From: Winogradskyella flava
GTDB lineage: Bacteria; Bacteroidota; Bacteroidia; Flavobacteriales; Flavobacteriaceae
Direction of reading: 5' to 3'
NCBI RefSeq assembly: GCF_014243395.1
Contig: NZ_JACLCP010000001.1
Coordinates: forward strand, 558,001 to 622,000
DNA: 64,000 nucleotides
Made by a program: the position numbers and the translations under genes. A model generated the notes under the pieces. It searched no databases. It saw only the letters and a list, made by a program, of their open reading frames with translations, and had not been told where the DNA came from. Every line of letters starts with the position of its first letter. The stretch's first letter is position 1. Below, one piece after another: positions 1 through 64,000 of this stretch.

Positions 1-1141
1 CTATGCTAGCGGTTCAATATTAAAGAACACGGTATACCTCAAAGCGGTAGGTAAGAGTAAAGATGAAGCTGTTGCCTGGATAGGTGATTTTAGTAATCTC
101 TATTCAGATATTTTAAGACAAGCATCATATGGCTTAGGTACTAGCTACTTAGGTTTATATAGTGGTCTGGAAAATTTCTATGGTAATATGTCCATTACCT
201 CTAAACTTAATTTTCAAGAAGAACAAGTGTCCCTCAAGACAAGTTATGTCATGAGTAGTGAAATGTCCAAGTACATGGAAGCCATGTATGACGGTAAAAT
301 GAACTCCGACTTTTTCAATTATTTTAACGAAGACAAAATGTTGGGTTATTTTTCTGTTAATGCGAGTACACAAGGCGTTTTAGAAGCGTATCCGGACATG
401 GTAGCCAGCATGTTCAAAAATTATGAGGATGACGAAGTTGCGGCTTTTGTGCCAATAGGTATGCGCGTGCTATCATTACTGCTAGATGAGGAAGGCGCAG
501 CAAGAATCCTTAGAGGCGATATGTTATTTGTACTTACGGAAATGAAAGAAAGAGAATTGAGTTACACGACATATGAGTATGACGAAAACTATGAAAGAAC
601 AGAAGTAACCAAAACAAAAAAGGAAACCTTACCAGGATTTTTGATGATGGTGACATCTTCTGAAGAGGATATGTTCCGTAAATTAATGGATATTGCTGTA
701 AAAGAAAGTCGCGGCGAAGTTACTCTAAACGCCAACGGGATATATCAGTTAAACACTAACGAATTGCCGTTCTCACTCAATGTCATGTTTAAAGACAATA
801 CTATTCTTTTAGGAACGTCCTCTGAGGATATGCTTGCAATAAGTAGGGGTAAGTTCAATAGCAAAGTTGGCGGAATGCATAAAAAGCTAATAAAGAAAAA
901 CTCCAGCGCTATTTACGTAAATGGACAAGAAATTGCGGCTACATTTCCAAGAGAAATTATGCCAAATGATATCAAGAAGCGCATAGATTTTGTCGCAGAG
1001 AACACGAGAGATGTTGTTTTTAAAACGAGTAAAATCAAGAATAATACTTTAGAAGGAGAAATGATTTTAAACACACCAGAAAAAGGACATAATAATAGTT
1101 TAGCCTATTTCTTAAATATGATTAATGCGCTAATTGATTAA
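1..1141 (+). CDS. DUF4836-like envelope protein, 5' end cut by the window
   Basis: The reading frame is open from base 2 to the TAA at 1139-1141 with no convincing start, so the N-terminus, including any signal peptide, lies outside the window. A Met codon at 188 is internal: about 60 in-frame residues precede it. The visible 379 or so residues are acidic and rich in short hydrophobic stretches, with no obvious membrane segment. The overall look matches the DUF4836 family of Bacteroidota envelope proteins, whose function is unknown. A segment YEYDENYER followed about 15 residues later by a Pro-rich turn and a Leu/Met-rich stretch recurs in the downstream gene, so the two appear to be distant paralogues. 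The next gene starts 18 bases downstream on the same strand, so co-transcription is likely. Family call is by recognition only. Confidence 0.6.
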   Translation, partial: YASGSILKNTVYLKAVGKSKDEAVAWIGDFSNLYSDILRQASYGLGTSYLGLYSGLENFYGNMSITSKLNFQEEQVSLKTSYVMSSEMSKYMEAMYDGKMNSDFFNYFNEDKMLGYFSVNASTQGVLEAYPDMVASMFKNYEDDEVAAFVPIGMRVLSLLLDEEGAARILRGDMLFVLTEMKERELSYTTYEYDENYERTEVTKTKKETLPGFLMMVTSSEEDMFRKLMDIAVKESRGEVTLNANGIYQLNTNELPFSLNVMFKDNTILLGTSSEDMLAISRGKFNSKVGGMHKKLIKKNSSAIYVNGQEIAATFPREIMPNDIKKRIDFVAENTRDVVFKTSKIKNNTLEGEMILNTPEKGHNNSLAYFLNMINALID

Positions 1142-1159
1142 TTCATAAAAAGGCATCTT

Positions 1160-2593
1160 TTGAAAAAGTATTTAAAAATTTCCCTATCAATATTATTACT
1201 TTTATTGATAGGGTATTTTGGTTATAAGCATTTTAAGAAAACAACGATCTTACTTGATGTTATCCATGAAGATGCAGAAAGTGTCATTAAAATAGGTGTC
1301 CATGATATTACAAAGACATTAATTTTAGATGCGTTATGGTCACCAAGTTATTACTGGAAAAAAACAGGATCTTATAAAAAAGACAAAAAGAAAGACTCAT
1401 TAAAGGGTGATGATAAAGGTGTGGATTTAAAACCGTTCTCTATAGTATTTTATACTATCAAAGCTGTTGAAAATACGCTTTTTACGACATTTAAAATTGA
1501 TGACACCGAAGCTTTTGAAAACTATATCAATAAGTATTCAAAGAAAAAATCAATTACAATTTTAGCCGACTCAAAAGGTTACAAGCATCTTAGTTTAGGA
1601 AAGTCTAAATTGATATTGGCTTGGAACACCGAAAAATTGGCAGTTGCACTAACTTCTGGTACATCCATAGAAAAATTAAAGACTGTTTTTGAAGATGTGT
1701 TGCTACACAACAAGTTGATATCAGATAAAAACAATGATATCATTAAAAAGCTCAGTGCAGCATCAGACCATATTACTTTCGCAAGAAAAGAAAGCTTGAT
1801 AGGATTAAATTTTAAAGATGGACAAGCCATAATAGACGGTACTATTCACACAGAAATTCCAAATACTTTCAAAACTAATATTACTCATAATAGATTGCCA
1901 GAAGCATCATTACAGATGTATTTTGATGCGAATTTTGATAAGCAAGAGAATAATAACATATTGTCAAGAAGGTTAAAAGACTTATCATTTTTCACTAAAA
2001 ATAACTTGGAAGTCAAAGAATTAGTAGACAGGACAAATGGGTTTTTAAGTATTACAATCAGAGGTACAACTAAGCAAGCTGATACGATCGTAAGCTATGA
2101 GTACGATGATAATTTTGAGAAAGTAGCCGTAAAAACACTAGAAGAAAAGAAAGTCCCAAAAGTATCTATGCATATTGGCACCAATGACAACGAAAGTTTG
2201 GAAGAGTACTTAACAACTCAAGGAGCCATAAAAAATAACATCTTGACCAGTATTCCCTATTACACTTTTTACGCTGAAGAGAATAGCAATGGAATTTTGT
2301 TTAATACAACTAAGGAGACAACGGTGACCGAAGAGAAAAACAGCTCCAGTTTTTTTAGACTAGAGACTAGTTTTGACGGTCTGCAAGACGATATGTCAAT
2401 TCCAGGGGCGAATGACATCTTTTCATTATTAAATACTTTGGAAATAGAAGCCAATCAGGTTGAAGGAACTAACCAAATTGAAATTCAGGGAAAGCTATCA
2501 GCCAAGCAAGAAGATATAAATATTATACCTCAAATTTTCTTTGGACTGCAGCAAAAGAAAGCCGACATATTTTTGGACAAAGAAGATTTATAA
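1160..2593 (+). CDS. Membrane-anchored protein related to the DUF4836-like neighbour
   Basis: 477 residues from a TTG start. Residues about 5-25 form one hydrophobic segment (YLKISLSILLLLLIGYFGY) followed by basic residues, which fits an N-terminal membrane anchor or uncleaved signal with the bulk outside the cytoplasm. The rest is a large soluble domain. Near residue 312 it carries YEYDDNFEK, matching YEYDENYER of the preceding gene, followed in both by a Pro and an alternating hydrophobic stretch. This suggests the two are tandem diverged copies of one fold. I recognise no catalytic motif. Only 18 bases separate it from the upstream gene, so the pair is probably one operon. The function is unknown; any tie to the PKS locus that begins 107 bases downstream is only positional. 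Confidence 0.6.
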   Translation: MKKYLKISLSILLLLLIGYFGYKHFKKTTILLDVIHEDAESVIKIGVHDITKTLILDALWSPSYYWKKTGSYKKDKKKDSLKGDDKGVDLKPFSIVFYTIKAVENTLFTTFKIDDTEAFENYINKYSKKKSITILADSKGYKHLSLGKSKLILAWNTEKLAVALTSGTSIEKLKTVFEDVLLHNKLISDKNNDIIKKLSAASDHITFARKESLIGLNFKDGQAIIDGTIHTEIPNTFKTNITHNRLPEASLQMYFDANFDKQENNNILSRRLKDLSFFTKNNLEVKELVDRTNGFLSITIRGTTKQADTIVSYEYDDNFEKVAVKTLEEKKVPKVSMHIGTNDNESLEEYLTTQGAIKNNILTSIPYYTFYAEENSNGILFNTTKETTVTEEKNSSSFFRLETSFDGLQDDMSIPGANDIFSLLNTLEIEANQVEGTNQIEIQGKLSAKQEDINIIPQIFFGLQQKKADIFLDKEDL

Positions 2594-2651
2594 TTTGTAA
2601 GTTTTGACTTTTATTGATTTGTCGCTTTTATTATAGCAAATGACGTTTTTA

Positions 2652-2685
2652 TTGCGTTCAATGATTAAATAATTCAGTAACTTCA
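2652..2685 (+). promoter_or_regulatory. Candidate promoter for the YceI-PKS locus
   Basis: TTG at 2652-2654 and TAACTTCA at 2678-2685 lie 23 bases apart, 16 bases before the YceI start codon. This is an imperfect match to the Bacteroidota pattern TTTG/TTG ... TAnnTTTG. It is the only candidate I see in the 107-base gap after the previous gene. Confidence 0.3.
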
Positions 2686-2700
2686 CAATAAAAATTAGTT

Positions 2701-3213
2701 ATGAAAATACGATTTGTTGTTGTATTTCTGCTGTGTTTGTCTCTCACAGGTTTTGCTCAAAAATCTTCCGTAGATTTCGAAATAAAAAATGTTGGTATTA
2801 CCGTCGATGGACATTTTAACACTTTTGTAATTAATGTTGAATTAGGCTCTAATGCAGAGCTAAAGACTATTTCAGGAAAAATCACAGCATCTTCAATTGA
2901 AACAGGAATCGATAGTAGAGACGAACATCTTTTGGAGGAGGATTACTTTCATGTAGAAAAGCATAAGTATATCACACTAAAAAGTACTTCAATTGCTAAG
3001 ACCTCTCCATCAAAATATAGCGTAAAAGCAACCCTTTCCATTAAGGGAAAAACAAAAAGCATTACTATTCCTGTTATGATTCAAAAAGTCGATGGTGGCC
3101 ATAAAATCACTTCTGACTTCGAAATTAATCGCCGCGACTTTGATGTTGGCGGAGGTAGTTTTGTAATGAGCAAAACGGTGAAAATCTATGTCACCCATTA
3201 CCAAAAACTGTAA
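2701..3213 (+). CDS. YceI family periplasmic lipid-binding protein
   Basis: 170 residues with a clear signal peptide (basic start, hydrophobic core VVVFLLCLSLTGFA, cleavage near residue 19-20). The mature part has the YceI layout: a beta-rich barrel with VDFEIKNVGITVDGHF near the start, which corresponds to the family's usual 'F.I.h.G...v.G.F' opening, and a SDFEINRRDFDVGG segment near the end, corresponding to the family's 'l.l.R.dFGv' signature. YceI proteins are lipocalin-like barrels that bind long amphiphilic molecules such as polyisoprenoids. The TAA stop shares its last A with the ATG of the next gene, the FAD oxidoreductase, so the two are probably translationally coupled. This makes the protein a plausible lipid carrier for the product of the downstream pathway; that role is inference. 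Confidence 0.85.
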   Translation: MKIRFVVVFLLCLSLTGFAQKSSVDFEIKNVGITVDGHFNTFVINVELGSNAELKTISGKITASSIETGIDSRDEHLLEEDYFHVEKHKYITLKSTSIAKTSPSKYSVKATLSIKGKTKSITIPVMIQKVDGGHKITSDFEINRRDFDVGGGSFVMSKTVKIYVTHYQKL

Positions 3214-4343
3214 TGCAACAACAACACTTTGATGTTATAATTATCGGTGGTGGACTTGCTGGCTTAACGAGCGCTATTCACTTATCACAATGTAATATTA
3301 GAGTCTTATTAATCGAAAAAAACAGTTATCCAAAACATAAAGTTTGTGGTGAATACGTGTCGAACGAGGTACTGCCTTATTTGAATTTTTTAGGTTTTAA
3401 TCCTTTCGATTTTGGGGCGAAAAAAATCTCAAAATTTGAATTAACCACACATAACAACAAAAAGATTGAAGCAGAGCTACCGTTAGGCGGATTCGGAATG
3501 AGCCGATATGAAATGGATTTTCAGCTTTATCAATTGGCAATAAGGCAGGGTGTTCTAGTTACACAGGATTCTGTTGTTGATGTAACATTTGAAGATGATC
3601 AATTTCATATTCAAACCAAATCAAATCAACGTTTTACTTCAAAAATTACTGTTGGTGCTTTTGGAAAACGATCGAGTTTAGATGTTAAATTTCAACGCCG
3701 ATTCATTGCCAAAAAATCGCCCTACCTAGGCGTGAAAATTCATGTATCAGGTAATTTCCCTGAAGATAAAGTAGCGCTTCACAATTTTAAAGGTGGTTAT
3801 TGTGGAGTGTCTAAAGTGGAGAATAATCATATTAACTTATGTTACATCACCAATTATGACGCATTTAAAAGATATAAGGATATTGAAACATTTCAAGAGG
3901 AAGTGCTCTTTAAGAATTCAGCATTAAAGAATATGTTTCAGAAGTCAAATCCTGAATTTGTAAAACCACTAACCATCAGTCAAATTTCCTTTGAAACTAA
4001 AAACCCTATTGAGAACCATATGATAATGTGTGGTGATTCTGCGGGAATGATTCATCCACTCTGTGGAAATGGTATGGGAATGGCTATAAGAAGTGCGCAA
4101 TTAGCATCTGAACTCATTATTGACTATCTTCAAAAGGAAATAAAAACGCGAGTAGAATTAGAACGTAAGTATAGCAAAAGCTGGAATAAAGCTTTCAGCT
4201 TCAGGTTAAAAGTTGGCCGTACTATTGCCTATTTATTCAGGCAAGATTGGTTGGCGCCAAAATTACTAGTAACTTTAAGAAAGTTACCATTTTTAGTGCC
4301 ACTAATTATAACAATGACACACGGAAAACCAATAGAGATTTGA
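3213..4343 (+). CDS. FAD-dependent oxidoreductase, geranylgeranyl reductase/PHBH-like
   Basis: 376 residues. The N-terminus has the Rossmann dinucleotide motif G12-x-G14-x-x-G17 (IIIGGGLAGL), then an acidic residue ending strand 2 (LLIEK). A second FAD-binding motif, CGDSAGMIHPLCGNGMG, lies at about 273-289, with the GD pair at 274-275. This combination is typical of the FixC/geranylgeranyl-reductase branch of PHBH-fold flavoproteins, which hydroxylate aromatics or reduce isoprenoid double bonds. A hydrophobic, basic C-terminus could bind the membrane. It overlaps YceI upstream by 1 base and the methyltransferase downstream by 1 base. In characterised phenolic-lipid operons a flavoprotein hydroxylase oxidises the alkylresorcinol to a quinone; by analogy this enzyme may oxidise the polyketide ring. 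Exact substrate unknown. Confidence 0.85.
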   Translation: MQQQHFDVIIIGGGLAGLTSAIHLSQCNIRVLLIEKNSYPKHKVCGEYVSNEVLPYLNFLGFNPFDFGAKKISKFELTTHNNKKIEAELPLGGFGMSRYEMDFQLYQLAIRQGVLVTQDSVVDVTFEDDQFHIQTKSNQRFTSKITVGAFGKRSSLDVKFQRRFIAKKSPYLGVKIHVSGNFPEDKVALHNFKGGYCGVSKVENNHINLCYITNYDAFKRYKDIETFQEEVLFKNSALKNMFQKSNPEFVKPLTISQISFETKNPIENHMIMCGDSAGMIHPLCGNGMGMAIRSAQLASELIIDYLQKEIKTRVELERKYSKSWNKAFSFRLKVGRTIAYLFRQDWLAPKLLVTLRKLPFLVPLIITMTHGKPIEI

Positions 4344-5053
4344 TGAGTTTGTTTGTTGATACCACATACAGGAGCACTGCGACAGAAATCATGGACGATT
4401 TTTCCATGAAGGGCGAATTGCTTCGTGATACTTTAGATAAACTGGGCCAAATCAATAAATGGCTTGGTGGAAATCACGTCACATTAAATGGGCTAAAAGA
4501 ATTACTTAAAGACCAACCAAAAGATAAAGCGTATACCATTATAGACTTGGGTTGTGGTCATGGTGACATATTAAGACTAATAGCAGATTATGGAAGACAT
4601 CATAATTATTCATTTCATCTTATTGGGATTGATGCTAACCAAGACGCTATTAAATATGCCAACGAATTATCAAAAGACTATGGCGAACTAACGTTTAAAA
4701 ACCTAGATATTTTTTCTAAAGACTTTGAAAATTTAGACTATGACATGGTGTTGTCTACCTTGTTTTTGCATCATTTTAATCAAAATGAAATCCATACACT
4801 TTTAAAAAAACTAACTGCAAAATCTAAGCTAGGCATCGTTATAAATGATTTACACCGTAATAAAATGGCTTATGGCTTATTTAAATTATTGGGTTTGGTA
4901 ATTTCAAACCATATGATAGTACAAGATGGTTTGACCTCAATTTTAAGAGCATTTAAACGTGAGGAATTAGAAAGCATTTCAGAACAACTCAACCTTAAAT
5001 CACAAATTCGTTGGAAATGGGCATTCCGCTACCAATGGCTAATTAAAACCTAA
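4343..5053 (+). CDS. Class I SAM-dependent methyltransferase
   Basis: 236 residues from the ATG at 4343, which overlaps the upstream TGA as TGATGA coupling; I prefer this to an in-frame Met at 4247 that would overlap the oxidoreductase by 97 bases. SAM-binding motif I is IIDLGCGHGD at residues 66-75, the acidic residue of motif II is D97 (IGIDAN), and a post-motif strand VLSTLFLHHF follows, as in UbiE/MenG-like enzymes. The C-terminal part ends with basic aromatic residues. It sits between the flavoenzyme and the type III PKS, with the PKS ATG immediately after its stop codon. A likely role is O- or C-methylation of the polyketide product. It is not of the ICMT-like type used by the Bacillus and Streptomyces type III PKS operons. 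Confidence 0.85.
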   Translation: MSLFVDTTYRSTATEIMDDFSMKGELLRDTLDKLGQINKWLGGNHVTLNGLKELLKDQPKDKAYTIIDLGCGHGDILRLIADYGRHHNYSFHLIGIDANQDAIKYANELSKDYGELTFKNLDIFSKDFENLDYDMVLSTLFLHHFNQNEIHTLLKKLTAKSKLGIVINDLHRNKMAYGLFKLLGLVISNHMIVQDGLTSILRAFKREELESISEQLNLKSQIRWKWAFRYQWLIKT

Positions 5054-6106
5054 ATGGCAGTAAGAATTACATCGGTTGCAAAGCAACTTCCAAAATACAC
5101 CAGAGAAACCAAAGACATTCTTCCTTATGTCGAACTTTGGCTCGAAGGACAAGAAGAGCGTTTTAAGCGAAAGGTTCTGAAGATTTTCGAAAATGCTGCT
5201 GTTGATAAGCGCTATTCCATAATGGATGCTGAAGAGGTATTTTTAAAAACATCATTTGAAGAAAAAAATGATATTTACATACGAGAATCCGTAAAACTCG
5301 CAGAAAAAAGTCTACTAAAAGCGTTAGATAAGGCCAGTCTAGAACCAACAGATTTAGATTATATCATTACTGTAAGCTGCACAGGTATTATGATTCCATC
5401 ATTAGACGCTTACTTAATAAATCGCCTTAAGCTAAAGCAGGATATTGTGCGTTTACCAGTTACTGAAATGGGGTGTGCAGCTGGAGTTTCAGGAATTTTG
5501 TATGCAAAGAACTTTTTGAAAGCGAATCCTAATAAACGTGCAGTGGTCATTGCTGTAGAATCACCAACGGCTACGTTCCAGCTCGATGATTATTCCATGG
5601 TAAATATCGTAAGCGCTGCTATCTTTGGTGATGGTTGCGCAAGTGTTATTTTATCATCTTATGAAGATGAGGTTGGTCCCGAAATTAAGGACGAAGCCAT
5701 GTACCACTTTTACGATGCAGAACATATGATGGGATTTAAATTAAGGAATACAGGTTTACAAATGGTTTTAGATCAGTCAGTACCTCAGACCATAGCAGAT
5801 CATTTTCCTAATATTATTCATCCATTTTTAGAAAAGAATGATTTAACCATTGCCGATATTGATCACTTAGTGTTTCATCCCGGAGGCAAAAAAATTGTTC
5901 AAACCGTTGAGGACTTATTTGGCGATTTAGGTAAGAACATTGATGATACAAAAGAAGTATTACGCTTATACGGGAACATGAGTAGCGCTACAGTACTTTA
6001 TGTTTTAGAGCGCTTTTTGGATAGAAATTTACCTAAAGGCAACAAAGGCATTATGTTGAGTTTTGGACCTGGATTTTCAGCGCAGAGAATATTATTAGAG
6101 TGGTGA
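5054..6106 (+). CDS. Type III polyketide synthase (chalcone synthase-like)
   Basis: 350 residues, the usual length for bacterial type III PKS. The full catalytic triad is visible: Cys141 in MGCAAG, His275 in VFHPGGKK and Asn308 in YGNMSSAT. SCTGIMIPS near 109 and the glycine-rich C-terminus (LSFGPGFSAQ) are also family hallmarks. These enzymes condense an acyl starter with malonyl-CoA units and cyclise the chain to pyrones, resorcinols or phloroglucinols without a tethered carrier protein. The neighbourhood (KAS, dehydratase, SDR, dedicated ACP) suggests that the starter is a fatty acyl chain made in situ, pointing to an alkylpyrone or phenolic lipid. The start is 0 bases after the methyltransferase stop, and the SDR begins 1 base after its own stop. 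Starter and product identity cannot be read from sequence. Confidence 0.93.
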   Translation: MAVRITSVAKQLPKYTRETKDILPYVELWLEGQEERFKRKVLKIFENAAVDKRYSIMDAEEVFLKTSFEEKNDIYIRESVKLAEKSLLKALDKASLEPTDLDYIITVSCTGIMIPSLDAYLINRLKLKQDIVRLPVTEMGCAAGVSGILYAKNFLKANPNKRAVVIAVESPTATFQLDDYSMVNIVSAAIFGDGCASVILSSYEDEVGPEIKDEAMYHFYDAEHMMGFKLRNTGLQMVLDQSVPQTIADHFPNIIHPFLEKNDLTIADIDHLVFHPGGKKIVQTVEDLFGDLGKNIDDTKEVLRLYGNMSSATVLYVLERFLDRNLPKGNKGIMLSFGPGFSAQRILLEW

Positions 6107-6107
6107 T

Positions 6108-6902
6108 ATGAAAGAATTTAAAGATAAAAATTACTGGGCTTTAATACTGGGAGGCAGTAGCGGTCTTGGTTTGGCGACAGCAAAAAAACTAGCCAAACAT
6201 GGGATGAATATCTGCATCGTCCATCGTAACTCCAGAATGCAAGAGGAAATGATTCAAAATGAATTTGAAATAATCAAACGAGAAAATGTGGAGTTCAAAT
6301 CCTTTAATACCGACGCTTTTAAACCTGAAAAGATTAAAGCGGTTATTGAAACGCTAAAAGCTGAATTTGGTAAAGAACAAAAAATAAGAATTCTAGTACA
6401 TAGCGTTGCTAAGGGAAACTTAAAACCAATGGTTTCAACCGAAAAATCAGTTTTAAAGCATGACGATTTTGCGTTAACCATTAGCGCTATGAGCATCAGT
6501 CTGTACAATTGGACCAAAGCGCTTTACGAAGCTGATTTATTTAGGGAAGACTCAAGAATTATAAGTTTCACAAGTGAGGGCAATAGCAAAGCATGGCAAA
6601 ATTACGCGGCAGTTTCTGCAGCGAAAGTTACACTCGAGGCCATTACTAGAAACATTGCCTTAGAATTTGCACCATATGGTATTAAGGCGAATTGCATTCA
6701 AGCAGGTGTAACAGACACATCATCTTTGCGTATGATTCCAGGAAGTGATCAGATTATAAAATATACATTGCAACGAAATCCTAATAAGCGTTTGACCTTG
6801 CCAGAAGACGTAGCGAACGCTGTATATTTATTAAGTAAAGATGAAGCATCCTGGATAACAGGAACAATAATTCCAGTAGATGGAGGAGAACATTTAAGTT
6901 AG
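6108..6902 (+). CDS. SDR oxidoreductase resembling FabL/FabI enoyl-ACP reductase
   Basis: 264 residues. N-terminal cofactor motif is GGSSGLG at about 15-21. The active site differs from a classical SDR: Tyr166 and Lys173 are separated by six residues (Y-x6-K in NYAAVSAAK), the spacing of divergent enoyl-ACP reductases FabI and FabL rather than the Y-x3-K of ketoreductases. The segment after the Lys (LEAITRNIALEFAPYGIKAN) and the DTSSL stretch are also like FabL. The C-terminus GTIIPVDGG is a normal SDR ending. It sits between the type III PKS (1-base gap) and the FabZ-like gene (1-base gap). I infer an enoyl-thioester reductase in a dedicated fatty-acid-type cycle. A ketoreductase role cannot be excluded, and no other reductase of this kind is present in the locus. 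Confidence 0.8.
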   Translation: MKEFKDKNYWALILGGSSGLGLATAKKLAKHGMNICIVHRNSRMQEEMIQNEFEIIKRENVEFKSFNTDAFKPEKIKAVIETLKAEFGKEQKIRILVHSVAKGNLKPMVSTEKSVLKHDDFALTISAMSISLYNWTKALYEADLFREDSRIISFTSEGNSKAWQNYAAVSAAKVTLEAITRNIALEFAPYGIKANCIQAGVTDTSSLRMIPGSDQIIKYTLQRNPNKRLTLPEDVANAVYLLSKDEASWITGTIIPVDGGEHLS

Positions 6903-6903
6903 A

Positions 6904-7341
6904 ATGACCACATCGGAAATCATAGCACTATTACCCTACCAAAAACCATTTCTGTTTGTGGATGGTATTGATGCTATTTCAGAAGATGGAATAACTGGGT
7001 ATTATAAATTTAAGTCAGATGAACCTTTTTACGATGGTCACTTTAAAAACAATCCATTGACACCAGGTGTAATTCTTACAGAATGTATGGCGCAAATAGG
7101 CTTGGTGTGCTTGGGCATATATTTATCGAAAGATGAGTTTAAAGAAAACTCCAACCCACAAATTGCCTTAACCTCACACGAAATGGATTTTTATTTACCG
7201 GTTTTGCCTGAAGAAAAAGTCATGGTGATTTCTGAAAAGGAAGTTTTTCGTTTTAACAAACTGAAGTGTAAAGTGAAAATGCTAAATGAAAAAGGAGAAT
7301 TGGTAGCAAGAGGTCTAATTTCAGGAATGATGAAAACATGA
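6904..7341 (+). CDS. FabZ/FabA-like hotdog-fold 3-hydroxyacyl-ACP dehydratase
   Basis: 145 residues. The opening LLPYQKPFLFVDG and the active-site segment GHFKNNPLTPGVILTE are those of FabZ, with His46 and Glu60 in the catalytic positions, followed by MAQIG at the start of the central helix. It would remove water from 3-hydroxyacyl-ACP. The length matches FabZ. The last four bases (ATGA) overlap the start of the ketosynthase gene, so translation is probably coupled. Between an SDR and a KAS it forms the core of a type II fatty-acid-like elongation module in the PKS locus. It is distinct from the general FabZ expected elsewhere in the genome. Confidence 0.85.
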   Translation: MTTSEIIALLPYQKPFLFVDGIDAISEDGITGYYKFKSDEPFYDGHFKNNPLTPGVILTECMAQIGLVCLGIYLSKDEFKENSNPQIALTSHEMDFYLPVLPEEKVMVISEKEVFRFNKLKCKVKMLNEKGELVARGLISGMMKT

Positions 7342-8612
7342 AAAATAGAGTCGTCATAACAGGATTAGGCGTAGTTGCACCAAATGGTGTAGGTGTTCCT
7401 CAATTTACAGATGCACTAAAAAGCGGAACATCTGGAATTACTTTTCATCAAGAATTAGCCGACTTGAACTTCTCTTGTCAGATTGGAGGTATACCCAATG
7501 TTTCAGATGAATTAAAGTCAAAATATTTTACGGATTTACAGTTAAGAGGATTTAATAGTTCAGGTATCTTGTATGGTTGTATAGCAGGCATTGATGCATG
7601 GAAAGACGCTGGTTTTGATACGAATCCAGAAAGTGAATTAGATTACGATACAGGACTCATTTTCGGAACAGGTACGTCTGGTGTTGAGAAATTTCGTGAA
7701 GCTATTTATAAGTTGGATGACGGTAATGTCAGACGTTTAGGCAGTACGGTTGTATTACAAACCATGGCAAGTGGCGTCAGTGCGTATCTAAGTGGTATGT
7801 TGGGTTTGGGCAATCAGGTGACCACAAATTCTTCAGCATGCACCACAGGAACTGAAGCTGTATTAATGGGCTACGACCGAATCAAGTACGGAAAAGCAAA
7901 ACGGATGTTGGTAGGCAGTTGTAGTGATCACGGTCCATATGTTTGGGGAGGCTTTGATGCCATGCGTGTCATGACCTATAAACACAATGATAATCCTGAA
8001 AATGGATCGCGCCCAATGAGTACTTCTGCATCAGGTTTTGTGCCCGGAAGTGGTGCAGGCGCTTTGGTTTTAGAATCTTTAGAAAGTGCATTAGCCCGTG
8101 GTGCAACAATTTATGCTGAGGTTTTAGGAGGAGAAGTTAATTCCGGAGGACAACGCCAAGGTGGAACACTAACTGCTCCCAATCCCGAGGTAGTAAAACG
8201 ATGCATTAAAAATGCTTTGAAGAATTCAGAAATAGACTCAAATGAGATCGATGTCATTAATGGTCATCTTACGGCTACCTCTAAAGATACTCTTGAAATT
8301 GAGAATTGGACTAAGGCTTTAGAGAGAGAACATAGTGATTTTCCTTATATAAATTCCACCAAATCACTTATTGGTCATTGTTTGGCTGCCGCTGGCGCCA
8401 TTGAATGTGTGGCAAGTGTTATTCAACTTAAGGAGCAATTTATTGCGCCGAATGGTAACTGTGAAGATTTACATCCAGATATTGAAAATTTGATAGATTC
8501 AAGTTGTATTCCAACAGAAAAAATTGACATGAAGTTTGATGTTATTGCTAAGGCGAGTTTTGGGTTTGGTGATGTTAATGCCTGTGTGATTTTTAAGCGA
8601 TTTAAAGAATAA
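7338..8612 (+). CDS. Divergent FabF-like ketosynthase of the PKS locus
   Basis: 424 residues, KAS II fold. Nucleophile Cys168 is in NSSACTTGTE, and the two active-site histidines are His310 and His347 (SLIGHCLAAAGAIE, with Lys342 upstream), so it should be catalytically competent. The first His motif reads NGHLTATSKDT instead of the NTHGTSTPLGD seen in the housekeeping FabF at 51626-52876. This places it in a separate, specialised subfamily. The GFGDVNACVIF C-terminus is typical. The start overlaps the dehydratase stop by 4 bases. Likely role: elongation of the acyl chain that feeds the type III PKS or another locus-specific chain. A 179-base gap with an inverted-repeat element follows before the ACP gene. 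Confidence 0.88.
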   Translation: MKNRVVITGLGVVAPNGVGVPQFTDALKSGTSGITFHQELADLNFSCQIGGIPNVSDELKSKYFTDLQLRGFNSSGILYGCIAGIDAWKDAGFDTNPESELDYDTGLIFGTGTSGVEKFREAIYKLDDGNVRRLGSTVVLQTMASGVSAYLSGMLGLGNQVTTNSSACTTGTEAVLMGYDRIKYGKAKRMLVGSCSDHGPYVWGGFDAMRVMTYKHNDNPENGSRPMSTSASGFVPGSGAGALVLESLESALARGATIYAEVLGGEVNSGGQRQGGTLTAPNPEVVKRCIKNALKNSEIDSNEIDVINGHLTATSKDTLEIENWTKALEREHSDFPYINSTKSLIGHCLAAAGAIECVASVIQLKEQFIAPNGNCEDLHPDIENLIDSSCIPTEKIDMKFDVIAKASFGFGDVNACVIFKRFKE

Positions 8613-8620
8613 TATTTTTT

Positions 8621-8730
8621 GTCACATCGAGTGTTTTTCTGAGGAACGAAGAAAAATGTATCGAGATGTTATGCACAAAAGGTTCTCGATACTATTTTCA
8701 ATTTCATGAAATTGAAAATCACTCGAACTG
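8621..8730. repeat. Compound inverted-repeat element between KAS and ACP genes
   Basis: Three nested or adjacent inverted repeats occupy this gap. Outer arms TCGAGTG (8627-8633) and CACTCGA (8720-8726); middle arms GTATCGAGA (8658-8666) and TCTCGATAC (8684-8692); and a perfect 26-bp palindrome at 8694-8719 centred on TTTCATGAAA. It looks like the small dispersed hairpin repeats common between flavobacterial genes. It could end transcription after the KAS or stabilise the upstream message. No second copy is in this window. Confidence 0.6.
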
Positions 8731-8766
8731 ATATTAACCTTTATTTTATTTAAGCGATTTATGACT

Positions 8767-8774
8767 TAACTTTA
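8767..8774 (+). promoter_or_regulatory. Candidate -7 element for ACP-PPTase-MMPL
   Basis: TAACTTTA, 17 bases before the ACP start codon, is a one-base departure from TAnnTTTG. With the preceding repeat element it suggests that the ACP, PPTase and exporter may form a second transcription unit. No good -33 box is seen. Confidence 0.3.
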
Positions 8775-8791
8775 CATTTCAAAATTGCACT

Positions 8792-9043
8792 ATGAAAAAG
8801 GACGAATTAATTGCCAAATTAAAAACTATTATTGCACCTTATATTCAAGATGAGGAGGCTTTCAAAGACCTGTCAGAAGACACAGATTTTGTAAAGGACC
8901 TAAAAATAAACTCGGCTAATCTGGTCGATATTATATTAGACATTGAAGACGAGTTTGATATTCGCTTAGAAAACGAGGATATGGAGCAAATGCTAGATGT
9001 GAAATCTGCTATGGCAATTGTAAATTCTAAATTGGAAGCGTAG
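8792..9043 (+). CDS. Divergent acyl carrier protein of the PKS locus
   Basis: 83 residues, acidic and helical, of ACP length. The phosphopantetheine attachment site is Ser41 in KINSANLVDIILDIEDEF. The usual DSL tripeptide is NSA here, whereas the housekeeping ACP at 51379-51612 has GADSL around Ser37. The hydrophobic pattern of helix II after the Ser and the EFDI turn are retained, so it should be modified. The TAG stop overlaps the GTG start of the phosphopantetheinyl transferase by one base, a strong hint that the transferase serves this ACP. It probably carries intermediates for the KAS, dehydratase and SDR upstream. Confidence 0.85.
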   Translation: MKKDELIAKLKTIIAPYIQDEEAFKDLSEDTDFVKDLKINSANLVDIILDIEDEFDIRLENEDMEQMLDVKSAMAIVNSKLEA

Positions 9044-9585
9044 TGGTTGGCAATGACATTGTTGATCTAAAAGAAGCAGAAAAAGCTTCGAATTGGCAAC
9101 GTCCAAGATGGTTAGATAAACTTTTTACGATCAGCGAAAAGCAATTGATTCATAATTCTGAAAATCCCTTTGTAATGGTTTGGCGCTTATGGAGTATGAA
9201 AGAAGCTGCTTATAAGCTCTTCATCCAAACAAACCCAAGTCGCTTTTATAATCCAAAAGGGTTTGAGTGCAGTATTAGTGATAATTCAGGCGTTATTGAA
9301 TTCAAGGCTTTTAAATGTTTTGTCCAGACTAAAATCACATCAAACTATATCATTTCTGAAGCGCATTTAGAGCACCAAAAGCTGACTTCTGAAATTATGA
9401 AATTTACAACTGCTGATTATAATAAACAGAGCAAAGAATTAAAATCAAGACTTATGGAATTCGTTGGTAGATTGCATCATTTGAAGAAGAATGAATTCGG
9501 TGTTCCTACATTATACAATGGGAGAGAAGCATTAAATGTAAGCCTAACACATCATGGTTGTTATGGAGCTTATGCAATAGGATAA
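9043..9585 (+). CDS. 4'-phosphopantetheinyl transferase superfamily protein
   Basis: 180 residues from a GTG start that shares a base with the ACP stop codon. The N-terminus VGNDIVDL (Asp5 and Asp8) matches the Mg-binding opening of AcpS-type enzymes, and WSMKEAAYK (Lys53, Glu54, Lys58) is the second hallmark motif. At 180 residues it is longer than AcpS (about 120) and shorter than Sfp (about 220). The C-terminal extension ends in SLTHHGCYGAYAIG. It should transfer phosphopantetheine from CoA to Ser41 of the adjacent ACP. The MMPL gene follows after 2 bases. A locus-specific PPTase suggests that the NSA-type ACP is not handled well by the housekeeping AcpS; that is inference. Confidence 0.88.
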   Translation: MVGNDIVDLKEAEKASNWQRPRWLDKLFTISEKQLIHNSENPFVMVWRLWSMKEAAYKLFIQTNPSRFYNPKGFECSISDNSGVIEFKAFKCFVQTKITSNYIISEAHLEHQKLTSEIMKFTTADYNKQSKELKSRLMEFVGRLHHLKKNEFGVPTLYNGREALNVSLTHHGCYGAYAIG

Positions 9586-9587
9586 TT

Positions 9588-11840
9588 ATGAAACGATTGA
9601 AACGGCTGATACCAATTATCATAAAGTTTAGAATTGCAATTATTGCAGTTCTTGCCGTTTTAATGGCACTCTCAGGTCATCAAACGCTTAACAAGCTTAG
9701 TGTAGACAATTCATTGTCCATTTGGTTTTTGGAAGATGATCCTAGCTACAAAGCTTATATCGATTTTCAAGAAAACTTTGGGTCTGATGAGATTTTTATT
9801 GCCATGCTTCCTGTTGCAAATGCTATAGGTGAAGCAGAAGTGAACAAGTTACATGAACTACATCAATCTGTAGAAGCTTTGCCATATGTTAAAACAACCT
9901 TTAGTCTTGCCAAAGCTAAATATCCTCTCTATGCAAACGGCAATATAAGATTTGATGACCTATACAATTCAAGACGTAGTGAAAAAGGTTTAAAAAGCTT
10001 GTTTTCGAAACTGGAAAACATCACATCCCAATTGGTGACTAAGGATTATAAAAATCAATTGTTTTATATCCAAATGCAACCCACACCTACTATTGAGGAA
10101 GATCGTCAGGACATTGCTGTAGAGATTAAAAGTGTGATTGACCAAACTTATTCAGATTACTTTCTAACAGGTCCGCCAGTGTTGAATGAAGCTTACAGTA
10201 AAGGGATTTACAAAGAGAGTTTAATATTTGGGATTCTTACGGTTTTAGTAATTACGGTTTTACTGTTATTCTTATTGCCGAGTAAACGATATTTACTTAT
10301 AGCACTTATTTCTGTTGCAGTGCCTGTTAGTTTACTGTTTGGCTTAATAACATCATTAGGATTTGCATTGAATATGATTTCCATGCTTATCCCAACGATT
10401 CTAATGGTGTATAGTGTTAGTGATGCCGTTCACATTATAAACATCTATCATAAAGAGGGCCTTGCAAACGGATCAATGTCTAAAGTAGATTTATTGGCGA
10501 TTGCTATTCGGAAAAGTTTAACGCCATGCTTCTATACAACATTAACGACTCTTGTTGGGTATTTTGCACTCTACCTATCGCCATTGCCCGCATTTAAAAA
10601 TATGGGAGTTTTTACTTGCATTGGGTTGGTGTTCAGTTTTTTATTGGTATATCTTATTACCATTATTGGTTTTAGTTTCATGAATTTAAACTTTAAAGAA
10701 GCCAAACCAATTTTAAGTTTTAAGACCTATTCTCAAACCAATTTTATTACTTGGCTAAATGGCTTTACAAGTCAATATAAGAACACTTTGATAATATCAT
10801 TTACAGCAGTGCTGTTATTTGGAATCTATTCCATCTTTCAGGTGAAGATCGATACAAACTCTCGTGATCTATTGGCCGAAGGAAAAGCGAAGCAAGATCT
10901 TAGAGCAGTAGAAGTTGAGCTTGGTGGTAGCAATCGGTTACAATTAAATATTGCCACTAATGATGGTAGCGTAATTATAAGTAAAGAGGCGATTAGTAAA
11001 TTAGAAGTCTTTCAGAATAATCTTGAGAGTAATCCCTTAATTTCCAATCCCGTTTCGGTAGTAACGATCAAATCCTTTTTAGAAAAACGAACTCCCGTGT
11101 TGTTTCAGTCGAATGTATCTGAAACCAAGCTCAAAAGTACATTAGAGGATGTGGATGCCAGTGAGAATAGTTTCTTTAAATTATTCTCTGAAGATTTATC
11201 TACAGCAGGTTTTACGTTGACACTTATGGAAATGAGAACCTCTGAACTAGAGCAAGTTCTTGATGAGATTAAGAAAGCCTTTGAATCTACATTTGATACA
11301 AATGACTATAACTTAAAAATCAATGGATTTGCGGTGGTATTTTCACAATTAAACAACTTCATATTAGAGACTCAATTCAAATCCTTTTTCGCTGCATTTT
11401 TTGTGGCATTTCTATGCCTTTGGATTTTCATAAAAAATCTGAGAACAACCATTTTGGTATTAGTTCCAAATATTTTGCCACTGGCTATCTTGGCTATTTT
11501 TATGAGTTTATTGGATATTCCATTGGATGTCACCACAGCCATGATTACACCAATCATGTTGGGTATAGCCATGGATGATACCATTCATCTTGTACATAAA
11601 TACAGACGAAGCAAATACATTACAGGTTCTCCAAATGATCGTATGAATAATGCTATGCACTATACGGGCAGTGCATTAATATCTACGACCATTGCATTGG
11701 TTGGAGGGTTTTTAATTATAGCCTCTAGCGCTACACCATCAGTTAAGGATTTTGGATTGCTTTGTGCTGTTACGGTAGCTATTGCCTTGATTACGGATAT
11801 TTTTTATCTACCGGCTTTGTTGAAGAAGTTTGATAAGTAA
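9588..11840 (+). CDS. MMPL/RND-family lipid exporter
   Basis: 750 residues from the ATG at 9588, two bases after the PPTase stop. An in-frame Met at 9558 would overlap the PPTase and is less likely. Layout is the RND/MMPL duplication: membrane segment at about 8-28, a large extracytoplasmic domain, a cluster of membrane segments from about 205 to 360, a second large loop, and a second cluster from about 600 to the end. Each half has the MMPL-type acidic motif within a helix: SVSDAVHI in the first half and GIAMDDTIH near 658 in the second. These exporters move lipids and polyketide-lipid conjugates using the proton gradient. As the last gene of the locus it is the obvious candidate for moving the product out of the inner membrane, perhaps to the YceI protein. 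It ends 3 bases before a convergent gene. Confidence 0.88.
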   Translation: MKRLKRLIPIIIKFRIAIIAVLAVLMALSGHQTLNKLSVDNSLSIWFLEDDPSYKAYIDFQENFGSDEIFIAMLPVANAIGEAEVNKLHELHQSVEALPYVKTTFSLAKAKYPLYANGNIRFDDLYNSRRSEKGLKSLFSKLENITSQLVTKDYKNQLFYIQMQPTPTIEEDRQDIAVEIKSVIDQTYSDYFLTGPPVLNEAYSKGIYKESLIFGILTVLVITVLLLFLLPSKRYLLIALISVAVPVSLLFGLITSLGFALNMISMLIPTILMVYSVSDAVHIINIYHKEGLANGSMSKVDLLAIAIRKSLTPCFYTTLTTLVGYFALYLSPLPAFKNMGVFTCIGLVFSFLLVYLITIIGFSFMNLNFKEAKPILSFKTYSQTNFITWLNGFTSQYKNTLIISFTAVLLFGIYSIFQVKIDTNSRDLLAEGKAKQDLRAVEVELGGSNRLQLNIATNDGSVIISKEAISKLEVFQNNLESNPLISNPVSVVTIKSFLEKRTPVLFQSNVSETKLKSTLEDVDASENSFFKLFSEDLSTAGFTLTLMEMRTSELEQVLDEIKKAFESTFDTNDYNLKINGFAVVFSQLNNFILETQFKSFFAAFFVAFLCLWIFIKNLRTTILVLVPNILPLAILAIFMSLLDIPLDVTTAMITPIMLGIAMDDTIHLVHKYRRSKYITGSPNDRMNNAMHYTGSALISTTIALVGGFLIIASSATPSVKDFGLLCAVTVAIALITDIFYLPALLKKFDK

Positions 11841-11843
11841 AAA

Positions 11844-12755
11844 TTACCTTTCAATCTTAAGGTATATTTCGGATGCTATTTCAAGCGAATCTTTATGTTC
11901 AATAAAAATGAAATCTGAATTATACTTAGCTTCTATTAACCAAGAATTTCCATTAAAATAACATTGCTTGACAATAGCTTTTAAATCTGAACGCTCTACA
12001 ATCTTGAGCTGATGTGCATAGTAGATTTGGTCATCAATAATAGAAAACTCTTCAAAAAAAGACGCTACCAAGGGAAGTTTAGGATGTTTATATAAGTTTT
12101 GAGGTGTGTCTTTGGCAATAATTCTTTTATCGTGAAGCACAATCATTTGGTCTGCAAATCCAAGTACATCATTTTTGTCGTGACTCGCCACCACACAAGT
12201 TATGTTTTGCTCTTTAAGATGCTTAAATACGCTGCGTCTCAATGATTGCTTTTTAAAGTTGTCGATGTGGCTAAACGGTTCGTCCAATAATAAAATTTCA
12301 GGTTGTTTGGCTAAAGCTCTGGCTATGGCGACACGCTGTTTTTGACCACCACTCAAATTTTTGACTTTAGTTTTAGAAAAAGTTTCAAGTTCAACAACTT
12401 TTAGGAGTTCTGTAGTCCGTTGCGCTTTTTCTTCTGGATAAAAACGTGATAAGTGCTTACCTATGTTTTCTTCGACTGAAATGTAGGGCATCAAATCGAA
12501 TTCCTGAGATACATATTTCATAAAATCATAGCCAACGACGAGGTTATGTTTTGGTCCGAGAATTTGGGTGTCTTTCCAAAAAATTTCACCTTGGTCTAAA
12601 TCGTATTCACCATAAATGAGTTTTAAAAGGGTGCTTTTGCCAGATCCACTTTCGCCAATAATGGCAAGGTTTGCTCCAGTACTGATATTAAAACTAATAT
12701 CCTTTAAAACCAAATTACTAGTGTAACTAAAAGAAGCATTTTTTATAACAAGCAT
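11844..12755 (-). CDS. Stand-alone ABC transporter ATP-binding protein
   Basis: 303 residues. Walker A is GESGSGKST at 34-42, signature LSGGQ at 134-138, Walker B LLLDEP at 155-160, followed by the H-loop (VVASHDKND). Residues 1-210 are a complete nucleotide-binding domain, and about 90 further residues form an accessory domain unlike the classic CUT1 regulatory barrel. No permease gene is adjacent, so the transport substrate is unknown. It converges with the MMPL gene, with 3 bases between stops. A perfect -7 element on the minus strand lies only 4 bases before its ATG, so the message may be nearly leaderless. Confidence 0.85.
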   Translation of the reverse strand: MLVIKNASFSYTSNLVLKDISFNISTGANLAIIGESGSGKSTLLKLIYGEYDLDQGEIFWKDTQILGPKHNLVVGYDFMKYVSQEFDLMPYISVEENIGKHLSRFYPEEKAQRTTELLKVVELETFSKTKVKNLSGGQKQRVAIARALAKQPEILLLDEPFSHIDNFKKQSLRRSVFKHLKEQNITCVVASHDKNDVLGFADQMIVLHDKRIIAKDTPQNLYKHPKLPLVASFFEEFSIIDDQIYYAHQLKIVERSDLKAIVKQCYFNGNSWLIEAKYNSDFIFIEHKDSLEIASEIYLKIER

Positions 12756-12759
12756 AGTT

Positions 12760-12767
12760 CAAAAATA
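12760..12767 (-). promoter_or_regulatory. -7 promoter element for the ABC ATPase gene
   Basis: The minus strand reads TATTTTTG, a perfect TAnnTTTG, ending 4 bases before the start codon at 12755. Transcription would begin at or just before the ATG. No clear -33 box; the upstream stretch is the terminator hairpin of the previous gene. Confidence 0.45.
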
Positions 12768-12771
12768 CCAT

Positions 12772-12802
12772 AAAAAAACCGCTTGATTTCTCAAACGGTT
12801 TT
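12772..12802 (-). terminator. Intrinsic terminator of the FG-GAP protein gene
   Basis: Stem AAAACCGcTTGA / TCAAaCGGTTTT (12775-12786 and 12791-12802) with one mismatch, followed on the minus strand by seven Ts. It is 18 bases after the stop codon of the gene ending at 12821. Confidence 0.7.
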
Positions 12803-12820
12803 AAACATTTTCAGATGAAT

Positions 12821-15310
12821 TTATCTCTTAATGAATTTACGTTTCATAGTTTTTCCGTAAGACTCAAGCCTCAAGAAGTAAATACCACTTTCTAAATAAG
12901 AAACGTCAAGTGTATTTGTGTATAACTTATGGCTAATCACTCGCTTTCCATTAATATCAAAAACTGTAGCAATTTTATCAGTTAAATCGGCTGATGTTTC
13001 TATGGTTAGAACATCATCGACTGGATTAGGATAAATAACCATATCATTCAATGTTTCATCTTCAATACTTAAGAAAGAACCTTCGACAATATTATGTGTT
13101 GTATTAATAGTAGGATTTGGAATAACATCTACAATACCAGATGGCCAATAAATTGTTATACTCTGTATTACAGTATCAGATCCAATACCAAAATGGGTAT
13201 TTAAACTACTCATAAACTCAAAACCTTCACCACTTCTAACATCTCTTATTTGGGTTCCAGAAGCTGTTACCAGCTCCACACGAGCGCCAATACCATTGCC
13301 GTTACTCACATTACCAACTGTATTAATTTTAATCCAATTGTTAGAGTTAGTGTTGTTTACGTAAATCTGTCCACTACGAAACACATCTAAAAACCCATCA
13401 TTATTGCTATCTCCTATGGCGCCAGTTGGAGGCACATTAGTTGAGAAATTTGTAAATGTTAAGTCCCCATTGTTGAATAAGATGTCACCATTTGATAGAA
13501 TATCCACGTAGCCATCGTTATCAAAATCTGCTGGAGCATTTTCAATTCCAAGCTGCGCAGCCAGTACTCCAGAACCGGCAGTGACGTCCGTAAATGTACC
13601 ATCACCGTTATTACGCATTAATTTAGAGTTTCCGTTTGATGTACTACTTGCGCCTACATACACATCCATATCTCCATCATTGTCAAAATCTGCCCAAGCA
13701 GAAGACCATGTTTGCACATTATCACCTAGATTTGAAGAATTGTTATGGCCCGCTCCAGGGTAATTAGTATTATACCAACCATTGCTATCTGCAACGTTTA
13801 CAAATACACCATTGCCATCATTTCTCCACAATTCGTTTGTACTTATCGTTGTGGATCCACCGCGACACTTGGCAATAAATAAGTCCATGTCTCTGTCATT
13901 ATCAAAGTCTATCCAAACAGTTCCGTAGTTTCCACCACCAGGTGTTAAACCGAGACCATTTGGGACAACTCCAGTGCTTTCACCTTGGTAAAAAGTTAAG
14001 CCACCTGAGCCATCATTAATATAATAAACGTTAGCCTGTACATCGTGACAAACAAAAGCATCGAGATTTCCATCGTTATTTATATCCACAAAGTTTGAAC
14101 GTTGTGAGAACACATATTCGGATCCAGAAATTTCCGTGTATGCTGTACCCATTGCATTGGCCTGCATAAAAGTTACACCACTACCAGAACCATATAAGAG
14201 ATCGTTATAGCCGTTCTTGTCAAAATCACCGGCAGCTAAACTCCATGTTGGTAAATTGTCAGCAGAAGACGTCGTAATATCCACCTCATTAAAGCCTCCA
14301 CTAGCTAGTTGATAGTGAATATTAATATTTGTTGAACCAACAGAAACCACATCATCTAAGAAATCACCGTTAAGATCTACTAAAGCAATATCATAAGTCT
14401 CTGAGGTATTTATTGGGTTAGTAGTAAATGTAACCGGATAGCTTAAGATATCTTCACCGGTGGTAAAACTAATCGAAGACCATTCGCTGTAACCATCTAC
14501 TAAACAATCAGCTCTTACATAGGCAATGTAGTCTGTTTGTTGTGCCAAGGAAGAGAAGTTAAACGTTGTATTTGATGTTACGTTACCTGAGGAAGGTGGT
14601 GCTTCAAAAGAAAGTCTAAGGGCGACTTCCCAAGATGTTTCTGTACTTCCAATATTCCAGTTTATTTGTGCGCTATTGGCTGTAACATTGCTCGCAGCTA
14701 AATTTGAAATAGTTGGACAAGCAGGAGGAACAACAGATGTAAGTGAGGGGGAGTCGATACAAAAACCCCAACCGAAAGAAGTGTTATCGTCATAAGCTAA
14801 GCGATATCTAAAATTTTGCAATTGATTGCTTGTAAACGAAGCTACATTTAGAATTTCACTTGTGTAAGCACCTGGTGTAGGAATACAAAAATCATCATCA
14901 ATATCAGAATTATCTGGAATTAAATTTCCCCAATTTTGCCATTCGCCATTTGTGCCAGCATCAGCATCCCAGTACTGCAGACTTAATGTTTCTGATTGAA
15001 AAATATTATAAACGTATTGAAATGAGACCACAAGATCAGTTTCATTAGCACCAATAGCCGCAGAAATATCTATTGTTGGCGATTCGGCAGCTACATTGTT
15101 GATTGAAGAACCTCCAGCATCATCATCATTAAATGAAAATGAAGATGACCCGCCAGCTATTGTCGGATTCGCATCTAGATGATCTAAATCATAAGTTCCG
15201 GTTAGCGTCCAGTCTACGCTTGGCCAATTCGCTGGCTCATTTATTACTTGCGCTTCAACAATAAAGGTTGCAAAAGCAAAGATAAATGCGGTTAGTAATG
15301 TTTTTTTCAT
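12821..15310 (-). CDS. T9SS-exported FG-GAP/VCBS and ASPIC/UnbV repeat protein
   Basis: About 829 residues from the Met at 15310 (MKKTLLTAFIFAFATF...), chosen because it begins a clean signal peptide; a Met eight codons upstream would overlap the preceding gene. Order of parts: signal peptide; an N-terminal region of about 190 residues; a fibronectin type III-like domain (CPTISNLAASNVTANSAQIN...); a long array of FG-GAP/VCBS repeats with calcium-type loops such as DFDNDGDMD and DINNDGNLD, predicting a beta propeller; an ASPIC/UnbV domain (GIGARVELVT, RSGEGF, IYWPSG); and a type A T9SS sorting domain (IYPNPVDDVL ... GIYFLRLE ... KRKFIKR). It should be secreted across the outer membrane and anchored or released at the surface. 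It follows the diheme cytochrome lipoprotein gene closely on the same strand, so the two likely act together. Confidence 0.85.
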   Translation of the reverse strand: MKKTLLTAFIFAFATFIVEAQVINEPANWPSVDWTLTGTYDLDHLDANPTIAGGSSSFSFNDDDAGGSSINNVAAESPTIDISAAIGANETDLVVSFQYVYNIFQSETLSLQYWDADAGTNGEWQNWGNLIPDNSDIDDDFCIPTPGAYTSEILNVASFTSNQLQNFRYRLAYDDNTSFGWGFCIDSPSLTSVVPPACPTISNLAASNVTANSAQINWNIGSTETSWEVALRLSFEAPPSSGNVTSNTTFNFSSLAQQTDYIAYVRADCLVDGYSEWSSISFTTGEDILSYPVTFTTNPINTSETYDIALVDLNGDFLDDVVSVGSTNINIHYQLASGGFNEVDITTSSADNLPTWSLAAGDFDKNGYNDLLYGSGSGVTFMQANAMGTAYTEISGSEYVFSQRSNFVDINNDGNLDAFVCHDVQANVYYINDGSGGLTFYQGESTGVVPNGLGLTPGGGNYGTVWIDFDNDRDMDLFIAKCRGGSTTISTNELWRNDGNGVFVNVADSNGWYNTNYPGAGHNNSSNLGDNVQTWSSAWADFDNDGDMDVYVGASSTSNGNSKLMRNNGDGTFTDVTAGSGVLAAQLGIENAPADFDNDGYVDILSNGDILFNNGDLTFTNFSTNVPPTGAIGDSNNDGFLDVFRSGQIYVNNTNSNNWIKINTVGNVSNGNGIGARVELVTASGTQIRDVRSGEGFEFMSSLNTHFGIGSDTVIQSITIYWPSGIVDVIPNPTINTTHNIVEGSFLSIEDETLNDMVIYPNPVDDVLTIETSADLTDKIATVFDINGKRVISHKLYTNTLDVSYLESGIYFLRLESYGKTMKRKFIKR

Positions 15311-15320
15311 AGTATTTAGT

Positions 15321-16688
15321 TTAGTTACAGTCAATATTTAAATTGTTTATCCATTGTTCAATGAGATCAACACCTTCATTATGTCTTAGTGTTCTTCCCA
15401 TAAGTGGCATTCTATAGGATTGCTCTACGGAATTTAGCCTAAAGTGTAATACTGAATTTCGAGCATCGCCAGGCTCTATAATGTTTCCAAGACCTTCACC
15501 AAGATCAGTATCTGGTTCTATGCAAACACCCATATTTCCGAAATCTTGAGTACTAGTATAGTCTAGTCGCATTGGGCGATAATCGCAGTGAGTCCCATCT
15601 GAATGACAATGTGCACAATTTACATCTAGATAAGCTCGAACTCTTTTATCCAAGGGTTCAGAAGTATCATCATAATCCGGTAAACGAGAAATAGACACAG
15701 GCAGTGAATTTTCTAAATACCCTTGATCGATCAACCTATCTAATTGATTGGCTAAACCATCATTATAGCTATATTCTAGGTTTAAATTTCTTGGTTTAGG
15801 ACCAATAGGTTTTGGTGTTTCCGTCACTTTATGGCAAGTATGGCATTCTGGGCCGGCAGGTATTCTGTAATTCACAGAATTTATAGTGCCATTTTCTTCC
15901 CACTCAAGATTTACGAAACTTCCGTCCATATCCAGCGTAGCTTCATTTTGCGCATTGTTCCAAACATAATTTGCAAATATCCAACCGTCTGTTTTTCTTA
16001 TCATCAAACGAGTCTCAAGAATCTGCGTTTGATTGTTTGGAATTACATTTTCATAATAAAAATTCTTTATCAATATCGTACCAATAGGGAATTCTAAAGG
16101 AACATCATCATTAATATAGGTCGACGAAGTATTATTAGGCATCCATACAAAGCGTTTTTTCTTAGCATAATCGGTAAACAACTTTGAATTTAAGGCATAA
16201 GGAAGTACGCCAAAGTTTGGGCTTAAATCCTTAATAGCACCTTGAAAAAAATTGTATTCTGAAAGTGTTTGATAAGGGACACGGTCTAAATTTAGATTGA
16301 TGATAGAGGATGACGTAATCGTAACCGAAACATTTTCAGTTTTACAGTTACCAGAATTATCACAAATGGTATATTGAAATGTGTCTTGTCCAGTTAAGTT
16401 TGGCTTTGCGCTGTATATTACGATATCATCACTAGGATTATTGGGTGTGTTATTGAAGTCATTTACTAAAACAGTTCCGTTAGAAGCTTCAGATAAGGTA
16501 AGCTCTCCTGACCTAGGAATATTTTCATCATTTTGAAAGATGAAAATTTCTACCTCTGTGTTTTGAGATAACACAACAGTATCAGGATTAGTATCAATAT
16601 TTAAAGGTGTTGTACCGTCATCTGTGCCACACGATAACGCGAGCAAGACTATGAAAAAAAATAAGTTGTTATTGTATTTTTTTTGCAT
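15321..16688 (-). CDS. Diheme c-type cytochrome lipoprotein, SO_2930-like
   Basis: 455 residues. Lipoprotein signal with lipobox LALSC (Cys20). Residues about 35-125 form an Ig/cadherin-like repeat domain (QDTFQYTICDNSGN). The main domain carries two heme-binding motifs, C282-H-T-C285-H286 and C358-A-H-C361-H362, and a conserved frame (PGDARNSVLHFRL, RMPLMGR) that I associate with the SO2930 family of diheme cytochromes. It would be exported, lipid-anchored and matured by the cytochrome c system, acting in electron transfer or in oxidation of an unknown substrate. The gene is followed after 10 bases by the T9SS-exported FG-GAP protein. Upstream, 16689-16865 (about 177 bases) is AT-rich with no clear gene or promoter match. 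Confidence 0.8.
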   Translation of the reverse strand: MQKKYNNNLFFFIVLLALSCGTDDGTTPLNIDTNPDTVVLSQNTEVEIFIFQNDENIPRSGELTLSEASNGTVLVNDFNNTPNNPSDDIVIYSAKPNLTGQDTFQYTICDNSGNCKTENVSVTITSSSIINLNLDRVPYQTLSEYNFFQGAIKDLSPNFGVLPYALNSKLFTDYAKKKRFVWMPNNTSSTYINDDVPLEFPIGTILIKNFYYENVIPNNQTQILETRLMIRKTDGWIFANYVWNNAQNEATLDMDGSFVNLEWEENGTINSVNYRIPAGPECHTCHKVTETPKPIGPKPRNLNLEYSYNDGLANQLDRLIDQGYLENSLPVSISRLPDYDDTSEPLDKRVRAYLDVNCAHCHSDGTHCDYRPMRLDYTSTQDFGNMGVCIEPDTDLGEGLGNIIEPGDARNSVLHFRLNSVEQSYRMPLMGRTLRHNEGVDLIEQWINNLNIDCN

Positions 16689-16865
16689 ACAACCTGTTCA
16701 ATATTAATAAGACAGTTGAAGTCAACAGTTCCCTACCTTTTGATAAAAATAAGATTAAAACTATGATTTTTTTATTAAATCGTTTATAATCATTATTTAA
16801 GGTTAAATGACAAAAACAAGTTGGTTAATAGTAAATATTTCTTAACACTAGTATTTTATAGAATA

Positions 16866-19031
16866 CTACCCTTTTATTTTTTCTTTTGTTTTACTTGGCA
16901 ACACGTCAAAGCCCATATTATAGAGTGTAAACCCATAGATGTCAGCGTATTGTTCAATAGTTTTACTTACTGGAGTTCCTGCGCCATGGCCAGCATCTGT
17001 TTCTATTCTTATCACCGTTGGATTATTACCTGCTTGCTTACTTTGTAATTCTGCAGCAAATTTAAAACTGTGTGCTGGCACAACTCTATCGTCGTGATCT
17101 CCAGTGGTTACTAAAGTTGCTGGATACTCAACGCCTTCTTTTACATTATGTACAGGTGAATATCCTTTTAAGTATTCAAACATTTCCTTATTGTCTTCAG
17201 CTGTGCCATAATCATAGGCCCAGCCTGCACCAGCGGTAAAGGTATGATAGCGCAACATGTCTAAAACCCCAACAGCAGGTAAGGCTACTTTCATTAAATC
17301 TGGTCGCTGCGTCATTGTAGCACCGACTAATAAACCACCATTGGAGCCCCCTCTAATAGCTAGGTAATCTGATGATGTATATTTATTGTCAATAAGATAT
17401 TCTCCCGCAGCAATAAAGTCATCGAACACATTTTGTTTTTTCATTTTAGTACCAGCATCGTGCCATGCTTTTCCGTATTCGCCACCACCGCGAAGATTGG
17501 CAACAGCATAAATACCTCCTTGTTCCATCCAAACTGCATTAGCAATGCTAAAACTAGGCGTCAAAGGAATATTAAAACCACCATAACCATAGAGAATGGT
17601 TGGATTTTTCCCATTAAGTTCTACGCCTTTTTTATGGGTTATGATCATAGGTACTTTTGTACCGTCTTTAGACGTATAAAAAACCTGTTTACTTTCGTAG
17701 TCTTCTGGGTTAAAATCTATGCTTGGTTTACGATACAATTCTGAAGCACCTTCTTCTATATCATATTTGTAAATACTTCCGGGTGTCACATAATTTGTGA
17801 AGGAATAGTATAATTCTTTCTCCTCTTTCTTGGCTCCAAAACCGCCAGCACTTCCTACACCAGGAAGTTTAACTTCTCTTACCAATTTTCCGTTATAGTC
17901 GTATTGCAAAACCTTTGAAACTGCATCTACCATATAGTTTGCGAAAAAGTAACCTCCACCAGTAGATGGGCTTAATACATTTTGAGTTTCAGGAATAAAA
18001 TCTTTCCAGTTTTCTGGACTAGGATTAGACGCATCAACGGTTACAACTCTGCGGTTGGGAGCGTCAAGATTTGTCATTATAAAAAGTTTAGACCCAACAT
18101 TTTCTATAATATTAGAGTCCGAGTCTGTATGACCTAAAACTTCAACCAAAGGGGCGTTAGGTACAGTTAAATCCTTAATATAAAGTTTATTACCCGATGT
18201 TGATACTCTTGGTGTTATGATTAAATAACGATCATCTTCTGTAACACCTCCATAGATATAACGATGTTTTTCTTCTGGAGTACCACCATAAATTAATTGA
18301 TCTTCGGATTGTTGTGTACCTAATTTATGATAGTAGACTTTATGTTGATCGGTTTTAGCAGAAAGCTCGCTTCCTTTTGGCTTATCGTAGCTTGAATAGT
18401 AAAATCCTTCATTTTTAAACCAAGACATACCACTAAACTTAATATCCTTTAGAGTATCTTCTACAATTTCTCTGGTTTCAGCATTCATAATAAGAATCTT
18501 TCTCCAATCACTTCCTCCTTCAGATATAGAATAAGCCAATGTTTTACCGTCTTTAGAAAAGCTTAATCCGCCCAAAGAAATGGTCCCATCTTCTTTGAAT
18601 GTATTTGGATCAAGGAAAACTTCTGCCGTATCGGGATCAGCGTCATTTTTGTATCTATAAATAACATACTGATTTTGTAGACCATCATTTTTATAGAAAT
18701 AAGTGTAACCACCCTCTTTAAATGGAGAGCCAATCTTTTCGTAATTCCAAAGTTTGGTCAAACGGTCTTTTAATTCTTCACGGTACGGAATGTTATCTAA
18801 ATACCCAAAAGTAACTTCGTTTTGAGATTTTACCCATGCTTCTGTTTCCTCACTTCTATCATCTTCTAACCAACGATAAGGATCAGGAATATCTTGCCCG
18901 AAATAGCTGTCAATAGTGTCTACTTTTTTAGTTTCTGGATAATCCACAATAATAGGCTTCAATTTGTCGGTTTCATTTTTGCAAGAAACAAAAATACTTA
19001 GTGCAACTGTAATGAGAAGTAGTTTTTTCAT
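16866..19031 (-). CDS. Prolyl oligopeptidase (S9A) lipoprotein
   Basis: 721 residues from the Met at 19031. The frame extends to 19100, but the extension lacks signal character and contains the predicted promoter, while [17 protein letters not shown] gives a proper lipoprotein signal with Cys17. An N-terminal seven-bladed propeller (about 30-440) is followed by the alpha/beta hydrolase domain. The catalytic triad is Ser563 (GGSNGG), Asp648 (HDDRVVP) and His682 (AGHGAG). RGGGEYG upstream of the Ser is also typical. It would cleave short proline-containing peptides in the periplasm or at the inner face of the outer membrane. Length is normal for the family. Monocistronic by context, with the asd gene 186 bases upstream. 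Confidence 0.93.
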
Positions 19032-19065
19032 AATTAGGTTTTTTGAAAGATAAAAGCATTGAATC

Positions 19066-19073
19066 CAAAGATA
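19066..19073 (-). promoter_or_regulatory. -7 promoter element of the prolyl oligopeptidase gene
   Basis: Minus strand TATCTTTG, a perfect TAnnTTTG, 34 bases before the ATG at 19031. It lies inside the longer open frame and so supports the shorter start. Confidence 0.5.
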
Positions 19074-19147
19074 CGTATTTAACAAAATTGATTTCAGCAA
19101 ATTTTCTTAAAACTTATGGTCAAAATGGAACATGTGGATAGAAGCAA

Positions 19148-19178
19148 TTTCAACTGAAAATTAAATTTTCAGTTGAAA
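19148..19178. repeat. Perfect 31-bp palindrome with a 3-base centre
   Basis: Arms TTTCAACTGAAAAT (19148-19161) and ATTTTCAGTTGAAA (19165-19178) around TAA. It lies 39 bases downstream of the asd stop and upstream of the prolyl oligopeptidase promoter, both on the minus strand. No T-run follows on either strand, so it is a poor intrinsic terminator. It may be an operator or an mRNA-stabilising hairpin. Confidence 0.6.
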
Positions 19179-19217
19179 CATAAGAAATTATGACTACCAG
19201 AAAATTGTAAAAAGGCC

Positions 19218-20207
19218 TTAAACCAGACTTTCTTTAACTAGATACTCAGCAATTTGAACTGTATTGGTTGCGGCACCTTTTCTAAGATTATCACTAACGA
19301 TCCATAGATTTAAGGTATTCGGCTGAGAGCTATCTCGTCTAATACGACCTACAAAAACATCATCCTTTCCATTGGCGTACATGGGCATTGGATAGACATT
19401 AACGTCTAGATTGTCTTGTAAGGTTACACCATCTGTTTCACTGAGTAGTTTCCGAACATCACCAAGGTCAAAATCATTTTCAAACTCAACATTCACAGCT
19501 TCACTATGGCCGCCAGCTGTTGGGATTCTAACGGCAGTTGCAGTAACCGCAATAGTTTTATCGTCAAGAATTTTTTGAGTTTCTCGCACCAATTTCATTT
19601 CTTCCTTGGTATAGCCATTTTCTTCAAACACATCGCAATGAGGTATTGCATTTTTGTGAATAGGGTAATGATAAGCCATATCACCTTTTTTACCAGCAAT
19701 TTCATTTTCTAGTTGCTCAACAGCTTTTACACCAGTACCAGAAACCGATTGATAGGTCGAAACAACAACTCGCTTTATTTTGTATTGTCTATGAAGAGGC
19801 GCCAAAGCCATCACCATTTGTATGGTAGAACAATTTGGGTTGGCAATAATCTTGTCTTGTTTAGACAGTTGATTCGCATTTATTTCTGGAACAACCAGTT
19901 TTTTGGATAAATCCATCCGCCAAGCCGAAGAGTTGTCAATAACTGTAGTTCCAACTTCAGCAAATTTAGGAGCCCATTCTAAGGATGTACTGCCACCAGC
20001 TGAAAAAAGAGCGATATCTGGTCTTTTCTCTATGGCAGTTGGTATACTAATGACCTCAATGTCGTTTCCTTTGAAATGTATTTTTTTACCAACTGAACGC
20101 TCAGACGCCACTAATAATAATTCATCTATTTGGAAGTTACGCTCTTCGAGTACTTTTAGCATAACGTTACCCACCAAACCTGTTGCGCCTACAATCGCTA
20201 CTTTCAT
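19218..20207 (-). CDS. asd: Aspartate-semialdehyde dehydrogenase
   Basis: 329 residues. The NADP-binding start VAIVGATGLVG, catalytic Cys126 in NPNCSTIQ and base His234 in GGHSEAV are all present, as is the SVSGTG substrate loop. It reduces aspartyl phosphate to aspartate semialdehyde, the branch point to diaminopimelate/lysine, threonine and methionine. A perfect TAnnTTTG element on the minus strand (20234-20241) lies 26 bases upstream of the ATG, so it is likely transcribed from its own promoter. The 186 bases between asd and mscL otherwise hold only the mscL terminator. Confidence 0.97.
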   Translation of the reverse strand: MKVAIVGATGLVGNVMLKVLEERNFQIDELLLVASERSVGKKIHFKGNDIEVISIPTAIEKRPDIALFSAGGSTSLEWAPKFAEVGTTVIDNSSAWRMDLSKKLVVPEINANQLSKQDKIIANPNCSTIQMVMALAPLHRQYKIKRVVVSTYQSVSGTGVKAVEQLENEIAGKKGDMAYHYPIHKNAIPHCDVFEENGYTKEEMKLVRETQKILDDKTIAVTATAVRIPTAGGHSEAVNVEFENDFDLGDVRKLLSETDGVTLQDNLDVNVYPMPMYANGKDDVFVGRIRRDSSQPNTLNLWIVSDNLRKGAATNTVQIAEYLVKESLV

Positions 20208-20233
20208 TTCTTAAGTTTTAAATAATTCTTGGG

Positions 20234-20241
20234 CAAAGCTA
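20234..20241 (-). promoter_or_regulatory. -7 promoter element of asd
   Basis: Minus strand TAGCTTTG, a perfect TAnnTTTG, 26 bases before the asd start codon. No distinct -33 box seen. Confidence 0.5.
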
Positions 20242-20332
20242 CATAAAAAAATACCTAGCCTTTTATTAAAAGAAATATTATAACAATAAAAAACAAAATG
20301 TTAATTATTTAACTTTTGAATTTTGAAAAAAG

Positions 20333-20360
20333 AAAAACCCAGACAATTAGCCTGGGTTTT
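20333..20360 (-). terminator. Intrinsic terminator of mscL
   Basis: Stem AAAACCCAG / CTGGGTTTT around a 9-base loop, followed on the minus strand by a T-rich run broken by one C. It lies 33 bases after the mscL stop codon. Confidence 0.75.
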
Positions 20361-20393
20361 ATTAATTAAATGTAGCGTAGCGGTGTCGCTAAC

Positions 20394-20792
20394 TTATTTT
20401 TTCAATGAATCTCTGATTTCAGTTAATAAATCGATTTCAGACGGTCCTGCTGGAGCCTCTTCTACTGGAGCTTTAGTTTTGTTATAAGCCTTAACAATTA
20501 AGAACATGACGAAACCAACTGTTATTAAGCTAATGATAGTGTTTATCCACTTACCATACATAATAGCATTTTCTGGTTTTTCAACCGCTCCGTCGGCACC
20601 TGTTACAGCAGCGTCCAATACATATTTCATGTCTGCGAAATCAATACCACCAGCAAAGTGGCCTACAACTGGCATGACAATATCAGCAACAAAGCCATTA
20701 ATTACCGCACCTATGGCACCTGCCATAATTACTGCAACTGCGAAATCAATCACGTTGCCGGTCATAATAAAATTCTTAAACTCTTTTAACAT
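20394..20792 (-). CDS. mscL: Large-conductance mechanosensitive channel MscL
   Basis: 132 residues, normal MscL length. The N-terminal helix KEFKNFIMTGNVIDFAVAV leads into TM1 with the glycine-rich AGAIGAVINGFVAD pore segment; TM2 is about 85-105 (IISLITVGFVMFLIV), followed by a charged C-terminal helix (EIDLLTEIRDSL). It is a homopentameric inner-membrane safety valve opening under hypo-osmotic shock. It lies between asd and alr on the same strand, with its own terminator downstream. Confidence 0.97.
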   Translation of the reverse strand: MLKEFKNFIMTGNVIDFAVAVIMAGAIGAVINGFVADIVMPVVGHFAGGIDFADMKYVLDAAVTGADGAVEKPENAIMYGKWINTIISLITVGFVMFLIVKAYNKTKAPVEEAPAGPSEIDLLTEIRDSLKK

Positions 20793-20877
20793 AATTTAGT
20801 GTTTTTAAATAGTTAGTTAATACGTTAGTAAGACACTAATTTAGTTAAAAAAGTCACAAATTTTAACATTTGAGCTA

Positions 20878-21984
20878 TTATTTTATGATTGAGCGCTTGA
20901 CGCGCTGAGAAATAGAGGTGATTATTTCGTAGGAGATAGTATTTGCAGATTCCGCTAAATCCGAAGCTTTATTGGCTGCATCGAAAAGAATAACTTCATC
21001 TCCCTCTTTACAATTAATGTCAGAAATATTTACCATGATCATATCCATGCAAACATTACCGATTATAGGTGCTTTACACCCATTAATTTTCACATAGCCA
21101 TTTTCATTACCGTAAATCCTTGAAATACCATCGGCATGGCCAATAGGAATCGTAGCTGTTTTTTCAAAGCCTTTAGCTTTATAAGCTCTATTGTAGCCAA
21201 CAGTTTCTCCTTTTTCAATCTTATGAATTTGTGAGATAACAGATTTAAGACTTGCAACAGGAAAAAGATTTTCATTTTCCTTTGCCGAATTTCCAAAACC
21301 ATAAAGTCCTATACCACAACGCACCATATCAAAATGCGCTTCAGAATAGTTTAAAACTCCTGATGTATTACATAAATGCAACCATGGCTTAGAACCTATA
21401 TGATTTTCAAACGCTTTTGAAATTAATTTAAAAAATTCAATTTGCTTATTAGTGAATTCTATTTCATCTTTATCTTCACTGGCTGCTAAATGAGAAAAGA
21501 TTGATTTCACCTTAATGGACTTTGTTGTCTTAAGTTTTGAGACTACGTAATCTACATCATTTTCCCAGAAACCCAAACGGTTTAAACCTGTATTGAACTT
21601 AATATGAACAGGATAGTTTGCTTGAGATTGCTCTTCTGCTATTTTTATAAAAGCGTTTAAAACTTTAGCATTGTATAGACTTGGTTCCAAACACCTTTCG
21701 ATAATAGTATTAAAATTTACTGGCTGAGGATGTAAAACGAGTATAGGCGTTTTTATTCCAGCATCCCTCAAAACGACACCCTCTTTTGTATAAGCGACTG
21801 CAAAATAGTCAACATTTAAGTGCTCTAAATGTTTGGCAATTTCAATAGAATCGCTTCCGTAGGCAAAAGCTTTAACAACAGCTAGAAACTTTGTGGTTGG
21901 TTTAAGTTTGGATTTTAGATAATTGAAGTTATGTGTAAGTGCACCTAAATCAATTTCAAGAACAGTTTCTTTAGCTTTAGGCAT
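20878..21984 (-). CDS. alr: Alanine racemase
   Basis: 368 residues. PLP lysine Lys38 is in [10 protein letters not shown] (the family norm is VVKANAYGHG) and the opposing base Tyr264 is in [19 protein letters not shown] and the C-terminal QRVKRSII segment are typical. It interconverts L- and D-alanine for peptidoglycan synthesis. The ATG lies inside the 3' end of tdk: the two genes overlap by 8 bases, so translation is probably coupled. Confidence 0.95.
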
Positions 21985-22624
21985 CAGACTTAGTTTCTTT
22001 AGTATTTACTTCTTCCGCATCATTCACTTTCATTTGTCTTACTTTATCTCGCAACATACTTTTATAATAGGCTGCTCTGCTTAAGGGTTCATATTCGTCA
22101 ACTTCACCAAGCAGAACTAAGTCATCACTCTTGGCCTTTCTATAACTGTATTGGGCTAAATTTCCGGTTTTGGTGCAAATAGCATGTACTTTGGTGACAT
22201 ATTCAGCCGTCGCCATAAGGTAAGGCATAGGCCCAAAAGGATTGCCTTTAAAATCCATATCTAAACCAGCGACTATAACTCGAATGCCCTTATTAGCAAG
22301 ATCATTACAGACACGTACAATTTCATCATCAAAGAATTGGGCTTCGTCGATACCTACGACATCACAATCATCTGCCAATATTGGAATGTTTGCTGCTGCG
22401 GGCACAGGAGTAGAGCGTATTTCATTATCATCATGAGACACCACCATTTCATCATCATAACGCACATCAACAGCTGGCTTAAAAATTTCAACCTTTTGTC
22501 TTGCAAATTTTGCGCGCTTCAATCTGCGAATGAGCTCTTCGGTCTTACCAGAGAACATCGATCCACAAATCACCTCAATCCACCCAAATTGTTCTTTATG
22601 ATTTACCGTATTTTCAAGAAACAT
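21977..22624 (-). CDS. tdk: Thymidine kinase
   Basis: 215 residues. The P-loop is [10 protein letters not shown] at 21-30 and the Walker B/lasso segment is DEAQFFDDE. The type II (bacterial/vaccinia) fold is clear from [13 protein letters not shown] and CTKTG; the four zinc-binding Cys of many TKs are only partly present. It phosphorylates thymidine (and deoxyuridine) in salvage. It is first in an apparent tdk-alr operon. Confidence 0.95.
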
Positions 22625-22708
22625 TTCGTAATTTTAGCACTAAAACGTAGTAAATTTTCGTTTGTATAAAGGTCAATCAAATTTATTAAAAATCAAAAGT
22701 AAAAATGA

Positions 22709-22758
22709 AACATCTACAATTTAATCTTAAATAGATGTAATTATAGTTTATAGATGTT
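22709..22758. promoter_or_regulatory. Inverted and direct TAGATGT repeats in the tdk / 22793 divergent gap
   Basis: AACATCTA at 22709-22716 faces TAGATGTT at 22751-22758, with another TAGATGT at 22732-22738. This lies in the 168-base gap between two divergent genes and could be an operator. No known regulator motif is recognised. Confidence 0.25.
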
Positions 22759-22792
22759 CCATGTGACTTTAAAAAACATAAATAAGTAACAC

Positions 22793-23539
22793 ATGAAAAA
22801 GAAATTAGAATCAGAATTAGTTAGTATAGCGCATAGGATTCTAAAACTGAAAGGTAGAGAGGATGTAGATCGTATGCATAAAGAAGTGTCTAAACTTTAC
22901 GAGAAGCTCACAGTTTTAAAATTTGCCCAAGAGAATTTTGAAGATGATATGCCAACGATTGGTAACGATTCTTCGTTTTTTGATATGTTAGATACGGCTT
23001 TCAATAACAAGGTGAGTGATAATATTGAAGTAGGTAACAAGACTTATGTTAATCTGGATGAGGTAGAGGATGATGGTATTATGGAACCTGTTATGGAAAA
23101 GATTAAGGATATGGTGGCACAAATGCCAAAAGAATCACAGCAGATAGATGTTATGGTTGAGGAAGCGGTTTCTTTGGAGAAACCAACAACTGTAGAATTT
23201 GAAAATATTTCCTCGGATTTTGCCGACATTCCAGAATTTGAACCTATTGAAGAAGTCCAAAAACGTGAGGCAGAGCAAAATAAAAAATCCCTAAACGACA
23301 AACTTAAAGGTAAAAGCCTTCAAATAGGATTAAATGATAAGTTAGCTTTTATTAAGCATTTATTTGATGGTAAAAGTGAAGATTATGATCGTGTCGTTTC
23401 CCAGATTAATACTGCCAATTCTTTGCCTGAAGTTAGAAAACTAGTGTTTGAAATGGTTAAGCCAGATTACAACAATTGGCAAGGAAAAGAAGAGTATGAA
23501 GAACGCTTTGTTGAAATCGTTGAGAATAAATTCAATTAA
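22793..23539 (+). CDS. Conserved flavobacterial protein of unknown function
   Basis: 248 residues, acidic, no signal peptide or membrane segment, so probably cytoplasmic. The first 50 residues are rich in Lys, Glu and Leu with heptad-like spacing (LESELVSIAHRILKLKGRED) and may form a coiled coil. The middle (about 90-165) is low-complexity and acidic, likely unstructured. The C-terminal 90 residues (LNDKLAFIKHLFDGKSEDYDRVVSQIN) look like a small helical domain. I recall proteins of this layout in flavobacteria but know no function. It stands 62 bases upstream of rsmI on the same strand. Confidence 0.7.
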   Translation: MKKKLESELVSIAHRILKLKGREDVDRMHKEVSKLYEKLTVLKFAQENFEDDMPTIGNDSSFFDMLDTAFNNKVSDNIEVGNKTYVNLDEVEDDGIMEPVMEKIKDMVAQMPKESQQIDVMVEEAVSLEKPTTVEFENISSDFADIPEFEPIEEVQKREAEQNKKSLNDKLKGKSLQIGLNDKLAFIKHLFDGKSEDYDRVVSQINTANSLPEVRKLVFEMVKPDYNNWQGKEEYEERFVEIVENKFN

Positions 23540-23601
23540 GTCAATAGCAAAAATCCCTAAAAACAATTGAGAGCATCCGCACTCTTGGATTTAAATATCA
23601 A

Positions 23602-24273
23602 ATGGGCAAACTTTATTTAGTGCCAACACCAATAGGGAATTTAGGAGATATGACTTTTAGGGCTATCGATGTGTTAAAAGATGTCGATTTAATTTTGGCT
23701 GAAGATACCCGAACTTCAGGAAAGCTTCTAAAACACTTTGAGATTTCCACGAACATGCAAAGCCACCATATGCACAATGAGCATAAAACGATTAATGGCT
23801 TAATTGAAAGACTAAAATCGGGAATGTCCATTGCAGTAATAAGTGATGCTGGGACACCTGCTATTTCAGACCCTGGTTTTTTATTGGTAAGAGCCTGTGT
23901 GGAACATAATATAGATGTTGAGTGCTTACCAGGCGCAACAGCTTTTGTTCCTGCTTTGGTAAATAGCGGATTGCCCAATGATAAGTTTGTGTTTGAGGGG
24001 TTTTTACCTGTAAAAAAAGGCCGTCAAACAAGACTTTTATTCTTGGCTGAAGAACCCCGAACCATTATTTTTTATGAGAGCCCACATAAGTTAGTAAAGA
24101 CCTTAGGACATTTTTGCGAATACTTTGGAGACGACAGACAAGTCTCTGTGTCTAGGGAGCTGACTAAACTTTATGAAGAAACCATTAGGGGAACAGCTAA
24201 AGAAGTTTTAGAATATTATACCAATAAACCACCAAAAGGCGAGATTGTAATTGTGGTTGGTGGAAAGAAATAA
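23602..24273 (+). CDS. rsmI: 16S rRNA (cytidine-1402 2'-O)-methyltransferase RsmI
   Basis: 223 residues. Opening LYLVPTPIGNLGDMTFRA, AEDTRTSGKLL and VISDAGTPAISDPG are the family's signature SAM-binding blocks of the tetrapyrrole-methylase fold. SVSRELTKLYEE in the C-terminal half is also typical. At 223 residues it lacks the longer C-terminal domain found in some RsmI proteins of about 280 residues, a common short form in this phylum. It methylates the ribosomal decoding centre. The TAA stop overlaps the next ATG by one base. Confidence 0.95.
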   Translation: MGKLYLVPTPIGNLGDMTFRAIDVLKDVDLILAEDTRTSGKLLKHFEISTNMQSHHMHNEHKTINGLIERLKSGMSIAVISDAGTPAISDPGFLLVRACVEHNIDVECLPGATAFVPALVNSGLPNDKFVFEGFLPVKKGRQTRLLFLAEEPRTIIFYESPHKLVKTLGHFCEYFGDDRQVSVSRELTKLYEETIRGTAKEVLEYYTNKPPKGEIVIVVGGKK

Positions 24274-24842
24274 TGAAAGAATTACTTCGCAACATAAGCC
24301 AATGTACCATTTGTAAAGCACATCTTCCTTTAGGTCCACGACCAGTAGTTACAGCTCATATTAATTCTAAGATTGTAATTATTGGGCAAGCGCCAGGAAC
24401 TAAAGTCCACGAATCAGGTATTCCTTGGGATGACCAGAGCGGTAAAAAATTAAGACAATGGCTTAATGTCTCTGACGAGCAATTCTATAACACAGAAAAC
24501 TTTGCCATAATACCTATGGGATTTTGCTATCCAGGAAAAGGAAAGACAGGAGACTTACCACCACGACCAGAATGCGCACCGCAATGGCATGAACAACTTT
24601 TAGAGAAAATGCCCAATGTAAAATTGATAGTTCTTATAGGAGCTTATGCGCAGCGATATTATTTAAAAGATAAAGCAAAAAAGACATTGACAGAAACTGT
24701 TGGAGAATACAAATCTTATTTACCAAAGTATTTTCCGATTCCACACCCATCACCAACCAACCGATTTTGGAGAAGTAAGAATCCTTGGTTTGAAGAGTTG
24801 ATAGTACCTGAGTTGCAGAACGTAATAATTAAACTTCTATAA
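24273..24842 (+). CDS. Uracil-DNA glycosylase family protein
   Basis: 189 residues. Motif 1 is IIGQAPGTKVHESGIPWDD, matching the GQAPG block of family 4/5 uracil-DNA glycosylases; the C-terminal motif is PHPSPTNRFW, where HPS lines the uracil pocket. An N-terminal CTIC pair is present, but the full four-Cys iron-sulfur set of UDG family 4 is not obvious, so it is closer to the short uncharacterised branch annotated only as 'uracil-DNA glycosylase family'. It overlaps rsmI by 1 base. The exact base specificity is unknown. Confidence 0.85.
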   Translation: MKELLRNISQCTICKAHLPLGPRPVVTAHINSKIVIIGQAPGTKVHESGIPWDDQSGKKLRQWLNVSDEQFYNTENFAIIPMGFCYPGKGKTGDLPPRPECAPQWHEQLLEKMPNVKLIVLIGAYAQRYYLKDKAKKTLTETVGEYKSYLPKYFPIPHPSPTNRFWRSKNPWFEELIVPELQNVIIKLL

Positions 24843-24870
24843 AAAAACCTCATCATTTCTGATAAGGTTT
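24843..24870 (-). terminator. Intrinsic terminator of the ECF/plug operon
   Basis: Stem AAACCTcATCA / TGATaAGGTTT with one mismatch; the minus strand continues into seven Ts. It serves the gene ending at 24900 and may also stop the + strand message weakly. Confidence 0.6.
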
Positions 24871-24899
24871 AAACTTTAGATTTTATTTAGAAAAACGAA

Positions 24900-25376
24900 C
24901 TATTCCTTTTTTGTAGTTATAACAATGACGCCATTGGGTGCGTTATGTTTTTCTATAGCCATTTCACCTTTTAAAACATCCATTTTTTCTATTTGTTTTG
25001 CTTCTAGTTTATCTAAGACTGTTCGGTTAGATATTTTGCCATCAATAATTATTAATGGGTTTTTTTGACTTTTTGACTTTTCACCTTTTATAGAAAAGCT
25101 CATTTTACTATTGGCTTTTGTAGTAATTAAAATCACTCCATTAGATACGTTGTACAATGCTTTAGCTTCATCTCCTTTTAAAACATTAACTGATTCTATT
25201 TTACTTTGGTCTATTAAATCCATTGGGAAATCAAATTTCTTACCATCAACCATAATTAGTGGTTCTAGTTCTTCCTTGACCTTTATAAGTAGGTCAGTAT
25301 TGTTCTTTTTTTGTGCAAAACTGTTAAAGCTACTTACTAAAGCCACTAAAGTTAGTGCGAATACGAATTTTTTCAT
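24900..25376 (-). CDS. Small periplasmic protein with two TonB-plug-like repeats
   Basis: 158 residues. Signal peptide (MKKFVFALTLVALVSSFNSFA), then two copies of a TonB-receptor plug motif: residues about 39-87 (PLIMVDGK ... VNVLKGDEAKALYN ... NGVILITTK) and 107-156 (PLIIIDGK ... MDVLKGEMAIEKHN ... NGVIVITTK). Full-length SusC/TonB receptors carry one such plug followed by a beta barrel; here no barrel exists. It is third in a row with an ECF sigma factor and its anti-sigma factor. It may mimic a receptor plug to signal through the anti-sigma factor or interact with TonB. Function is inference; the repeat is seen directly. Confidence 0.75.
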   Translation of the reverse strand: MKKFVFALTLVALVSSFNSFAQKKNNTDLLIKVKEELEPLIMVDGKKFDFPMDLIDQSKIESVNVLKGDEAKALYNVSNGVILITTKANSKMSFSIKGEKSKSQKNPLIIIDGKISNRTVLDKLEAKQIEKMDVLKGEMAIEKHNAPNGVIVITTKKE

Positions 25377-25401
25377 AATATTTAATTTTAAGGTTATACT
25401 T

Positions 25402-25830
25402 TTATTTTGTTGCCATATATATAGTTATCAGATCATCTTCAAAAACGATTTCCTGATTTATATTTTGTTCATTTTCAGAAAACATACTTTTAGCTTCTAG
25501 CAGCAAAGCTTCTTTTTCCCAGAGGCTTTGTTGAGTGCTTTCTTGTTTCCTTTTACTATAAAATGTAAAAAACAACACAACCGAAGCTGCGGCAATTAAG
25601 ACGCTTTTTAATATCTTTTTTTTAGGTTGTGTTCTTCGATCAAATGACTGCCAAAGCCTCTCGTTGAAATCTTCTGATACTTCTTTTTTTCTTTGTTTCT
25701 CAAGATTTATCCAATCCGATAATGGAAAATCTAAGCCAGTAGCGTTTTTAAGTAAAAACTGTTCTTCCTCCAAAGACGTTTGTCCGTTTTCATATTTTTT
25801 AAAAATATCTTTAATATGCTCCTTTTTCAT
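25402..25830 (-). CDS. Anti-sigma factor-like membrane protein
   Basis: 142 residues from the Met at 25830 (MKKEHIKDIFKKYENG); an ATG two codons earlier at 25836 is equally possible. The cytoplasmic N-terminal 80 residues are helical and charged (GQTSLEEEQFLL), one membrane segment lies at about 76-92 (VLIAAASVVLFFTFY), and about 50 residues face the periplasm. The layout and its 20-base overlap with the ECF sigma gene indicate a single-pass anti-sigma factor. It is much shorter than FecR proteins and has no FecR domain. Confidence 0.7.
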   Translation of the reverse strand: MKKEHIKDIFKKYENGQTSLEEEQFLLKNATGLDFPLSDWINLEKQRKKEVSEDFNERLWQSFDRRTQPKKKILKSVLIAAASVVLFFTFYSKRKQESTQQSLWEKEALLLEAKSMFSENEQNINQEIVFEDDLITIYMATK

Positions 25831-26323
25831 AATCATATGTTTTTATGAGTGCGCTGCCTATTTGTTTTCTTGCTCTAGAAATTAAAACTCGTGCATGGGT
25901 TTGTTTAATGTTTAATGCTGAGGCAATTTCTGTAAAATCATAACCATCTATATCTCTCATTAGAAAAACTTCTTTTTGCTGCACAGGTAAAGTTTTTAAA
26001 ATGTCTAGTATAATTTTGTTAAGTTCCTGCCACTCTAGATTGTTTTCATCTTTGGATTTTATAATTCTCAGAGGACTTGCACCGCCATAAGGTTCAACCT
26101 TATTTTTCCTGAGAACATCCAAGCAATAATTACGGGCAGTTAAAAAAACAAAGCCACTAATATTTGGATGATTTTTGAGTTTCGTTCTTTTTTGCCAGAT
26201 TTTAATCATTATCTCTTGTATGGCATCTTCTGCTTTTTCATGAGAACCTAAAATTCTTGAAACCATGGGGAAGAGCTTTTCTGACAAAACAAAAACATTA
26301 TTTTTAAATTCTAACTTGGTCAT
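25811..26323 (-). CDS. ECF-type RNA polymerase sigma factor
   Basis: 170 residues. Region 2 is at about 20-90 (AEDAIQEIMIKIWQKR, FVFLTARNYCLDVLRK) and region 4 at about 115-165 (LPVQQKEVFLMRDIDGYDFTEIASALNI, ARVLISRARKQI). It is a typical Bacteroidota ECF sigma factor. It overlaps the anti-sigma gene downstream. On the minus strand about 32 bases upstream is GTTACA followed by TATAACGTTA; in autoregulated ECF systems a -35 box of this kind is usual, so the operon may drive itself. Confidence 0.92.
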   Translation of the reverse strand: MTKLEFKNNVFVLSEKLFPMVSRILGSHEKAEDAIQEIMIKIWQKRTKLKNHPNISGFVFLTARNYCLDVLRKNKVEPYGGASPLRIIKSKDENNLEWQELNKIILDILKTLPVQQKEVFLMRDIDGYDFTEIASALNIKQTHARVLISRARKQIGSALIKTYDYEKGAY

Positions 26324-26331
26324 CTTATTTT

Positions 26332-26361
26332 AATAACGTTATAGTAGTAGAATGTGTAACA
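26332..26361 (-). promoter_or_regulatory. Possible autoregulatory ECF promoter
   Basis: The minus strand has GTTACA at 26355-26360 and an AT-rich palindromic TAACGTTA around 26334-26341, just before the sigma-factor gene. The spacing suits an ECF -35/-10 pair. There is no second copy in the window to compare, so confidence is low. Confidence 0.2.
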
Positions 26362-26470
26362 GTAAAAGGTTATTATTTTAGAATATCCAATTATTTAGAT
26401 TGAAAATCACTACAAACTTGCTTTTATAATCTTTTTTTAAAGTCGAAGTATTGGGGTTTTTAAACAAAAA

Positions 26471-26492
26471 AACCTCGCTAAGTGGCGAGGTT
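26471..26492 (-). terminator. Intrinsic terminator of the AhpD-like gene
   Basis: Perfect stem AACCTCGC / GCGAGGTT with a 6-base loop, followed on the minus strand by a run of Ts, 22 bases after the stop codon at 26515. Confidence 0.8.
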
Positions 26493-26514
26493 AATATTTC
26501 TAAAAAAATTGAAT

Positions 26515-27117
26515 TTAGTATTGCGACCCATCATGCTTCCCAACCTCATAACCATGTTTGCCTAAATATTTATTTCCACTTTCTACAGCACCGTCTTCAA
26601 TATCGGTTCCCATAGAATCGTTCCAACGGTTAAGGTATCCAAAGAGAGAAATTACGCCTAGCATTTCTACAATTTCACCTTCATCCCAATGTTGGTATAA
26701 ACGCTCTTTAATATCGGCATCAACAGCATTTGGTACCATAGAAGCTTGCAAAGAAAAATCTAATGCAGCACGCTCTGCTTCGCTAAACGCCGGATGTGTT
26801 CTGTATTCCCAAATATTATCTAATTGCTCTTGTTCTGCACCATAACGCTCCGCCGCTCTTATAGCATGTGCTTGACAATAGCGACATCCTGTTGAGTTAC
26901 TGCTTACCCAAGCAATCATGCGTTTAAGAGCAGAGGTAACTCTACCCTCATTAGCCATTACAGCTTTGTTTAAATTTATAAATGCCTTAGAAATTGCTGG
27001 TCTACGCTGCATAGTTAAAACAGAATTTGGGCAAAACCCAAGGGTTTCATTAAAGAATTCAGCCAATTCTTTTGTTTCTAAATCGTGTTCCGGAGATAAC
27101 GGAGTTACTAATGCCAT
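26515..27117 (-). CDS. Carboxymuconolactone decarboxylase family (AhpD-like) protein
   Basis: 200 residues from the Met at 27117 (MALVTPLSPEHDL). The open frame runs up to 27246, but that extension crosses the divergent OsmC gene. Active-site motif C78-R-Y-C81-x-x-H84 (GCRYCQAHAI) is the AhpD/CMD redox motif. The conserved SEAERAALDFSLQAS segment follows. Such proteins are peroxidase partners or thiol-disulfide reductants with a helical CMD fold. The gene is divergent from OsmC with only 68 bases between starts, suggesting a shared oxidative-stress role. Confidence 0.85.
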   Translation of the reverse strand: MALVTPLSPEHDLETKELAEFFNETLGFCPNSVLTMQRRPAISKAFINLNKAVMANEGRVTSALKRMIAWVSSNSTGCRYCQAHAIRAAERYGAEQEQLDNIWEYRTHPAFSEAERAALDFSLQASMVPNAVDADIKERLYQHWDEGEIVEMLGVISLFGYLNRWNDSMGTDIEDGAVESGNKYLGKHGYEVGKHDGSQY

Positions 27118-27136
27118 ATTTGTTTTTTTTAAGTCG

Positions 27137-27144
27137 TATTTTTG
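27137..27144 (+). promoter_or_regulatory. -7 promoter element of the OsmC-recJ-MFS unit
   Basis: TATTTTTG, a perfect TAnnTTTG, 41 bases before the OsmC start codon in the AhpD/OsmC divergent gap. Confidence 0.4.
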
Positions 27145-27185
27145 AATGTACAAGATAGGAGTTCTAATATTTAAACTAAAACAAA

Positions 27186-27623
27186 ATGGCTGATAAAATC
27201 GTAACGCATTGGCAAGGCGGATTAACTTTTGAATCTGATAATCCAAGCGGTAAATCGGTAATAATGGATACTAATATAGAAGGTCAGGACGAACGTTTTG
27301 GTTTGTCGCCTAAAGCCATGATGTTGTCCTCTTTAGCTGGTTGCTCGGCACTAGACGTGATTTCTACTTTAGATAAAATGAAAGAGGAGATTGATGATTT
27401 TAAAATTGAAGTAAAAGGAGAACTTACTGACGAACATCCAAAGTGTTATCATTCCGTTGAAGTTGACTATCATTTCTATGGTTCAGACTTAAATAAAAAG
27501 AAGTGCGAACGCGCAGTCGATTTATCAGTAGAGAAATATTGCGGTGTTATGGAGATGTTCAGACGTTTTGCGGAAGTCAAAACAAATATTTTTTACCACG
27601 TAAGCACAAAACGAAATATTTAA
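27186..27623 (+). CDS. OsmC family organic hydroperoxide reductase-like protein
   Basis: 145 residues. Two conserved redox cysteines: Cys53 in SLAGCSALDV and Cys119 in EKYCGVMEM, the layout of OsmC/Ohr proteins that reduce organic hydroperoxides. The YhfA-like opening (IVTHWQGGLTFES) suggests the broader OsmC branch rather than strict Ohr. It is cytoplasmic. recJ begins 6 bases after its stop, so the two are likely co-transcribed, together with the MFS gene. Confidence 0.9.
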   Translation: MADKIVTHWQGGLTFESDNPSGKSVIMDTNIEGQDERFGLSPKAMMLSSLAGCSALDVISTLDKMKEEIDDFKIEVKGELTDEHPKCYHSVEVDYHFYGSDLNKKKCERAVDLSVEKYCGVMEMFRRFAEVKTNIFYHVSTKRNI

Positions 27624-27629
27624 TTCTAC

Positions 27630-29321
27630 ATGCGTTGGACTCTTAAGCCAAAACCTGAAGCTTTAAAAGTTGAAACTTTAAAAAAAGCTCTTCAAGTTGA
27701 TGATATTGTCGCAACATTATTATTACAGCGAGGTATCGAGACTTACGAAGCGGCAAAAACATTTTTTAGACCAAGTTTTGAGGATTTACACAATCCATTC
27801 TTAATGAAAGATATGGACAAAGCTGTACAGCGTATTGAAAAGGCTATCGCATCTGGAGAAAATATTTTAGTCTATGGTGATTACGATGTGGATGGTACAA
27901 CATCTGTAGCTCTAATGTCCTCGTACTTAAAAAAAAGAATAGATACTGTTGCCACGTATATCCCAGACCGTTATGATGAAGGCTATGGCATTTCTTATAA
28001 GGGTATCGATTTTGCCCACGACAATGATTTTAGCTTAATTATTGCTTTGGACTGCGGTGTAAAGGCCATTGATAAAGTGGCTTACGCTAAAGACAAAGGA
28101 ATAGAATTTATTATATGTGATCATCACAGACCCGGAGACAATATACCTGATGCAGTTGCGGTTTTAGATCCAAAACGCGATGATTGTGAGTATCCTTTTA
28201 AAGAATTATGCGGCTGTGGTGTAGGGTTTAAGTTAATAACTGCTTTAGCATCAAAACAAGGGCAAGCGGTTGAAGATTTAGTTGAGTACTTAGATTTAGT
28301 AGCAACAGCAATTGGAGCAGATATTGTTCCTATTGTGGGAGAAAATAGGGCTCTGGCCTACATTGGTTTACATGTTATAAATACCGATCCAAGGCCTGGA
28401 ATGAAAGCGATTATAGCTGAGGTAAAAAAAGATGAACTCACTATTACGGATGTCGTTTTTATTATTGCACCTCGCATTAATGCTGCAGGACGTATGAAGC
28501 ATGGTAACCATGCCGTAACGCTTTTAACCGAAACAGATTTTAATCTAGCCGCAGAATATGCTGTGGATATAGATCAATTTAACACAGATCGACGCGATAC
28601 CGATAAGCGAATTACCGAAGAGGCATTGATTCAAATAAAAGAGTATAATGAGCAAGAGGGTTTTACGACGGTAGTCTATGATGAAAATTGGCATAAGGGT
28701 GTTATTGGTATTGTAGCATCAAGACTTATCGAAACCTATTACAGACCGACATTGGTTTTTACTAAGAGTGGAGAAAAACTGGCAGCTTCAGCACGTTCTG
28801 TAAAAGGGTTTGATGTTTACAATGCTTTGGAAGCTTGCTCAGAATATATTGAACAATTTGGTGGTCATAAATATGCCGCGGGATTAACCTTATTACCTGA
28901 GAATTATGAAGCTTTTAAAGCCAAGTTTGAGTCTGTTGTTAAAGACACCATCGATCCAAAATTATTAACTCCAGAATTAAAAGTAGATTTGGAAATTGAC
29001 TTGAATCAAGTCGATCATAAATTATTTCGTATTGTCCAACAGTTTGCACCATTTGGGCCAGGAAATATGTCACCCACTTTTATGACACAAAATGTGAAAG
29101 ACACAGGCTGGGGAAAATGTGTGGGTGAGGATAACAATCATATTAGATTTACAGCAACCCAGTCCTTTGATGATAAAATTGTTTGCATAGGCTTTAGCTT
29201 GGGTGACAAAATAAATATCATAAAGAATAAGAGACCATTTAGCATCGCTTACGGTATAGATGAGAATCATTGGAACGGAAATGTGAGTTTACAGTTAAAA
29301 CTAAAAGATATTAAAGCTTAA
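27630..29321 (+). CDS. recJ: Single-stranded-DNA-specific exonuclease RecJ
   Basis: 563 residues. DHH phosphoesterase motifs: motif I YGDYDVDG (Asp84, Asp86, Asp88), motif III CDHH (Asp164-His165-His166), and the DHHA1 segment GGHKYAAGLTL in the C-terminal half, followed by an OB-fold region. It degrades single-stranded DNA 5' to 3' in recombination and mismatch repair. The window also holds AddA and AddB, so both major end-resection routes are present. The MFS gene starts 4 bases downstream. Confidence 0.96.
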   Translation: MRWTLKPKPEALKVETLKKALQVDDIVATLLLQRGIETYEAAKTFFRPSFEDLHNPFLMKDMDKAVQRIEKAIASGENILVYGDYDVDGTTSVALMSSYLKKRIDTVATYIPDRYDEGYGISYKGIDFAHDNDFSLIIALDCGVKAIDKVAYAKDKGIEFIICDHHRPGDNIPDAVAVLDPKRDDCEYPFKELCGCGVGFKLITALASKQGQAVEDLVEYLDLVATAIGADIVPIVGENRALAYIGLHVINTDPRPGMKAIIAEVKKDELTITDVVFIIAPRINAAGRMKHGNHAVTLLTETDFNLAAEYAVDIDQFNTDRRDTDKRITEEALIQIKEYNEQEGFTTVVYDENWHKGVIGIVASRLIETYYRPTLVFTKSGEKLAASARSVKGFDVYNALEACSEYIEQFGGHKYAAGLTLLPENYEAFKAKFESVVKDTIDPKLLTPELKVDLEIDLNQVDHKLFRIVQQFAPFGPGNMSPTFMTQNVKDTGWGKCVGEDNNHIRFTATQSFDDKIVCIGFSLGDKINIIKNKRPFSIAYGIDENHWNGNVSLQLKLKDIKA

Positions 29322-29325
29322 TCAT

Positions 29326-30597
29326 TTGGCTAAAAACGATCCATACGCAGCATTGCGGTTTAGAGAATTCAATATTTTCTTATTACTGCGTTTTGCACTT
29401 GTTTTTGGCTGGTCCATGCAATTTGTGGTTATAGAATGGCAAGTCTATGCTTTGACTGAGGACCCATTATCACTTGGTATTATAGGTCTTTGTGAATTTT
29501 TACCCGCTTTTTTTCTTGCACCTTTTGCAGGACATATCGCTGACAAGAAAGAAAAACGAAACTTGTTTGCACTTTGCATTGGACTCTTTTCATTAATTAG
29601 CTTTGGATTATTTTGGTTAACGTCAGAACGTATTGAGTCCTCATGGGAAACAAGGACGATTCTTTATGGAATTTATGGATTAGTGTTTTTTGGAGGTGTT
29701 TTAAGAGCTTTTTTTGGCCCAACTATTTTTTCACTTATTGCACTTATTGTTCCTAAAAGAGTGTATCCTAATGCTGCGACATGGAGCAGTAGTACTTGGA
29801 AAGGAGCAAATGTTTTTGGTGCTTTATGTGGCGGCTTTCTCATTGCTTGGATAGGTGTACATTATACGCTAGGACTAATTTTTGTTTTAGTGATGATAGC
29901 CTTATTATTAGTGTTTCAAATTAGTCGAAAACCTATTTTAAACAAGGATTCTGGTGAGTCGATTAAGGAGAGTCTAAGAGCTGGAATTTCCTTTGTGTTT
30001 AATGACAAGGTCATTTTAGGAGCACTCACCTTAGATATGATAGCTGTTTTGTTCGGTGGAGCAGTGGCTATTTTTGCAGTTTTTGCGAAGGATATTTTAG
30101 ACGCAGGACCAAAAGGCTTCGGTATTTTAAATGCTGCATTGTCATCGGGTAGTATAATTACTATGTTGGCGACAACTTATATACCAATTACAAAAGGCAC
30201 AGGTAAAAAGTTACTGGTTTCAGTTTTTGGATTTGGAGTTTGCATGATCATTTTTGGAGCGTCGAAACTTATGTGGCTAAGTGTTTTAGCACTATTCTTT
30301 TCTGGCGTTTTCGATGGTATTTCAATGGTAGTTCGTCAAACCATACTCCAACTTAAAACTCCTGACGAAATGCGTGGACGTGTTGGGGCAGTGAACTCTA
30401 TGTTTGTAGGATCTTCTAATGAGCTCGGCGCACTCGAAAGTGGTATAGCCGCTAGAATTTTTGGCGCACCATTAGCTGTAGTTTTAGGAGGAACGGTAAC
30501 CCTTATAATTGTCGCTATAATTGGTGTTAAGAATATACCTCTACGTGAACTGGATTTGCAAGAAGATATAGCAACTCATGAGCAAAAAGAAACTTAG
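29326..30597 (+). CDS. MFS transporter
   Basis: 423 residues from a TTG start 4 bases after recJ; the first residues (MAKNDPYAALRFREFNIFLL) look like a natural N-terminus. About twelve hydrophobic segments are visible, with the MFS loop 2-3 motif GHIADKKEKRN. The layout (EntS/DUF894-like, with GRVGAVNSMFVGSSNELGA late in the protein) suggests a drug or siderophore efflux protein. Substrate unknown. Its 3' end overlaps the convergent sulfatase gene by 4 bases. Confidence 0.88.
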   Translation: MAKNDPYAALRFREFNIFLLLRFALVFGWSMQFVVIEWQVYALTEDPLSLGIIGLCEFLPAFFLAPFAGHIADKKEKRNLFALCIGLFSLISFGLFWLTSERIESSWETRTILYGIYGLVFFGGVLRAFFGPTIFSLIALIVPKRVYPNAATWSSSTWKGANVFGALCGGFLIAWIGVHYTLGLIFVLVMIALLLVFQISRKPILNKDSGESIKESLRAGISFVFNDKVILGALTLDMIAVLFGGAVAIFAVFAKDILDAGPKGFGILNAALSSGSIITMLATTYIPITKGTGKKLLVSVFGFGVCMIIFGASKLMWLSVLALFFSGVFDGISMVVRQTILQLKTPDEMRGRVGAVNSMFVGSSNELGALESGIAARIFGAPLAVVLGGTVTLIIVAIIGVKNIPLRELDLQEDIATHEQKET

Positions 30598-31907
30598 TTC
30601 TGAATGTTATTTAATTCTAAAAGCAATTCATCGCGAATAACGCTATTCTCTGCACTTAAGGGAAGTTGATTGGCATTTAGCAAGTTAGGATTCTCCAAAG
30701 GGTTGTTACTTAAATTGTAAAAAGCTTCATTACCGCCAGCGAAACGAATATACTTATGCGTAGCGTTTCTTATGGTATAGGTGGTATTTCCATTATCACT
30801 ACCAATTTCGGTATAGATGTAGTTTCTTTCATTTGTATTTAAACTATTTAAAAGTGCCTTAAAACTTTTACTATCATTAATTTCTTGAGTTGTATTGCCT
30901 GCTAATTCTGAAATTGTAGCATAAAGGTCAGTAGTGGTAATTAAAGCATCTTCAATAGCATTAACGCGTCCCACATTTTTGCCAGAAATTATCATTGGAA
31001 CATTAACACCACCTTGATAAACAGAACCTTTAGCCCGATTACTATTATAGTCTTGCGCTACTTGCCCTGGGGTCCCATTATCACCAATAAAAATAATAAT
31101 TGTATTATTTCTTTCGACTTCGGTCATTGAATTAAAGAGTCTTCCCATTTCTGAGTCCATAGCTTCGAGCATTGTCATATAATAAGGTAATGGATTTGCA
31201 TTAACACTTGCTTGGTCATTTGGTAAACTTTCTTGAGTATGCAAATTATTTGGAGGTAAATGAAAGGGTGTATGTGGCGCATTGTAGGCTAACCAGAGAA
31301 ACCAAGGTTGGTTTTGCTCATTAATCCAATCGATGGCTAGGTTCGTAAACTTAGTAGTGGTATATTCATTCGAGCTGGTTGTAACTCCGTTTTCAGTCAA
31401 ATTCCAATTAGTGTATGATTGTACTCCACCATTCAAAAGTCCGGCATAATAACCAACGCCCATATTCGTTGGATGATTGACATTATTAGAAAGATGCCAT
31501 TTTCCGATGACAGCATGACTATATCCAGAATTAGTATTATCTAAGTGTGATTGTATTGAGACTTCAGAGGTTGGCATATTATCATCTACTTTCAATACGC
31601 CAGTTCTAAATCCATACTTCCCAGTTAAAATTGTTCCTCGAGTAGGAGTGCATACTGGGTTAGACCAGAGATTGGTAAATCTAATGCCAGAATTAATCAA
31701 CTCTTGAAGGTTTGGCATGTTTGGTTTTATACTACCGATAGTGTAACCAGGCGTTGCATCTAAACCCATATCATCTGCAATGATAAGTAATATGTTTGGT
31801 TTACTACTTTCTGGATTCTCTTCTTGAGTACCCGAATCATCACTACTATTGCAAGAAAAAATTAGAGCGAAAGCAATAATCACAATACGAAGTTGTTGGA
31901 TTTTCAT
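30594..31907 (-). CDS. Sulfatase-family lipoprotein
   Basis: 437 residues. Lipoprotein signal with Cys19 (FALIFSC). The alkaline-phosphatase-fold N-terminus has NILLIIADDMG (metal-binding Asp pair) and the sulfatase signature C86-T-P-T-R90, where the Cys would be converted to formylglycine, followed by GTILTGKYG. GKWHLSN and FIGDNGTPG are further active-site blocks. It probably removes sulfate from a polysaccharide or small sulfate ester in the periplasm. It is not in a SusCD polysaccharide locus here. The substrate cannot be assigned. Confidence 0.88.
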   Translation of the reverse strand: MKIQQLRIVIIAFALIFSCNSSDDSGTQEENPESSKPNILLIIADDMGLDATPGYTIGSIKPNMPNLQELINSGIRFTNLWSNPVCTPTRGTILTGKYGFRTGVLKVDDNMPTSEVSIQSHLDNTNSGYSHAVIGKWHLSNNVNHPTNMGVGYYAGLLNGGVQSYTNWNLTENGVTTSSNEYTTTKFTNLAIDWINEQNQPWFLWLAYNAPHTPFHLPPNNLHTQESLPNDQASVNANPLPYYMTMLEAMDSEMGRLFNSMTEVERNNTIIIFIGDNGTPGQVAQDYNSNRAKGSVYQGGVNVPMIISGKNVGRVNAIEDALITTTDLYATISELAGNTTQEINDSKSFKALLNSLNTNERNYIYTEIGSDNGNTTYTIRNATHKYIRFAGGNEAFYNLSNNPLENPNLLNANQLPLSAENSVIRDELLLELNNIQN

Positions 31908-31957
31908 AAAGTTGATTTTATGTTAGACTAATAAGAATAACAACGGTTTAACCCTAT

Positions 31958-32737
31958 TTAGTCTTTTATGAAAGTTTTTAGTTCAAAATTACTTCCATCA
32001 AAAACACCATAGGTGTAGTATTGAATCCAGTCACCTAGGTTTACATATTTTGAAGTGCTATTCAATTGAATCTCCAAAGGCAAATGTCTGTGACCAAAAA
32101 CAAAGTAATCACGATGTTTTTCTTCAAGTTTTTTCTTACTGTAGATCACCAGCCATTCATTTTCTTCTCCTAAAAACTTGGCATCATCGTCACCTGAAAT
32201 CAACTTGTTTTTGACAGAAAAATACTGAGCAATACGCATACCAATATCTGGATGGCCCCATTTAAATAGCCATTTAAAGAATGGGCTTATGAAGATCTTT
32301 TTCATGCGTTTATAGCCTTTATCTCCTGGACCTAGACCATCGCCATGACCAATAAAAAAAGAGGTGTTATTTAATATGAATTCGTGTGGTTTATGATAAA
32401 CAGGGATGCCTAATTCTTCTTCAAAATAACCATTCATCCATAAATCGTGATTACCCACAAAATAGTGAATTGGAATACCGGCATCACTGATTTCAGCAAG
32501 TTTTCCTAAAGTTCTTGTAAATCCTTTTGGAATAACCGTTCTGTATTCGAACCAAAAATCAAATAAATCTCCGAGTAGAAAAATTGCAGCCGCATCATGT
32601 TTGATGTCATCTAACCATGCTACAAACTTTTTTTCACGGGGACGTGATGCTTCCATGGTTGGAGCACCTAAATGATTGTCCGAGGCAAAATAAATTTTTT
32701 TGCCGTTAGGAATTTCTATGTGATGACTGTTATTCAT
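31958..32737 (-). CDS. lpxH: UDP-2,3-diacylglucosamine diphosphatase-like (LpxH)
   Basis: 259 residues from the Met at 32737; an in-frame Met at 32749 would deepen the overlap with queD. Calcineurin-like metallophosphoesterase motifs in order: SDNHLG (usually D-x-H, here D-N-H), LLGDLFDFW, GNHD, FIGHGDGLGPGD and FGHRH. The DFWFEYRTVIP stretch is typical of Bacteroidota LpxH used in lipid A synthesis. It would cleave UDP-diacylglucosamine to lipid X at the inner membrane. It overlaps queD by 8 bases. Confidence 0.85.
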   Translation of the reverse strand: MNNSHHIEIPNGKKIYFASDNHLGAPTMEASRPREKKFVAWLDDIKHDAAAIFLLGDLFDFWFEYRTVIPKGFTRTLGKLAEISDAGIPIHYFVGNHDLWMNGYFEEELGIPVYHKPHEFILNNTSFFIGHGDGLGPGDKGYKRMKKIFISPFFKWLFKWGHPDIGMRIAQYFSVKNKLISGDDDAKFLGEENEWLVIYSKKKLEEKHRDYFVFGHRHLPLEIQLNSTSKYVNLGDWIQYYTYGVFDGSNFELKTFIKD

Positions 32738-33182
32738 TGTCAGAAGCAAACCATTCCGCGAAACTAGTTGCTGTTTCTTGTAGTTTTAAAGAATGAAGCT
32801 TTATATTTTGAGGCAGTCGTTTTTTTATTTTTTCAGCAAAGTCAATCACCATCATTTCGCTAGTAGGTTGGTAGTCTACTAATAGTACGTTATGCCCTCT
32901 ATTTTCTAACTCTCTTGCCAACTCTACATGCGGTGTGTTCTTGTTAAATACTGTGGCATGGTCAAAGACATCTACGATTTCATCTTTCACTATTTTTTTT
33001 AAATCACCAAAATCTATCACCATTCCAAATTTCACGTTAGTATTGTCTGAGATGGGAATGCCAATAACAGTGACATCCAAGCGGTAACTATGTCCATGAA
33101 CATTTTTACATTTGCCGTCATAGCCATAGAGTGCGTGGCCTGTTTCAAAAGAAAACTGCTTTGTAATACGTATGTTGCTCAT
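32730..33182 (-). CDS. queD: 6-carboxytetrahydropterin synthase (QueD family)
   Basis: 150 residues. Zinc ligands are His16 (FETGH), His29 and His31 (KNVHGHSY), with the catalytic Cys25 before them. DHATVFN and PTSEMMVIDFAE are conserved later blocks. It makes 6-carboxytetrahydropterin for queuosine, or a related pterin. The ATG shares a base with the stop of the tiny upstream gene at 33182-33280, and the 3' end overlaps lpxH, so it is in the middle of a coupled run. Confidence 0.93.
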   Translation of the reverse strand: MSNIRITKQFSFETGHALYGYDGKCKNVHGHSYRLDVTVIGIPISDNTNVKFGMVIDFGDLKKIVKDEIVDVFDHATVFNKNTPHVELARELENRGHNVLLVDYQPTSEMMVIDFAEKIKKRLPQNIKLHSLKLQETATSFAEWFASDNE

Positions 33183-33280
33183 TAGCGTCTTTTGTTTCGA
33201 TTATAGAAATATACTACAACTAATACTACGCCAAGTATAAGAAATAAGCCATTTCCTCCTAAAAAGTTAAGAATATCCAT
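33182..33280 (-). CDS. Very small single-span membrane protein (32 residues)
   Basis: The minus strand encodes 32 residues: a short polar start (MDILNFLGGNG), one membrane span LFLILGVVLVVVYFY, and a basic tail NRNKRR that would stay in the cytoplasm. The stop codon shares one base with the ATG of queD (TAATG), and its start lies one base after the stop of the gene at 33282-33458. This dense coupling and the neat membrane-plus-basic-tail design argue that it is a real gene. Function unknown. Confidence 0.6.
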   Translation of the reverse strand: MDILNFLGGNGLFLILGVVLVVVYFYNRNKRR

Positions 33281-33281
33281 T

Positions 33282-33458
33282 CTATTCGTCTTTATATCTG
33301 TTCTTATTATATTTGTAGATTACATATGCTAAAATTACCAATACAATGAAAGGTAATAATGTCCCAATAAATACACCAATGCCGTAATTACTGTCAGGGG
33401 CTTCTTCTAGCTTTTTGTCAATATTGACCTCTTGTAATAATGTAATTAGTGAATTCAT
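33282..33458 (-). CDS. Small single-span membrane protein (58 residues)
   Basis: The minus strand encodes 58 residues: an amphipathic acidic start (NSLITLLQEVNIDKKLEEAPD), one membrane span at about 26-48 (GIGVFIGTLLPFIVLVILAY), and a basic tail (KYNKNRYKDE). It is followed after one base by the 32-residue gene and then queD, with the MATE gene 57 bases upstream. Together these two explain most of the 333-base space between queD and MATE. I do not recognise the family. Confidence 0.6.
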   Translation of the reverse strand: MNSLITLLQEVNIDKKLEEAPDSNYGIGVFIGTLLPFIVLVILAYVIYKYNKNRYKDE

Positions 33459-33515
33459 ATGTTTTGATAGACAAAAAAGCGGGTTTATGGTTTGATGTCT
33501 ATATGACGCTCAAAT

Positions 33516-34868
33516 TTAAGGGTTTTGAGCAAGCGGTTTAAATGTTTTTCTGAATTTTATGATTAATGGTAGTCCACGGGCTATGATCCAAAGTGTAAAC
33601 GCTATGAAAATTCCGTGAAGTTTATAATCCAATCGATCTGTCCACAAGATCACAGGAATAAACACCAACAGCGTTGAAAATAGTAATACATTTCTCAAGT
33701 ATTTCATTCTGCCCAGACCTTTAAACACGCCATCGAAAATAAAAGCAAGGGCACATAAGGGCTGCATTGCCAGAATAATCCAAAATATATCATAGAATTT
33801 GTTGAGAACATCTTTGTCATCAGTAAATATATGTCCTATGCGATAATAAAATAAACCACCAATTAGAGCGATAATCAATCCTACTATGATTCCATATTTA
33901 ATAAGCTTATTACTTAAATCAATGAGATTTTTATAATATCTCGCGCCATAAAGTTTTCCGGATAGAATATTGCCTGCACTTGCATAACCATCAATCAAAA
34001 AGGCTCCTAAAAACCACAGATTGATTGCGATGGTATAGGCCGCAATATAATTGGTGCCATATTTAGTAGCATAACTAGTTCCAAAATACAAAGCGACATT
34101 GAGTGCTATGGTTCTAATGAATAAATTGAGAATCATTATCACAAAACGCTTAATTTCTTGATTAAAGGGAAATCGCACTAATAATGGGATATCTGTTTTT
34201 TTGAGAATGTAATATGCCGATAGTAATGCCATAATGAGTTGTGCAATAACACTAGCATAGGCTGCCCCTTTGATATGCATCGCCGGAATTATGTCACTTA
34301 TTCCGTAAACTAAAGCAATGTCCAGAGCTATATTTGAAACGGCTCCAATTATAGCAATAAGCATGGGATAATAAGTATTTTGAAGTCCTCTAAAAGTTCC
34401 GAAAACGGCAATAGTAAAAAGTGTAAAAGGAAAACCAAAAACACGGATATGGTAATAATCAACACTATAGTTTAAGATCAAATCTGAGGCATTATAAAGT
34501 CGGAAGATCTGCACGGCAAACGGATAGGTCGCAATGATGATAAAAACACTTAAGGATGTAATTAAAAAAATAGCCTGAGCAGGGAGGTTTTTTACTTCGT
34601 CTAGTTTATTTGCGCCCAAGTATTGAGATACAATAGAAGAAATAGCACTACGTGTCTGTCCTAAGACCCAAATTAACATAGACATAAATGTTGTTACGAT
34701 ACCAACGGCTGCTAACGATTCGGTAGCATCATAATCCATATTTCCTATGATGGCAGCATCAGTTAATGATAGTATAGGCTCAGAAACACCAGAGATTAAA
34801 GCTGGTATAGCAAGTTTGTTGATTTGTTTTAATGTAATTGACGTATTCAAAGGACTAATTCGTAACAA
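33516..34868 (-). CDS. MATE family efflux transporter
   Basis: 450 residues with about twelve membrane segments in two homologous halves. The N-terminal LAIPALISGVSEPILSLTDAAIIG and the first-loop AAVGIVTTF are MATE (DinF-like) hallmarks. It would export cationic drugs or metabolites by Na or H antiport. It overlaps the GNAT gene by 22 bases, suggesting co-translation. The substrate is unknown. Confidence 0.9.
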   Translation of the reverse strand: MLRISPLNTSITLKQINKLAIPALISGVSEPILSLTDAAIIGNMDYDATESLAAVGIVTTFMSMLIWVLGQTRSAISSIVSQYLGANKLDEVKNLPAQAIFLITSLSVFIIIATYPFAVQIFRLYNASDLILNYSVDYYHIRVFGFPFTLFTIAVFGTFRGLQNTYYPMLIAIIGAVSNIALDIALVYGISDIIPAMHIKGAAYASVIAQLIMALLSAYYILKKTDIPLLVRFPFNQEIKRFVIMILNLFIRTIALNVALYFGTSYATKYGTNYIAAYTIAINLWFLGAFLIDGYASAGNILSGKLYGARYYKNLIDLSNKLIKYGIIVGLIIALIGGLFYYRIGHIFTDDKDVLNKFYDIFWIILAMQPLCALAFIFDGVFKGLGRMKYLRNVLLFSTLLVFIPVILWTDRLDYKLHGIFIAFTLWIIARGLPLIIKFRKTFKPLAQNP

Positions 34869-35347
34869 TGAAAAGGATTTTCACTCTGTTTTGGAAAGTA
34901 AATATCGCCTAATCGTTTATAGCCACGAAGTTCGTAAAACTTTTGGTTTCTTTTGTTCTGTGAAAAGGTGTCTAATCGAATAGAGCTATAGTTGTTTTCA
35001 ATGGCATATTGCTCCGCAAAGTCCATAAATTGTTGTGCGTAGCCTTTTCCTTGTAAGTCAGGATGAATAGCTAAACGGTGGATATAAATATTGTGACCAT
35101 TATCAGTTAACCACTTAATTGATCTATATTCTTCGTCCATTAAGGTTGAAATGACGATTGTTCCTTTTACGTTATCACGAATTTCTAAAACATAAAGTTC
35201 ACCACGTTCAATGTCTTTCTTAAAAGCAGATTTATTAGGATAATGCTCATTCCATTGATAAATACCTTTAGCTATCATGGCTTTGGCACAAGCTTTAGTC
35301 ATGGGCATTATAGTTTCTATATCTCCTAAATTACCTTTACGAATCAT
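34847..35347 (-). CDS. GNAT family N-acetyltransferase
   Basis: 166 residues. Acetyl-CoA-binding motif A is LAIHPDLQGKGYAQQFMDFAE (Q-x-x-G-x-G/A), followed by the SIRLDTFSQNKRNQKFYELRGY motif B region. This fits the GNAT fold of small-molecule or protein acetyltransferases. It is divergent from the universal stress gene by 42 bases and overlaps MATE downstream. The substrate is unknown. Confidence 0.9.
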   Translation of the reverse strand: MIRKGNLGDIETIMPMTKACAKAMIAKGIYQWNEHYPNKSAFKKDIERGELYVLEIRDNVKGTIVISTLMDEEYRSIKWLTDNGHNIYIHRLAIHPDLQGKGYAQQFMDFAEQYAIENNYSSIRLDTFSQNKRNQKFYELRGYKRLGDIYFPKQSENPFHCYELVL

Positions 35348-35357
35348 TTATTATGTT

Positions 35358-35365
35358 TACTTTTG
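35358..35365 (+). promoter_or_regulatory. -7 promoter element of the universal stress protein gene
   Basis: TACTTTTG, a perfect TAnnTTTG, 24 bases before the ATG at 35390. A TTG at 35363 that could extend the reading frame is part of this promoter, which supports the later start. Confidence 0.5.
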
Positions 35366-35389
35366 CCTGTGAATTTAGAAGTAAATCTC

Positions 35390-36187
35390 ATGAAAACTGT
35401 ATTAGTTCCAGTTGGTTCTTCGAAAAATGCAAAATCGCATTTGCAATATGCAGTTGATTTTGCTAAAGCTTTTGGCGCTAAATTATATGTTGTTCAAATA
35501 TATAATGTTTATACCAAAGCAGGAACCATGATTAAGGTAGATCATATCATTGAACGTGAATCCAAGGCTTTTTTAGAGTCTCATGTAGCCTCTATTGACA
35601 CTAAAGGTGTCAAAGTTATAACCAAGACATTTAAGGGTAAATTAGTGGATACTATTGAGAAAGTTTGTGAGGCTTTAGACGTCGACTTAATCATCTTGGA
35701 ACCTCGCACCAACTCCATAAAAGATGAGGTTTATTTAGGAAAAACGTCTGGAAAGATTGTAAAGCAAACGCAAATACCCGCTTTAATTGTTCCTGAAGGT
35801 TATGTTTATAAACCAATAGTTAAGATCCTAATGGCTGTAAAGTCAGCAATTATGAAAAAGCAAGATGCGTTGAGTCCATTGATAGCGATTAAGGAAAAAT
35901 TTAAAGCTGTTGTAAATATCCTTTTAGTAAAGACGCCGTATCATATTGAGGAGGATTTTGAACTTAATGAAGGGCTAAAAGAAATGGTTTCTAATATAAA
36001 ACTTCAGGAAAGTGCAACAACATTTCAAGGAGTTTTAGAACATATCAATATTGAAAACCCAGACATGCTCTGTGTAGTAAGAAGAAAGCGTGGTTTTTTC
36101 AAAAAATTATGGGAAGACGATACGATATTAAAGAAAGATTTTTACATTTCTAAACGCCCAGTTTTAGTGTTAAGTGGTCTCAAATGA
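35390..36187 (+). CDS. Universal stress protein, tandem UspA-like
   Basis: 265 residues from the ATG at 35390 (MKTVLVPVGSSKNAKSHLQYAVDFAKAFGA). The first half is a standard Usp domain ending in the nucleotide-binding GKTSGKIVKQTQIPALIVPEG; the second half (from about residue 145, KILMAVKSAIMKK) is a degenerate Usp copy without a clear ATP motif. Such proteins bind nucleotides and modulate stress responses in the cytoplasm. It is followed by tRNA-Ala after 19 bases. Confidence 0.85.
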   Translation: MKTVLVPVGSSKNAKSHLQYAVDFAKAFGAKLYVVQIYNVYTKAGTMIKVDHIIERESKAFLESHVASIDTKGVKVITKTFKGKLVDTIEKVCEALDVDLIILEPRTNSIKDEVYLGKTSGKIVKQTQIPALIVPEGYVYKPIVKILMAVKSAIMKKQDALSPLIAIKEKFKAVVNILLVKTPYHIEEDFELNEGLKEMVSNIKLQESATTFQGVLEHINIENPDMLCVVRRKRGFFKKLWEDDTILKKDFYISKRPVLVLSGLK

Positions 36188-36206
36188 TATTGCATAAGAG
36201 TAAAAA

Positions 36207-36280
36207 GGGGATGTAGCTCAGCTGGCTAGAGCGCTTGACTGGCAGTCAAGAGGTCGGCGGTTCGAGTCCGCTCTTCTCCA
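36207..36280 (+). tRNA. tRNA-Ala (anticodon GGC)
   Basis: Cloverleaf read by eye: acceptor GGGGATG with CTTCTCC, D-arm GCTC/GAGC, anticodon stem CTTGA/TCAAG with loop CTGGCAG (anticodon GGC at 36240-36242), T-arm GGCGG/CCGCT with TTCGAGT. G3-U70 marks alanine identity. Discriminator base is A; no CCA is encoded. Position 6-67 is a U-U mismatch in the acceptor stem. An intrinsic terminator follows at once. Confidence 0.93.
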
Positions 36281-36281
36281 C

Positions 36282-36309
36282 AAAAAGCGCACGATAAGTG
36301 CGCTTTTTT
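36282..36309 (+). terminator. Intrinsic terminator after tRNA-Ala
   Basis: Perfect stem AAAAAGCGCAC / GTGCGCTTTTT with loop GATAA. The flanking A- and T-runs make it effective on both strands; it also ends the convergent hydrolase gene at 36314. Confidence 0.85.
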
Positions 36310-36313
36310 ATTT

Positions 36314-37147
36314 TTAAAAATCTATGATAGACTCTACAACAACTTTTAGCTCGACAGAGAGACTTTCTTCACCCCAAGGATGTCTTGTGTTAAACACGTG
36401 ATCCGCATTCTTAATGATTTTAAGTTGACTATCAGGATTCCATTGATGTAGTTCTTCAGCTTCTTTTATTGACACTGAAGTGTCATTATCTCCATGGATA
36501 ATCAGCATTGGAATCTGAATTCTTTCCGTTGCAGATGCAATATCAAGTCGTTCTTTATTTGACATAAAATTTTCATAAAACTGATAGTAATGTGGCATTT
36601 GTTGTTTTGTCCTTCCATTAAGAACAAACTTTACACCAGTTGCTTTCCATTCTTCTAAATCTCCTATTGTTGCCGTGCGTCTTCCAAAGTCGCTCACACT
36701 GGCTAAAGTGACGAGTTTTGTTACTCTATTGTCTTCTGAAGCTTTTAAAATGACAATGCCTCCACCACGACTATGACCAACTAAACAGATTTTAGAACTA
36801 TCTACTAAAGTATGATTCAGAAACTTCTTCTGAGTCCAATCTAAGACATCATTTAAGTCGTCAAGTTCCTTGGTGTAATTGTTATTCCCAAAAGCTTCCA
36901 AATCTGGAAAGTCAATAGGGTTTTCTACAGTACCCCCATTATGGGAAAAATTGAATTTAATCACACAAAATCCAGAAGACGCTAAAGACTTAGCCATTAG
37001 ATTCCAGGCTCCCCAATCTTTAAAGCCTTTATAGCCATGGCAAAATATAATTATAGGTTGATCCGATAAAGTTTCAGAATAAAATGCATCAATGAGTATG
37101 GGCTTTTTATCTTTTCTTTCTAATATGATATTCCTTTCAATGTCCAT
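36314..37147 (-). CDS. Alpha/beta hydrolase
   Basis: 277 residues. Nucleophile elbow GHSRGG (Ser in the G-x-S-x-G pattern), with IFCHGYKGFKDW carrying the oxyanion loop, an Asp in HGDNDTSVS and His in ADHVFNTRHPW. This is a serine hydrolase of the dienelactone-hydrolase/peptidase S9-like type, cytoplasmic because no signal is seen. Its start codon overlaps the 3' end of addB by 11 bases. The substrate is unknown. Confidence 0.85.
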   Translation of the reverse strand: MDIERNIILERKDKKPILIDAFYSETLSDQPIIIFCHGYKGFKDWGAWNLMAKSLASSGFCVIKFNFSHNGGTVENPIDFPDLEAFGNNNYTKELDDLNDVLDWTQKKFLNHTLVDSSKICLVGHSRGGGIVILKASEDNRVTKLVTLASVSDFGRRTATIGDLEEWKATGVKFVLNGRTKQQMPHYYQFYENFMSNKERLDIASATERIQIPMLIIHGDNDTSVSIKEAEELHQWNPDSQLKIIKNADHVFNTRHPWGEESLSVELKVVVESIIDF

Positions 37148-39908
37148 AGTTCAGTTCTTTTTCAATAAAATTAACAGTAGGATCGCAAATTTCTAGAATT
37201 AGCTTTTTGAGCTGTTTCTCAAAATTATCTAGCGTATCTTGACTTATCAATTGTTCTTTTTTTGCCCATGATCCTGCTTTATCTTTTTTGGCAAATTTTA
37301 GAAAGCCTTCATTGAGATTTTTAAATGAAATTATTCCCGCTTCAACAGGTAACTCAATTTGTTTTTTAATATGCATAATATAGGCATAGCACAAGACCTG
37401 AAAGGATTTACTGTATTTGTCATAGTCTTCTGTCAAGTCTTCCCAATTTATCACCTCAACCTGATTTTGAAGAACCTTGCCAGATTTATAATCAATAACT
37501 CTTGTTATCCCATTAAACTGATCTATTCTATCTACTTTACCAGTAAGCCTAATTGGAAAATCAAGACTTTCGATCTTGAACTCTATAGTTTCATCTGCCT
37601 CAATTTTTAATATTTTAATTTGATCGCCATTGTTAAGACCCTCAATTTCTGAATTGATGAAATTTGAAATGTAACGCTGAGCAATCTCAAATATTATGAG
37701 GTTTTTACCTTTGGTAAAATCACCTTTATTGTATAGTTTCTTAAAGTGCTTTATGGTCGTTGGCTCTATTTCATCTTTAAAAGATTTTAGTAGGTCTATG
37801 GTTAAAAAATGACCCTCTAGAGGTTTATAAAAGTCTTCTAAAGTGTTATGTATTACTGAGCCTAAAGTATTGGCCGCTATGTTTTCCTCGACATCTTCAA
37901 ACTCTTCGATATTAAGAATTTTGTCAAAATAGAAATCCATTGGATTTCTCATGTAATTTGTTAATGATGAAGGTGAAAAACCTTTAGTGGCTAGCGCTTT
38001 TATATTTTCAATGACCTCTGGAGTTTTATTTATATGCTTAAGCTCTCTTTTCACGTTAGGAATATTGGGAGATATAATTTTATGATCCATTTCATGGATG
38101 CCCTCAATTTCCAATTGGGTAATAAATCTACTTTTTTCGCCACCTTTTAATGCATCAACTTCAGTGTTATAAAGTATATAAACATTTTTAGCCCGTTGTA
38201 AGAGCCTGAAAAAATGATATGCATAAACAGCATCTTTCTCTTTATAAGTAGGCAGATTCTCTTGAATTTTTACATCAAAAGGGATGAAAGAATTGTTTGT
38301 TTTACCTGAAGGCAGAATGCCTTCATTGACTGAGCTAATAATTACAGTTTCAAAATCAAGAACACGGGACTCTAGCATGCCCATGATTTGAAGTCCCTCC
38401 AAAGGCTCGCCCTTAAAGTCTAGAGTTTCCATACTTAGCAATTCATTGAATATGCCATGTAGCGCTGAGATAGAGGTTAAGTGATTATGAGTATTGTTAA
38501 GTTTAATTAATTGGTTAAATAGGCTATTGAAACGATAAAGATACTCTAACTCTAATCGATTAAGACTTTTGTTAGAATCAAGGCTACTTTTTATACTAAA
38601 GATAAGCTCTGAACATTTTTCCAATGCAGATTTTGGCTGACCTTGCCAAGATTCAAATAATACACTAATCAGCACAGATGATGCTCCTGAAAGTTCTTGT
38701 AATTCTCCAGAACTGATATAAACTATATTGTTTTTTTGGATATGCGCTATGATGTCACTTGATGCATTGCTAGAACCGCTTTCGAAAAGATAATGCACAG
38801 ACGGATGAGAAAGAATATCTATAATATCCTTATAATAGAAATGGGTAGGATTGTTTTTGTGGATTGATATTAACTTTGTGAATAATGATGCTAATGGCAC
38901 ATATTTAAGAGGTAAGCCCATAGTGACATTGAGATGACTAATACTTTTTGGGATGGAGTTTAGCAAGGGTGTTAATAGGTTCTCCTCTCCCAATATAATT
39001 GCAACACTTTTTAGATCTTTGTTGCTTACACTAATTTCATTTAAAAGTTGACCAATGTATTTTGCCTGTCCGACTAATTTAGGAATTCCAACGACTTGAA
39101 TATTTTTTGATTTATGGTAATTCGAAGTTTTCCAATTAAAACTATTGCTTCTAAAGTAACTCCAGTCTTTTAGGTATTGTCTCATAAAGAAGCCGACATC
39201 GTGTACGGGGTCTTCTATAAAATATTCATCTATGTCCCAGTAAACATGAGCTAAATCGTTTTGTAATAATTCTTGTATGATTTGTGACTCAGAAGTGTTT
39301 AAAGCATTAAATCCCAGAAATATGTGGATCTTACCCCTATTATTCTCAACATAAGACTGAATATTTTCGGCTGCTTCTCTGTAGATTAGCCCTTGGTATC
39401 CCTGTTTTGATTGTAATAAACTTTCTGTAAATACGCTATAGTAGTCTTTTAAGCGTTGCCAAAACTTTAGGTAATTTTTCACCAAATCAGTTTGTTCTCC
39501 CTCTAAAGTCCAATTGTTTATTTGTTGAATATCGTTGAGGCTACTAAAGATACGATCTTGAGATACGAGGAATCTATCAACTTCATTAAAGTCTTGCAAT
39601 AGTATTTGAGCCCATTTTAAAAATGATTCGAAAGGTTCTTGTTCTTTTTCTGAAGTAAGTTGTAAATACGCTTCATAAAGCTTAAAAAGCAAATCAGTAT
39701 TAGGTAAGTTTTGTAATCCTGATAGTTCTTCAACAAACGCCTCTATACTAAGGATTTCAGGAGCAAATATAGGATAGTCTATTAATGTGGAAAGTTGATA
39801 TTTTAAAAAAACACCAGCACGTTTACTGGGGAGAATAAAATGTAAATTTTCTAGTTTTAAATTTTTCCTCTTTAAGTCAACTAATACAGTTTTTATAAAA
39901 CTTTGCAT
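37137..39908 (-). CDS. addB: AddB-like helicase-nuclease subunit (PD-(D/E)XK)
   Basis: 923 residues. The N-terminus ILPSKRAGVFLKYQL is a Bacteroidota AddB opening; the middle has a degenerate UvrD-type helicase fold (VVGIPKLVGQAKYIGQLL, LEGLQIMGMLESRVLDFE); and the C-terminal 250 residues are a RecB-type nuclease with TRVIDYKSGKV. The four-Cys iron-sulfur set of Bacillus AddB is not visible. With AddA (42701-45832) it would form the end-resection complex. Unusually, ompA and kbl sit between the two subunit genes. Confidence 0.85.
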   Translation of the reverse strand: MQSFIKTVLVDLKRKNLKLENLHFILPSKRAGVFLKYQLSTLIDYPIFAPEILSIEAFVEELSGLQNLPNTDLLFKLYEAYLQLTSEKEQEPFESFLKWAQILLQDFNEVDRFLVSQDRIFSSLNDIQQINNWTLEGEQTDLVKNYLKFWQRLKDYYSVFTESLLQSKQGYQGLIYREAAENIQSYVENNRGKIHIFLGFNALNTSESQIIQELLQNDLAHVYWDIDEYFIEDPVHDVGFFMRQYLKDWSYFRSNSFNWKTSNYHKSKNIQVVGIPKLVGQAKYIGQLLNEISVSNKDLKSVAIILGEENLLTPLLNSIPKSISHLNVTMGLPLKYVPLASLFTKLISIHKNNPTHFYYKDIIDILSHPSVHYLFESGSSNASSDIIAHIQKNNIVYISSGELQELSGASSVLISVLFESWQGQPKSALEKCSELIFSIKSSLDSNKSLNRLELEYLYRFNSLFNQLIKLNNTHNHLTSISALHGIFNELLSMETLDFKGEPLEGLQIMGMLESRVLDFETVIISSVNEGILPSGKTNNSFIPFDVKIQENLPTYKEKDAVYAYHFFRLLQRAKNVYILYNTEVDALKGGEKSRFITQLEIEGIHEMDHKIISPNIPNVKRELKHINKTPEVIENIKALATKGFSPSSLTNYMRNPMDFYFDKILNIEEFEDVEENIAANTLGSVIHNTLEDFYKPLEGHFLTIDLLKSFKDEIEPTTIKHFKKLYNKGDFTKGKNLIIFEIAQRYISNFINSEIEGLNNGDQIKILKIEADETIEFKIESLDFPIRLTGKVDRIDQFNGITRVIDYKSGKVLQNQVEVINWEDLTEDYDKYSKSFQVLCYAYIMHIKKQIELPVEAGIISFKNLNEGFLKFAKKDKAGSWAKKEQLISQDTLDNFEKQLKKLILEICDPTVNFIEKELNYGH

Positions 39909-39920
39909 ATTATAAAAATA

Positions 39921-39950
39921 AAAAACGCTCCGATATTCGGAGCGTTTTTT
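39921..39950 (-). terminator. Intrinsic terminator of ompA
   Basis: Stem AAAAACGCTCCG / CGGAGCGTTTTT with T-runs on both strands, 27 bases after the ompA stop on the minus strand. Confidence 0.8.
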
Positions 39951-39976
39951 TAATCTATTTTAGAAGTGTGTTTCGC

Positions 39977-41341
39977 TTAGTTCTTTAACTTAACTTCTAC
40001 ACGTCTGTTTTCTTTTCTACCAGCTCTTGTCTTGTTGTTAGCGATAGGGTTATCTTCACCATAACCAGCAGCAGTTAATCTGTCAGCTGCGATACCATTA
40101 GCGATTAAATAATCTCTAACTGCATTAGCTCTTCTATCAGATAAAGCTTGATTTGTAGATTTAGAACCTACACTATCAGTATGCCCTTCAATAGCAAAGT
40201 CAGCTCTAGGATATTCCTTAAAGATAGCAACCATTGCTTGCAGAACTTGATCAGTTTCCTTTTTAAATGAAGCTTTTCCAGTATCAAATAAGATAGTTCT
40301 AGCATAACTATTTAAAGTTTCCATAACCTCTTCAGTTGGCTTAACTTCAGGACAACCGTTATTAGCAGCTGTTCCAGCTTCGTTAGGACATTTATCATCT
40401 TTGTCTAAAATACCATCACCATCAGTGTCTGGCCAAGGACAGCCATTGTTCGCTGCAGGACCTGATTCGTTAGGACAGTTATCATCGCCATCAGCAACAC
40501 CATCACCATCAGCATCTGGACATCCCATTAATGCTTTAAGACCAGCAACAGCAGGACACTTATCATCTTTGTCCATTACACCGTCACCATCTCCATCAGG
40601 GCAACCGTTAAATTCAGCTAGACCAGCAGTGTTAGGACAATCATCTTTTGAATCTTGTATACCATCGTTATCAGAATCTGGACAACCATTAAAGATTTCT
40701 AAACCAGCTTCTTCTGGACATGCGTCATCTTGATCATATATACCATCACCATCAGTATCAGTACCACCAAATTTAAACGATACACCAACTGAATGTTGAA
40801 AATGTTTTGGAAGGTAATCTTCGAAAGCGTGCTTGTAAGTTGATTGAACATCAATACCTACTTTTTCACTTATCCAAAATTTGATACCTAAAGTACCATT
40901 TAAAGTACCAGCACCAATTTCGTCTAACCAAGTGTAACCACCACCAACACCTAAATAAGGGTCAATAGTTTTAGAACCTACTAAATCCATTAAACTGTAT
41001 GAAACTCTACCATCTAAACCGAAATAAGATAAATCGTCAACGCCAGCATCACCAAACTTATCGATTCTATTGATAGAACCAGTAGCAGTGAATGTAAAAC
41101 CATCGCTCAAATATCTTGAGACTGCGATTGTAGAAACTGACGGAAGGATGTTCCAATGATCTCCCACGTCGAAGAATTTGTCAAAATAACCTCCTTGAGG
41201 CGCATCTTCACCTACTGGATATGCATCGACAGCATTTACACCAATTGTAACGGCCCATGGATTGTTTTGATCTTGCGCATTCGTAGTGCTAAAACATACT
41301 AGAAGCACTGTCACAAATAATAATCTGCTAAGATTTTTCAT
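39977..41341 (-). CDS. OmpA family outer-membrane protein with thrombospondin type 3 repeats
   Basis: 454 residues. Signal peptide to about residue 22, an eight-stranded beta-barrel-like region at about 25-190, five calcium-binding TSP3-type repeats at about 195-335 ([15 protein letters not shown]-like units, each ending in GCP), and a C-terminal peptidoglycan-binding OmpA domain (340-454) with the HTDSVGS ... N-x-x-LSDRRA motif. It is an abundant OmpA-like porin or structural protein, with the TSP3 stalk bridging barrel and peptidoglycan. A strong promoter (TTTG-N19-TACTTTTG) precedes it. Confidence 0.93.
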
Positions 41342-41378
41342 ATTCTAATTAATTTTAATTTTAAGTGTTAATTGTTGG

Positions 41379-41409
41379 CAAAAGTAAGTTGTTAAATATT
41401 ATTAACAAA
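41379..41409 (-). promoter_or_regulatory. Promoter of ompA
   Basis: Minus strand TTTG (41406-41409), a 19-base spacer, then TACTTTTG (41379-41386): a near-perfect Bacteroidota promoter, 37 bases before the ATG. This is one of the best promoter matches in the window, as expected for an abundant porin. Confidence 0.7.
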
Positions 41410-41465
41410 GACAAATATATAAAAATATTGTTATAAAGCCCCAAAATACGGTGTTTGGAACAATT

Positions 41466-42659
41466 TTAAATAACTTCCAAAGTTTTACCCACTTTAATGA
41501 ATGCAGTAATTGCTTTATCAAGTTGTTCTTTGGTATGAGCTGCTGATAATTGCACACGTATTCTAGCCTTATCTTTTGGCACTACTGGATAAAAGAATCC
41601 AATGACATAGACGCCCTCTTTTAATAACATATTCGCCATGGTTTGAGATAGTTTTGCATCGTACAACATGACTGGTACAATTGCAGAATCGCCATCCACA
41701 ATATCAAATCCAGCTTCTTTCATGCCTTTTTTGAAATATTTTGTATTCCAATCCACCTTATCTCTTAAGGATGTATCATTTTTGAGCATGTCGAACACTT
41801 TTATTGATGCACCAACTATTGCAGGAGCCAAAGAATTCGAAAATAAATAAGGTCTTGAGCGTTGTCTAAGAATTTCAATAATTTCTTTCTTGGCCGTTGT
41901 ATAGCCACCCATAGCGCCACCCATGGCTTTTCCCAGAGTCCCCGTGATAATATCTATCCTACCTAAAACGCCTTTTTCTTCTAAAGTACCAATACCAGTT
42001 TCTCCAATAAAACCAGTTGCATGGCACTCGTCTATCATAACTAATGCATCATATTTATCTGCTAAATCACAAATTTTATCCAAAGGCGCAACGAGTCCAT
42101 CCATGGAGAATACGCCATCCGTAACAATAATTTTGAAGCGCGCACCATTTTCATTCGCAGCAATGAGTTGCTTTTCGAGATCTGCCATATCATTATTCTG
42201 ATAGCGATATCTAGCAGCTTTACAAAGCCTAACACCATCAATAATTGATGCATGATTTAAAGAATCTGAAATAATAGCATCATCCTTTGTCAAAAGAGGT
42301 TCAAAGACGCCACCATTAGCATCAAAAGCAGCGGCATATAGAATAGTGTCTTCAGTACCATAGAAATCGGCAATCTTTTGCTCTAACTCTTTATGGATAT
42401 CTTGAGTACCGCATATAAACCTTACTGAAGACATTCCGAAACCATGAGAATCCAAAGTGTCTTTTGCAGCTTTAATAACCTCTGGGTGTGACGATAATCC
42501 TAAATAGTTATTGGCACAAAAATTAAGAACCTTCTGTCCTGAGTCTAAAGTGATTTCAGCACCTTGAGGAGAGGTTATTATGCGCTCTTCTTTGTAAAGA
42601 CCAGCATCTTTTATAGCTTCTATTTCTTGTTGTAAAAACGATTTTATATCTCCGTACAT
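41466..42659 (-). CDS. kbl: Glycine C-acetyltransferase (2-amino-3-ketobutyrate CoA ligase)
   Basis: 397 residues. PLP Lys244 lies in [10 protein letters not shown], with DECHATGF and [12 protein letters not shown] as conserved blocks, and the N-terminal [14 protein letters not shown] segment. It is the alpha-oxoamine synthase that makes 2-amino-3-ketobutyrate from glycine and acetyl-CoA, or cleaves it in threonine breakdown. KBL is favoured over serine palmitoyltransferase by overall pattern and length. No threonine dehydrogenase gene is adjacent. Confidence 0.92.
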
Positions 42660-42681
42660 ATTTTTGGTGTTAGTTCTTATG

Positions 42682-42711
42682 CAAAGATACTATGTATAAC
42701 TTAGATTTCAA
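42682..42711 (-). promoter_or_regulatory. Promoter of kbl
   Basis: Minus strand TTG (42709-42711), a 19-base spacer, then TATCTTTG (42682-42689), 22 bases before the kbl ATG. The -33 box lies inside the 3' end of addA. Confidence 0.6.
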
Positions 42712-45700
42712 TAATATCGACATTGTCATTTATATAGACGATGTACTTATTTTTAACCTTATAATTCATGGTCTCTAATAGCCGGGCATAGGTATTGAGT
42801 TGAGATTTGTAATAGTCCTTTTGCTCACCTGTTTTGTAATCTATTATAGTGACTTCATTGTTAGAATCGATATTTATGCGATCGGGTCTTAGTATTTCTC
42901 CAGTTTTCATAATGATATCTCTTTCATTATAAATAAGTTGATCTTGCTTGAAGAAAGCATTTAATTTGGGGTGTTCAACAACAGACAAAACCAAAGCCTT
43001 TATTTCGCGAACATTTTCGTTCGTTAAATCTCCCGAAATTAATAAATCGTTAAAAGCAAAATCAATATCTTGGACAGTCTTAATCTTCGACAAAATAAGA
43101 TGGACTAAATTACCTCTTTCTATAGCCTTTTCCTGCTTTGTATCCCATAAAAGTCCTGCCTTTGTAACAATATTTAAGTTATGCTCTTCTTTAGAAATAG
43201 ATATGAGTTGTATTGATTGTGAAGTTTTGATTTCTTTCTCTTTTTTATGATGTGAATTAAATTCACCAAAGTCATATTCAAGTCGGTTATTAGACCATAG
43301 CCCTATGCTTAATAAATATGAAATTAACATACCGGCATAAGTACTTTTGTTTACAACACCTTTGGAATTAATATCTTTTTTGGATATGATATAAAGTTGG
43401 TCTACAGTTCTAGTTAAAACCACATAGAGCAGATTGATGTTATCCAGTTCTAGTTGCGATTGATGGGTGTTATATATTTCTTTACCATCATCACCAAAAT
43501 ATTCAAGGTCTTTATTGTAATTTAGAAGCATAGTTTCAAAACCTTGATAGGTCTCTTTTTTTACTGGAAACCAGATTTTAGGTTCTAATTCTTTATAAAT
43601 GTTAAGATCTGCAAAAGGAAATATGACAACTGGAAATTCTAGGCCTTTAGACTTATGGATGGTCATTACTCTAACTGCATTTGTATTTTCAGGTGAAATA
43701 GTACTGAGACGTTCTTTATTCTTATCAAAGTAGTCTAAAAAAGCAGCTAAATCAGAATTTTGTTTTTGGGTGAATTCCAACACAACATCTAAATAAGATT
43801 GAAGGTAAGCGTCAGAAGTATTTTGAAATTTAAAGATCCTCACTATCTGTTCTATAAGCTCATACAGGGGTAGATGCAGTAATTGCTTCCTATGAACATT
43901 AATATTTATAGAGGTTAAACTTTCGAGTAAATCAGCAAGTTTTGGCTTGAGGTGTGTTGTGAAAAAAGTATGCTTATCCTTTACCTCATTTTGTTCTGTT
44001 AAAAAAGACAATACCTCTACTTTCAATGCATCATTGTCAGGTTGTAGTAAGAGTTTCAGAAATGAGTCAATAAAAATAACTTTTTCGGAATTTATTAAAA
44101 GCAATGTCTCAGAAGAGGCAATTTTTATTCCTTTTTCACTTAAGTAGTTTGCGACAGCAACGCCATCTTTCCGTTTTCTTACCAAAACACAGATATCACT
44201 TAATAAAAAGCCATGAGACACACATTTATTTATAGTGTCAAAAACCTGAGAGGTATATAATTCTTCTGTATTATCTTCTTTTTCAATGTCTAAAAACTTG
44301 AGACTCACATAACCCTCTGAATCCTTATTAGTGTTCTGCGGAGCATTTTTATAGAGCTGACTATAGTCAATATTGCTAAAGTAATTTTCGCCTATAAATT
44401 TAAAAAATGAATTGTTGAAGTTGATAATTTCCTTACTGCTTCTGTAGTTAGTATCTAGAGAGAAAATTTCGGCCTCTACTTGGAACGGGTTTTTACTGTT
44501 ATTATAAAGATCTATAAACTGTTCGGCTTCACCGCCGCGCCACCTGTATATGGCTTGTTTAGCGTCGCCAACCAACATTACAGAACCATTAGCAGCAGAT
44601 AAGGCGTTGTCTAAAAGTGGTACAAGGTTTTCCCATTGCATCTTTGAAGTGTCTTGAAATTCATCTATAAAATAATGCTTAAATTTTTCCCCTAAACGTT
44701 CGTAGATAAAAGGTGTAGGTTGATCTTTTATTTCTTTACTAATTATTTTGTTGAATTCTGAAATGAGCATTTTATTTTGCTCTTCTTTGAGAGTATTCAA
44801 TTCATGCTGAATGACATTTAGAACCGAAAGTGGTGTAATGTTTTTATAAAAGCCTTTTTTTAATTTATGTTGATAAACTAAAGTTTTCGTTTGGGTAAAA
44901 ACGTCAGTCAATTGTGATTGAATACGCTCTATAGTTGATTTTATATCATCACTAACCCGTTTGGGATAAAGTGGTCTTCCCTCAATTAAATCATTTTGCC
45001 ATGTAGCATCAAATTTAATATTGAATTTTTTGTTTCTCAGATTATAGAAGTGATTGGGTAGTGACTTTCTATTGAAATCATCGTATTGTAAACCACACTC
45101 TTCAATAAAGGTAAGAGTTTGCTCAGATATTTCTATAATCTCATTTTCCAAAGTTGAGATAGCTTTTGACAATTTTGATTTTAGCTTTTTAAAATCTTCT
45201 AAAGTTTTGTCTTTAAAACTTTCGATTGCACGTAGGTCATTTTCACTAACTAATAATTTAGCGATCTTATTAAGGTCGTAACTAATATCCCAGCTTTTAT
45301 CCTCATCTGCTTTTTCTATGGCAAAATCTACTAATACTTTTGTTAGGTCTTCATTAGTTCCAGCTTTTGATATTAAGCTATCAACAGCTTCATTAAGCAA
45401 TCGCTCTTGGTCCAGTTCTACTTCAAAATTTACAGGAAGCTTCAGGTCATAAGCGAATGTCCTTATTAGACGATGTGTAAAACCATCAATGGTAGAAATA
45501 TCAAATGCACCGTAATTATGGATGATATGCTTTAAAATTAACTTTGATTTTTTGTGAAGATATTCTGATGAAATAGATAATTCTTCACAAATGGCAGAAA
45601 ACATAGGATGAGGATCTTTCAGGCTTTTTTCATTTGAAAATGACTTTAGCATATCTATAATGCGCGCTTTCATTTCACCAACGGCCTTGTTGGTAAAAGT

Positions 45701-45832
45701 TATGGCGAGGATAGATTTAAACTGATCGTAATTAGGGGAAGCAACGAGTATTTTTATGTAAGATTTTGCAAGAGTGAATGTTTTTCCGCTACCAGCGGAG
45801 GCATTATATATTCTAAAGGCTGAATTCTGCAA
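42701..45832 (-). CDS. addA: AddA-like UvrD-type helicase-nuclease subunit
   Basis: 1043 residues. Walker A is ASAGSGKT at 11-18; further UvrD motifs are FYIDEF-like YFIDEFQDTS, MLVGDAKQAIYRWRGG and LLYVVLTRTVDQLY. A C-terminal RecB-type nuclease domain carries VTIIDYKTGEQKDYY. Order and length match Bacteroidota AddA (RecB-like). It works with AddB, encoded 3' of kbl and ompA, to process double-strand breaks to single-stranded 3' ends. Confidence 0.9.
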   Translation of the reverse strand: MQNSAFRIYNASAGSGKTFTLAKSYIKILVASPNYDQFKSILAITFTNKAVGEMKARIIDMLKSFSNEKSLKDPHPMFSAICEELSISSEYLHKKSKLILKHIIHNYGAFDISTIDGFTHRLIRTFAYDLKLPVNFEVELDQERLLNEAVDSLISKAGTNEDLTKVLVDFAIEKADEDKSWDISYDLNKIAKLLVSENDLRAIESFKDKTLEDFKKLKSKLSKAISTLENEIIEISEQTLTFIEECGLQYDDFNRKSLPNHFYNLRNKKFNIKFDATWQNDLIEGRPLYPKRVSDDIKSTIERIQSQLTDVFTQTKTLVYQHKLKKGFYKNITPLSVLNVIQHELNTLKEEQNKMLISEFNKIISKEIKDQPTPFIYERLGEKFKHYFIDEFQDTSKMQWENLVPLLDNALSAANGSVMLVGDAKQAIYRWRGGEAEQFIDLYNNSKNPFQVEAEIFSLDTNYRSSKEIINFNNSFFKFIGENYFSNIDYSQLYKNAPQNTNKDSEGYVSLKFLDIEKEDNTEELYTSQVFDTINKCVSHGFLLSDICVLVRKRKDGVAVANYLSEKGIKIASSETLLLINSEKVIFIDSFLKLLLQPDNDALKVEVLSFLTEQNEVKDKHTFFTTHLKPKLADLLESLTSININVHRKQLLHLPLYELIEQIVRIFKFQNTSDAYLQSYLDVVLEFTQKQNSDLAAFLDYFDKNKERLSTISPENTNAVRVMTIHKSKGLEFPVVIFPFADLNIYKELEPKIWFPVKKETYQGFETMLLNYNKDLEYFGDDGKEIYNTHQSQLELDNINLLYVVLTRTVDQLYIISKKDINSKGVVNKSTYAGMLISYLLSIGLWSNNRLEYDFGEFNSHHKKEKEIKTSQSIQLISISKEEHNLNIVTKAGLLWDTKQEKAIERGNLVHLILSKIKTVQDIDFAFNDLLISGDLTNENVREIKALVLSVVEHPKLNAFFKQDQLIYNERDIIMKTGEILRPDRINIDSNNEVTIIDYKTGEQKDYYKSQLNTYARLLETMNYKVKNKYIVYINDNVDIIEI

Positions 45833-45899
45833 AAGATAAATTTTATACCAAAATAGGGAATCTTAATAATTAATTTAGAACTTCTTGTCTTCAAAATCG

Positions 45900-45907
45900 T
45901 AAATTTG
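45900..45907 (+). promoter_or_regulatory. -7 promoter element of sodA
   Basis: TAAATTTG, a perfect TAnnTTTG, 37 bases before the sodA start codon. Confidence 0.4.
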
Positions 45908-45944
45908 TTAAAATCAAATTTTTAATCACTAAAACAAAAATATT

Positions 45945-46553
45945 ATGGCTTTTGAATTACCAAAATTAAAATATGCTTATGATGCCTTAGAACCTCATAT
46001 TGATGCTCGTACGATGGAGATTCATCATTCTAAGCATCATAACGGATATACTACAAAACTTAATGCAGCAATTGAAGGAACCGATTTAGAAAATAAATCC
46101 ATTGAAGATATTTTGACTAATTTGGATATGAGCAATAGTGGAGTAAGAAATAATGGAGGGGGCTTTTATAACCATTCATTATTTTGGGAGGTTATGAATC
46201 CTGAAGATAGAGGTTATCTTTCAGGAGAATTAAAGGATGCGATCGAAGCTGAGTTTGGGTCTAAAGATGCTTTTATCGAGGCTTTTTCTAAAGCTGCGGC
46301 AACCCAGTTTGGGTCTGGATGGGCTTGGTTATGTGTACATAAAGGAGGTAAAGTTGAAGTTTGTTCTACGCCAAATCAAGATAATCCATTAATGCCAGGA
46401 GTAAGCTGTGGAGGCACACCAATTTTAGGTTTAGACGTTTGGGAACATGCCTACTATTTGAATTATCAAAATAGAAGACCAGATTATATTGAAGCATTCT
46501 TTAAGGTAATCAACTGGAATGAAGTTGAGCGTCGTTATGCAGAAGCAAAATAA
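45945..46553 (+). CDS. sodA: Superoxide dismutase (manganese type)
   Basis: 202 residues, no signal peptide, so cytoplasmic. Metal ligands: His27 (EIHHSKHH), His77 ([11 protein letters not shown]), Asp164 and His168 (DVWEHAYYL). The Gly-rich stretch before His77 and Gln145 in NQDNPLM point to the Mn form rather than Fe. It converts superoxide to peroxide and oxygen. It has its own hairpin terminator downstream, isolating it from the small-RNA region. Confidence 0.95.
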
Positions 46554-46579
46554 GCATTAGCAATTATTTGAATATATAA

Positions 46580-46605
46580 ATCCAAGCTCTTAGCTTGGAT
46601 TTTTT
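46580..46605 (+). terminator. Intrinsic terminator of sodA
   Basis: Perfect stem ATCCAAGCT / AGCTTGGAT with a 3-base loop, followed by TTTTT, 27 bases after the sodA stop. Confidence 0.85.
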
Positions 46606-46633
46606 GTTTAGAAAATATATGAGTTATTAAATG

Positions 46634-46705
46634 AAAAAAGGTGAACAGAGAGTTCACCTTTTTTGCCCCAAATCTACCATAAACTTAACCTACTTATGTT
46701 ATGGT
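46634..46705 (-). ncRNA. Candidate small RNA, copy A of a tandem pair
   Basis: About 72 nt on the minus strand. A perfect -7 element TATATTTG (46710-46717) lies just upstream of a conserved 43-base block (shared with copy B apart from one base), which contains ACCATAA facing TTATGGT, a pyrimidine/purine-rich GGTTAAGTT, and GATTTGGGGC. It ends in hairpin GGTGAAC/GTTCACC plus six Ts. The layout promoter-body-terminator is that of a short independent RNA. No open frame of useful length is seen. I do not recognise an Rfam family with certainty. Confidence 0.55.
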
Positions 46706-46709
46706 GAGT

Positions 46710-46717
46710 CAAATATA
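46710..46717 (-). promoter_or_regulatory. -7 promoter element for small RNA copy A
   Basis: Minus strand TATATTTG, a perfect TAnnTTTG, 4 to 6 bases before the conserved RNA block. The aligned position in copy B reads TACATTGG. Confidence 0.5.
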
Positions 46718-46867
46718 GGTTTACATTATTTTAACTGATTAATTTTTTGGATAAACGACCTATATATTAGTCTAAGCGTGGAAACTACTGCGATTCTTCA
46801 ATAATTCAGATTGCAATTGGTCTAAAAAACATGAGATTACTTAAACCTTTGCTTTAATTAAGGACAT

Positions 46868-46939
46868 AAAAAAAGGTGAACAATGTTCACCTTTTTTTGC
46901 CCCAAATCTACCATGAACTTAACCTACTTATGTTATGGT
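46868..46939 (-). ncRNA. Candidate small RNA, copy B of a tandem pair
   Basis: About 72 nt on the minus strand, 234 bases from copy A, in the gap between sodA and the purF-like gene. The 43-base core equals copy A except for one base in the inner stem, while the terminator loop and the flanks differ, so the core looks conserved by selection. It ends in GGTGAAC/GTTCACC with seven Ts. A weaker -7 element TACATTGG (46944-46951) is at the same distance as in copy A. Apart from these two elements and the sodA terminator, I see no gene in 46554-47049. Confidence 0.55.
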
Positions 46940-47049
46940 GATACCAATGTAGATGTTATTTGTTAAAACAGTACATATATTGGATGAAATGCACTTTTCT
47001 TAGATAAAATACACAATTTTTCGGATTAAACGCTATTTTGGGATGATAA

Positions 47050-48948
47050 TTAGTAAGCGCGCTCCTTGTTTCCCTCGTAGAAATTGATAAATGCTCTATT
47101 CACAACTCTGTTGCCTCCATCTGTTGGATATTTACCTGTAAAATACCAATCCCCTAAATTCTTTGGGCAGGCTTTATGCAGATTATGAACAGGTTGAAAA
47201 ATAATTTTCACTTCTGCTTTCACATCGTCATCACTTAATAACTCCGAAATTTTGTCTGAGATTTGTTCGTCCGTAAAACTATCATAGATATCCTTAACGT
47301 GATTAACAACATTTCTATCCTTAAGGCTAACCTGTTTAAGACATTTTTGATATACCTCTTCCACTATGTGGTATTTATTATTATCCTTTAAAAGCTCTAA
47401 TGCAGCTCTAAAAGCTATGAGGCTTTCTAGGTTTGCCATATCAATACCATAACAATCTGGATAACGAATTTGAGGAGCAGATGAGACTACCACAATCTTT
47501 TTAGGATTAAGGCGATCCATCATTCTAATGATACTTTTTTTAAGTGTTGTACCTCGCACAATACTATCGTCTATAATTACCAAATTGTCGGTTGGTTTTA
47601 TAACGCCATAAGTAACGTCATAGACATGTGCTACCAAATCATCTCTACTACTGTCTTCGGTAATAAATGTTCTAAGCTTTACATCCTTAATGGCTATCTT
47701 TTCAATACGAGGACGTTCGGATAAAATCTCTTCAACTTTCTGAGCCGATAGTTCTCGCTGACCTTTAAGAATAGCTTTAGTCTTCTTATGATTAAGATGT
47801 TCTTCAACGGTGTCTATCATTCCAAAGAATGACGTTTCGGCTGTATTTGGAATATAGGAGAAGACTGTATTTTCAGTATCGTTATCAATGGCCTCTAAGA
47901 CTTTTGGCATTAGTAGTCTCCCTAATTGTTTTCGTTCTTCATAGATTTCGGCATCACTTCCACGAGAAAAATAAATACGTTCAAAAGAACAGGCTTTGCG
48001 CTCTAACGGCTCAAGTATTTTTTTAATTTCAGTTGATCCAGATTTTTTGGTGATAATGGCGTGTCCTGGATCTAGCTCCATGACTTCCTCAAAAGGAACG
48101 TTGAAAACAGTTTGTATCACTGGTCGTTCTGAAGCAACTACCACCACTTCTTCATCTTTATAATAATAAGCTGGTCGAATACCTGCTGGATCTCTTAACA
48201 CAAAGGAATCACCATGCCCTAATAAACCAGCCATAGCGTATCCACCATCCCAATTCTTAGCGGCACGTTTTAATATTTTATTGAGTTTTAGGCGTTCTGC
48301 AATTAAGGGAGAACATTCAATTTTGGAATAGCCTTCTTTCTTTAAGTCCTTATATATTTTACTTACAGCATCATCTAAGAAATGGCCTATTTTTTCCATT
48401 ACTGTAATAGTATCTGCTTTTTCCTTAGGATGTTGCCCAATATCTACTAGGTTGTCAAAAAGTTCGTTGACATTGGTCATGTTAAAATTTCCAGCGACAA
48501 TAAGATTCCTATGCATCCAATTGTTCTGCCTTAAAAAAGGATGAACACTCTCAACACTGTTTTTCCCAAACGTTCCATACCGCACATGTCCCAATAATAA
48601 TTCCCCCACATAAGGAATATGCTTTTTCTGAAGTGCGACATCATTTTTGTATTGAGGATTTTTTGTTATTTCATCATTGATACGCTCATTGATTTGAGAA
48701 AATATGTCCTGTATGGGTTGTTGTGCTACAGATCGCACTCTACTGATATAGCGCTCACCAGGTTGTGTATCCAACTTTATGCTTGCTAAACCAGCACCAT
48801 CTTGTCCACGGTTGTGCTGCTTCTCCATCATTAAATACATTTTGTTGACACCGTAAAATGCACTTCCGTACTTTTCTTTATAGTATTCTAATGGCTTAAG
48901 TAATCTAATAAGTGCAATTCCGCACTCATGTTTTAAAGCATCACTCAT
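47050..48948 (-). CDS. Long amidophosphoribosyltransferase-like protein (PurF family)
   Basis: 632 residues, longer than typical PurF (about 480-510). The class II glutamine amidotransferase nucleophile appears as Cys9 in HECGIALI, so eight residues would have to be removed. The glutaminase continues with HNRGQDGAGL and GHVRYGTFG; the PRPP-binding loop is VIIDDSIVRGTT. Long PurF-like proteins of this sort are common in flavobacteria, usually beside a shorter PurF. Inserts of about 100 residues in the middle and the C-terminal tail are of unknown use. The upstream PfkB, RNase H and PurN genes suggest purine metabolism. Confidence 0.8.
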   Translation of the reverse strand: MSDALKHECGIALIRLLKPLEYYKEKYGSAFYGVNKMYLMMEKQHNRGQDGAGLASIKLDTQPGERYISRVRSVAQQPIQDIFSQINERINDEITKNPQYKNDVALQKKHIPYVGELLLGHVRYGTFGKNSVESVHPFLRQNNWMHRNLIVAGNFNMTNVNELFDNLVDIGQHPKEKADTITVMEKIGHFLDDAVSKIYKDLKKEGYSKIECSPLIAERLKLNKILKRAAKNWDGGYAMAGLLGHGDSFVLRDPAGIRPAYYYKDEEVVVVASERPVIQTVFNVPFEEVMELDPGHAIITKKSGSTEIKKILEPLERKACSFERIYFSRGSDAEIYEERKQLGRLLMPKVLEAIDNDTENTVFSYIPNTAETSFFGMIDTVEEHLNHKKTKAILKGQRELSAQKVEEILSERPRIEKIAIKDVKLRTFITEDSSRDDLVAHVYDVTYGVIKPTDNLVIIDDSIVRGTTLKKSIIRMMDRLNPKKIVVVSSAPQIRYPDCYGIDMANLESLIAFRAALELLKDNNKYHIVEEVYQKCLKQVSLKDRNVVNHVKDIYDSFTDEQISDKISELLSDDDVKAEVKIIFQPVHNLHKACPKNLGDWYFTGKYPTDGGNRVVNRAFINFYEGNKERAY

Positions 48949-48960
48949 ATTATGTAATAA

Positions 48961-48985
48961 AAAAACGCGCTCATTTTTGAGCGCG
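48961..48985 (-). terminator. Intrinsic terminator between pfkB-like and purF-like genes
   Basis: Perfect stem CGCGCTCA / TGAGCGCG with loop TTTT; the minus strand continues with seven Ts. It follows the pfkB-like stop by 6 bases and precedes the purF-like start, so full-length read-through is probably limited. Confidence 0.8.
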
Positions 48986-48991
48986 CTGGTT

Positions 48992-49918
48992 TTAAGTTAA
49001 TTCTATATCAAATTGCGTTAGACTCTTAAACTGATCTAAACGTTTATAAATTTCTTTGTCCGTCAGATTTTGCATACGCTCTGTGCCAAATTTTTCGACA
49101 CAAAATGATGCTAATGTCGACCCATAAATGACGGCTGTTTTCATGTTCTCAAAAGAATAATCACCTGTTTTTGCTAAATAGCCAGCAAAACCACCCGCGA
49201 AAGTATCGCCAGCACCTGTAGGATCAAAAACTTCTTCTAATGGTAAAGCAGGTGCATAAAACACATTGTCATCATGGAATAATAAGGCGCCATGTTCTCC
49301 TTTTTTAATTACGACATATTTTGGACCCATATCATGAATCTTTCTTGCTGCAACAACTAAAGAATATTCACCGGTTAGCTGTCTTGCCTCTTCATCATTT
49401 ATAGTAATAACATCAATGTGCTTAATGGTATTGTGTAAATCTTCTAACGCACAATCCATCCAAAAGTTCATGGTATCTAAAATGACCAACTTTGGTTTAG
49501 TCGTCATTTGATTTAAGACGCTCATTTGAGTTAAAGGGTGCAAATTCCCCAACATTACCACTTCTGAATCTTTATACGTTTCAGGGACTTTTGGCTCAAA
49601 GTCTGCAAGCACATTTAATTCTGTGATTAAAGTATCACGAGAGTTCATGTCATTATGGTACTTACCGCTCCAAAAGAACGTCTTACCCTCTTTTACGATT
49701 TCAATACCAGAGACATCAATATGTCTTTTGGACATTAAGTCTAAATATTCTTGAGGAAAATCGCCACCAACAACAGAAACAACTGAGGAATCTATATTAA
49801 AGTTGGAAGCAGCCAGTCCTATAAAAGTTCCTGCTCCACCAAGAATTTTGTCGGTTTTACCAAAAGGTGTTTCAATAGCATCAAAAGCTACAGTTCCAAC
49901 AATCACCAATTTTCCCAT
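48992..49918 (-). CDS. PfkB family sugar or nucleoside kinase
   Basis: 308 residues from the Met at 49918 (MGKLVIVGTVAFDAIETPFG); a longer frame to 49951 overlaps its promoter and lacks homology character. PfkB signature 2 is FDPTGAGDTFAGGFAGY (catalytic Asp in GAGD); the N-terminal KILGGAGTFIGLAASNF corresponds to signature 1 (GG-x-x-x-N region). It belongs to the ribokinase/adenosine-kinase fold and phosphorylates a sugar or nucleoside. Next to purF-like and purN a nucleoside substrate is plausible. Confidence 0.85.
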   Translation of the reverse strand: MGKLVIVGTVAFDAIETPFGKTDKILGGAGTFIGLAASNFNIDSSVVSVVGGDFPQEYLDLMSKRHIDVSGIEIVKEGKTFFWSGKYHNDMNSRDTLITELNVLADFEPKVPETYKDSEVVMLGNLHPLTQMSVLNQMTTKPKLVILDTMNFWMDCALEDLHNTIKHIDVITINDEEARQLTGEYSLVVAARKIHDMGPKYVVIKKGEHGALLFHDDNVFYAPALPLEEVFDPTGAGDTFAGGFAGYLAKTGDYSFENMKTAVIYGSTLASFCVEKFGTERMQNLTDKEIYKRLDQFKSLTQFDIELT

Positions 49919-49940
49919 TATCCAAATTATAATTAAGGTG

Positions 49941-49948
49941 CAAAAGTA
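49941..49948 (-). promoter_or_regulatory. -7 promoter element of the PfkB-family gene
   Basis: Minus strand TACTTTTG, a perfect TAnnTTTG, 22 bases before the ATG at 49918. It lies inside the longer open frame and supports the shorter start. Confidence 0.5.
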
Positions 49949-49996
49949 CATAAAATATATTCCTCATAAAATATCAAAATCCAAGAATTGAAATAG

Positions 49997-50638
49997 CTAT
50001 TTTCTTCCGAAATCTGCCGGGATTTCTCCCCAAGCCTTGGTTTCCCATTTCACTATAGTCGTAGCATATTCATTTGTTTTTAGCCATTTGACTGCACGAT
50101 CTACCAATTCAAATAAATCTTTATTCTTTTCACTACGGTCTAATTTAGAATTGCACATTTTCTTCCTCACCCAACTCATTGCGGTCCTAGAATCCGTGTA
50201 AATAATTCGATCACTTTTATGCTGTTTTAAAAAAGCCAAGCCGTGAACGATGGCCAAGAACTCACCTATATTGTTTGTACCCTCTTTAAAAGGGCCTTGA
50301 ATAAATAGTTGTTTTTTGGTTTTGGTATCCACACCTCGATATTCCATTTTGCCAGGATTACCACTCGAAGCCGCATCTACAGAAATAGAATTATAATTGG
50401 GCTGCCCAATTTTTTTAAGTTGAGCATCAGAAAGCTCACTTTTAAAAGTTTTAGACTTTCCTATATAGTCTTTCGGACCCTCTTTATAAGCTTTTTTTGC
50501 AGCTTCAAATGTTGCAAAAGATTTATATTGTGCACCTTTATAATCTTTGATTTGAGCTTTGCAATCATCCCAAGATTCAAAGACTCCAGTCTTCTGACCT
50601 TTCCATACTGTGTAATATTTTCTTTTCTTTTTACTCAC
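49997..50638 (-). CDS. rnhA: Ribonuclease H with N-terminal viroplasmin domain
   Basis: 213 residues. Residues about 1-55 are a viroplasmin/RHBD hybrid-binding domain (YYTVWKGQKTGVFESWDDC, FATFEAAKKAY); about 80-213 are RNase HI with catalytic Asp in SVDAASSGNPG, Glu in NNIGEFLAI, Asp in IYTDSRTAMSW and a final Asp in FELVDRAV. It removes RNA from RNA-DNA hybrids. It overlaps purN by 8 bases. The eukaryote-like architecture with viroplasmin is normal for Bacteroidota. Confidence 0.93.
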   Translation of the reverse strand: MSKKKRKYYTVWKGQKTGVFESWDDCKAQIKDYKGAQYKSFATFEAAKKAYKEGPKDYIGKSKTFKSELSDAQLKKIGQPNYNSISVDAASSGNPGKMEYRGVDTKTKKQLFIQGPFKEGTNNIGEFLAIVHGLAFLKQHKSDRIIYTDSRTAMSWVRKKMCNSKLDRSEKNKDLFELVDRAVKWLKTNEYATTIVKWETKAWGEIPADFGRK

Positions 50639-51197
50639 TTAATAGTTTATCAATAACCAATGGGAAATGCTCCATTTCCAACTCATGAATTTTAGCAGCT
50701 ACATCTTTAACAGAGTCGGTAGGTGAAACATTGCACTTTGCTTGAAAAATAACAGCACCTTCATCATAATTTTCATTCACGTAATGAATCGTTATGCCTG
50801 TTTCTGTTTCTTTATTTGCAACTACAGCTTCATGCACATGTATACCATACATACCTTTTCCACCATATTTAGGTAAAAGCGCAGGATGAATATTTATCAC
50901 TTTGTTTTCAAATTCATTCAAGATAAATTCAGGGAATTTCCAAAGAAATCCGGCTAAAACAATCAAATCTGGTCGGGTAACTATTAGAATATTAAGAATA
51001 TCTTCTGATCTAGAAAATGCTGTTCTATTGAAAGATAAAGCGCTAATTTTTAATCTTTTACATCGATCCAGAACTTTGGCATGAGGATTGTTAGTTAGTA
51101 CCTGAATAACAGACGCATTATCGCTGTTGTGAAAAAACTTAATTAAATTTTCAGCATTAGATCCACTTCCGGACGCAAAAATTACAATTCGTTTCAT
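50631..51197 (-). CDS. purN: Phosphoribosylglycinamide formyltransferase
   Basis: 188 residues. GAR-binding FASGSGSNAENLIKFF opens the protein, and INIHPALLPKYGGKGMYG carries the Asn-His pair of the formyl-transfer site; GITIHYVNENYDEGAVIFQ with the catalytic Asp follows. It performs the third step of purine synthesis using 10-formyl-THF. It heads the purN-rnhA unit and is divergent from acpP. Promoter TTG-N17-TATTTTTG lies upstream. Confidence 0.95.
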   Translation of the reverse strand: MKRIVIFASGSGSNAENLIKFFHNSDNASVIQVLTNNPHAKVLDRCKRLKISALSFNRTAFSRSEDILNILIVTRPDLIVLAGFLWKFPEFILNEFENKVINIHPALLPKYGGKGMYGIHVHEAVVANKETETGITIHYVNENYDEGAVIFQAKCNVSPTDSVKDVAAKIHELEMEHFPLVIDKLLSE

Positions 51198-51263
51198 TTA
51201 CCGCTATCAATGTTATATTATTCAAACAAAAAAAAGAATAATAATTTACAATTAGACGCAAAA

Positions 51264-51291
51264 CAAAAATACTTCTATCGATTTTTTGCAA
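51264..51291 (-). promoter_or_regulatory. Promoter of purN
   Basis: Minus strand TTG (51289-51291), 17-base spacer, then TATTTTTG (51264-51271), 66 bases before the purN ATG. Confidence 0.6.
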
Positions 51292-51339
51292 TTAAAGGCA
51301 CATTTTATCGGTAAAGGTGATTTTTAAAATAAAGTTTTT

Positions 51340-51347
51340 TATTTTTG
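51340..51347 (+). promoter_or_regulatory. -7 promoter element of acpP
   Basis: TATTTTTG, identical to the -7 of the divergent purN gene, 31 bases before the acpP start. A -33 box is not obvious. Confidence 0.5.
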
Positions 51348-51378
51348 CGGTCTAATTAAAACTTAAAATTAAAAGATT

Positions 51379-51612
51379 ATGTCAGACATTGCATCAAGAG
51401 TAAAAGCGATTATCGTAGACAAATTAGGTGTTGATGAAAACGAAGTTGTAACTGAAGCTAGCTTCACTAACGACTTAGGTGCAGATTCATTAGATACTGT
51501 AGAATTAATAATGGAATTTGAAAAAGAATTTGATATTCAAATCCCAGACGATCAAGCTGAAAACATTGCAACAGTTGGTCAAGCTATCTCATACATAGAG
51601 GAAGCAAAATAA
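51379..51612 (+). CDS. acpP: Acyl carrier protein (housekeeping)
   Basis: 77 residues. Phosphopantetheine Ser37 is in [20 protein letters not shown], the canonical DSL motif. It carries acyl chains in type II fatty-acid synthesis. fabF starts 13 bases downstream. It contrasts with the second, divergent ACP at 8792-9043. Confidence 0.98.
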
Positions 51613-51625
51613 GAACTTCATTTTT

Positions 51626-52876
51626 ATGGAATTAAAGCGAGTCGTAGTTACTGGTCTAGGCGCACTTACACCCATAGGCAATACCAAGGATGAATATTGG
51701 GATGGTCTTGTTAACGGTAAGAGTGGTGCTGCACCTATAACCTATTTTGATGCTGAAAAGTTCAAGACGCAGTTCGCTTGTGAAGTAAAAAACTTTGAAG
51801 TAACTGACTTTATTGAAAGAAAGTTAGCACGACAGATGGATAAGTTTTCGCAGTATGCAATGGTGGCTTCGGATGAGGCAATTGTAGACTCAAAACTAGA
51901 TCTAGAAGCGATAAATAAATTAAGAGTTGGCGTAATTTGGGGTGCCGGAATAGGTGGCTTAGAAACATTTCAAGAAGAAGTGTTGAACTTTGCCGCAGGT
52001 GACGGAACGCCTAGATTTAGTCCACGTTTCATTCCTAAAATGATTGCTGATATAGCACCTGGAAACATATCCATTAAATATGGTTTCATGGGTCCTAACT
52101 ACACAACAGTTTCTGCTTGTGCTTCTTCTGCTAATTCAATGATTGATGCCTTAAACACGATTCGTTTAGGACATTGCGATGTTGTAATTACAGGGGGAAG
52201 TGAAGCTGCAGTAACTATTGCTGGTATGGGCGGTTTTAACGCTATGCATGCCATGAGTACAAGAAATGATAGCCCAGAAACAGCATCCAGACCATTTGAT
52301 GCAAACCGTGACGGTTTTGTTTTAGGTGAAGGCGCAGGCGCGATTGTTTTGGAAGAGTACGAACATGCGAAAGCAAGAGGAGCCAAGATCTATGCGGAAG
52401 TTGTAGGTGGAGGTTTGTCTTCAGACGCCTATCATATGACAGCACCACATCCTGAAGGTATAGGTGTTGTTGCAGTAATGAAAAATTGTTTAGAAAACGC
52501 AGGTTTAAATCCTGAAGATGTAGATCATATTAATACACACGGTACGTCAACGCCATTAGGTGATGTTGCCGAATTAAAAGCTATATCCGAAGTATTTGGT
52601 GGTCATGCTAAAAACATAAATATTAATTCTACAAAATCTATGACAGGTCACTTATTGGGTGCTGCTGGAGCTATTGAAGCTATTGCTTCTATTATGGCGA
52701 TGCAACATGGTATAGTGCCACCTACAATAAACCACGAAACGGTTGACGAAAACATAGATCCAGAGTTAAATTTAACACTCAACAAAGCTCAGAAACGAGA
52801 AATAAAAGTAGCAATGAGTAATACATTTGGATTTGGCGGTCACAACGCTTGTGTATTATTTAAAAAATTAGATTAA
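51626..52876 (+). CDS. fabF: 3-oxoacyl-ACP synthase II
   Basis: 416 residues. Catalytic Cys165 (TVSACASSAN), His305 (NTHGTSTPLGD) and His342 (SMTGHLLGAAGA) are all canonical. It elongates acyl-ACP in fatty-acid synthesis and is the housekeeping copy, unlike the KAS at 7338-8612. It lies in the acpP-fabF-rnc run. Confidence 0.97.
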   Translation: MELKRVVVTGLGALTPIGNTKDEYWDGLVNGKSGAAPITYFDAEKFKTQFACEVKNFEVTDFIERKLARQMDKFSQYAMVASDEAIVDSKLDLEAINKLRVGVIWGAGIGGLETFQEEVLNFAAGDGTPRFSPRFIPKMIADIAPGNISIKYGFMGPNYTTVSACASSANSMIDALNTIRLGHCDVVITGGSEAAVTIAGMGGFNAMHAMSTRNDSPETASRPFDANRDGFVLGEGAGAIVLEEYEHAKARGAKIYAEVVGGGLSSDAYHMTAPHPEGIGVVAVMKNCLENAGLNPEDVDHINTHGTSTPLGDVAELKAISEVFGGHAKNININSTKSMTGHLLGAAGAIEAIASIMAMQHGIVPPTINHETVDENIDPELNLTLNKAQKREIKVAMSNTFGFGGHNACVLFKKLD

Positions 52877-52883
52877 ATCCCGA

Positions 52884-53627
52884 ATGAGTTTCATTCGTAA
52901 CATATTAAAAAATTCCCGTTCTCAAGAAGACGGGAATTTTTTTTTACGACTAAAAGATATCTTAGGATTTAAACCTAAATCCAAGTCACTTTACCTAAAG
53001 GCATTTACCCATCGTTCCATGAATATCAAGGACAAAAAAGGGAATCCCATTAATTACGAACGTTTAGAATTTGTTGGTGATGCTATGTTGAGTTCAGTCA
53101 TTGCAGCATATCTGTTTGAAAAAGTACCTCATGGAGATGAAGGCTACTTAACCAAGATGCGATCGAAAGTAGTAAGTAGAGAACACTTAAATGAATTGGG
53201 TAAAGAATTGAACCTCATAGATTTAGTGCAGAGTAGAATCCCAAAGTCTAATTTTGGAAATAACATACATGGAAACCTATTTGAAGCATTAGTTGGAGCT
53301 ATTTATTTAGATAAAGGGTATAAAACTTGCTCAAAATTCATTTATAATCGTGTGATTAATCCTCATGTAGATATTGAGACTTTAGAGGGCAGAGTCATAA
53401 GCTATAAAAGCTTGCTTATAGAATGGTGTCAGAAAGAAAAGAATACATTTGATTACGAGATTTATGAAGATACTGGAGTAGATGAGCTAAAGCATTTCTC
53501 TGTAAAGCTTAGTATTAATGATAAAGTTGTATCCAAAGCTAGAGCTACTTCAAAAAAGAAAGCCGAAGAAAAAGCTTCCAAACGTGCATTCTTTGCATTT
53601 CAAAATCAGATTACGAAGCTTATTTAG
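52884..53627 (+). CDS. rnc: Ribonuclease III
   Basis: 247 residues. The RNase III signature ERLEFVGDAMLSSVIAAYL is at about 53-71, with a second catalytic block NLFEALVGAIYLD, then a double-stranded-RNA-binding domain at about 165-240 (SYKSLLIEWCQ ... SKKKAEEKASKRAFF). It processes rRNA and structured mRNAs. The ATG is 7 bases after fabF. The first codons contain a perfect hairpin and U-run at 52907-52945, noted separately. The N-terminal residues (SFIRNILKNSRSQEDG) agree with what I expect of this family in flavobacteria, so the start is sound. Confidence 0.95.
   Translation: MSFIRNILKNSRSQEDGNFFLRLKDILGFKPKSKSLYLKAFTHRSMNIKDKKGNPINYERLEFVGDAMLSSVIAAYLFEKVPHGDEGYLTKMRSKVVSREHLNELGKELNLIDLVQSRIPKSNFGNNIHGNLFEALVGAIYLDKGYKTCSKFIYNRVINPHVDIETLEGRVISYKSLLIEWCQKEKNTFDYEIYEDTGVDELKHFSVKLSINDKVVSKARATSKKKAEEKASKRAFFAFQNQITKLI
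52907..52945 (+). terminator. Terminator-like hairpin inside the rnc coding sequence
   Basis: A perfect 13-bp stem AAAAAATTCCCGT (52907-52919) / ACGGGAATTTTTT (52930-52942) with a 10-base loop, continuing as T to 52945. It covers rnc codons 8-21, right after fabF. It has the full form of an intrinsic terminator, and is also the kind of duplex RNase III cuts. Confidence 0.65.
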
Positions 53628-53694
53628 TTTATGAGTTTAATTTTATTCAACTATAACGTTTTCGTAGATTTTATGGGTTAAGAATAACCAAAAG

Positions 53695-53728
53695 TTGATA
53701 TATCTAACTCATTAATATTCTATATTTA
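53695..53728 (+). promoter_or_regulatory. Candidate promoter of the IPExxxVDY-pyk unit
   Basis: TTG (53695-53697), 23-base spacer, TATATTTA (53721-53728), 20 bases before the ATG at 53749. One base off the -7 consensus. Confidence 0.35.
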
Positions 53729-53748
53729 CGTTTCAAAGTTGTGATATT

Positions 53749-54228
53749 ATGGCTTTACATAAACTTCTGGTAGATGATTTTTATGATGACTCTTACAAGC
53801 TCATAGCGATACATTGTGGTATAGAAGATTATAGATTAGCCTATTTACTCAACAAGAATTTAGAATTAAAGTTAGAGCGTAAACCAAATGATTTGGATTT
53901 TCAATATCTAACATCTTCTTACAGTATTTTTGAGTGGAATAACACATCACAATATGTCAGTTGGAACTTAGTCTCTAATGTTTGTAAAAAAGAAGAAGAT
54001 AGCCTTTACAGTTCGGGAACTTTGTTTCAGGCTAGCGAAAAAACATTGAAAACATTCCACCTGATTCCAGAGTTTAAAAGGGTAGATTATTTCATTAAGA
54101 TATCTGAAGAGACACAAAACGTAAACGAAAAACTGATTTTAAATAAACTTCATAACATTCCACAAATTATTACAAGTTATGAAGTGGATCCATTACATAT
54201 AAAATCAAAAGACCATTTAATTTTTTAA
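53749..54228 (+). CDS. IPExxxVDY family protein
   Basis: 159 residues, cytoplasmic. It contains the family-defining LIPEFKRVDYFIKI near residue 105, and the N-terminal DDSYKLIAIHCGIEDYRLAYLLN. The family is widespread in Bacteroidota, has no known function, and is characteristically encoded next to pyruvate kinase and near rnc, as here (pyk starts 4 bases downstream). A role linked to glycolysis or to RNase III is only suggested by this conserved placement. Confidence 0.9.
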   Translation: MALHKLLVDDFYDDSYKLIAIHCGIEDYRLAYLLNKNLELKLERKPNDLDFQYLTSSYSIFEWNNTSQYVSWNLVSNVCKKEEDSLYSSGTLFQASEKTLKTFHLIPEFKRVDYFIKISEETQNVNEKLILNKLHNIPQIITSYEVDPLHIKSKDHLIF

Positions 54229-54232
54229 ATTG

Positions 54233-55672
54233 ATGTCAAACAAAAAAACCAAAATAGTAGCCACATTAGGACCAGCAACAAGTAACAAGGAAACCCTTAA
54301 AGCGATGTTGGATGAAGGTGCCAATGTATTTAGAATTAACTTTTCTCATGCCGATTATAAGGATGTGGAAGAGCGCATTCAGATGATTAGGGACCTTAAT
54401 GAAGAATATGGCTATAATGCTTCAATACTAGGAGATTTACAAGGACCTAAGTTGCGAGTTGGCACAATGAAAGGCGAAGTGATTGTTAATGAAGGCGATG
54501 AAGTTATATTCGCAACTGGAAAACGATTCGAAGGGACTAAAGAACGAGTCTATATGACCTATGATAATTTTCCTCAAGATGCTAATCCTGGCGAACGCAT
54601 TTTACTTGATGATGGAAAGTTAATTTTTGAAGTTGTTTCAACCGATGGTAAATCTGAAGTAAAAGCTAAAGTCATACAAGGAGGACCTTTAAAATCCAAG
54701 AAAGGTGTTAACCTACCAAACACCAATATTTCGCAGCCTGCTTTAACCGAAAAAGATATAGAGGATGCTATTTTTGCAATTGGCCAAAAAGTAGACTGGA
54801 TAGCTCTATCCTTTGTGCGCCATGCAGAAGACTTAATGCAGCTCGAAGAATTAATTAAGGAGCATAGTGATCATAAAATTCCAATCATAGCTAAGATTGA
54901 AAAACCTGAAGCTGTAGAAAACATTGATAAGATTGTTGCCTATTGTGATGGTTTAATGGTAGCTCGTGGTGATCTAGGTGTAGAAATTCCCGCTGAAGAG
55001 GTGCCTTTGATTCAAAAGAAATTAGTACTCAGAGCGAAGCGTGCAAGAATCCCGGTAATTATTGCGACACAGATGATGGAAACGATGATTACGAGTTTAA
55101 CACCAACACGTGCAGAGGTTAATGATGTAGCCAATTCTGTTATGGATGGTGCAGATGCTGTAATGTTATCTGGTGAGACATCTGTTGGGCAATATCCTGT
55201 GCAAGTGATTCGCCAAATGTCTAATATTATTCGTAGTGTAGAGGATTCCCCTTTGATTGAGGTACCACAGTCTCCGCCACATATTCGCACCAAGCGCTAT
55301 ATAACAAAAGCGATATGTTTTCATGCCGCAAATATGGCGAACGAAATTAATGCTAAGGCCATTTCTACATTGACCAATAGTGGTTATACAGCATTTCAAA
55401 TATCAGCTTGGAGACCGCAAGCACACATTTTGGTATTTACTTCCAACAGACGTATTTTGACTCAGTTGAGTTTACTTTGGGGAGTAAAAGCGTTTTATTA
55501 TGACAAGTTCGTAAGTACTGATGAAACTATCGAAGATGTGAACGCCATAGCTTGTAAAAAGGGCTATCTCGAAGTTGGTGATATGTTAATTAGCTTAGCT
55601 GCAATGCCAATACAATCTAAGGGTATGGTAAATACGTTGCGTGTGACTGAGATTGAGAGTTGTAGTTTTTAA
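54233..55672 (+). CDS. pyk: Pyruvate kinase
   Basis: 479 residues from the ATG at 54233; a TTG one codon earlier is possible. Active-site blocks: TKIVATLGPATSN, FRINFSHADY, signature IAKIEKPEAVENIDKI with catalytic Lys, MVARGDLGVEIP, and TQMMETMITSLTPTRAEVNDVANSVMDGADAVMLSGETSVG in pieces. The last 110 residues form the C-terminal allosteric domain. It converts phosphoenolpyruvate and ADP to pyruvate and ATP. It is convergent with the next gene with no clear hairpin terminator. Confidence 0.97.
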   Translation: MSNKKTKIVATLGPATSNKETLKAMLDEGANVFRINFSHADYKDVEERIQMIRDLNEEYGYNASILGDLQGPKLRVGTMKGEVIVNEGDEVIFATGKRFEGTKERVYMTYDNFPQDANPGERILLDDGKLIFEVVSTDGKSEVKAKVIQGGPLKSKKGVNLPNTNISQPALTEKDIEDAIFAIGQKVDWIALSFVRHAEDLMQLEELIKEHSDHKIPIIAKIEKPEAVENIDKIVAYCDGLMVARGDLGVEIPAEEVPLIQKKLVLRAKRARIPVIIATQMMETMITSLTPTRAEVNDVANSVMDGADAVMLSGETSVGQYPVQVIRQMSNIIRSVEDSPLIEVPQSPPHIRTKRYITKAICFHAANMANEINAKAISTLTNSGYTAFQISAWRPQAHILVFTSNRRILTQLSLLWGVKAFYYDKFVSTDETIEDVNAIACKKGYLEVGDMLISLAAMPIQSKGMVNTLRVTEIESCSF

Positions 55673-55691
55673 GCGCGATTTAGTAGTTTCT

Positions 55692-56870
55692 TTAAATATC
55701 TTTAGCTTTCTTATAATATTTAGATGCTTTGGTGAATTTCTTTAAAGCAGTGTAAGTATCACCTAATCCGTTGAGTGGTCTTGGGTTGTTAGGATGTTTT
55801 TCTGCTAAAAGAGTAAATAATTCTAATGACTTATCATAGTTCTTATTTTTTAAATAAAATTCAGCTATCAAGCAAGCTCTATTTACTCTTATTCTGCTGA
55901 TAAATTGTGTTTTTTCAAATTCATTAATAAAAGATTCAAATTGTACAAAATCATCTGCGCGTATGGCATTTCTTGTTATACTAAACATGGTCCAATCAGA
56001 CAAATCATTCGAAAATCCGAATTGAGAAGCTCTTTTTTGGTAATAGTCGTAAACATATTCTAACCCACCAAAATTTGAGAACTCTTCGAGATTATTAAAT
56101 TGTAATTCAGGATAATAATGATAGTACCGTTGAATCCCATGGTATAACGTTGTAAATGGAGTAGATCTATGTTCTTCACTTTTCAGCTCTTTGAATACCC
56201 AATTCATTGAATTGGGAGCTTTATTGGTTATAAGAGTTTTCAATTTTCTTGTTTCCCCTTTGACTAAGCCCTCATTACTTCCTGAAGTGAAATATACTAG
56301 TTTATTAAAACTAGGATTTGCTTTAAGAAGACTATCGATGGCACTCATTTTATCCTTTAATGGAAATGGGCTAGCCGCTATGTAGACGTCAAATAAATTG
56401 GGCTTCGATATTAACGTTTCCAGAACAAAACCACCACCAAGAGCCCAACCAAATAGCATTTGTTTTTTAGATGTTCTATATGTTATATTTACATATTTAA
56501 TGACTTCTTTTTCAATGAAATCTCTATAGGATTGAGAATCAACATTATAATTTTGATTTCTATCAGACCGTTTTTTTGAAATTCCAACTATTATAAAATC
56601 TGGAGTTTGTTTAAATTCTACGAAAGATTTTTGAAGACTTACGGCATGCAAAAAGTACCTTTGTCCATCTAAAATATAGAGAACAGGATAATTCTTTTTA
56701 GAATTTTCATAATTGTCTGGCAAGAAAATCTGAAGCTCTCTTTCATCGTTCAATATTTTAGATTCAATTGATATGGAAGAACCAATAATATTATCCTTAA
56801 TGTTAACCTGTGCTTTCATCCTGAAGAAGAATAAGCAAATAAAAGCAGTGATTATAATTTTTGTATTCAT
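55692..56870 (-). CDS. Exported esterase-fold protein with TPR tail and altered nucleophile
   Basis: 392 residues. Signal peptide to about residue 20 (ending FRMKA-QVN). Residues 35-270 are a putative esterase (esterase D/IroE-like) domain: RELQIFLPDNYEN, YPVLYILDGQRYF, and a nucleophile elbow at 141-146 that reads GWALGG, so the expected Ser of G-x-S-x-G is Ala143. His234 (EEHRSTPF) is kept. The C-terminal 60 residues form a TPR repeat (AEKHPNNPRPLNGLGDTY). It may be a non-catalytic binding protein, or the nucleophile lies elsewhere. The codon is GCT, one base from TCT (Ser). Confidence 0.8.
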   Translation of the reverse strand: MNTKIIITAFICLFFFRMKAQVNIKDNIIGSSISIESKILNDERELQIFLPDNYENSKKNYPVLYILDGQRYFLHAVSLQKSFVEFKQTPDFIIVGISKKRSDRNQNYNVDSQSYRDFIEKEVIKYVNITYRTSKKQMLFGWALGGGFVLETLISKPNLFDVYIAASPFPLKDKMSAIDSLLKANPSFNKLVYFTSGSNEGLVKGETRKLKTLITNKAPNSMNWVFKELKSEEHRSTPFTTLYHGIQRYYHYYPELQFNNLEEFSNFGGLEYVYDYYQKRASQFGFSNDLSDWTMFSITRNAIRADDFVQFESFINEFEKTQFISRIRVNRACLIAEFYLKNKNYDKSLELFTLLAEKHPNNPRPLNGLGDTYTALKKFTKASKYYKKAKDI

Positions 56871-56906
56871 CTTTTTGATTTGAAAAATTGTTTCATTAAA
56901 ATAAAA

Positions 56907-57884
56907 TTAGTTGACAAACTTTACTAGATAAATCCTACTTGCACCATTATCATATCTATTAATTTCAGAAAGGAGTTCTTCTGCATTGGTAAACCCGTTT
57001 TCTTTTTGGGTAACATTACTTCTTCTACTCGTAAAATACAGAATATCATTATTTATGAAAGGACAGAAGTCCGTTTGTTTAGAGTTGATGTCAGCTCCTA
57101 AATTTTCTGCAGTTGTCCATTGTCCATCAATATTTTTACTCAAGTATAGGTCACCTGCACCAATACCATCTGGTCGCCTCCAGCCTCCAAAAATAATATA
57201 GGATTCATCTGGAGCTACATAAGCATTAAATTCAGCACCTTTGGTGTTGACACCTCCATTTAAAAGCTGAGGTTCGCTGTAGGCATTGTTTTCCCATTTG
57301 CTCACAAAGATATCATCACCAGATTCCAATTCTTTTTTAATAGTTGTAAAATATAAATTACCGTTGCTAGCAACTGCTGGATAAAATTCATCACCATCTG
57401 TATTGATTGGTGCACCAATATTCTTTGGCTTAGACCAAGTATCGTTTTTTGATGACCGCTCAACATACCATATATCCATGTCTTTAGTCTTTGTACTATC
57501 CTTTAAAACAGGCCGATTAGACACAAAATAAAGTTTTAAATTGTCCGGCGATAAGAACGGCTCTAAATCCGTATATCGTCCGGAGAAACTGGTGATTTCT
57601 GGATCCTGCCATTGATCATTTTCTTTCTTAATTTTCATAATTACGGAGAGTTCTCTTCCAGGACTTTGTAATGAAAAATACGCTTCAGTTTCGTCTCCAT
57701 CCATTGTGAAATCCCTGACATTAGTAAATTCCGAAAAGATGTGCGCCGCAAAAGGTTTAACACCTTCTTTTTCTTGATTGGTCGTGTCTACCTTTTGAGA
57801 CTCTTCTTTTTGAGGGGCTTTGTCTTTGCAGGAAGACAGTGCGAAGATTAAAAGTATAACTACAATTGAGTTTGGAAGTTTCAT
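56907..57884 (-). CDS. PD40/WD40-like beta-propeller lipoprotein
   Basis: 325 residues. Lipoprotein signal with Cys19 (FALSSC). Repeats of the PD40 (TolB-like) type, such as EPFLSPDNLKLYFVSNRP, FYPAVASNGNLYFTT and FNAYVAPDESYIIFGG, predict a periplasmic beta propeller. The same repeat class is in the T9SS-linked OmpA protein at 59599-61515, but this protein lacks the OmpA domain. Function unknown. Confidence 0.85.
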   Translation of the reverse strand: MKLPNSIVVILLIFALSSCKDKAPQKEESQKVDTTNQEKEGVKPFAAHIFSEFTNVRDFTMDGDETEAYFSLQSPGRELSVIMKIKKENDQWQDPEITSFSGRYTDLEPFLSPDNLKLYFVSNRPVLKDSTKTKDMDIWYVERSSKNDTWSKPKNIGAPINTDGDEFYPAVASNGNLYFTTIKKELESGDDIFVSKWENNAYSEPQLLNGGVNTKGAEFNAYVAPDESYIIFGGWRRPDGIGAGDLYLSKNIDGQWTTAENLGADINSKQTDFCPFINNDILYFTSRRSNVTQKENGFTNAEELLSEINRYDNGASRIYLVKFVN

Positions 57885-57931
57885 ACTTTGATTGTTTGCG
57901 TTAGTTCAATAAACTTAAGAAATCCAATGGA

Positions 57932-59041
57932 TTAAAAGTCGAATTTTAACTGTACGCTAACAGATTTTTTTTCTTTTTCAAGTGTTTTAGGTTTGGTATC
58001 ATTCGTATTTAAATTCGATAAAGAAATCCCTAATAGTCTAACGGAATTCTTCAATTTATCCTGATATAATAAATCCTTTGCTGTATCAAGAATTACAGTC
58101 TTATCACTAATAAAATAAGGAAGTGTTTTACTGCGTGTCTGTAGGGTAAAATCACTGAATTTTATTTTTAGTGTGATGGTTTTGCCGGCAACTTTGCTCT
58201 TATCTAATCTCTTTGAAACTTCTTCGGCAATATGCTCTAGTTTTTCTAGCATAAAAATTTCCGAAGAGAGGTTTTCATTAAAGGTGCGTTCTGCTGCTAA
58301 AGATTTACGGATACGGTTTGGTTTTACTTTGCTGTTATGAATTCCTCTCACAATATCATAATAGGATCTTCCAGACTTACCAAAGTGTTCTTCTAAATAA
58401 TCAGCGGACTTAGACTTTAGATCTTTACCTGTAAAAATACCTTTTTGGTACATTTTTTCTGCTGTGACCTTACCAACACCGTAAAAGTTTCTAATATCCA
58501 AATCTTCTAAGAACTGAAGGACATCTTCTGGGTTAACAGTTTTTTGTCCATTAGGTTTGTTATAATCACTTGCCACTTTTGCTATAAACTTGTTTATGGA
58601 GATACCTGCGGAAGCCGTTAAACCTATTTCATCAAAAATTCTTGATCTTATCTTTTGAGCAATTAAAGTAGCACTAGGCAATCCTATTTTATTTTCTGTG
58701 ACATCTAAATAAGCTTCATCAAGAGATAATGGTTCTACTAAGTCTGTATAGTCGTAAAAAATTTTTCGAATACGATTGGAGATGTCTTTGTAGCGGTCAA
58801 AATCTGTCTTTACAAAAATAAGATGTGGACAAAGCTTTTCAGCTAAGCGTCCAGACATGGCACTTTTTACGCCAAACTTACGAGCCTCGTAGCTTGCAGC
58901 GCTTATGACACCCCGTTTTCCACCACCACCAACTGCTATGGGTTTACCTCTAAGTTCTGGATTATCCAATTGAGCAATGGAAGCGTAAAATGCATCCATA
59001 TCTACATGAATTATCTTTCTTATTGGCAGATCGTCAATCAT
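57932..59041 (-). CDS. dinB: DNA polymerase IV
   Basis: 369 residues. Y-family catalytic blocks HVDMDAFYASI (first Asp), RGKPIAVGG, SLDEAYLDVTE (second acidic pair) and the little-finger region from about 240. The C-terminal LKFDF is a candidate sliding-clamp-binding peptide. It performs error-prone translesion synthesis. It is divergent from the CYTH gene, starts 32 bases apart. Confidence 0.95.
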   Translation of the reverse strand: MIDDLPIRKIIHVDMDAFYASIAQLDNPELRGKPIAVGGGGKRGVISAASYEARKFGVKSAMSGRLAEKLCPHLIFVKTDFDRYKDISNRIRKIFYDYTDLVEPLSLDEAYLDVTENKIGLPSATLIAQKIRSRIFDEIGLTASAGISINKFIAKVASDYNKPNGQKTVNPEDVLQFLEDLDIRNFYGVGKVTAEKMYQKGIFTGKDLKSKSADYLEEHFGKSGRSYYDIVRGIHNSKVKPNRIRKSLAAERTFNENLSSEIFMLEKLEHIAEEVSKRLDKSKVAGKTITLKIKFSDFTLQTRSKTLPYFISDKTVILDTAKDLLYQDKLKNSVRLLGISLSNLNTNDTKPKTLEKEKKSVSVQLKFDF

Positions 59042-59073
59042 AATGTAAATTTAGGCATTAAATGCTATCGATT

Positions 59074-59562
59074 ATGGCTGTAGAAATAGAACGTAAATTT
59101 TTAGTAACATCTAAAATCTTTAAAAAAGAAGTATCAAAAAGTTATATCATAAAGCAAGGCTTTTTAAATAGTCATGAGGAACGGACCGTGCGTGTGAGGC
59201 TAAAAAAGGATAATGGCTATTTGACTGTAAAAGGAAAATCTTCAGAAGATGGTCTATCTCGTTTTGAGTGGGAAAGAGAAATTTCTAAACAAGAAGTTGA
59301 ACATCTTTTAGAGTTATGCGAAGAAGGAATCATTGATAAAAAGCGCTATGAAATTAATTTAGGCAACCACATTTACGAAGTGGACGAATTTCACGGAGAT
59401 AACGAAGGCCTAATAATTGCTGAGGTAGAGTTAAACTCAGAAAACGAAACGTTTGAAAAACCGGATTGGTTAGGAAAAGAAGTTACAGGTGATATTAAGT
59501 ATTATAATTCTCAGTTAAGTAAAAATCCTTTTAAAAAATGGAACCAAAAAAAAGCACCTTGA
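59074..59562 (+). CDS. CYTH domain protein (triphosphate tunnel metalloenzyme)
   Basis: 162 residues from the ATG at 59074 (MAVEIERKFLV); an in-frame ATG at 59062 is less likely because the family motif starts right after Met. The ExExK motif EIERK opens the tunnel domain; RVRLKKDNGYLTVKGK and YEVDEFHGDNEGLIIAEVEL supply the other charged strands. It binds a triphosphate (inorganic triphosphatase or adenylate-cyclase-like). Its stop codon lies inside the terminator hairpin that follows. Confidence 0.9.
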   Translation: MAVEIERKFLVTSKIFKKEVSKSYIIKQGFLNSHEERTVRVRLKKDNGYLTVKGKSSEDGLSRFEWEREISKQEVEHLLELCEEGIIDKKRYEINLGNHIYEVDEFHGDNEGLIIAEVELNSENETFEKPDWLGKEVTGDIKYYNSQLSKNPFKKWNQKKAP

Positions 59563-59580
59563 TAGTCTCAAAGTGCTTTT
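59549..59580. terminator. Bidirectional terminator between CYTH and OmpA/PD40 genes
   Basis: Stem AAAAGCACcTTGA / TCAAaGTGCTTTT with one mismatch and T/A-runs on both sides; it separates two convergent genes, the CYTH stop being part of the left arm. Confidence 0.75.
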
Positions 59581-59598
59581 CATTTTTATATTAAAATA

Positions 59599-61515
59599 TT
59601 ATTCCTGTGATTCTGGTCCACCACTAACGATTAAAAACTCAGAACGTCTATTCATTTGGCGTTCTTCGTCTGTGCAGTTTGTACCACAATCTATTTTAGG
59701 TTCACTTTCCCCTTTGCCTTCTGATGAGATGCGAGATTCATCTATACCTTTAGAAATGACATATTGTTCTGTACTCTTTGCTCTTCGTTGAGAAAGTCTT
59801 TGGTTATATGAATCTGAACCAATGTAATCTGTATGTGATGTAGCCTTGATAACCAGTTCTGGGTATTTATTCATTACCTGGACTAACTTATCTAATTCAA
59901 AAGCTGCTTGAGCCGTAATATTAGATTTATCATATTCGAAGAATATAGGATTTAACACAATTTCTTCTGGTGTAATGATTTTCTCAATTGGACTTAATGA
60001 AATTTGAACAGGAGACTCTTCATCGCTAGTGCCTTGAAGAGCTACCTTTCTACTTTCATAGTCGTCCATAGTAACCTCAAGCTCTGTATCTTTTTCACAT
60101 TCTATAATGAACTCCGCTATACCGTCTGCATTCGTGCTTTTGGTAACTACTTTATTGCCTTGGTCATCATATAGACTAACATTAGCCCCACTGATTGGCT
60201 CTCTCGTTTTATCATCTAAAACAGTAGCTGCAATTAATACATCACAAAGTGGTTGCAATTTCTTGATTGTATAGATATCATCACTACCCATACCACCATC
60301 TCTATTTGAGGATACAAAACCCTCCCCAGATACTTCATCAATAATAAATGCAAAATCATCAGCATTACTGCTTATAGGAATGCCTACATTTCTAATAGGT
60401 GCCATTTTCCCGTCAATTTCTTTAGTGTAAAACACATCCATTCCACCTAGTCCTAAATGTCCATTTGATGAAAAATATAGAGTGTTATTACTACTGATAA
60501 AGGGAAACATTTCTTGCCCTTCGGTATTGACTTTTTGTCCTAAATTTTGTGGTTCACCGATAGTGCCATCGTCATTTATTGTTGCTTTATAAATATCGTA
60601 TTGCCCATAACCACCTGGCATATTTGATGCGAAGTAGAGTGTGGAACCATCGCTACTTACAGAAGGGTTTTTCACAGAATAATTTTCGCTATTGATAGAT
60701 AAACTTTCTACTTCGTCCCAATCGTCTTTTAGTTTAGTTGCTTTAAATAAGTACAATTGCCCATAACGTGTTCTACTTAAAGAGTCTTGTTCAAAATCTT
60801 TTTCAAAATAACTCTCTCTAGAGAAGAACATAGTATTTCCATCTGGAGCAAATGATACTAAACCTTCATGAAACCTTGTATTTATGTAACTGTTTACTAA
60901 TGTAGGATTGTCGTATCCGCCATCAGAATTCTCAGTTAGTGTATATATATCTAGAAAAGGTTCCTCATTCCAACCATAAGTTTTACGACTATCATTTCTA
61001 CCTGAAGTAATGTAAAGTTTACCGTCATGCAAGGTGCCACCGAAATCTGACTGCTCTGAGTTAAATCCGGCGTTCTGAACATTGAATTTCTTGCCTTGCT
61101 CTAAAATCTTAGGAAGGTAATCCGGATTTTTTCTATAAGCCGTTGCTCTATTGTCTGATGGACGCATAGAAGCGAATTTTTCCATCTGCTCGTTAGATTC
61201 TTTATATTTTCCGTTGGCCTTAAGCATTTCAGAATACTTATATATCATTTCAGGATCGTTAGAGGTCTCTAGTGCTTTGGCATACCAACGTTCTGCTTCA
61301 ACAGTGTTGAAAATATTATAGTAGCTTTCGGCTAGTCTACCATATACGTAGTCGGAACCTTTACCGTTTTCTACAAGTTTCAAATAGCTTTCAGCTGCAT
61401 CAACATATTCGAATCTAGCAAACTCTTTATCTGCTCTTTTTGTATCGTTGTTTTGAGCGGTTAAGCATAAACTACCCATCAACGTTATAAATAATAGTGT
61501 TTTAAAGTTTTTCAT
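59599..61515 (-). CDS. T9SS-linked OmpA family protein with TPR, PD40 and carboxypeptidase-regulatory-like domains
   Basis: 638 residues. Signal peptide to about 20; TPR-like repeats to about 130 (DKEFARFEYVDAAESYLKLVENG); PD40 propeller about 150-410 (SVSSDGSTLYFASNMPGGYGQYDIY); carboxypeptidase-regulatory-like domain about 425-500; and a C-terminal OmpA domain (530-638) with EYDKSNIT and HTDYIGSDSYNQRLSQRRAKS. The order matches PorE-like proteins that tie the type IX secretion machinery to peptidoglycan. The gene is 19 bases after the PorP/SprF gene on the same strand. Confidence 0.9.
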   Translation of the reverse strand: MKNFKTLLFITLMGSLCLTAQNNDTKRADKEFARFEYVDAAESYLKLVENGKGSDYVYGRLAESYYNIFNTVEAERWYAKALETSNDPEMIYKYSEMLKANGKYKESNEQMEKFASMRPSDNRATAYRKNPDYLPKILEQGKKFNVQNAGFNSEQSDFGGTLHDGKLYITSGRNDSRKTYGWNEEPFLDIYTLTENSDGGYDNPTLVNSYINTRFHEGLVSFAPDGNTMFFSRESYFEKDFEQDSLSRTRYGQLYLFKATKLKDDWDEVESLSINSENYSVKNPSVSSDGSTLYFASNMPGGYGQYDIYKATINDDGTIGEPQNLGQKVNTEGQEMFPFISSNNTLYFSSNGHLGLGGMDVFYTKEIDGKMAPIRNVGIPISSNADDFAFIIDEVSGEGFVSSNRDGGMGSDDIYTIKKLQPLCDVLIAATVLDDKTREPISGANVSLYDDQGNKVVTKSTNADGIAEFIIECEKDTELEVTMDDYESRKVALQGTSDEESPVQISLSPIEKIITPEEIVLNPIFFEYDKSNITAQAAFELDKLVQVMNKYPELVIKATSHTDYIGSDSYNQRLSQRRAKSTEQYVISKGIDESRISSEGKGESEPKIDCGTNCTDEERQMNRRSEFLIVSGGPESQE

Positions 61516-61534
61516 AATTGTTTAGCTTAACAGG

Positions 61535-62446
61535 TTAAAAATATCTAGGTGAACGTGAGACGCGTTTAGGGAAGTTTAGATCGAATAGCAACATCACCTC
61601 ATGTGAAGCTGGAGCAAATCTATTTATGTCCGATGATACTGCATCATAGGCATAACCCAGTCTAACACCTGGAGAAACAGCAAAGTTAATTAGTCCAGAA
61701 AACGAATCGTCTAATCTGTAAGATGCACCAATTTCAAATTTTTTGAAGAATCGTGCATTGACATTGAGGTCAAAAGATGTTGGCGCGTTAAAAGCCGATT
61801 TTAGCATAAAGGACGGTTTGAGCTCTGTATTTTCTGAAAGATCAAACACATAACCTCCCGTTAAAAAATAATGTTGCGTTTCTGAGCCAATTTTATTCCC
61901 ATTACTGTCCAAATGAACAGATTCTAATAGGTTTGGTATTGAAAAGGCAACGTAATATTTATTTGTATAATAGAATAGACCCGCTCCTATATTTGGTGTG
62001 GTCTTGGTTATTCCAAGACCAAAAAATGGATCAGTTGGGTCCACAACTTCTACGTTAGTACTTTGCAAATTGATGTCGTGAAATGTTGCACCTGCTTTAA
62101 TACCAAAAGCCAAGCGATGCTCACCTTCAAATTTCAAGGTATACGAAACATCGGCATAAACATTAGTTTCGTTAACAGGACCGACTCGGTCAGCAATTAC
62201 CGATAATCCTGCTCCAAGGTTATTTCCCACCTGGCCATGGACAAAAAATGTACCAGTCTCTGGAGCTCCATCAATGCCACTCCATTGGTTCCTATATAAT
62301 AGGCCACCAGAAGTAACTTCTTTTGAACCTGCATAGGCTGGATTTATGACGTTCATATTATACATGTACTGTGTGTACTGAGGGTCTTGTTGCCCATGCA
62401 TTTGAAATGCTAAAAGCAGAACCGCTATAATAGAGAGTTTTTTCAT
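61535..62446 (-). CDS. PorP/SprF family type IX secretion outer-membrane protein
   Basis: 303 residues. Signal peptide, then the family-defining AVLLLAFQMHGQQDPQYTQYMYNM and VINPAYAGSKE, LYRNQWSGIDGAP, followed by a beta-rich barrel with repeated aromatic strands. Members partner with particular T9SS type B cargos such as SprB for export or surface attachment. It sits between the type B cargo and the OmpA/PD40 gene, with 19 and 28 bases between them. Confidence 0.93.
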   Translation of the reverse strand: MKKLSIIAVLLLAFQMHGQQDPQYTQYMYNMNVINPAYAGSKEVTSGGLLYRNQWSGIDGAPETGTFFVHGQVGNNLGAGLSVIADRVGPVNETNVYADVSYTLKFEGEHRLAFGIKAGATFHDINLQSTNVEVVDPTDPFFGLGITKTTPNIGAGLFYYTNKYYVAFSIPNLLESVHLDSNGNKIGSETQHYFLTGGYVFDLSENTELKPSFMLKSAFNAPTSFDLNVNARFFKKFEIGASYRLDDSFSGLINFAVSPGVRLGYAYDAVSSDINRFAPASHEVMLLFDLNFPKRVSRSPRYF

Positions 62447-62474
62447 TATAATTTAAGTTGATTCAGTTAGTTGA

Positions 62475-64000
62475 TTATCTATTTATATATACCCAAGAAC
62501 TACGTTTCTTCGCACCACCTTCATAAATTACGGTGTAGAAATATGTACCTACAGGCAGTTCTTCACCGTCATTGGTTTGTCCCTCCCATTCATTAGTGTA
62601 ATTCCTTTTTGAATATACCAAAACGCCATTTCTGTTAAATATTTCAAGTTTAACAACGCCAAAGCTTCTTAAGTCAAACGTATCATTCTGTCCAGGAGAA
62701 ACGCCAGGTGAAATACCTTGTGGGAATTCGCAGGACTCAAGTTCTATTACTTGTGTAGTTATTGTATTTCCACAACCAGAATCATTAAAGGTAATTTCCG
62801 CAGAGTAGTCGCCACCGACTAAAACGGTATCTAATGTTAGGCCACTAGAACCAGAAATAGGAACACCATCTAACAACCAAGTGACTGTCGCATTTGTTGC
62901 TGTAAAGTTTGTTGGTATAATACCAATACTCACAGGTACTGTAGCATTAGGACAAACAACGAAATCAAATTGATCAACATCAAAAGTTGCTAATGGTACA
63001 ATATTGATTTCTAAGTTAAAAGACGTCGTATTATGACAGCCAGTTGTAATATCAACAGCTCTAACAAATATAGTTTCGCCACTACTTGAATAGTTACTAG
63101 TATTAGTAATTGGAGAATCTCCACTATCAGCGTTCTCTTGCGAAGTGTGGTATGTAACAGTGATATTCGGATCTGTACTTACTTCACTATCGATTGATGT
63201 AAGATCAAACTCGGTAATACCATCGACAGTACCATCTAAATCATCACATACTACAAAATCCATAGGCTGATTAATTGTTGGAACAGGATTAACCATCAAT
63301 TCTAGCTGAGCTAGTTGTCTACAACCTAAGAAACCATCGTTGGCAGCATCTGTATCTTCAACTCTAATGATAAGTGTTTCACCTGAAGATGGATATGGAG
63401 TCGACACGGGATTTATTGCTTGATTCGCGTCAGACATGTTAGTGTAATAGCTTACCGTAAAATCAGAGCTAAACCCTAACGACGTTGTAAGCGCATCTAA
63501 ATCAAAATCTCCAGAACCATCGGCCACAGGACCATCGCACGCTTCTAATGTCTGGTCTCCTAAGGTCCCAGGATCATCATAAAGGTTAACTATAACCGTC
63601 TGAGAGTCTGCAGTGGCATTACATTGTGAGTCAAAAGCTTGAACCCTGTAAACTCCAGACTCAGTGATTGTAAGTGCTGCTGCTGTTTCACCAGATATTT
63701 CAACATCATTATTAAACCAAATGAAAGTATCTGCAAAAGGAGAATCCGTTTCGATAGTTACAGAAGGGAAACCACATACGGATACTTCATCAGTTTCCAG
63801 AGGATCATTGCTTGGATCAATGAAAACTTCTTGACTTGTGATTTGTGCATCAATATCGGCTATTGTGCTACCAGCACTAGTATCACCAAGATTAGTTTGT
63901 CTAACCTGGATTATTCCAGCATCTTGGTCAAAATTAGTGATCAATAATAAATAAAGTTCTCCTTGTTGTGCACCAAGCAGTGTTACATCTTCAACGGCTG
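62475..64000 (-). CDS. Large surface protein with T9SS type B sorting domain, 5' end cut
   Basis: The frame is open from base 63998 to the stop at 62475 with no start within the window; a TTG at 63942-63944 is internal because homology-like sequence continues before it. About 508 residues are visible. It contains repeated domains of roughly 100 residues with CDD...G...FDLTS and SGETIFVRA-type strands (HYR/Ig-like), and ends in the gliding-motility-associated type B C-terminal domain (VVKLEIFNRNGVLVYSK, GTYFYTVIYEGG, SSWVYINR). It is probably a secreted adhesin or gliding-associated protein exported with its PorP/SprF partner downstream. Confidence 0.9.
   Translation of the reverse strand, partial: AVEDVTLLGAQQGELYLLLITNFDQDAGIIQVRQTNLGDTSAGSTIADIDAQITSQEVFIDPSNDPLETDEVSVCGFPSVTIETDSPFADTFIWFNNDVEISGETAAALTITESGVYRVQAFDSQCNATADSQTVIVNLYDDPGTLGDQTLEACDGPVADGSGDFDLDALTTSLGFSSDFTVSYYTNMSDANQAINPVSTPYPSSGETLIIRVEDTDAANDGFLGCRQLAQLELMVNPVPTINQPMDFVVCDDLDGTVDGITEFDLTSIDSEVSTDPNITVTYHTSQENADSGDSPITNTSNYSSSGETIFVRAVDITTGCHNTTSFNLEINIVPLATFDVDQFDFVVCPNATVPVSIGIIPTNFTATNATVTWLLDGVPISGSSGLTLDTVLVGGDYSAEITFNDSGCGNTITTQVIELESCEFPQGISPGVSPGQNDTFDLRSFGVVKLEIFNRNGVLVYSKRNYTNEWEGQTNDGEELPVGTYFYTVIYEGGAKKRSSWVYINR

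Follow-up and report, generated by a model that had tools for sequence, protein, structure and literature searches.

BpsA and BpsB pair a type III polyketide synthase (PKS) with an ICMT methyltransferase, and Srs, like the operon described here, contains a triad of PKS, methyltransferase (MT) and flavoprotein. The hidABC operon makes hierridins (PMC8086630), and the PKSs of planctomycete triad operons yield alkylresorcinols in a heterologous host (PMC10896814). In the available passages of both papers, these operons share with the present locus a type III PKS adjoining a methyltransferase and an oxidoreductase, whereas their gene order is different and those passages describe no cassette of ketoacyl-ACP synthase (KAS), dehydratase (DH), enoyl reductase and acyl carrier protein (ACP); the words ketosynthase, FabF and dehydratase are absent from the text of PMC8086630. 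The 'Saltatorellus ferox' operon, with two methyltransferases and a PKS, has a lipid/isoprenoid-binding gene upstream, as does our locus (PMC10896814, same passages). In Azotobacter, the ars genes provide a dedicated fatty acid synthase (FAS) that feeds a type III PKS, in that case one large type I FAS (PMC6274091, in part). The excerpted account of the CylI pathway to [7.7]paracyclophanes describes a type III PKS working with carrier-bound chains, alongside type I PKS modules and a halogenase (PMC8086630). In the passages available, two surveys of Flavobacteriaceae class 9% and 10.74% of their predicted clusters as type III PKS (PMC7440613, PMC10734526), and we found no isolated product for this class in the open-access literature. 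One table entry assigns the synthesis of hypocrellin and kanamycin to T3PKS in species of Spirosoma and Flavobacterium (PMC9100364, in part); we did not follow this assignment, as the passage around it carries no evidence.

The 64-kb window of Winogradskyella flava DNA analysed here, that is, the whole stretch, contains ten ORFs, all on the + strand, between positions 2701 and 11840:

2701..3213, + strand: YceI-like secreted lipid/isoprenoid-binding protein, optional (Pfam YceI, 96 bits)
3213..4343, + strand: FAD enzyme of the GGR/UbiH/halogenase fold, with a CGEY motif and no Asp at the DG-motif position
4343..5053, + strand: class I SAM methyltransferase (Methyltransf_31, 53.8 bits; PRK06202, 136 bits, below its cut-off of 243)
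5054..6106, + strand: type III PKS, Cys141-His275-Asn308 (profile matches, catalytic alignment, fold)
6108..6902, + strand: FabL-like enoyl reductase (SDR), Tyr166-x6-Lys173 (NCBIfam FabL, 163.7 bits, below its cut-off of 328)
6904..7341, + strand: FabZ-like dehydratase, His46/Glu60 (profile matches, alignment)
7338..8612, + strand: FabF-like ketoacyl-ACP synthase, Cys168-His310-His347 (profile matches, alignment)
8613..8791, + strand: intergenic stretch of 179 bases with two inverted repeats
8792..9043, + strand: acyl carrier protein, Ser41 (PP-binding, 25 bits)
9043..9585, + strand: phosphopantetheinyl transferase (PPTase), GTG start (ACPS, 42.8 bits)
9588..11840, + strand: MMPL/RND-type transporter, optional (MMPL, 111 bits; HAE3, 192 bits)

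The preliminary description had reported ten genes on one strand, which the ORF positions verify, and had named their families, which Pfam and NCBIfam matches bear out for all ten ORFs. The overlapping joints that it placed at 3213, 4343, 7338 and 9043 are all present. Its spacing of 0–2 bases for the other joints holds where the PKS directly abuts the MT (0 bases), where the SDR follows the PKS and the DH follows the SDR (1 base each) and where the transporter starts, at ATG 9588, 2 bases past the PPTase, but fails between the KAS, which ends at 8612, and the ACP, which starts at 8792. The ten-gene observation is thus confirmed, with this one open joint of nine as the exception. The MT may start at ATG 4343, without need of the longer, mechanically called ORF that begins at 4247. 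The repeat in the KAS–ACP gap matches nothing within the window but itself and its own palindrome; it has 24 matches in 21 of the records compared, and 18 of these matches fall between genes of the operon at loci L005–L084.

We consider it reasonably probable that the product of this operon is a modified phenolic lipid (or a lipid pyrone), with a portable acyl-ACP cassette feeding the type III PKS. In this reading the cassette, which elsewhere stands beside DarB, is combined in Flavobacteriaceae with the type III PKS and with FAD and MT genes resembling those of operons that lack it. The PKS itself has the Cys-His-Asn triad and CHS-like fold of its class. Cys141, His275 and Asn308, the residues named in the preliminary description, match the catalytic positions of Pks11 and of further type III PKSs with solved structures, and across an alignment of 100 rows all three are near-invariant (at least 98.5%). 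Its best sequence match is the alkylpyrone synthase Pks11, and its model matches the folds of Pks11, CylI and CHS, with Pks11 nearest and CylI (25–26% identical in the fold alignment) next; both of these handle acyl chains. The best NCBIfam match is DpgA at 172.6 bits, which could suggest a short malonyl-only aromatic of the DpgA or THN kind, attached or carried by the lipid genes. The score lies far below the cut-off of 425, however, and four other Bacteroidota PKSs, from outside its clade, score 130–177 bits, so the match is generic; we rejected the assignment as DpgA and regard such a product as very improbable. Against the DarB model the PKS scores 27 bits (cut-off 550).

In a quick tree, which contained no HidC and showed a long stem, a single clade of the window PKS and nine Bacteroidota PKSs from GGR-type FAD-MT-PKS triads is rejected (p-AU 0.00096). 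The PKS thus does not belong to the clade that the triad PKSs of Bacteroidota form, unlike in the hierridin-type arrangement, even though the window has the PKS with neighbouring methyltransferase and oxidoreductase that typifies the latter. It groups weakly (SH-aLRT 90) with 18 other Bacteroidota PKSs. Neighbours were scanned for six of these, and an ICMT-type methyltransferase, the kind present in the BpsA/BpsB pair, adjoins five (L106, L108, L109, L112 and L118, not L121). The operon has no ICMT; its MT is of the class I SAM type, and the soluble MT is joined by the FAD enzyme and the cassette. Position 171 is Pro here and Cys in all 40 other Bacteroidota PKSs compared.

This weak grouping and the rank of Pks11 in both sequence and fold would also fit a PKS that, after the same hand-over, released an alkylpyrone by lactonisation, with the MT and flavoenzyme decorating the pyrone. 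The FAD enzyme and MT, however, resemble those of triads for which the passages cited above point to resorcinols, in planctomycetes and in cyanobacteria; a resorcinol former, CylI, is the next best fold, and the sequence does not reveal the mode of cyclisation. We regard the alkylpyrone as rather unlikely.

The FAD enzyme matches GG-red-SF at 110.9 bits, under the cut-off of 158.8, and the best PDB matches of its AlphaFold2 model (pLDDT 82) are flavin halogenases and monooxygenases. WxWxIP is the motif of flavin halogenases, and it is absent by eye, which argues against a halogenase despite the fold. The DG motif matters for flavoprotein hydroxylases; in all 21 flavobacterial-type rows the place of its Asp is taken by Y, F or W, which argues against a plain DG-motif hydroxylase. 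The same position is F, Y or H in all nine GGR-type triads, and DG is kept in 4/6 other triads. Among 40 distant PKS loci of Bacteroidota, 15 hold FAD-MT-PKS triads, and no KAS, DH or ACP match accompanies these triads. Compared with nine such cassette-free triads, the FAD enzyme is 37–46% and the MT 32–41% identical; when flavobacterial and GGR-type triad MTs are constrained to group, the resulting tree is borderline (p-AU 0.051), and the grouping in the FAD tree has a support of 39. The FAD enzyme and MT resemble those of cassette-free FAD-MT-PKS operons, with the PKS coming from a different clade.

Downstream of the PKS lie separate small, single-domain, type II-like proteins, in contrast to the large type I FAS of ars. 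The Y-x6-K motif of the SDR and its best matches, FabL among NCBIfam models and B. subtilis FabL (3oic) in the PDB, point to an enoyl reductase rather than a ketoreductase. KAS Cys168/His310/His347, DH His46/Glu60, SDR Tyr166/Lys173 and ACP Ser41 are likewise near-invariant in the alignment. Neither a ketoreductase nor a malonyl transferase is encoded in the operon, which is therefore not a complete fatty acid synthase of its own; FabG, a second FabF-type KAS, a second PP-binding protein and a second PPTase are found elsewhere in the genome. The genome has two PP-binding matches at E ≤ 0.001, the operon ACP among them, and only two FabF-type KAS matches, 35% identical to each other; the KAS and PP-binding protein outside the operon are mutually adjacent and are read as a housekeeping pair. 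With only these two KAS matches, we rejected a second lipid cluster of the flexirubin or aryl polyene type in the genome. The Acc/FabH neighbourhood is positional only and was set aside as a functional link.

The conservation of the operon was assessed at the 80 nearest loci and 19 chosen divergent loci. The core is the FAD enzyme (79/80 near, 19/19 divergent), MT (80/80, 19/19), type III PKS, DH, KAS and ACP, and these six stand in order at 72 of 80 near and 18 of 19 divergent loci, an arrangement that exceeds chance. The core six are widespread in Flavobacteriaceae, with YceI, PPTase and, most of all, MMPL as optional members. YceI is present at 44/80 near and 1/19 divergent loci and MMPL at 28/80 and 0/19, counts that rule out both as core members and place export, which had been taken as part of the function, outside the core. 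The SDR was not found at 10/80 near and 4/19 divergent loci.

These SDR absences and the missing ketoreductase would suit a KAS–DH pair that makes an unsaturated or polyene chain, so that the PKS ring would cap an aryl polyene resembling a pigment, and relatives of the cassette do adjoin dialkylresorcinol/flexirubin genes; with an enoyl-reductase-like SDR at most loci and its catalytic pair near-invariant, we think a polyene quite improbable.

The PKS and the cassette are linked by co-occurrence. PKS orthologues occur in 103 of 299 Flavobacteriaceae genomes, and a KAS orthologue (E ≤ 1e-110) in 101 of these 103 compared with 0 of the 196 PKS-less genomes, counts that are not independent events, as the genomes are related. 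In a phylum sample that partly overlaps this set, KAS is present in 33/33 genomes with a PKS orthologue. Ninety-seven of the 101 KAS genes lie 1.5–5.4 kb downstream of the PKS, start to start, on the same strand. Genomes G138 and G293 (the latter assembly 76% complete) have the PKS and FAD enzyme with no KAS match. In G190 the PKS and KAS sites are about 356 kb apart on one contig, and in G144 they are on two contigs, each mid-contig; both halves are retained, with the SDR beside the PKS and DH-KAS-ACP grouped at the other site. This placement and the SDR absences fit a tailoring role for the SDR as well as a role in the chain. The assignment of a fatty-acid-type module to the locus thus holds by the pairing and by these two unlinked cases, although the module is an incomplete synthase. 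The cluster is common in marine flavobacteria, and its PKS class is already counted in surveys. So near-perfect a pairing with a discrete acyl-ACP cassette accounts directly, and testably, for the origin of the chain and makes a family-wide lipid predictable.

Alternatively, the cassette could build an unusual chain for a separate lipid while the PKS uses CoA esters, the two being merely co-inherited neighbours. Triads without a cassette at the locus, and cassette relatives near a glycosyltransferase without a PKS or beside DarB, would fit such an arrangement, but the KAS counts and the retention of both unlinked halves oppose it, and we judge it improbable.

Gene content, active-site residues, co-occurrence, cassette homology and the difference in PKS clade are observed; for the phenolic lipid made through acyl-ACP, we infer the hand-over, the product and its destination, the ring type and the order and nature of the tailoring as follows. 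The dedicated ACP would be charged by the operon PPTase, an optional member, or by the genome's second PPTase, and the KAS would load and extend the chain on it. Housekeeping FabG would reduce and the operon DH would dehydrate, while saturation of the chain would fall to the FabL-like SDR or to an enoyl reductase of the housekeeping set. The type III PKS would then accept the acyl-ACP, add malonyl units and close the ring. Type III PKSs often take CoA esters, which weighs against this step. The MT would methylate the ring and the flavoenzyme hydroxylate, oxidise or reduce it, as proposed for hierridin-type operons, so that a hierridin-like phenolic lipid, or a pyrone, would be expected. The preliminary reading, a starter made on a dedicated ACP, a ring lipid and its export, is partly supported: its first two parts accord with the KAS–PKS pairing and with the known FAD-MT-PKS arrangement for phenolic lipids, and export lies outside the core. 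If the hand-over is real, the locus would be a small-protein counterpart of the pairing of type I FAS and type III PKS in Azotobacter, and would share the use of carrier-bound chains with CylI, differing from that pathway in its type I modules and halogenase.

Relatives of the cassette occur in other settings. At L176 and L177, in two genomes, a homologous SDR-DH-KAS-ACP-PPTase set in the same order lies back to back with DarB-DarG-DarH, with identities to the window of 42–45% (SDR), 49% (DH), 52–54% (KAS), 37–40% (ACP) and 24–27% (PPTase). The cassette is thus a common feature with dar clusters, not a defining one: the ring former of dar/flexirubin clusters is DarB, a KAS III relative, whereas the present locus has a type III PKS and no DarB. 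The shared cassette ties the PKS clusters to dialkylresorcinol clusters. At L178–L180, in three genomes, DH-KAS-ACP lies near a glycosyltransferase without a PKS. Of the 362 genomes across the phylum that lack a PKS orthologue, five carry such a KAS (47–54% identical) in other settings, so the cassette is not specific to the operon-type PKS.

We tentatively propose, with slightly more doubt than confidence, that SDR-DH-KAS-ACP-PPTase is an interchangeable Bacteroidota chain-supply cassette plugged into different enzymes that form rings or head groups (type III PKS, DarB, glycosyltransferase). In Flavobacteriaceae, an older FAD-MT-PKS operon would have exchanged its original PKS for a type III PKS from another clade, adapted to ACP and altered in its cyclisation pocket (Pro171). 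Two different ring formers would then draw on one chain machine. Each of the five genomes with the KAS in other settings has, at a separate site, a distant type III PKS; in G675 this PKS belongs to a FAD-MT-PKS triad, and some 118 kb (about) separate the triad from the cassette linked to DarB.

The ten genes under study form an operon in which a type III PKS is followed by a fatty-acid-type cassette (SDR, DH, KAS, ACP and PPTase).

2701–11840, plus strand: YceI, FAD enzyme, methyltransferase (MT), type III PKS, SDR, FabZ-like DH, FabF-like KAS, ACP, PPTase and MMPL transporter, in this order
8651–8719: two inverted repeats inside the 179-base KAS–ACP joint

The dense packing reported in the preliminary description stands, with one joint corrected: eight of the nine joints overlap or are 0–2 bases apart, and the exception lies between KAS and ACP. 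The 179-base stretch has 24 matches spread over 21 records; 18 of these matches fall between operon genes in the near loci (L005–L084, the top 80 among the 566 relatives that the scan confirmed). The expected active-site residues are near-invariant (at least 98.5%) in orthologues from L005–L104 and the window, namely Cys141, His275 and Asn308 of the PKS (100 rows), Cys168, His310 and His347 of KAS (94 rows), His46 and Glu60 of DH (95 rows), Tyr166-x6-Lys173 of the SDR (86 rows), and Ser41 of the ACP (94 rows). Genes of fabH-accB-accC type (malonyl-CoA supply) lie on the same strand about 9–12 kb upstream of the operon (locus L146:5056–8002); the accC-type family is present in 43 and the accB-type in 39 of 100 PKS loci.

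A PKS search of 299 Flavobacteriaceae genomes (E ≤ 1e-40) matched 104, of which G072, with a PKS only 32% identical, was excluded, so that 103 remain. Of these, 101 have the KAS orthologue (E ≤ 1e-110) and 102 the FAD enzyme (E ≤ 1e-80), and neither gene matched outside the PKS set; besides G072, the PKS is found without KAS in G138 and G293 and without the FAD enzyme in G150. The Fisher p for co-occurrence was computed with G072 included and takes no account of relatedness, and its face value is not to be relied on. In 97 of the 101 genomes, KAS starts 1.5–5.4 kb downstream of the PKS start, on the same strand. The two genes are on different contigs in G066 and G276, which may reflect assembly breaks, and are truly separated in G144 and G190, where FAD–MT–PKS–SDR sits at one site and DH–KAS–ACP at another. 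The strongest hint that the two halves act in one pathway is that these genomes retain both despite the split.

Conservation among relatives centers on a core of FAD–MT–PKS–DH–KAS–ACP, found in order in 72 of the 80 near loci and in 18 of 19 divergent loci chosen from the genome searches (L085–L104 minus L090, which has a distant PKS only). Relative gene order is kept in 79 of the 80 near loci, the exception being L079, where YceI is downstream.

Presence of operon genes at PKS loci (near-locus counts are lower bounds, as several of these loci end at contig edges; the divergent PPTase count may be too low because its profile was built from near loci)
Near loci (of 80): FAD 79, MT 80, SDR 70, DH 77, KAS 74, ACP 74, PPTase 74, YceI 44, MMPL 28
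Divergent loci (of 19): SDR 15, PPTase 5, YceI 1, MMPL 0

All ten genes are present in order in 25 near loci. The proposal that export forms part of the core pathway fails on the MMPL counts. In four Winogradskyella loci (L032, L034, L035 and L037), FAD–MT–PKS–DH–KAS–ACP–PPTase is kept and YceI, SDR and MMPL were not found. Winogradskyella luteola, W. vincentii and a contig labelled Muricauda sp. CP2A carry PKSs with 95% identity to that of the window, which points to a Winogradskyella-like flavobacterium as its source. PKS operons also occur outside the expected lineage (L007, L010, L085, L086 and L087), on Muricauda/Flagellimonas contigs (PKS identity 94–95%) and in three genomes of other families (72–73%), which suggests horizontal transfer or contamination.

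By family assignment, the operon set covers condensation, dehydration, enoyl reduction, the carrier and carrier activation. The best model for the SDR is FabL (163.7 bits versus 114.4 for FabG, both below cut-off), and its nearest solved relative is FabL of B. subtilis. The operon encodes neither a ketoreductase nor a malonyl transferase, and the module is thus not complete, contrary to what had been supposed. Elsewhere, the 3.85-Mb genome holds a FabG (338 bits, above its cut-off), an enoyl-reductase-like match (117 bits, below its cut-off), one further FabF-type KAS adjoining one further PP-binding match, and a second PPTase. Given the two missing activities and the FabG, KAS and PPTase encoded elsewhere, the module is an addition to general fatty acid synthesis and still depends on it.

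In a phylum control of 395 Bacteroidota genomes, which overlaps the Flavobacteriaceae sample, all 33 genomes with a PKS orthologue at 66% identity or more also carry KAS (E ≤ 1e-80). KAS of the same kind, 47–54% identical, was found in 5 of the 362 genomes lacking the PKS orthologue.

Cassette genes in the five control genomes
L176:8379–18163 (G394) and L177:8358–18014 (G675), two Bacteroidota genomes of other families: SDR–DH–KAS–ACP–PPTase, back to back with the dialkylresorcinol genes DarB–DarG–DarH
L178:7504–11886 (G419), L179:7909–11033 (G342) and L180:9000–14194 (G372): DH–KAS–ACP near a family 2 glycosyltransferase, lipid-like cluster

DarB, DarG and DarH all score above their NCBIfam cut-offs in both loci, and L176 also has ABC transporter genes. 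Among the glycosyltransferase-linked loci, L180 alone has an SDR of the cassette kind, and in L178 DH is preceded by a GNAT-like protein. All five genomes encode a distant type III PKS (31–35% identical) elsewhere; in G675 it belongs to a FAD–MT–PKS triad without the cassette (L129), which shares a contig with the DarB-linked cassette at a distance of about 118 kb. In a tree that combines 22 of the roughly 94 PKS-linked KAS rows with the five control KAS and two outgroup KAS, the PKS-linked rows fall on one side of a branch (94/95), and the DarB-linked (100/100) and glycosyltransferase-linked rows (98/96) each form one group; the root of this tree is unsure, as the outgroup branches are very long. 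The cassette therefore exists apart from this PKS, which weakens the claim of PKS specificity and supports the notion of a portable chain-supply unit.

Export and module completeness aside, the center of the preliminary interpretation is retained: we infer that the dedicated cassette would supply acyl-ACP to the type III PKS, with methylation and flavin chemistry following the PKS step. The operon would resemble the hierridin type in its tailoring pair and ars in its dedicated chain supply; its synthase belongs to the type III PKS family, and the operon is not a member of the dar, DpgA, ars or Bps types. For hidABC, a C14 acyl-ACP start has been proposed; CylI uses a carrier, and ArsB/C are speculated to do likewise (PMC8086630). 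DpgA, Pks11 and Ars are treated in PMC6274091, and the relevant sections of PMC5916927 add nothing further on cassettes. When expressed heterologously, PKSs from planctomycete MT–oxidoreductase–PKS operons formed pentadecyl- and heptadecylresorcinols; C-methylation is the probable role of one MT in these operons, and that of the oxidoreductase is unsettled (PMC10896814). Type III PKS clusters figure at 9% (PMC7440613) and 10.74% (PMC10734526) in surveys of Flavobacteriaceae or Bacteroidota and are counted also in PMC7477175, PMC9323603, PMC7615552, PMC10456417, PMC9859067, PMC9100364 and PMC10233909, so the cluster class is already known; the relevant parts of these reports give no isolated product. 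One W. bathintestinalis cluster has 8% similarity to a beta-lactam cluster (PMC7615552), and a table in PMC9100364 lists hypocrellin and kanamycin synthesis. The literature searched held no description of the cassette's pairing with the PKS or of its DarB-linked relatives.

The PKS and its tailoring genes may differ in history. No match to KAS, DH, ACP or PPTase was found in 40 distant Bacteroidota PKS loci (L105–L144), 15 of which have MT and FAD neighbors, nine with the FAD subtype closer to that of the window (GGR-type). Compared with these nine triads, the window FAD enzyme is 37–46% and the MT 32–41% identical, the PKS only 25–31%, although across 20 cassette-linked loci it is the PKS that varies least (55–95% versus 39–81% for FAD and 37–84% for MT). 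In the PKS tree, the 21 cassette-linked rows form one clade (100) that has a long stem and does not include the triad PKSs, and a tree holding them together with the nine triad PKSs is rejected (p-AU 0.00096; quick tree, computed without two long rows, L110 and L127). The clade groups weakly (90) with 18 other PKSs, and an ICMT methyltransferase adjoins five of the six scanned members of these. The FAD and MT trees do not decide between the two histories: the corresponding FAD grouping has a low support of 39, and the MT tree is borderline, with a p-AU of 0.051. The simplest reading is that the PKS was replaced within an older FAD–MT–PKS operon; alternatively, the PKS itself went through a phase of rapid change.

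Comparison of the 21 clade rows with 40 other Bacteroidota PKSs reveals near-fixed Pro171 and Gln344, where all 40 others have Cys and Glu, respectively. We take Pro171, by count, to correspond to Thr194 of plant CHS, a cyclization-pocket position. Further clade-specific, near-fixed residues include, besides Ile114, Glu138, Ala173, Met216 and Phe228, two basic ones, Arg36 and Lys43; the nearby Arg39 and Lys40 do not vary within the clade but are partly shared with other Bacteroidota PKSs. The AlphaFold2 model of the FAD enzyme (pLDDT 82, with a low-scoring loop at 152–166) has flavin halogenases and monooxygenase-type proteins as its ten best fold matches, at 15–19% identity. All nine GGR-type triads have CGEY and GK and lack the Asp of the DG motif; GKRS is present in five of the nine, variants with K or Q in third place being counted apart. 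Hydroxylation, oxidation or reduction are possible chemistries for this flavoenzyme.
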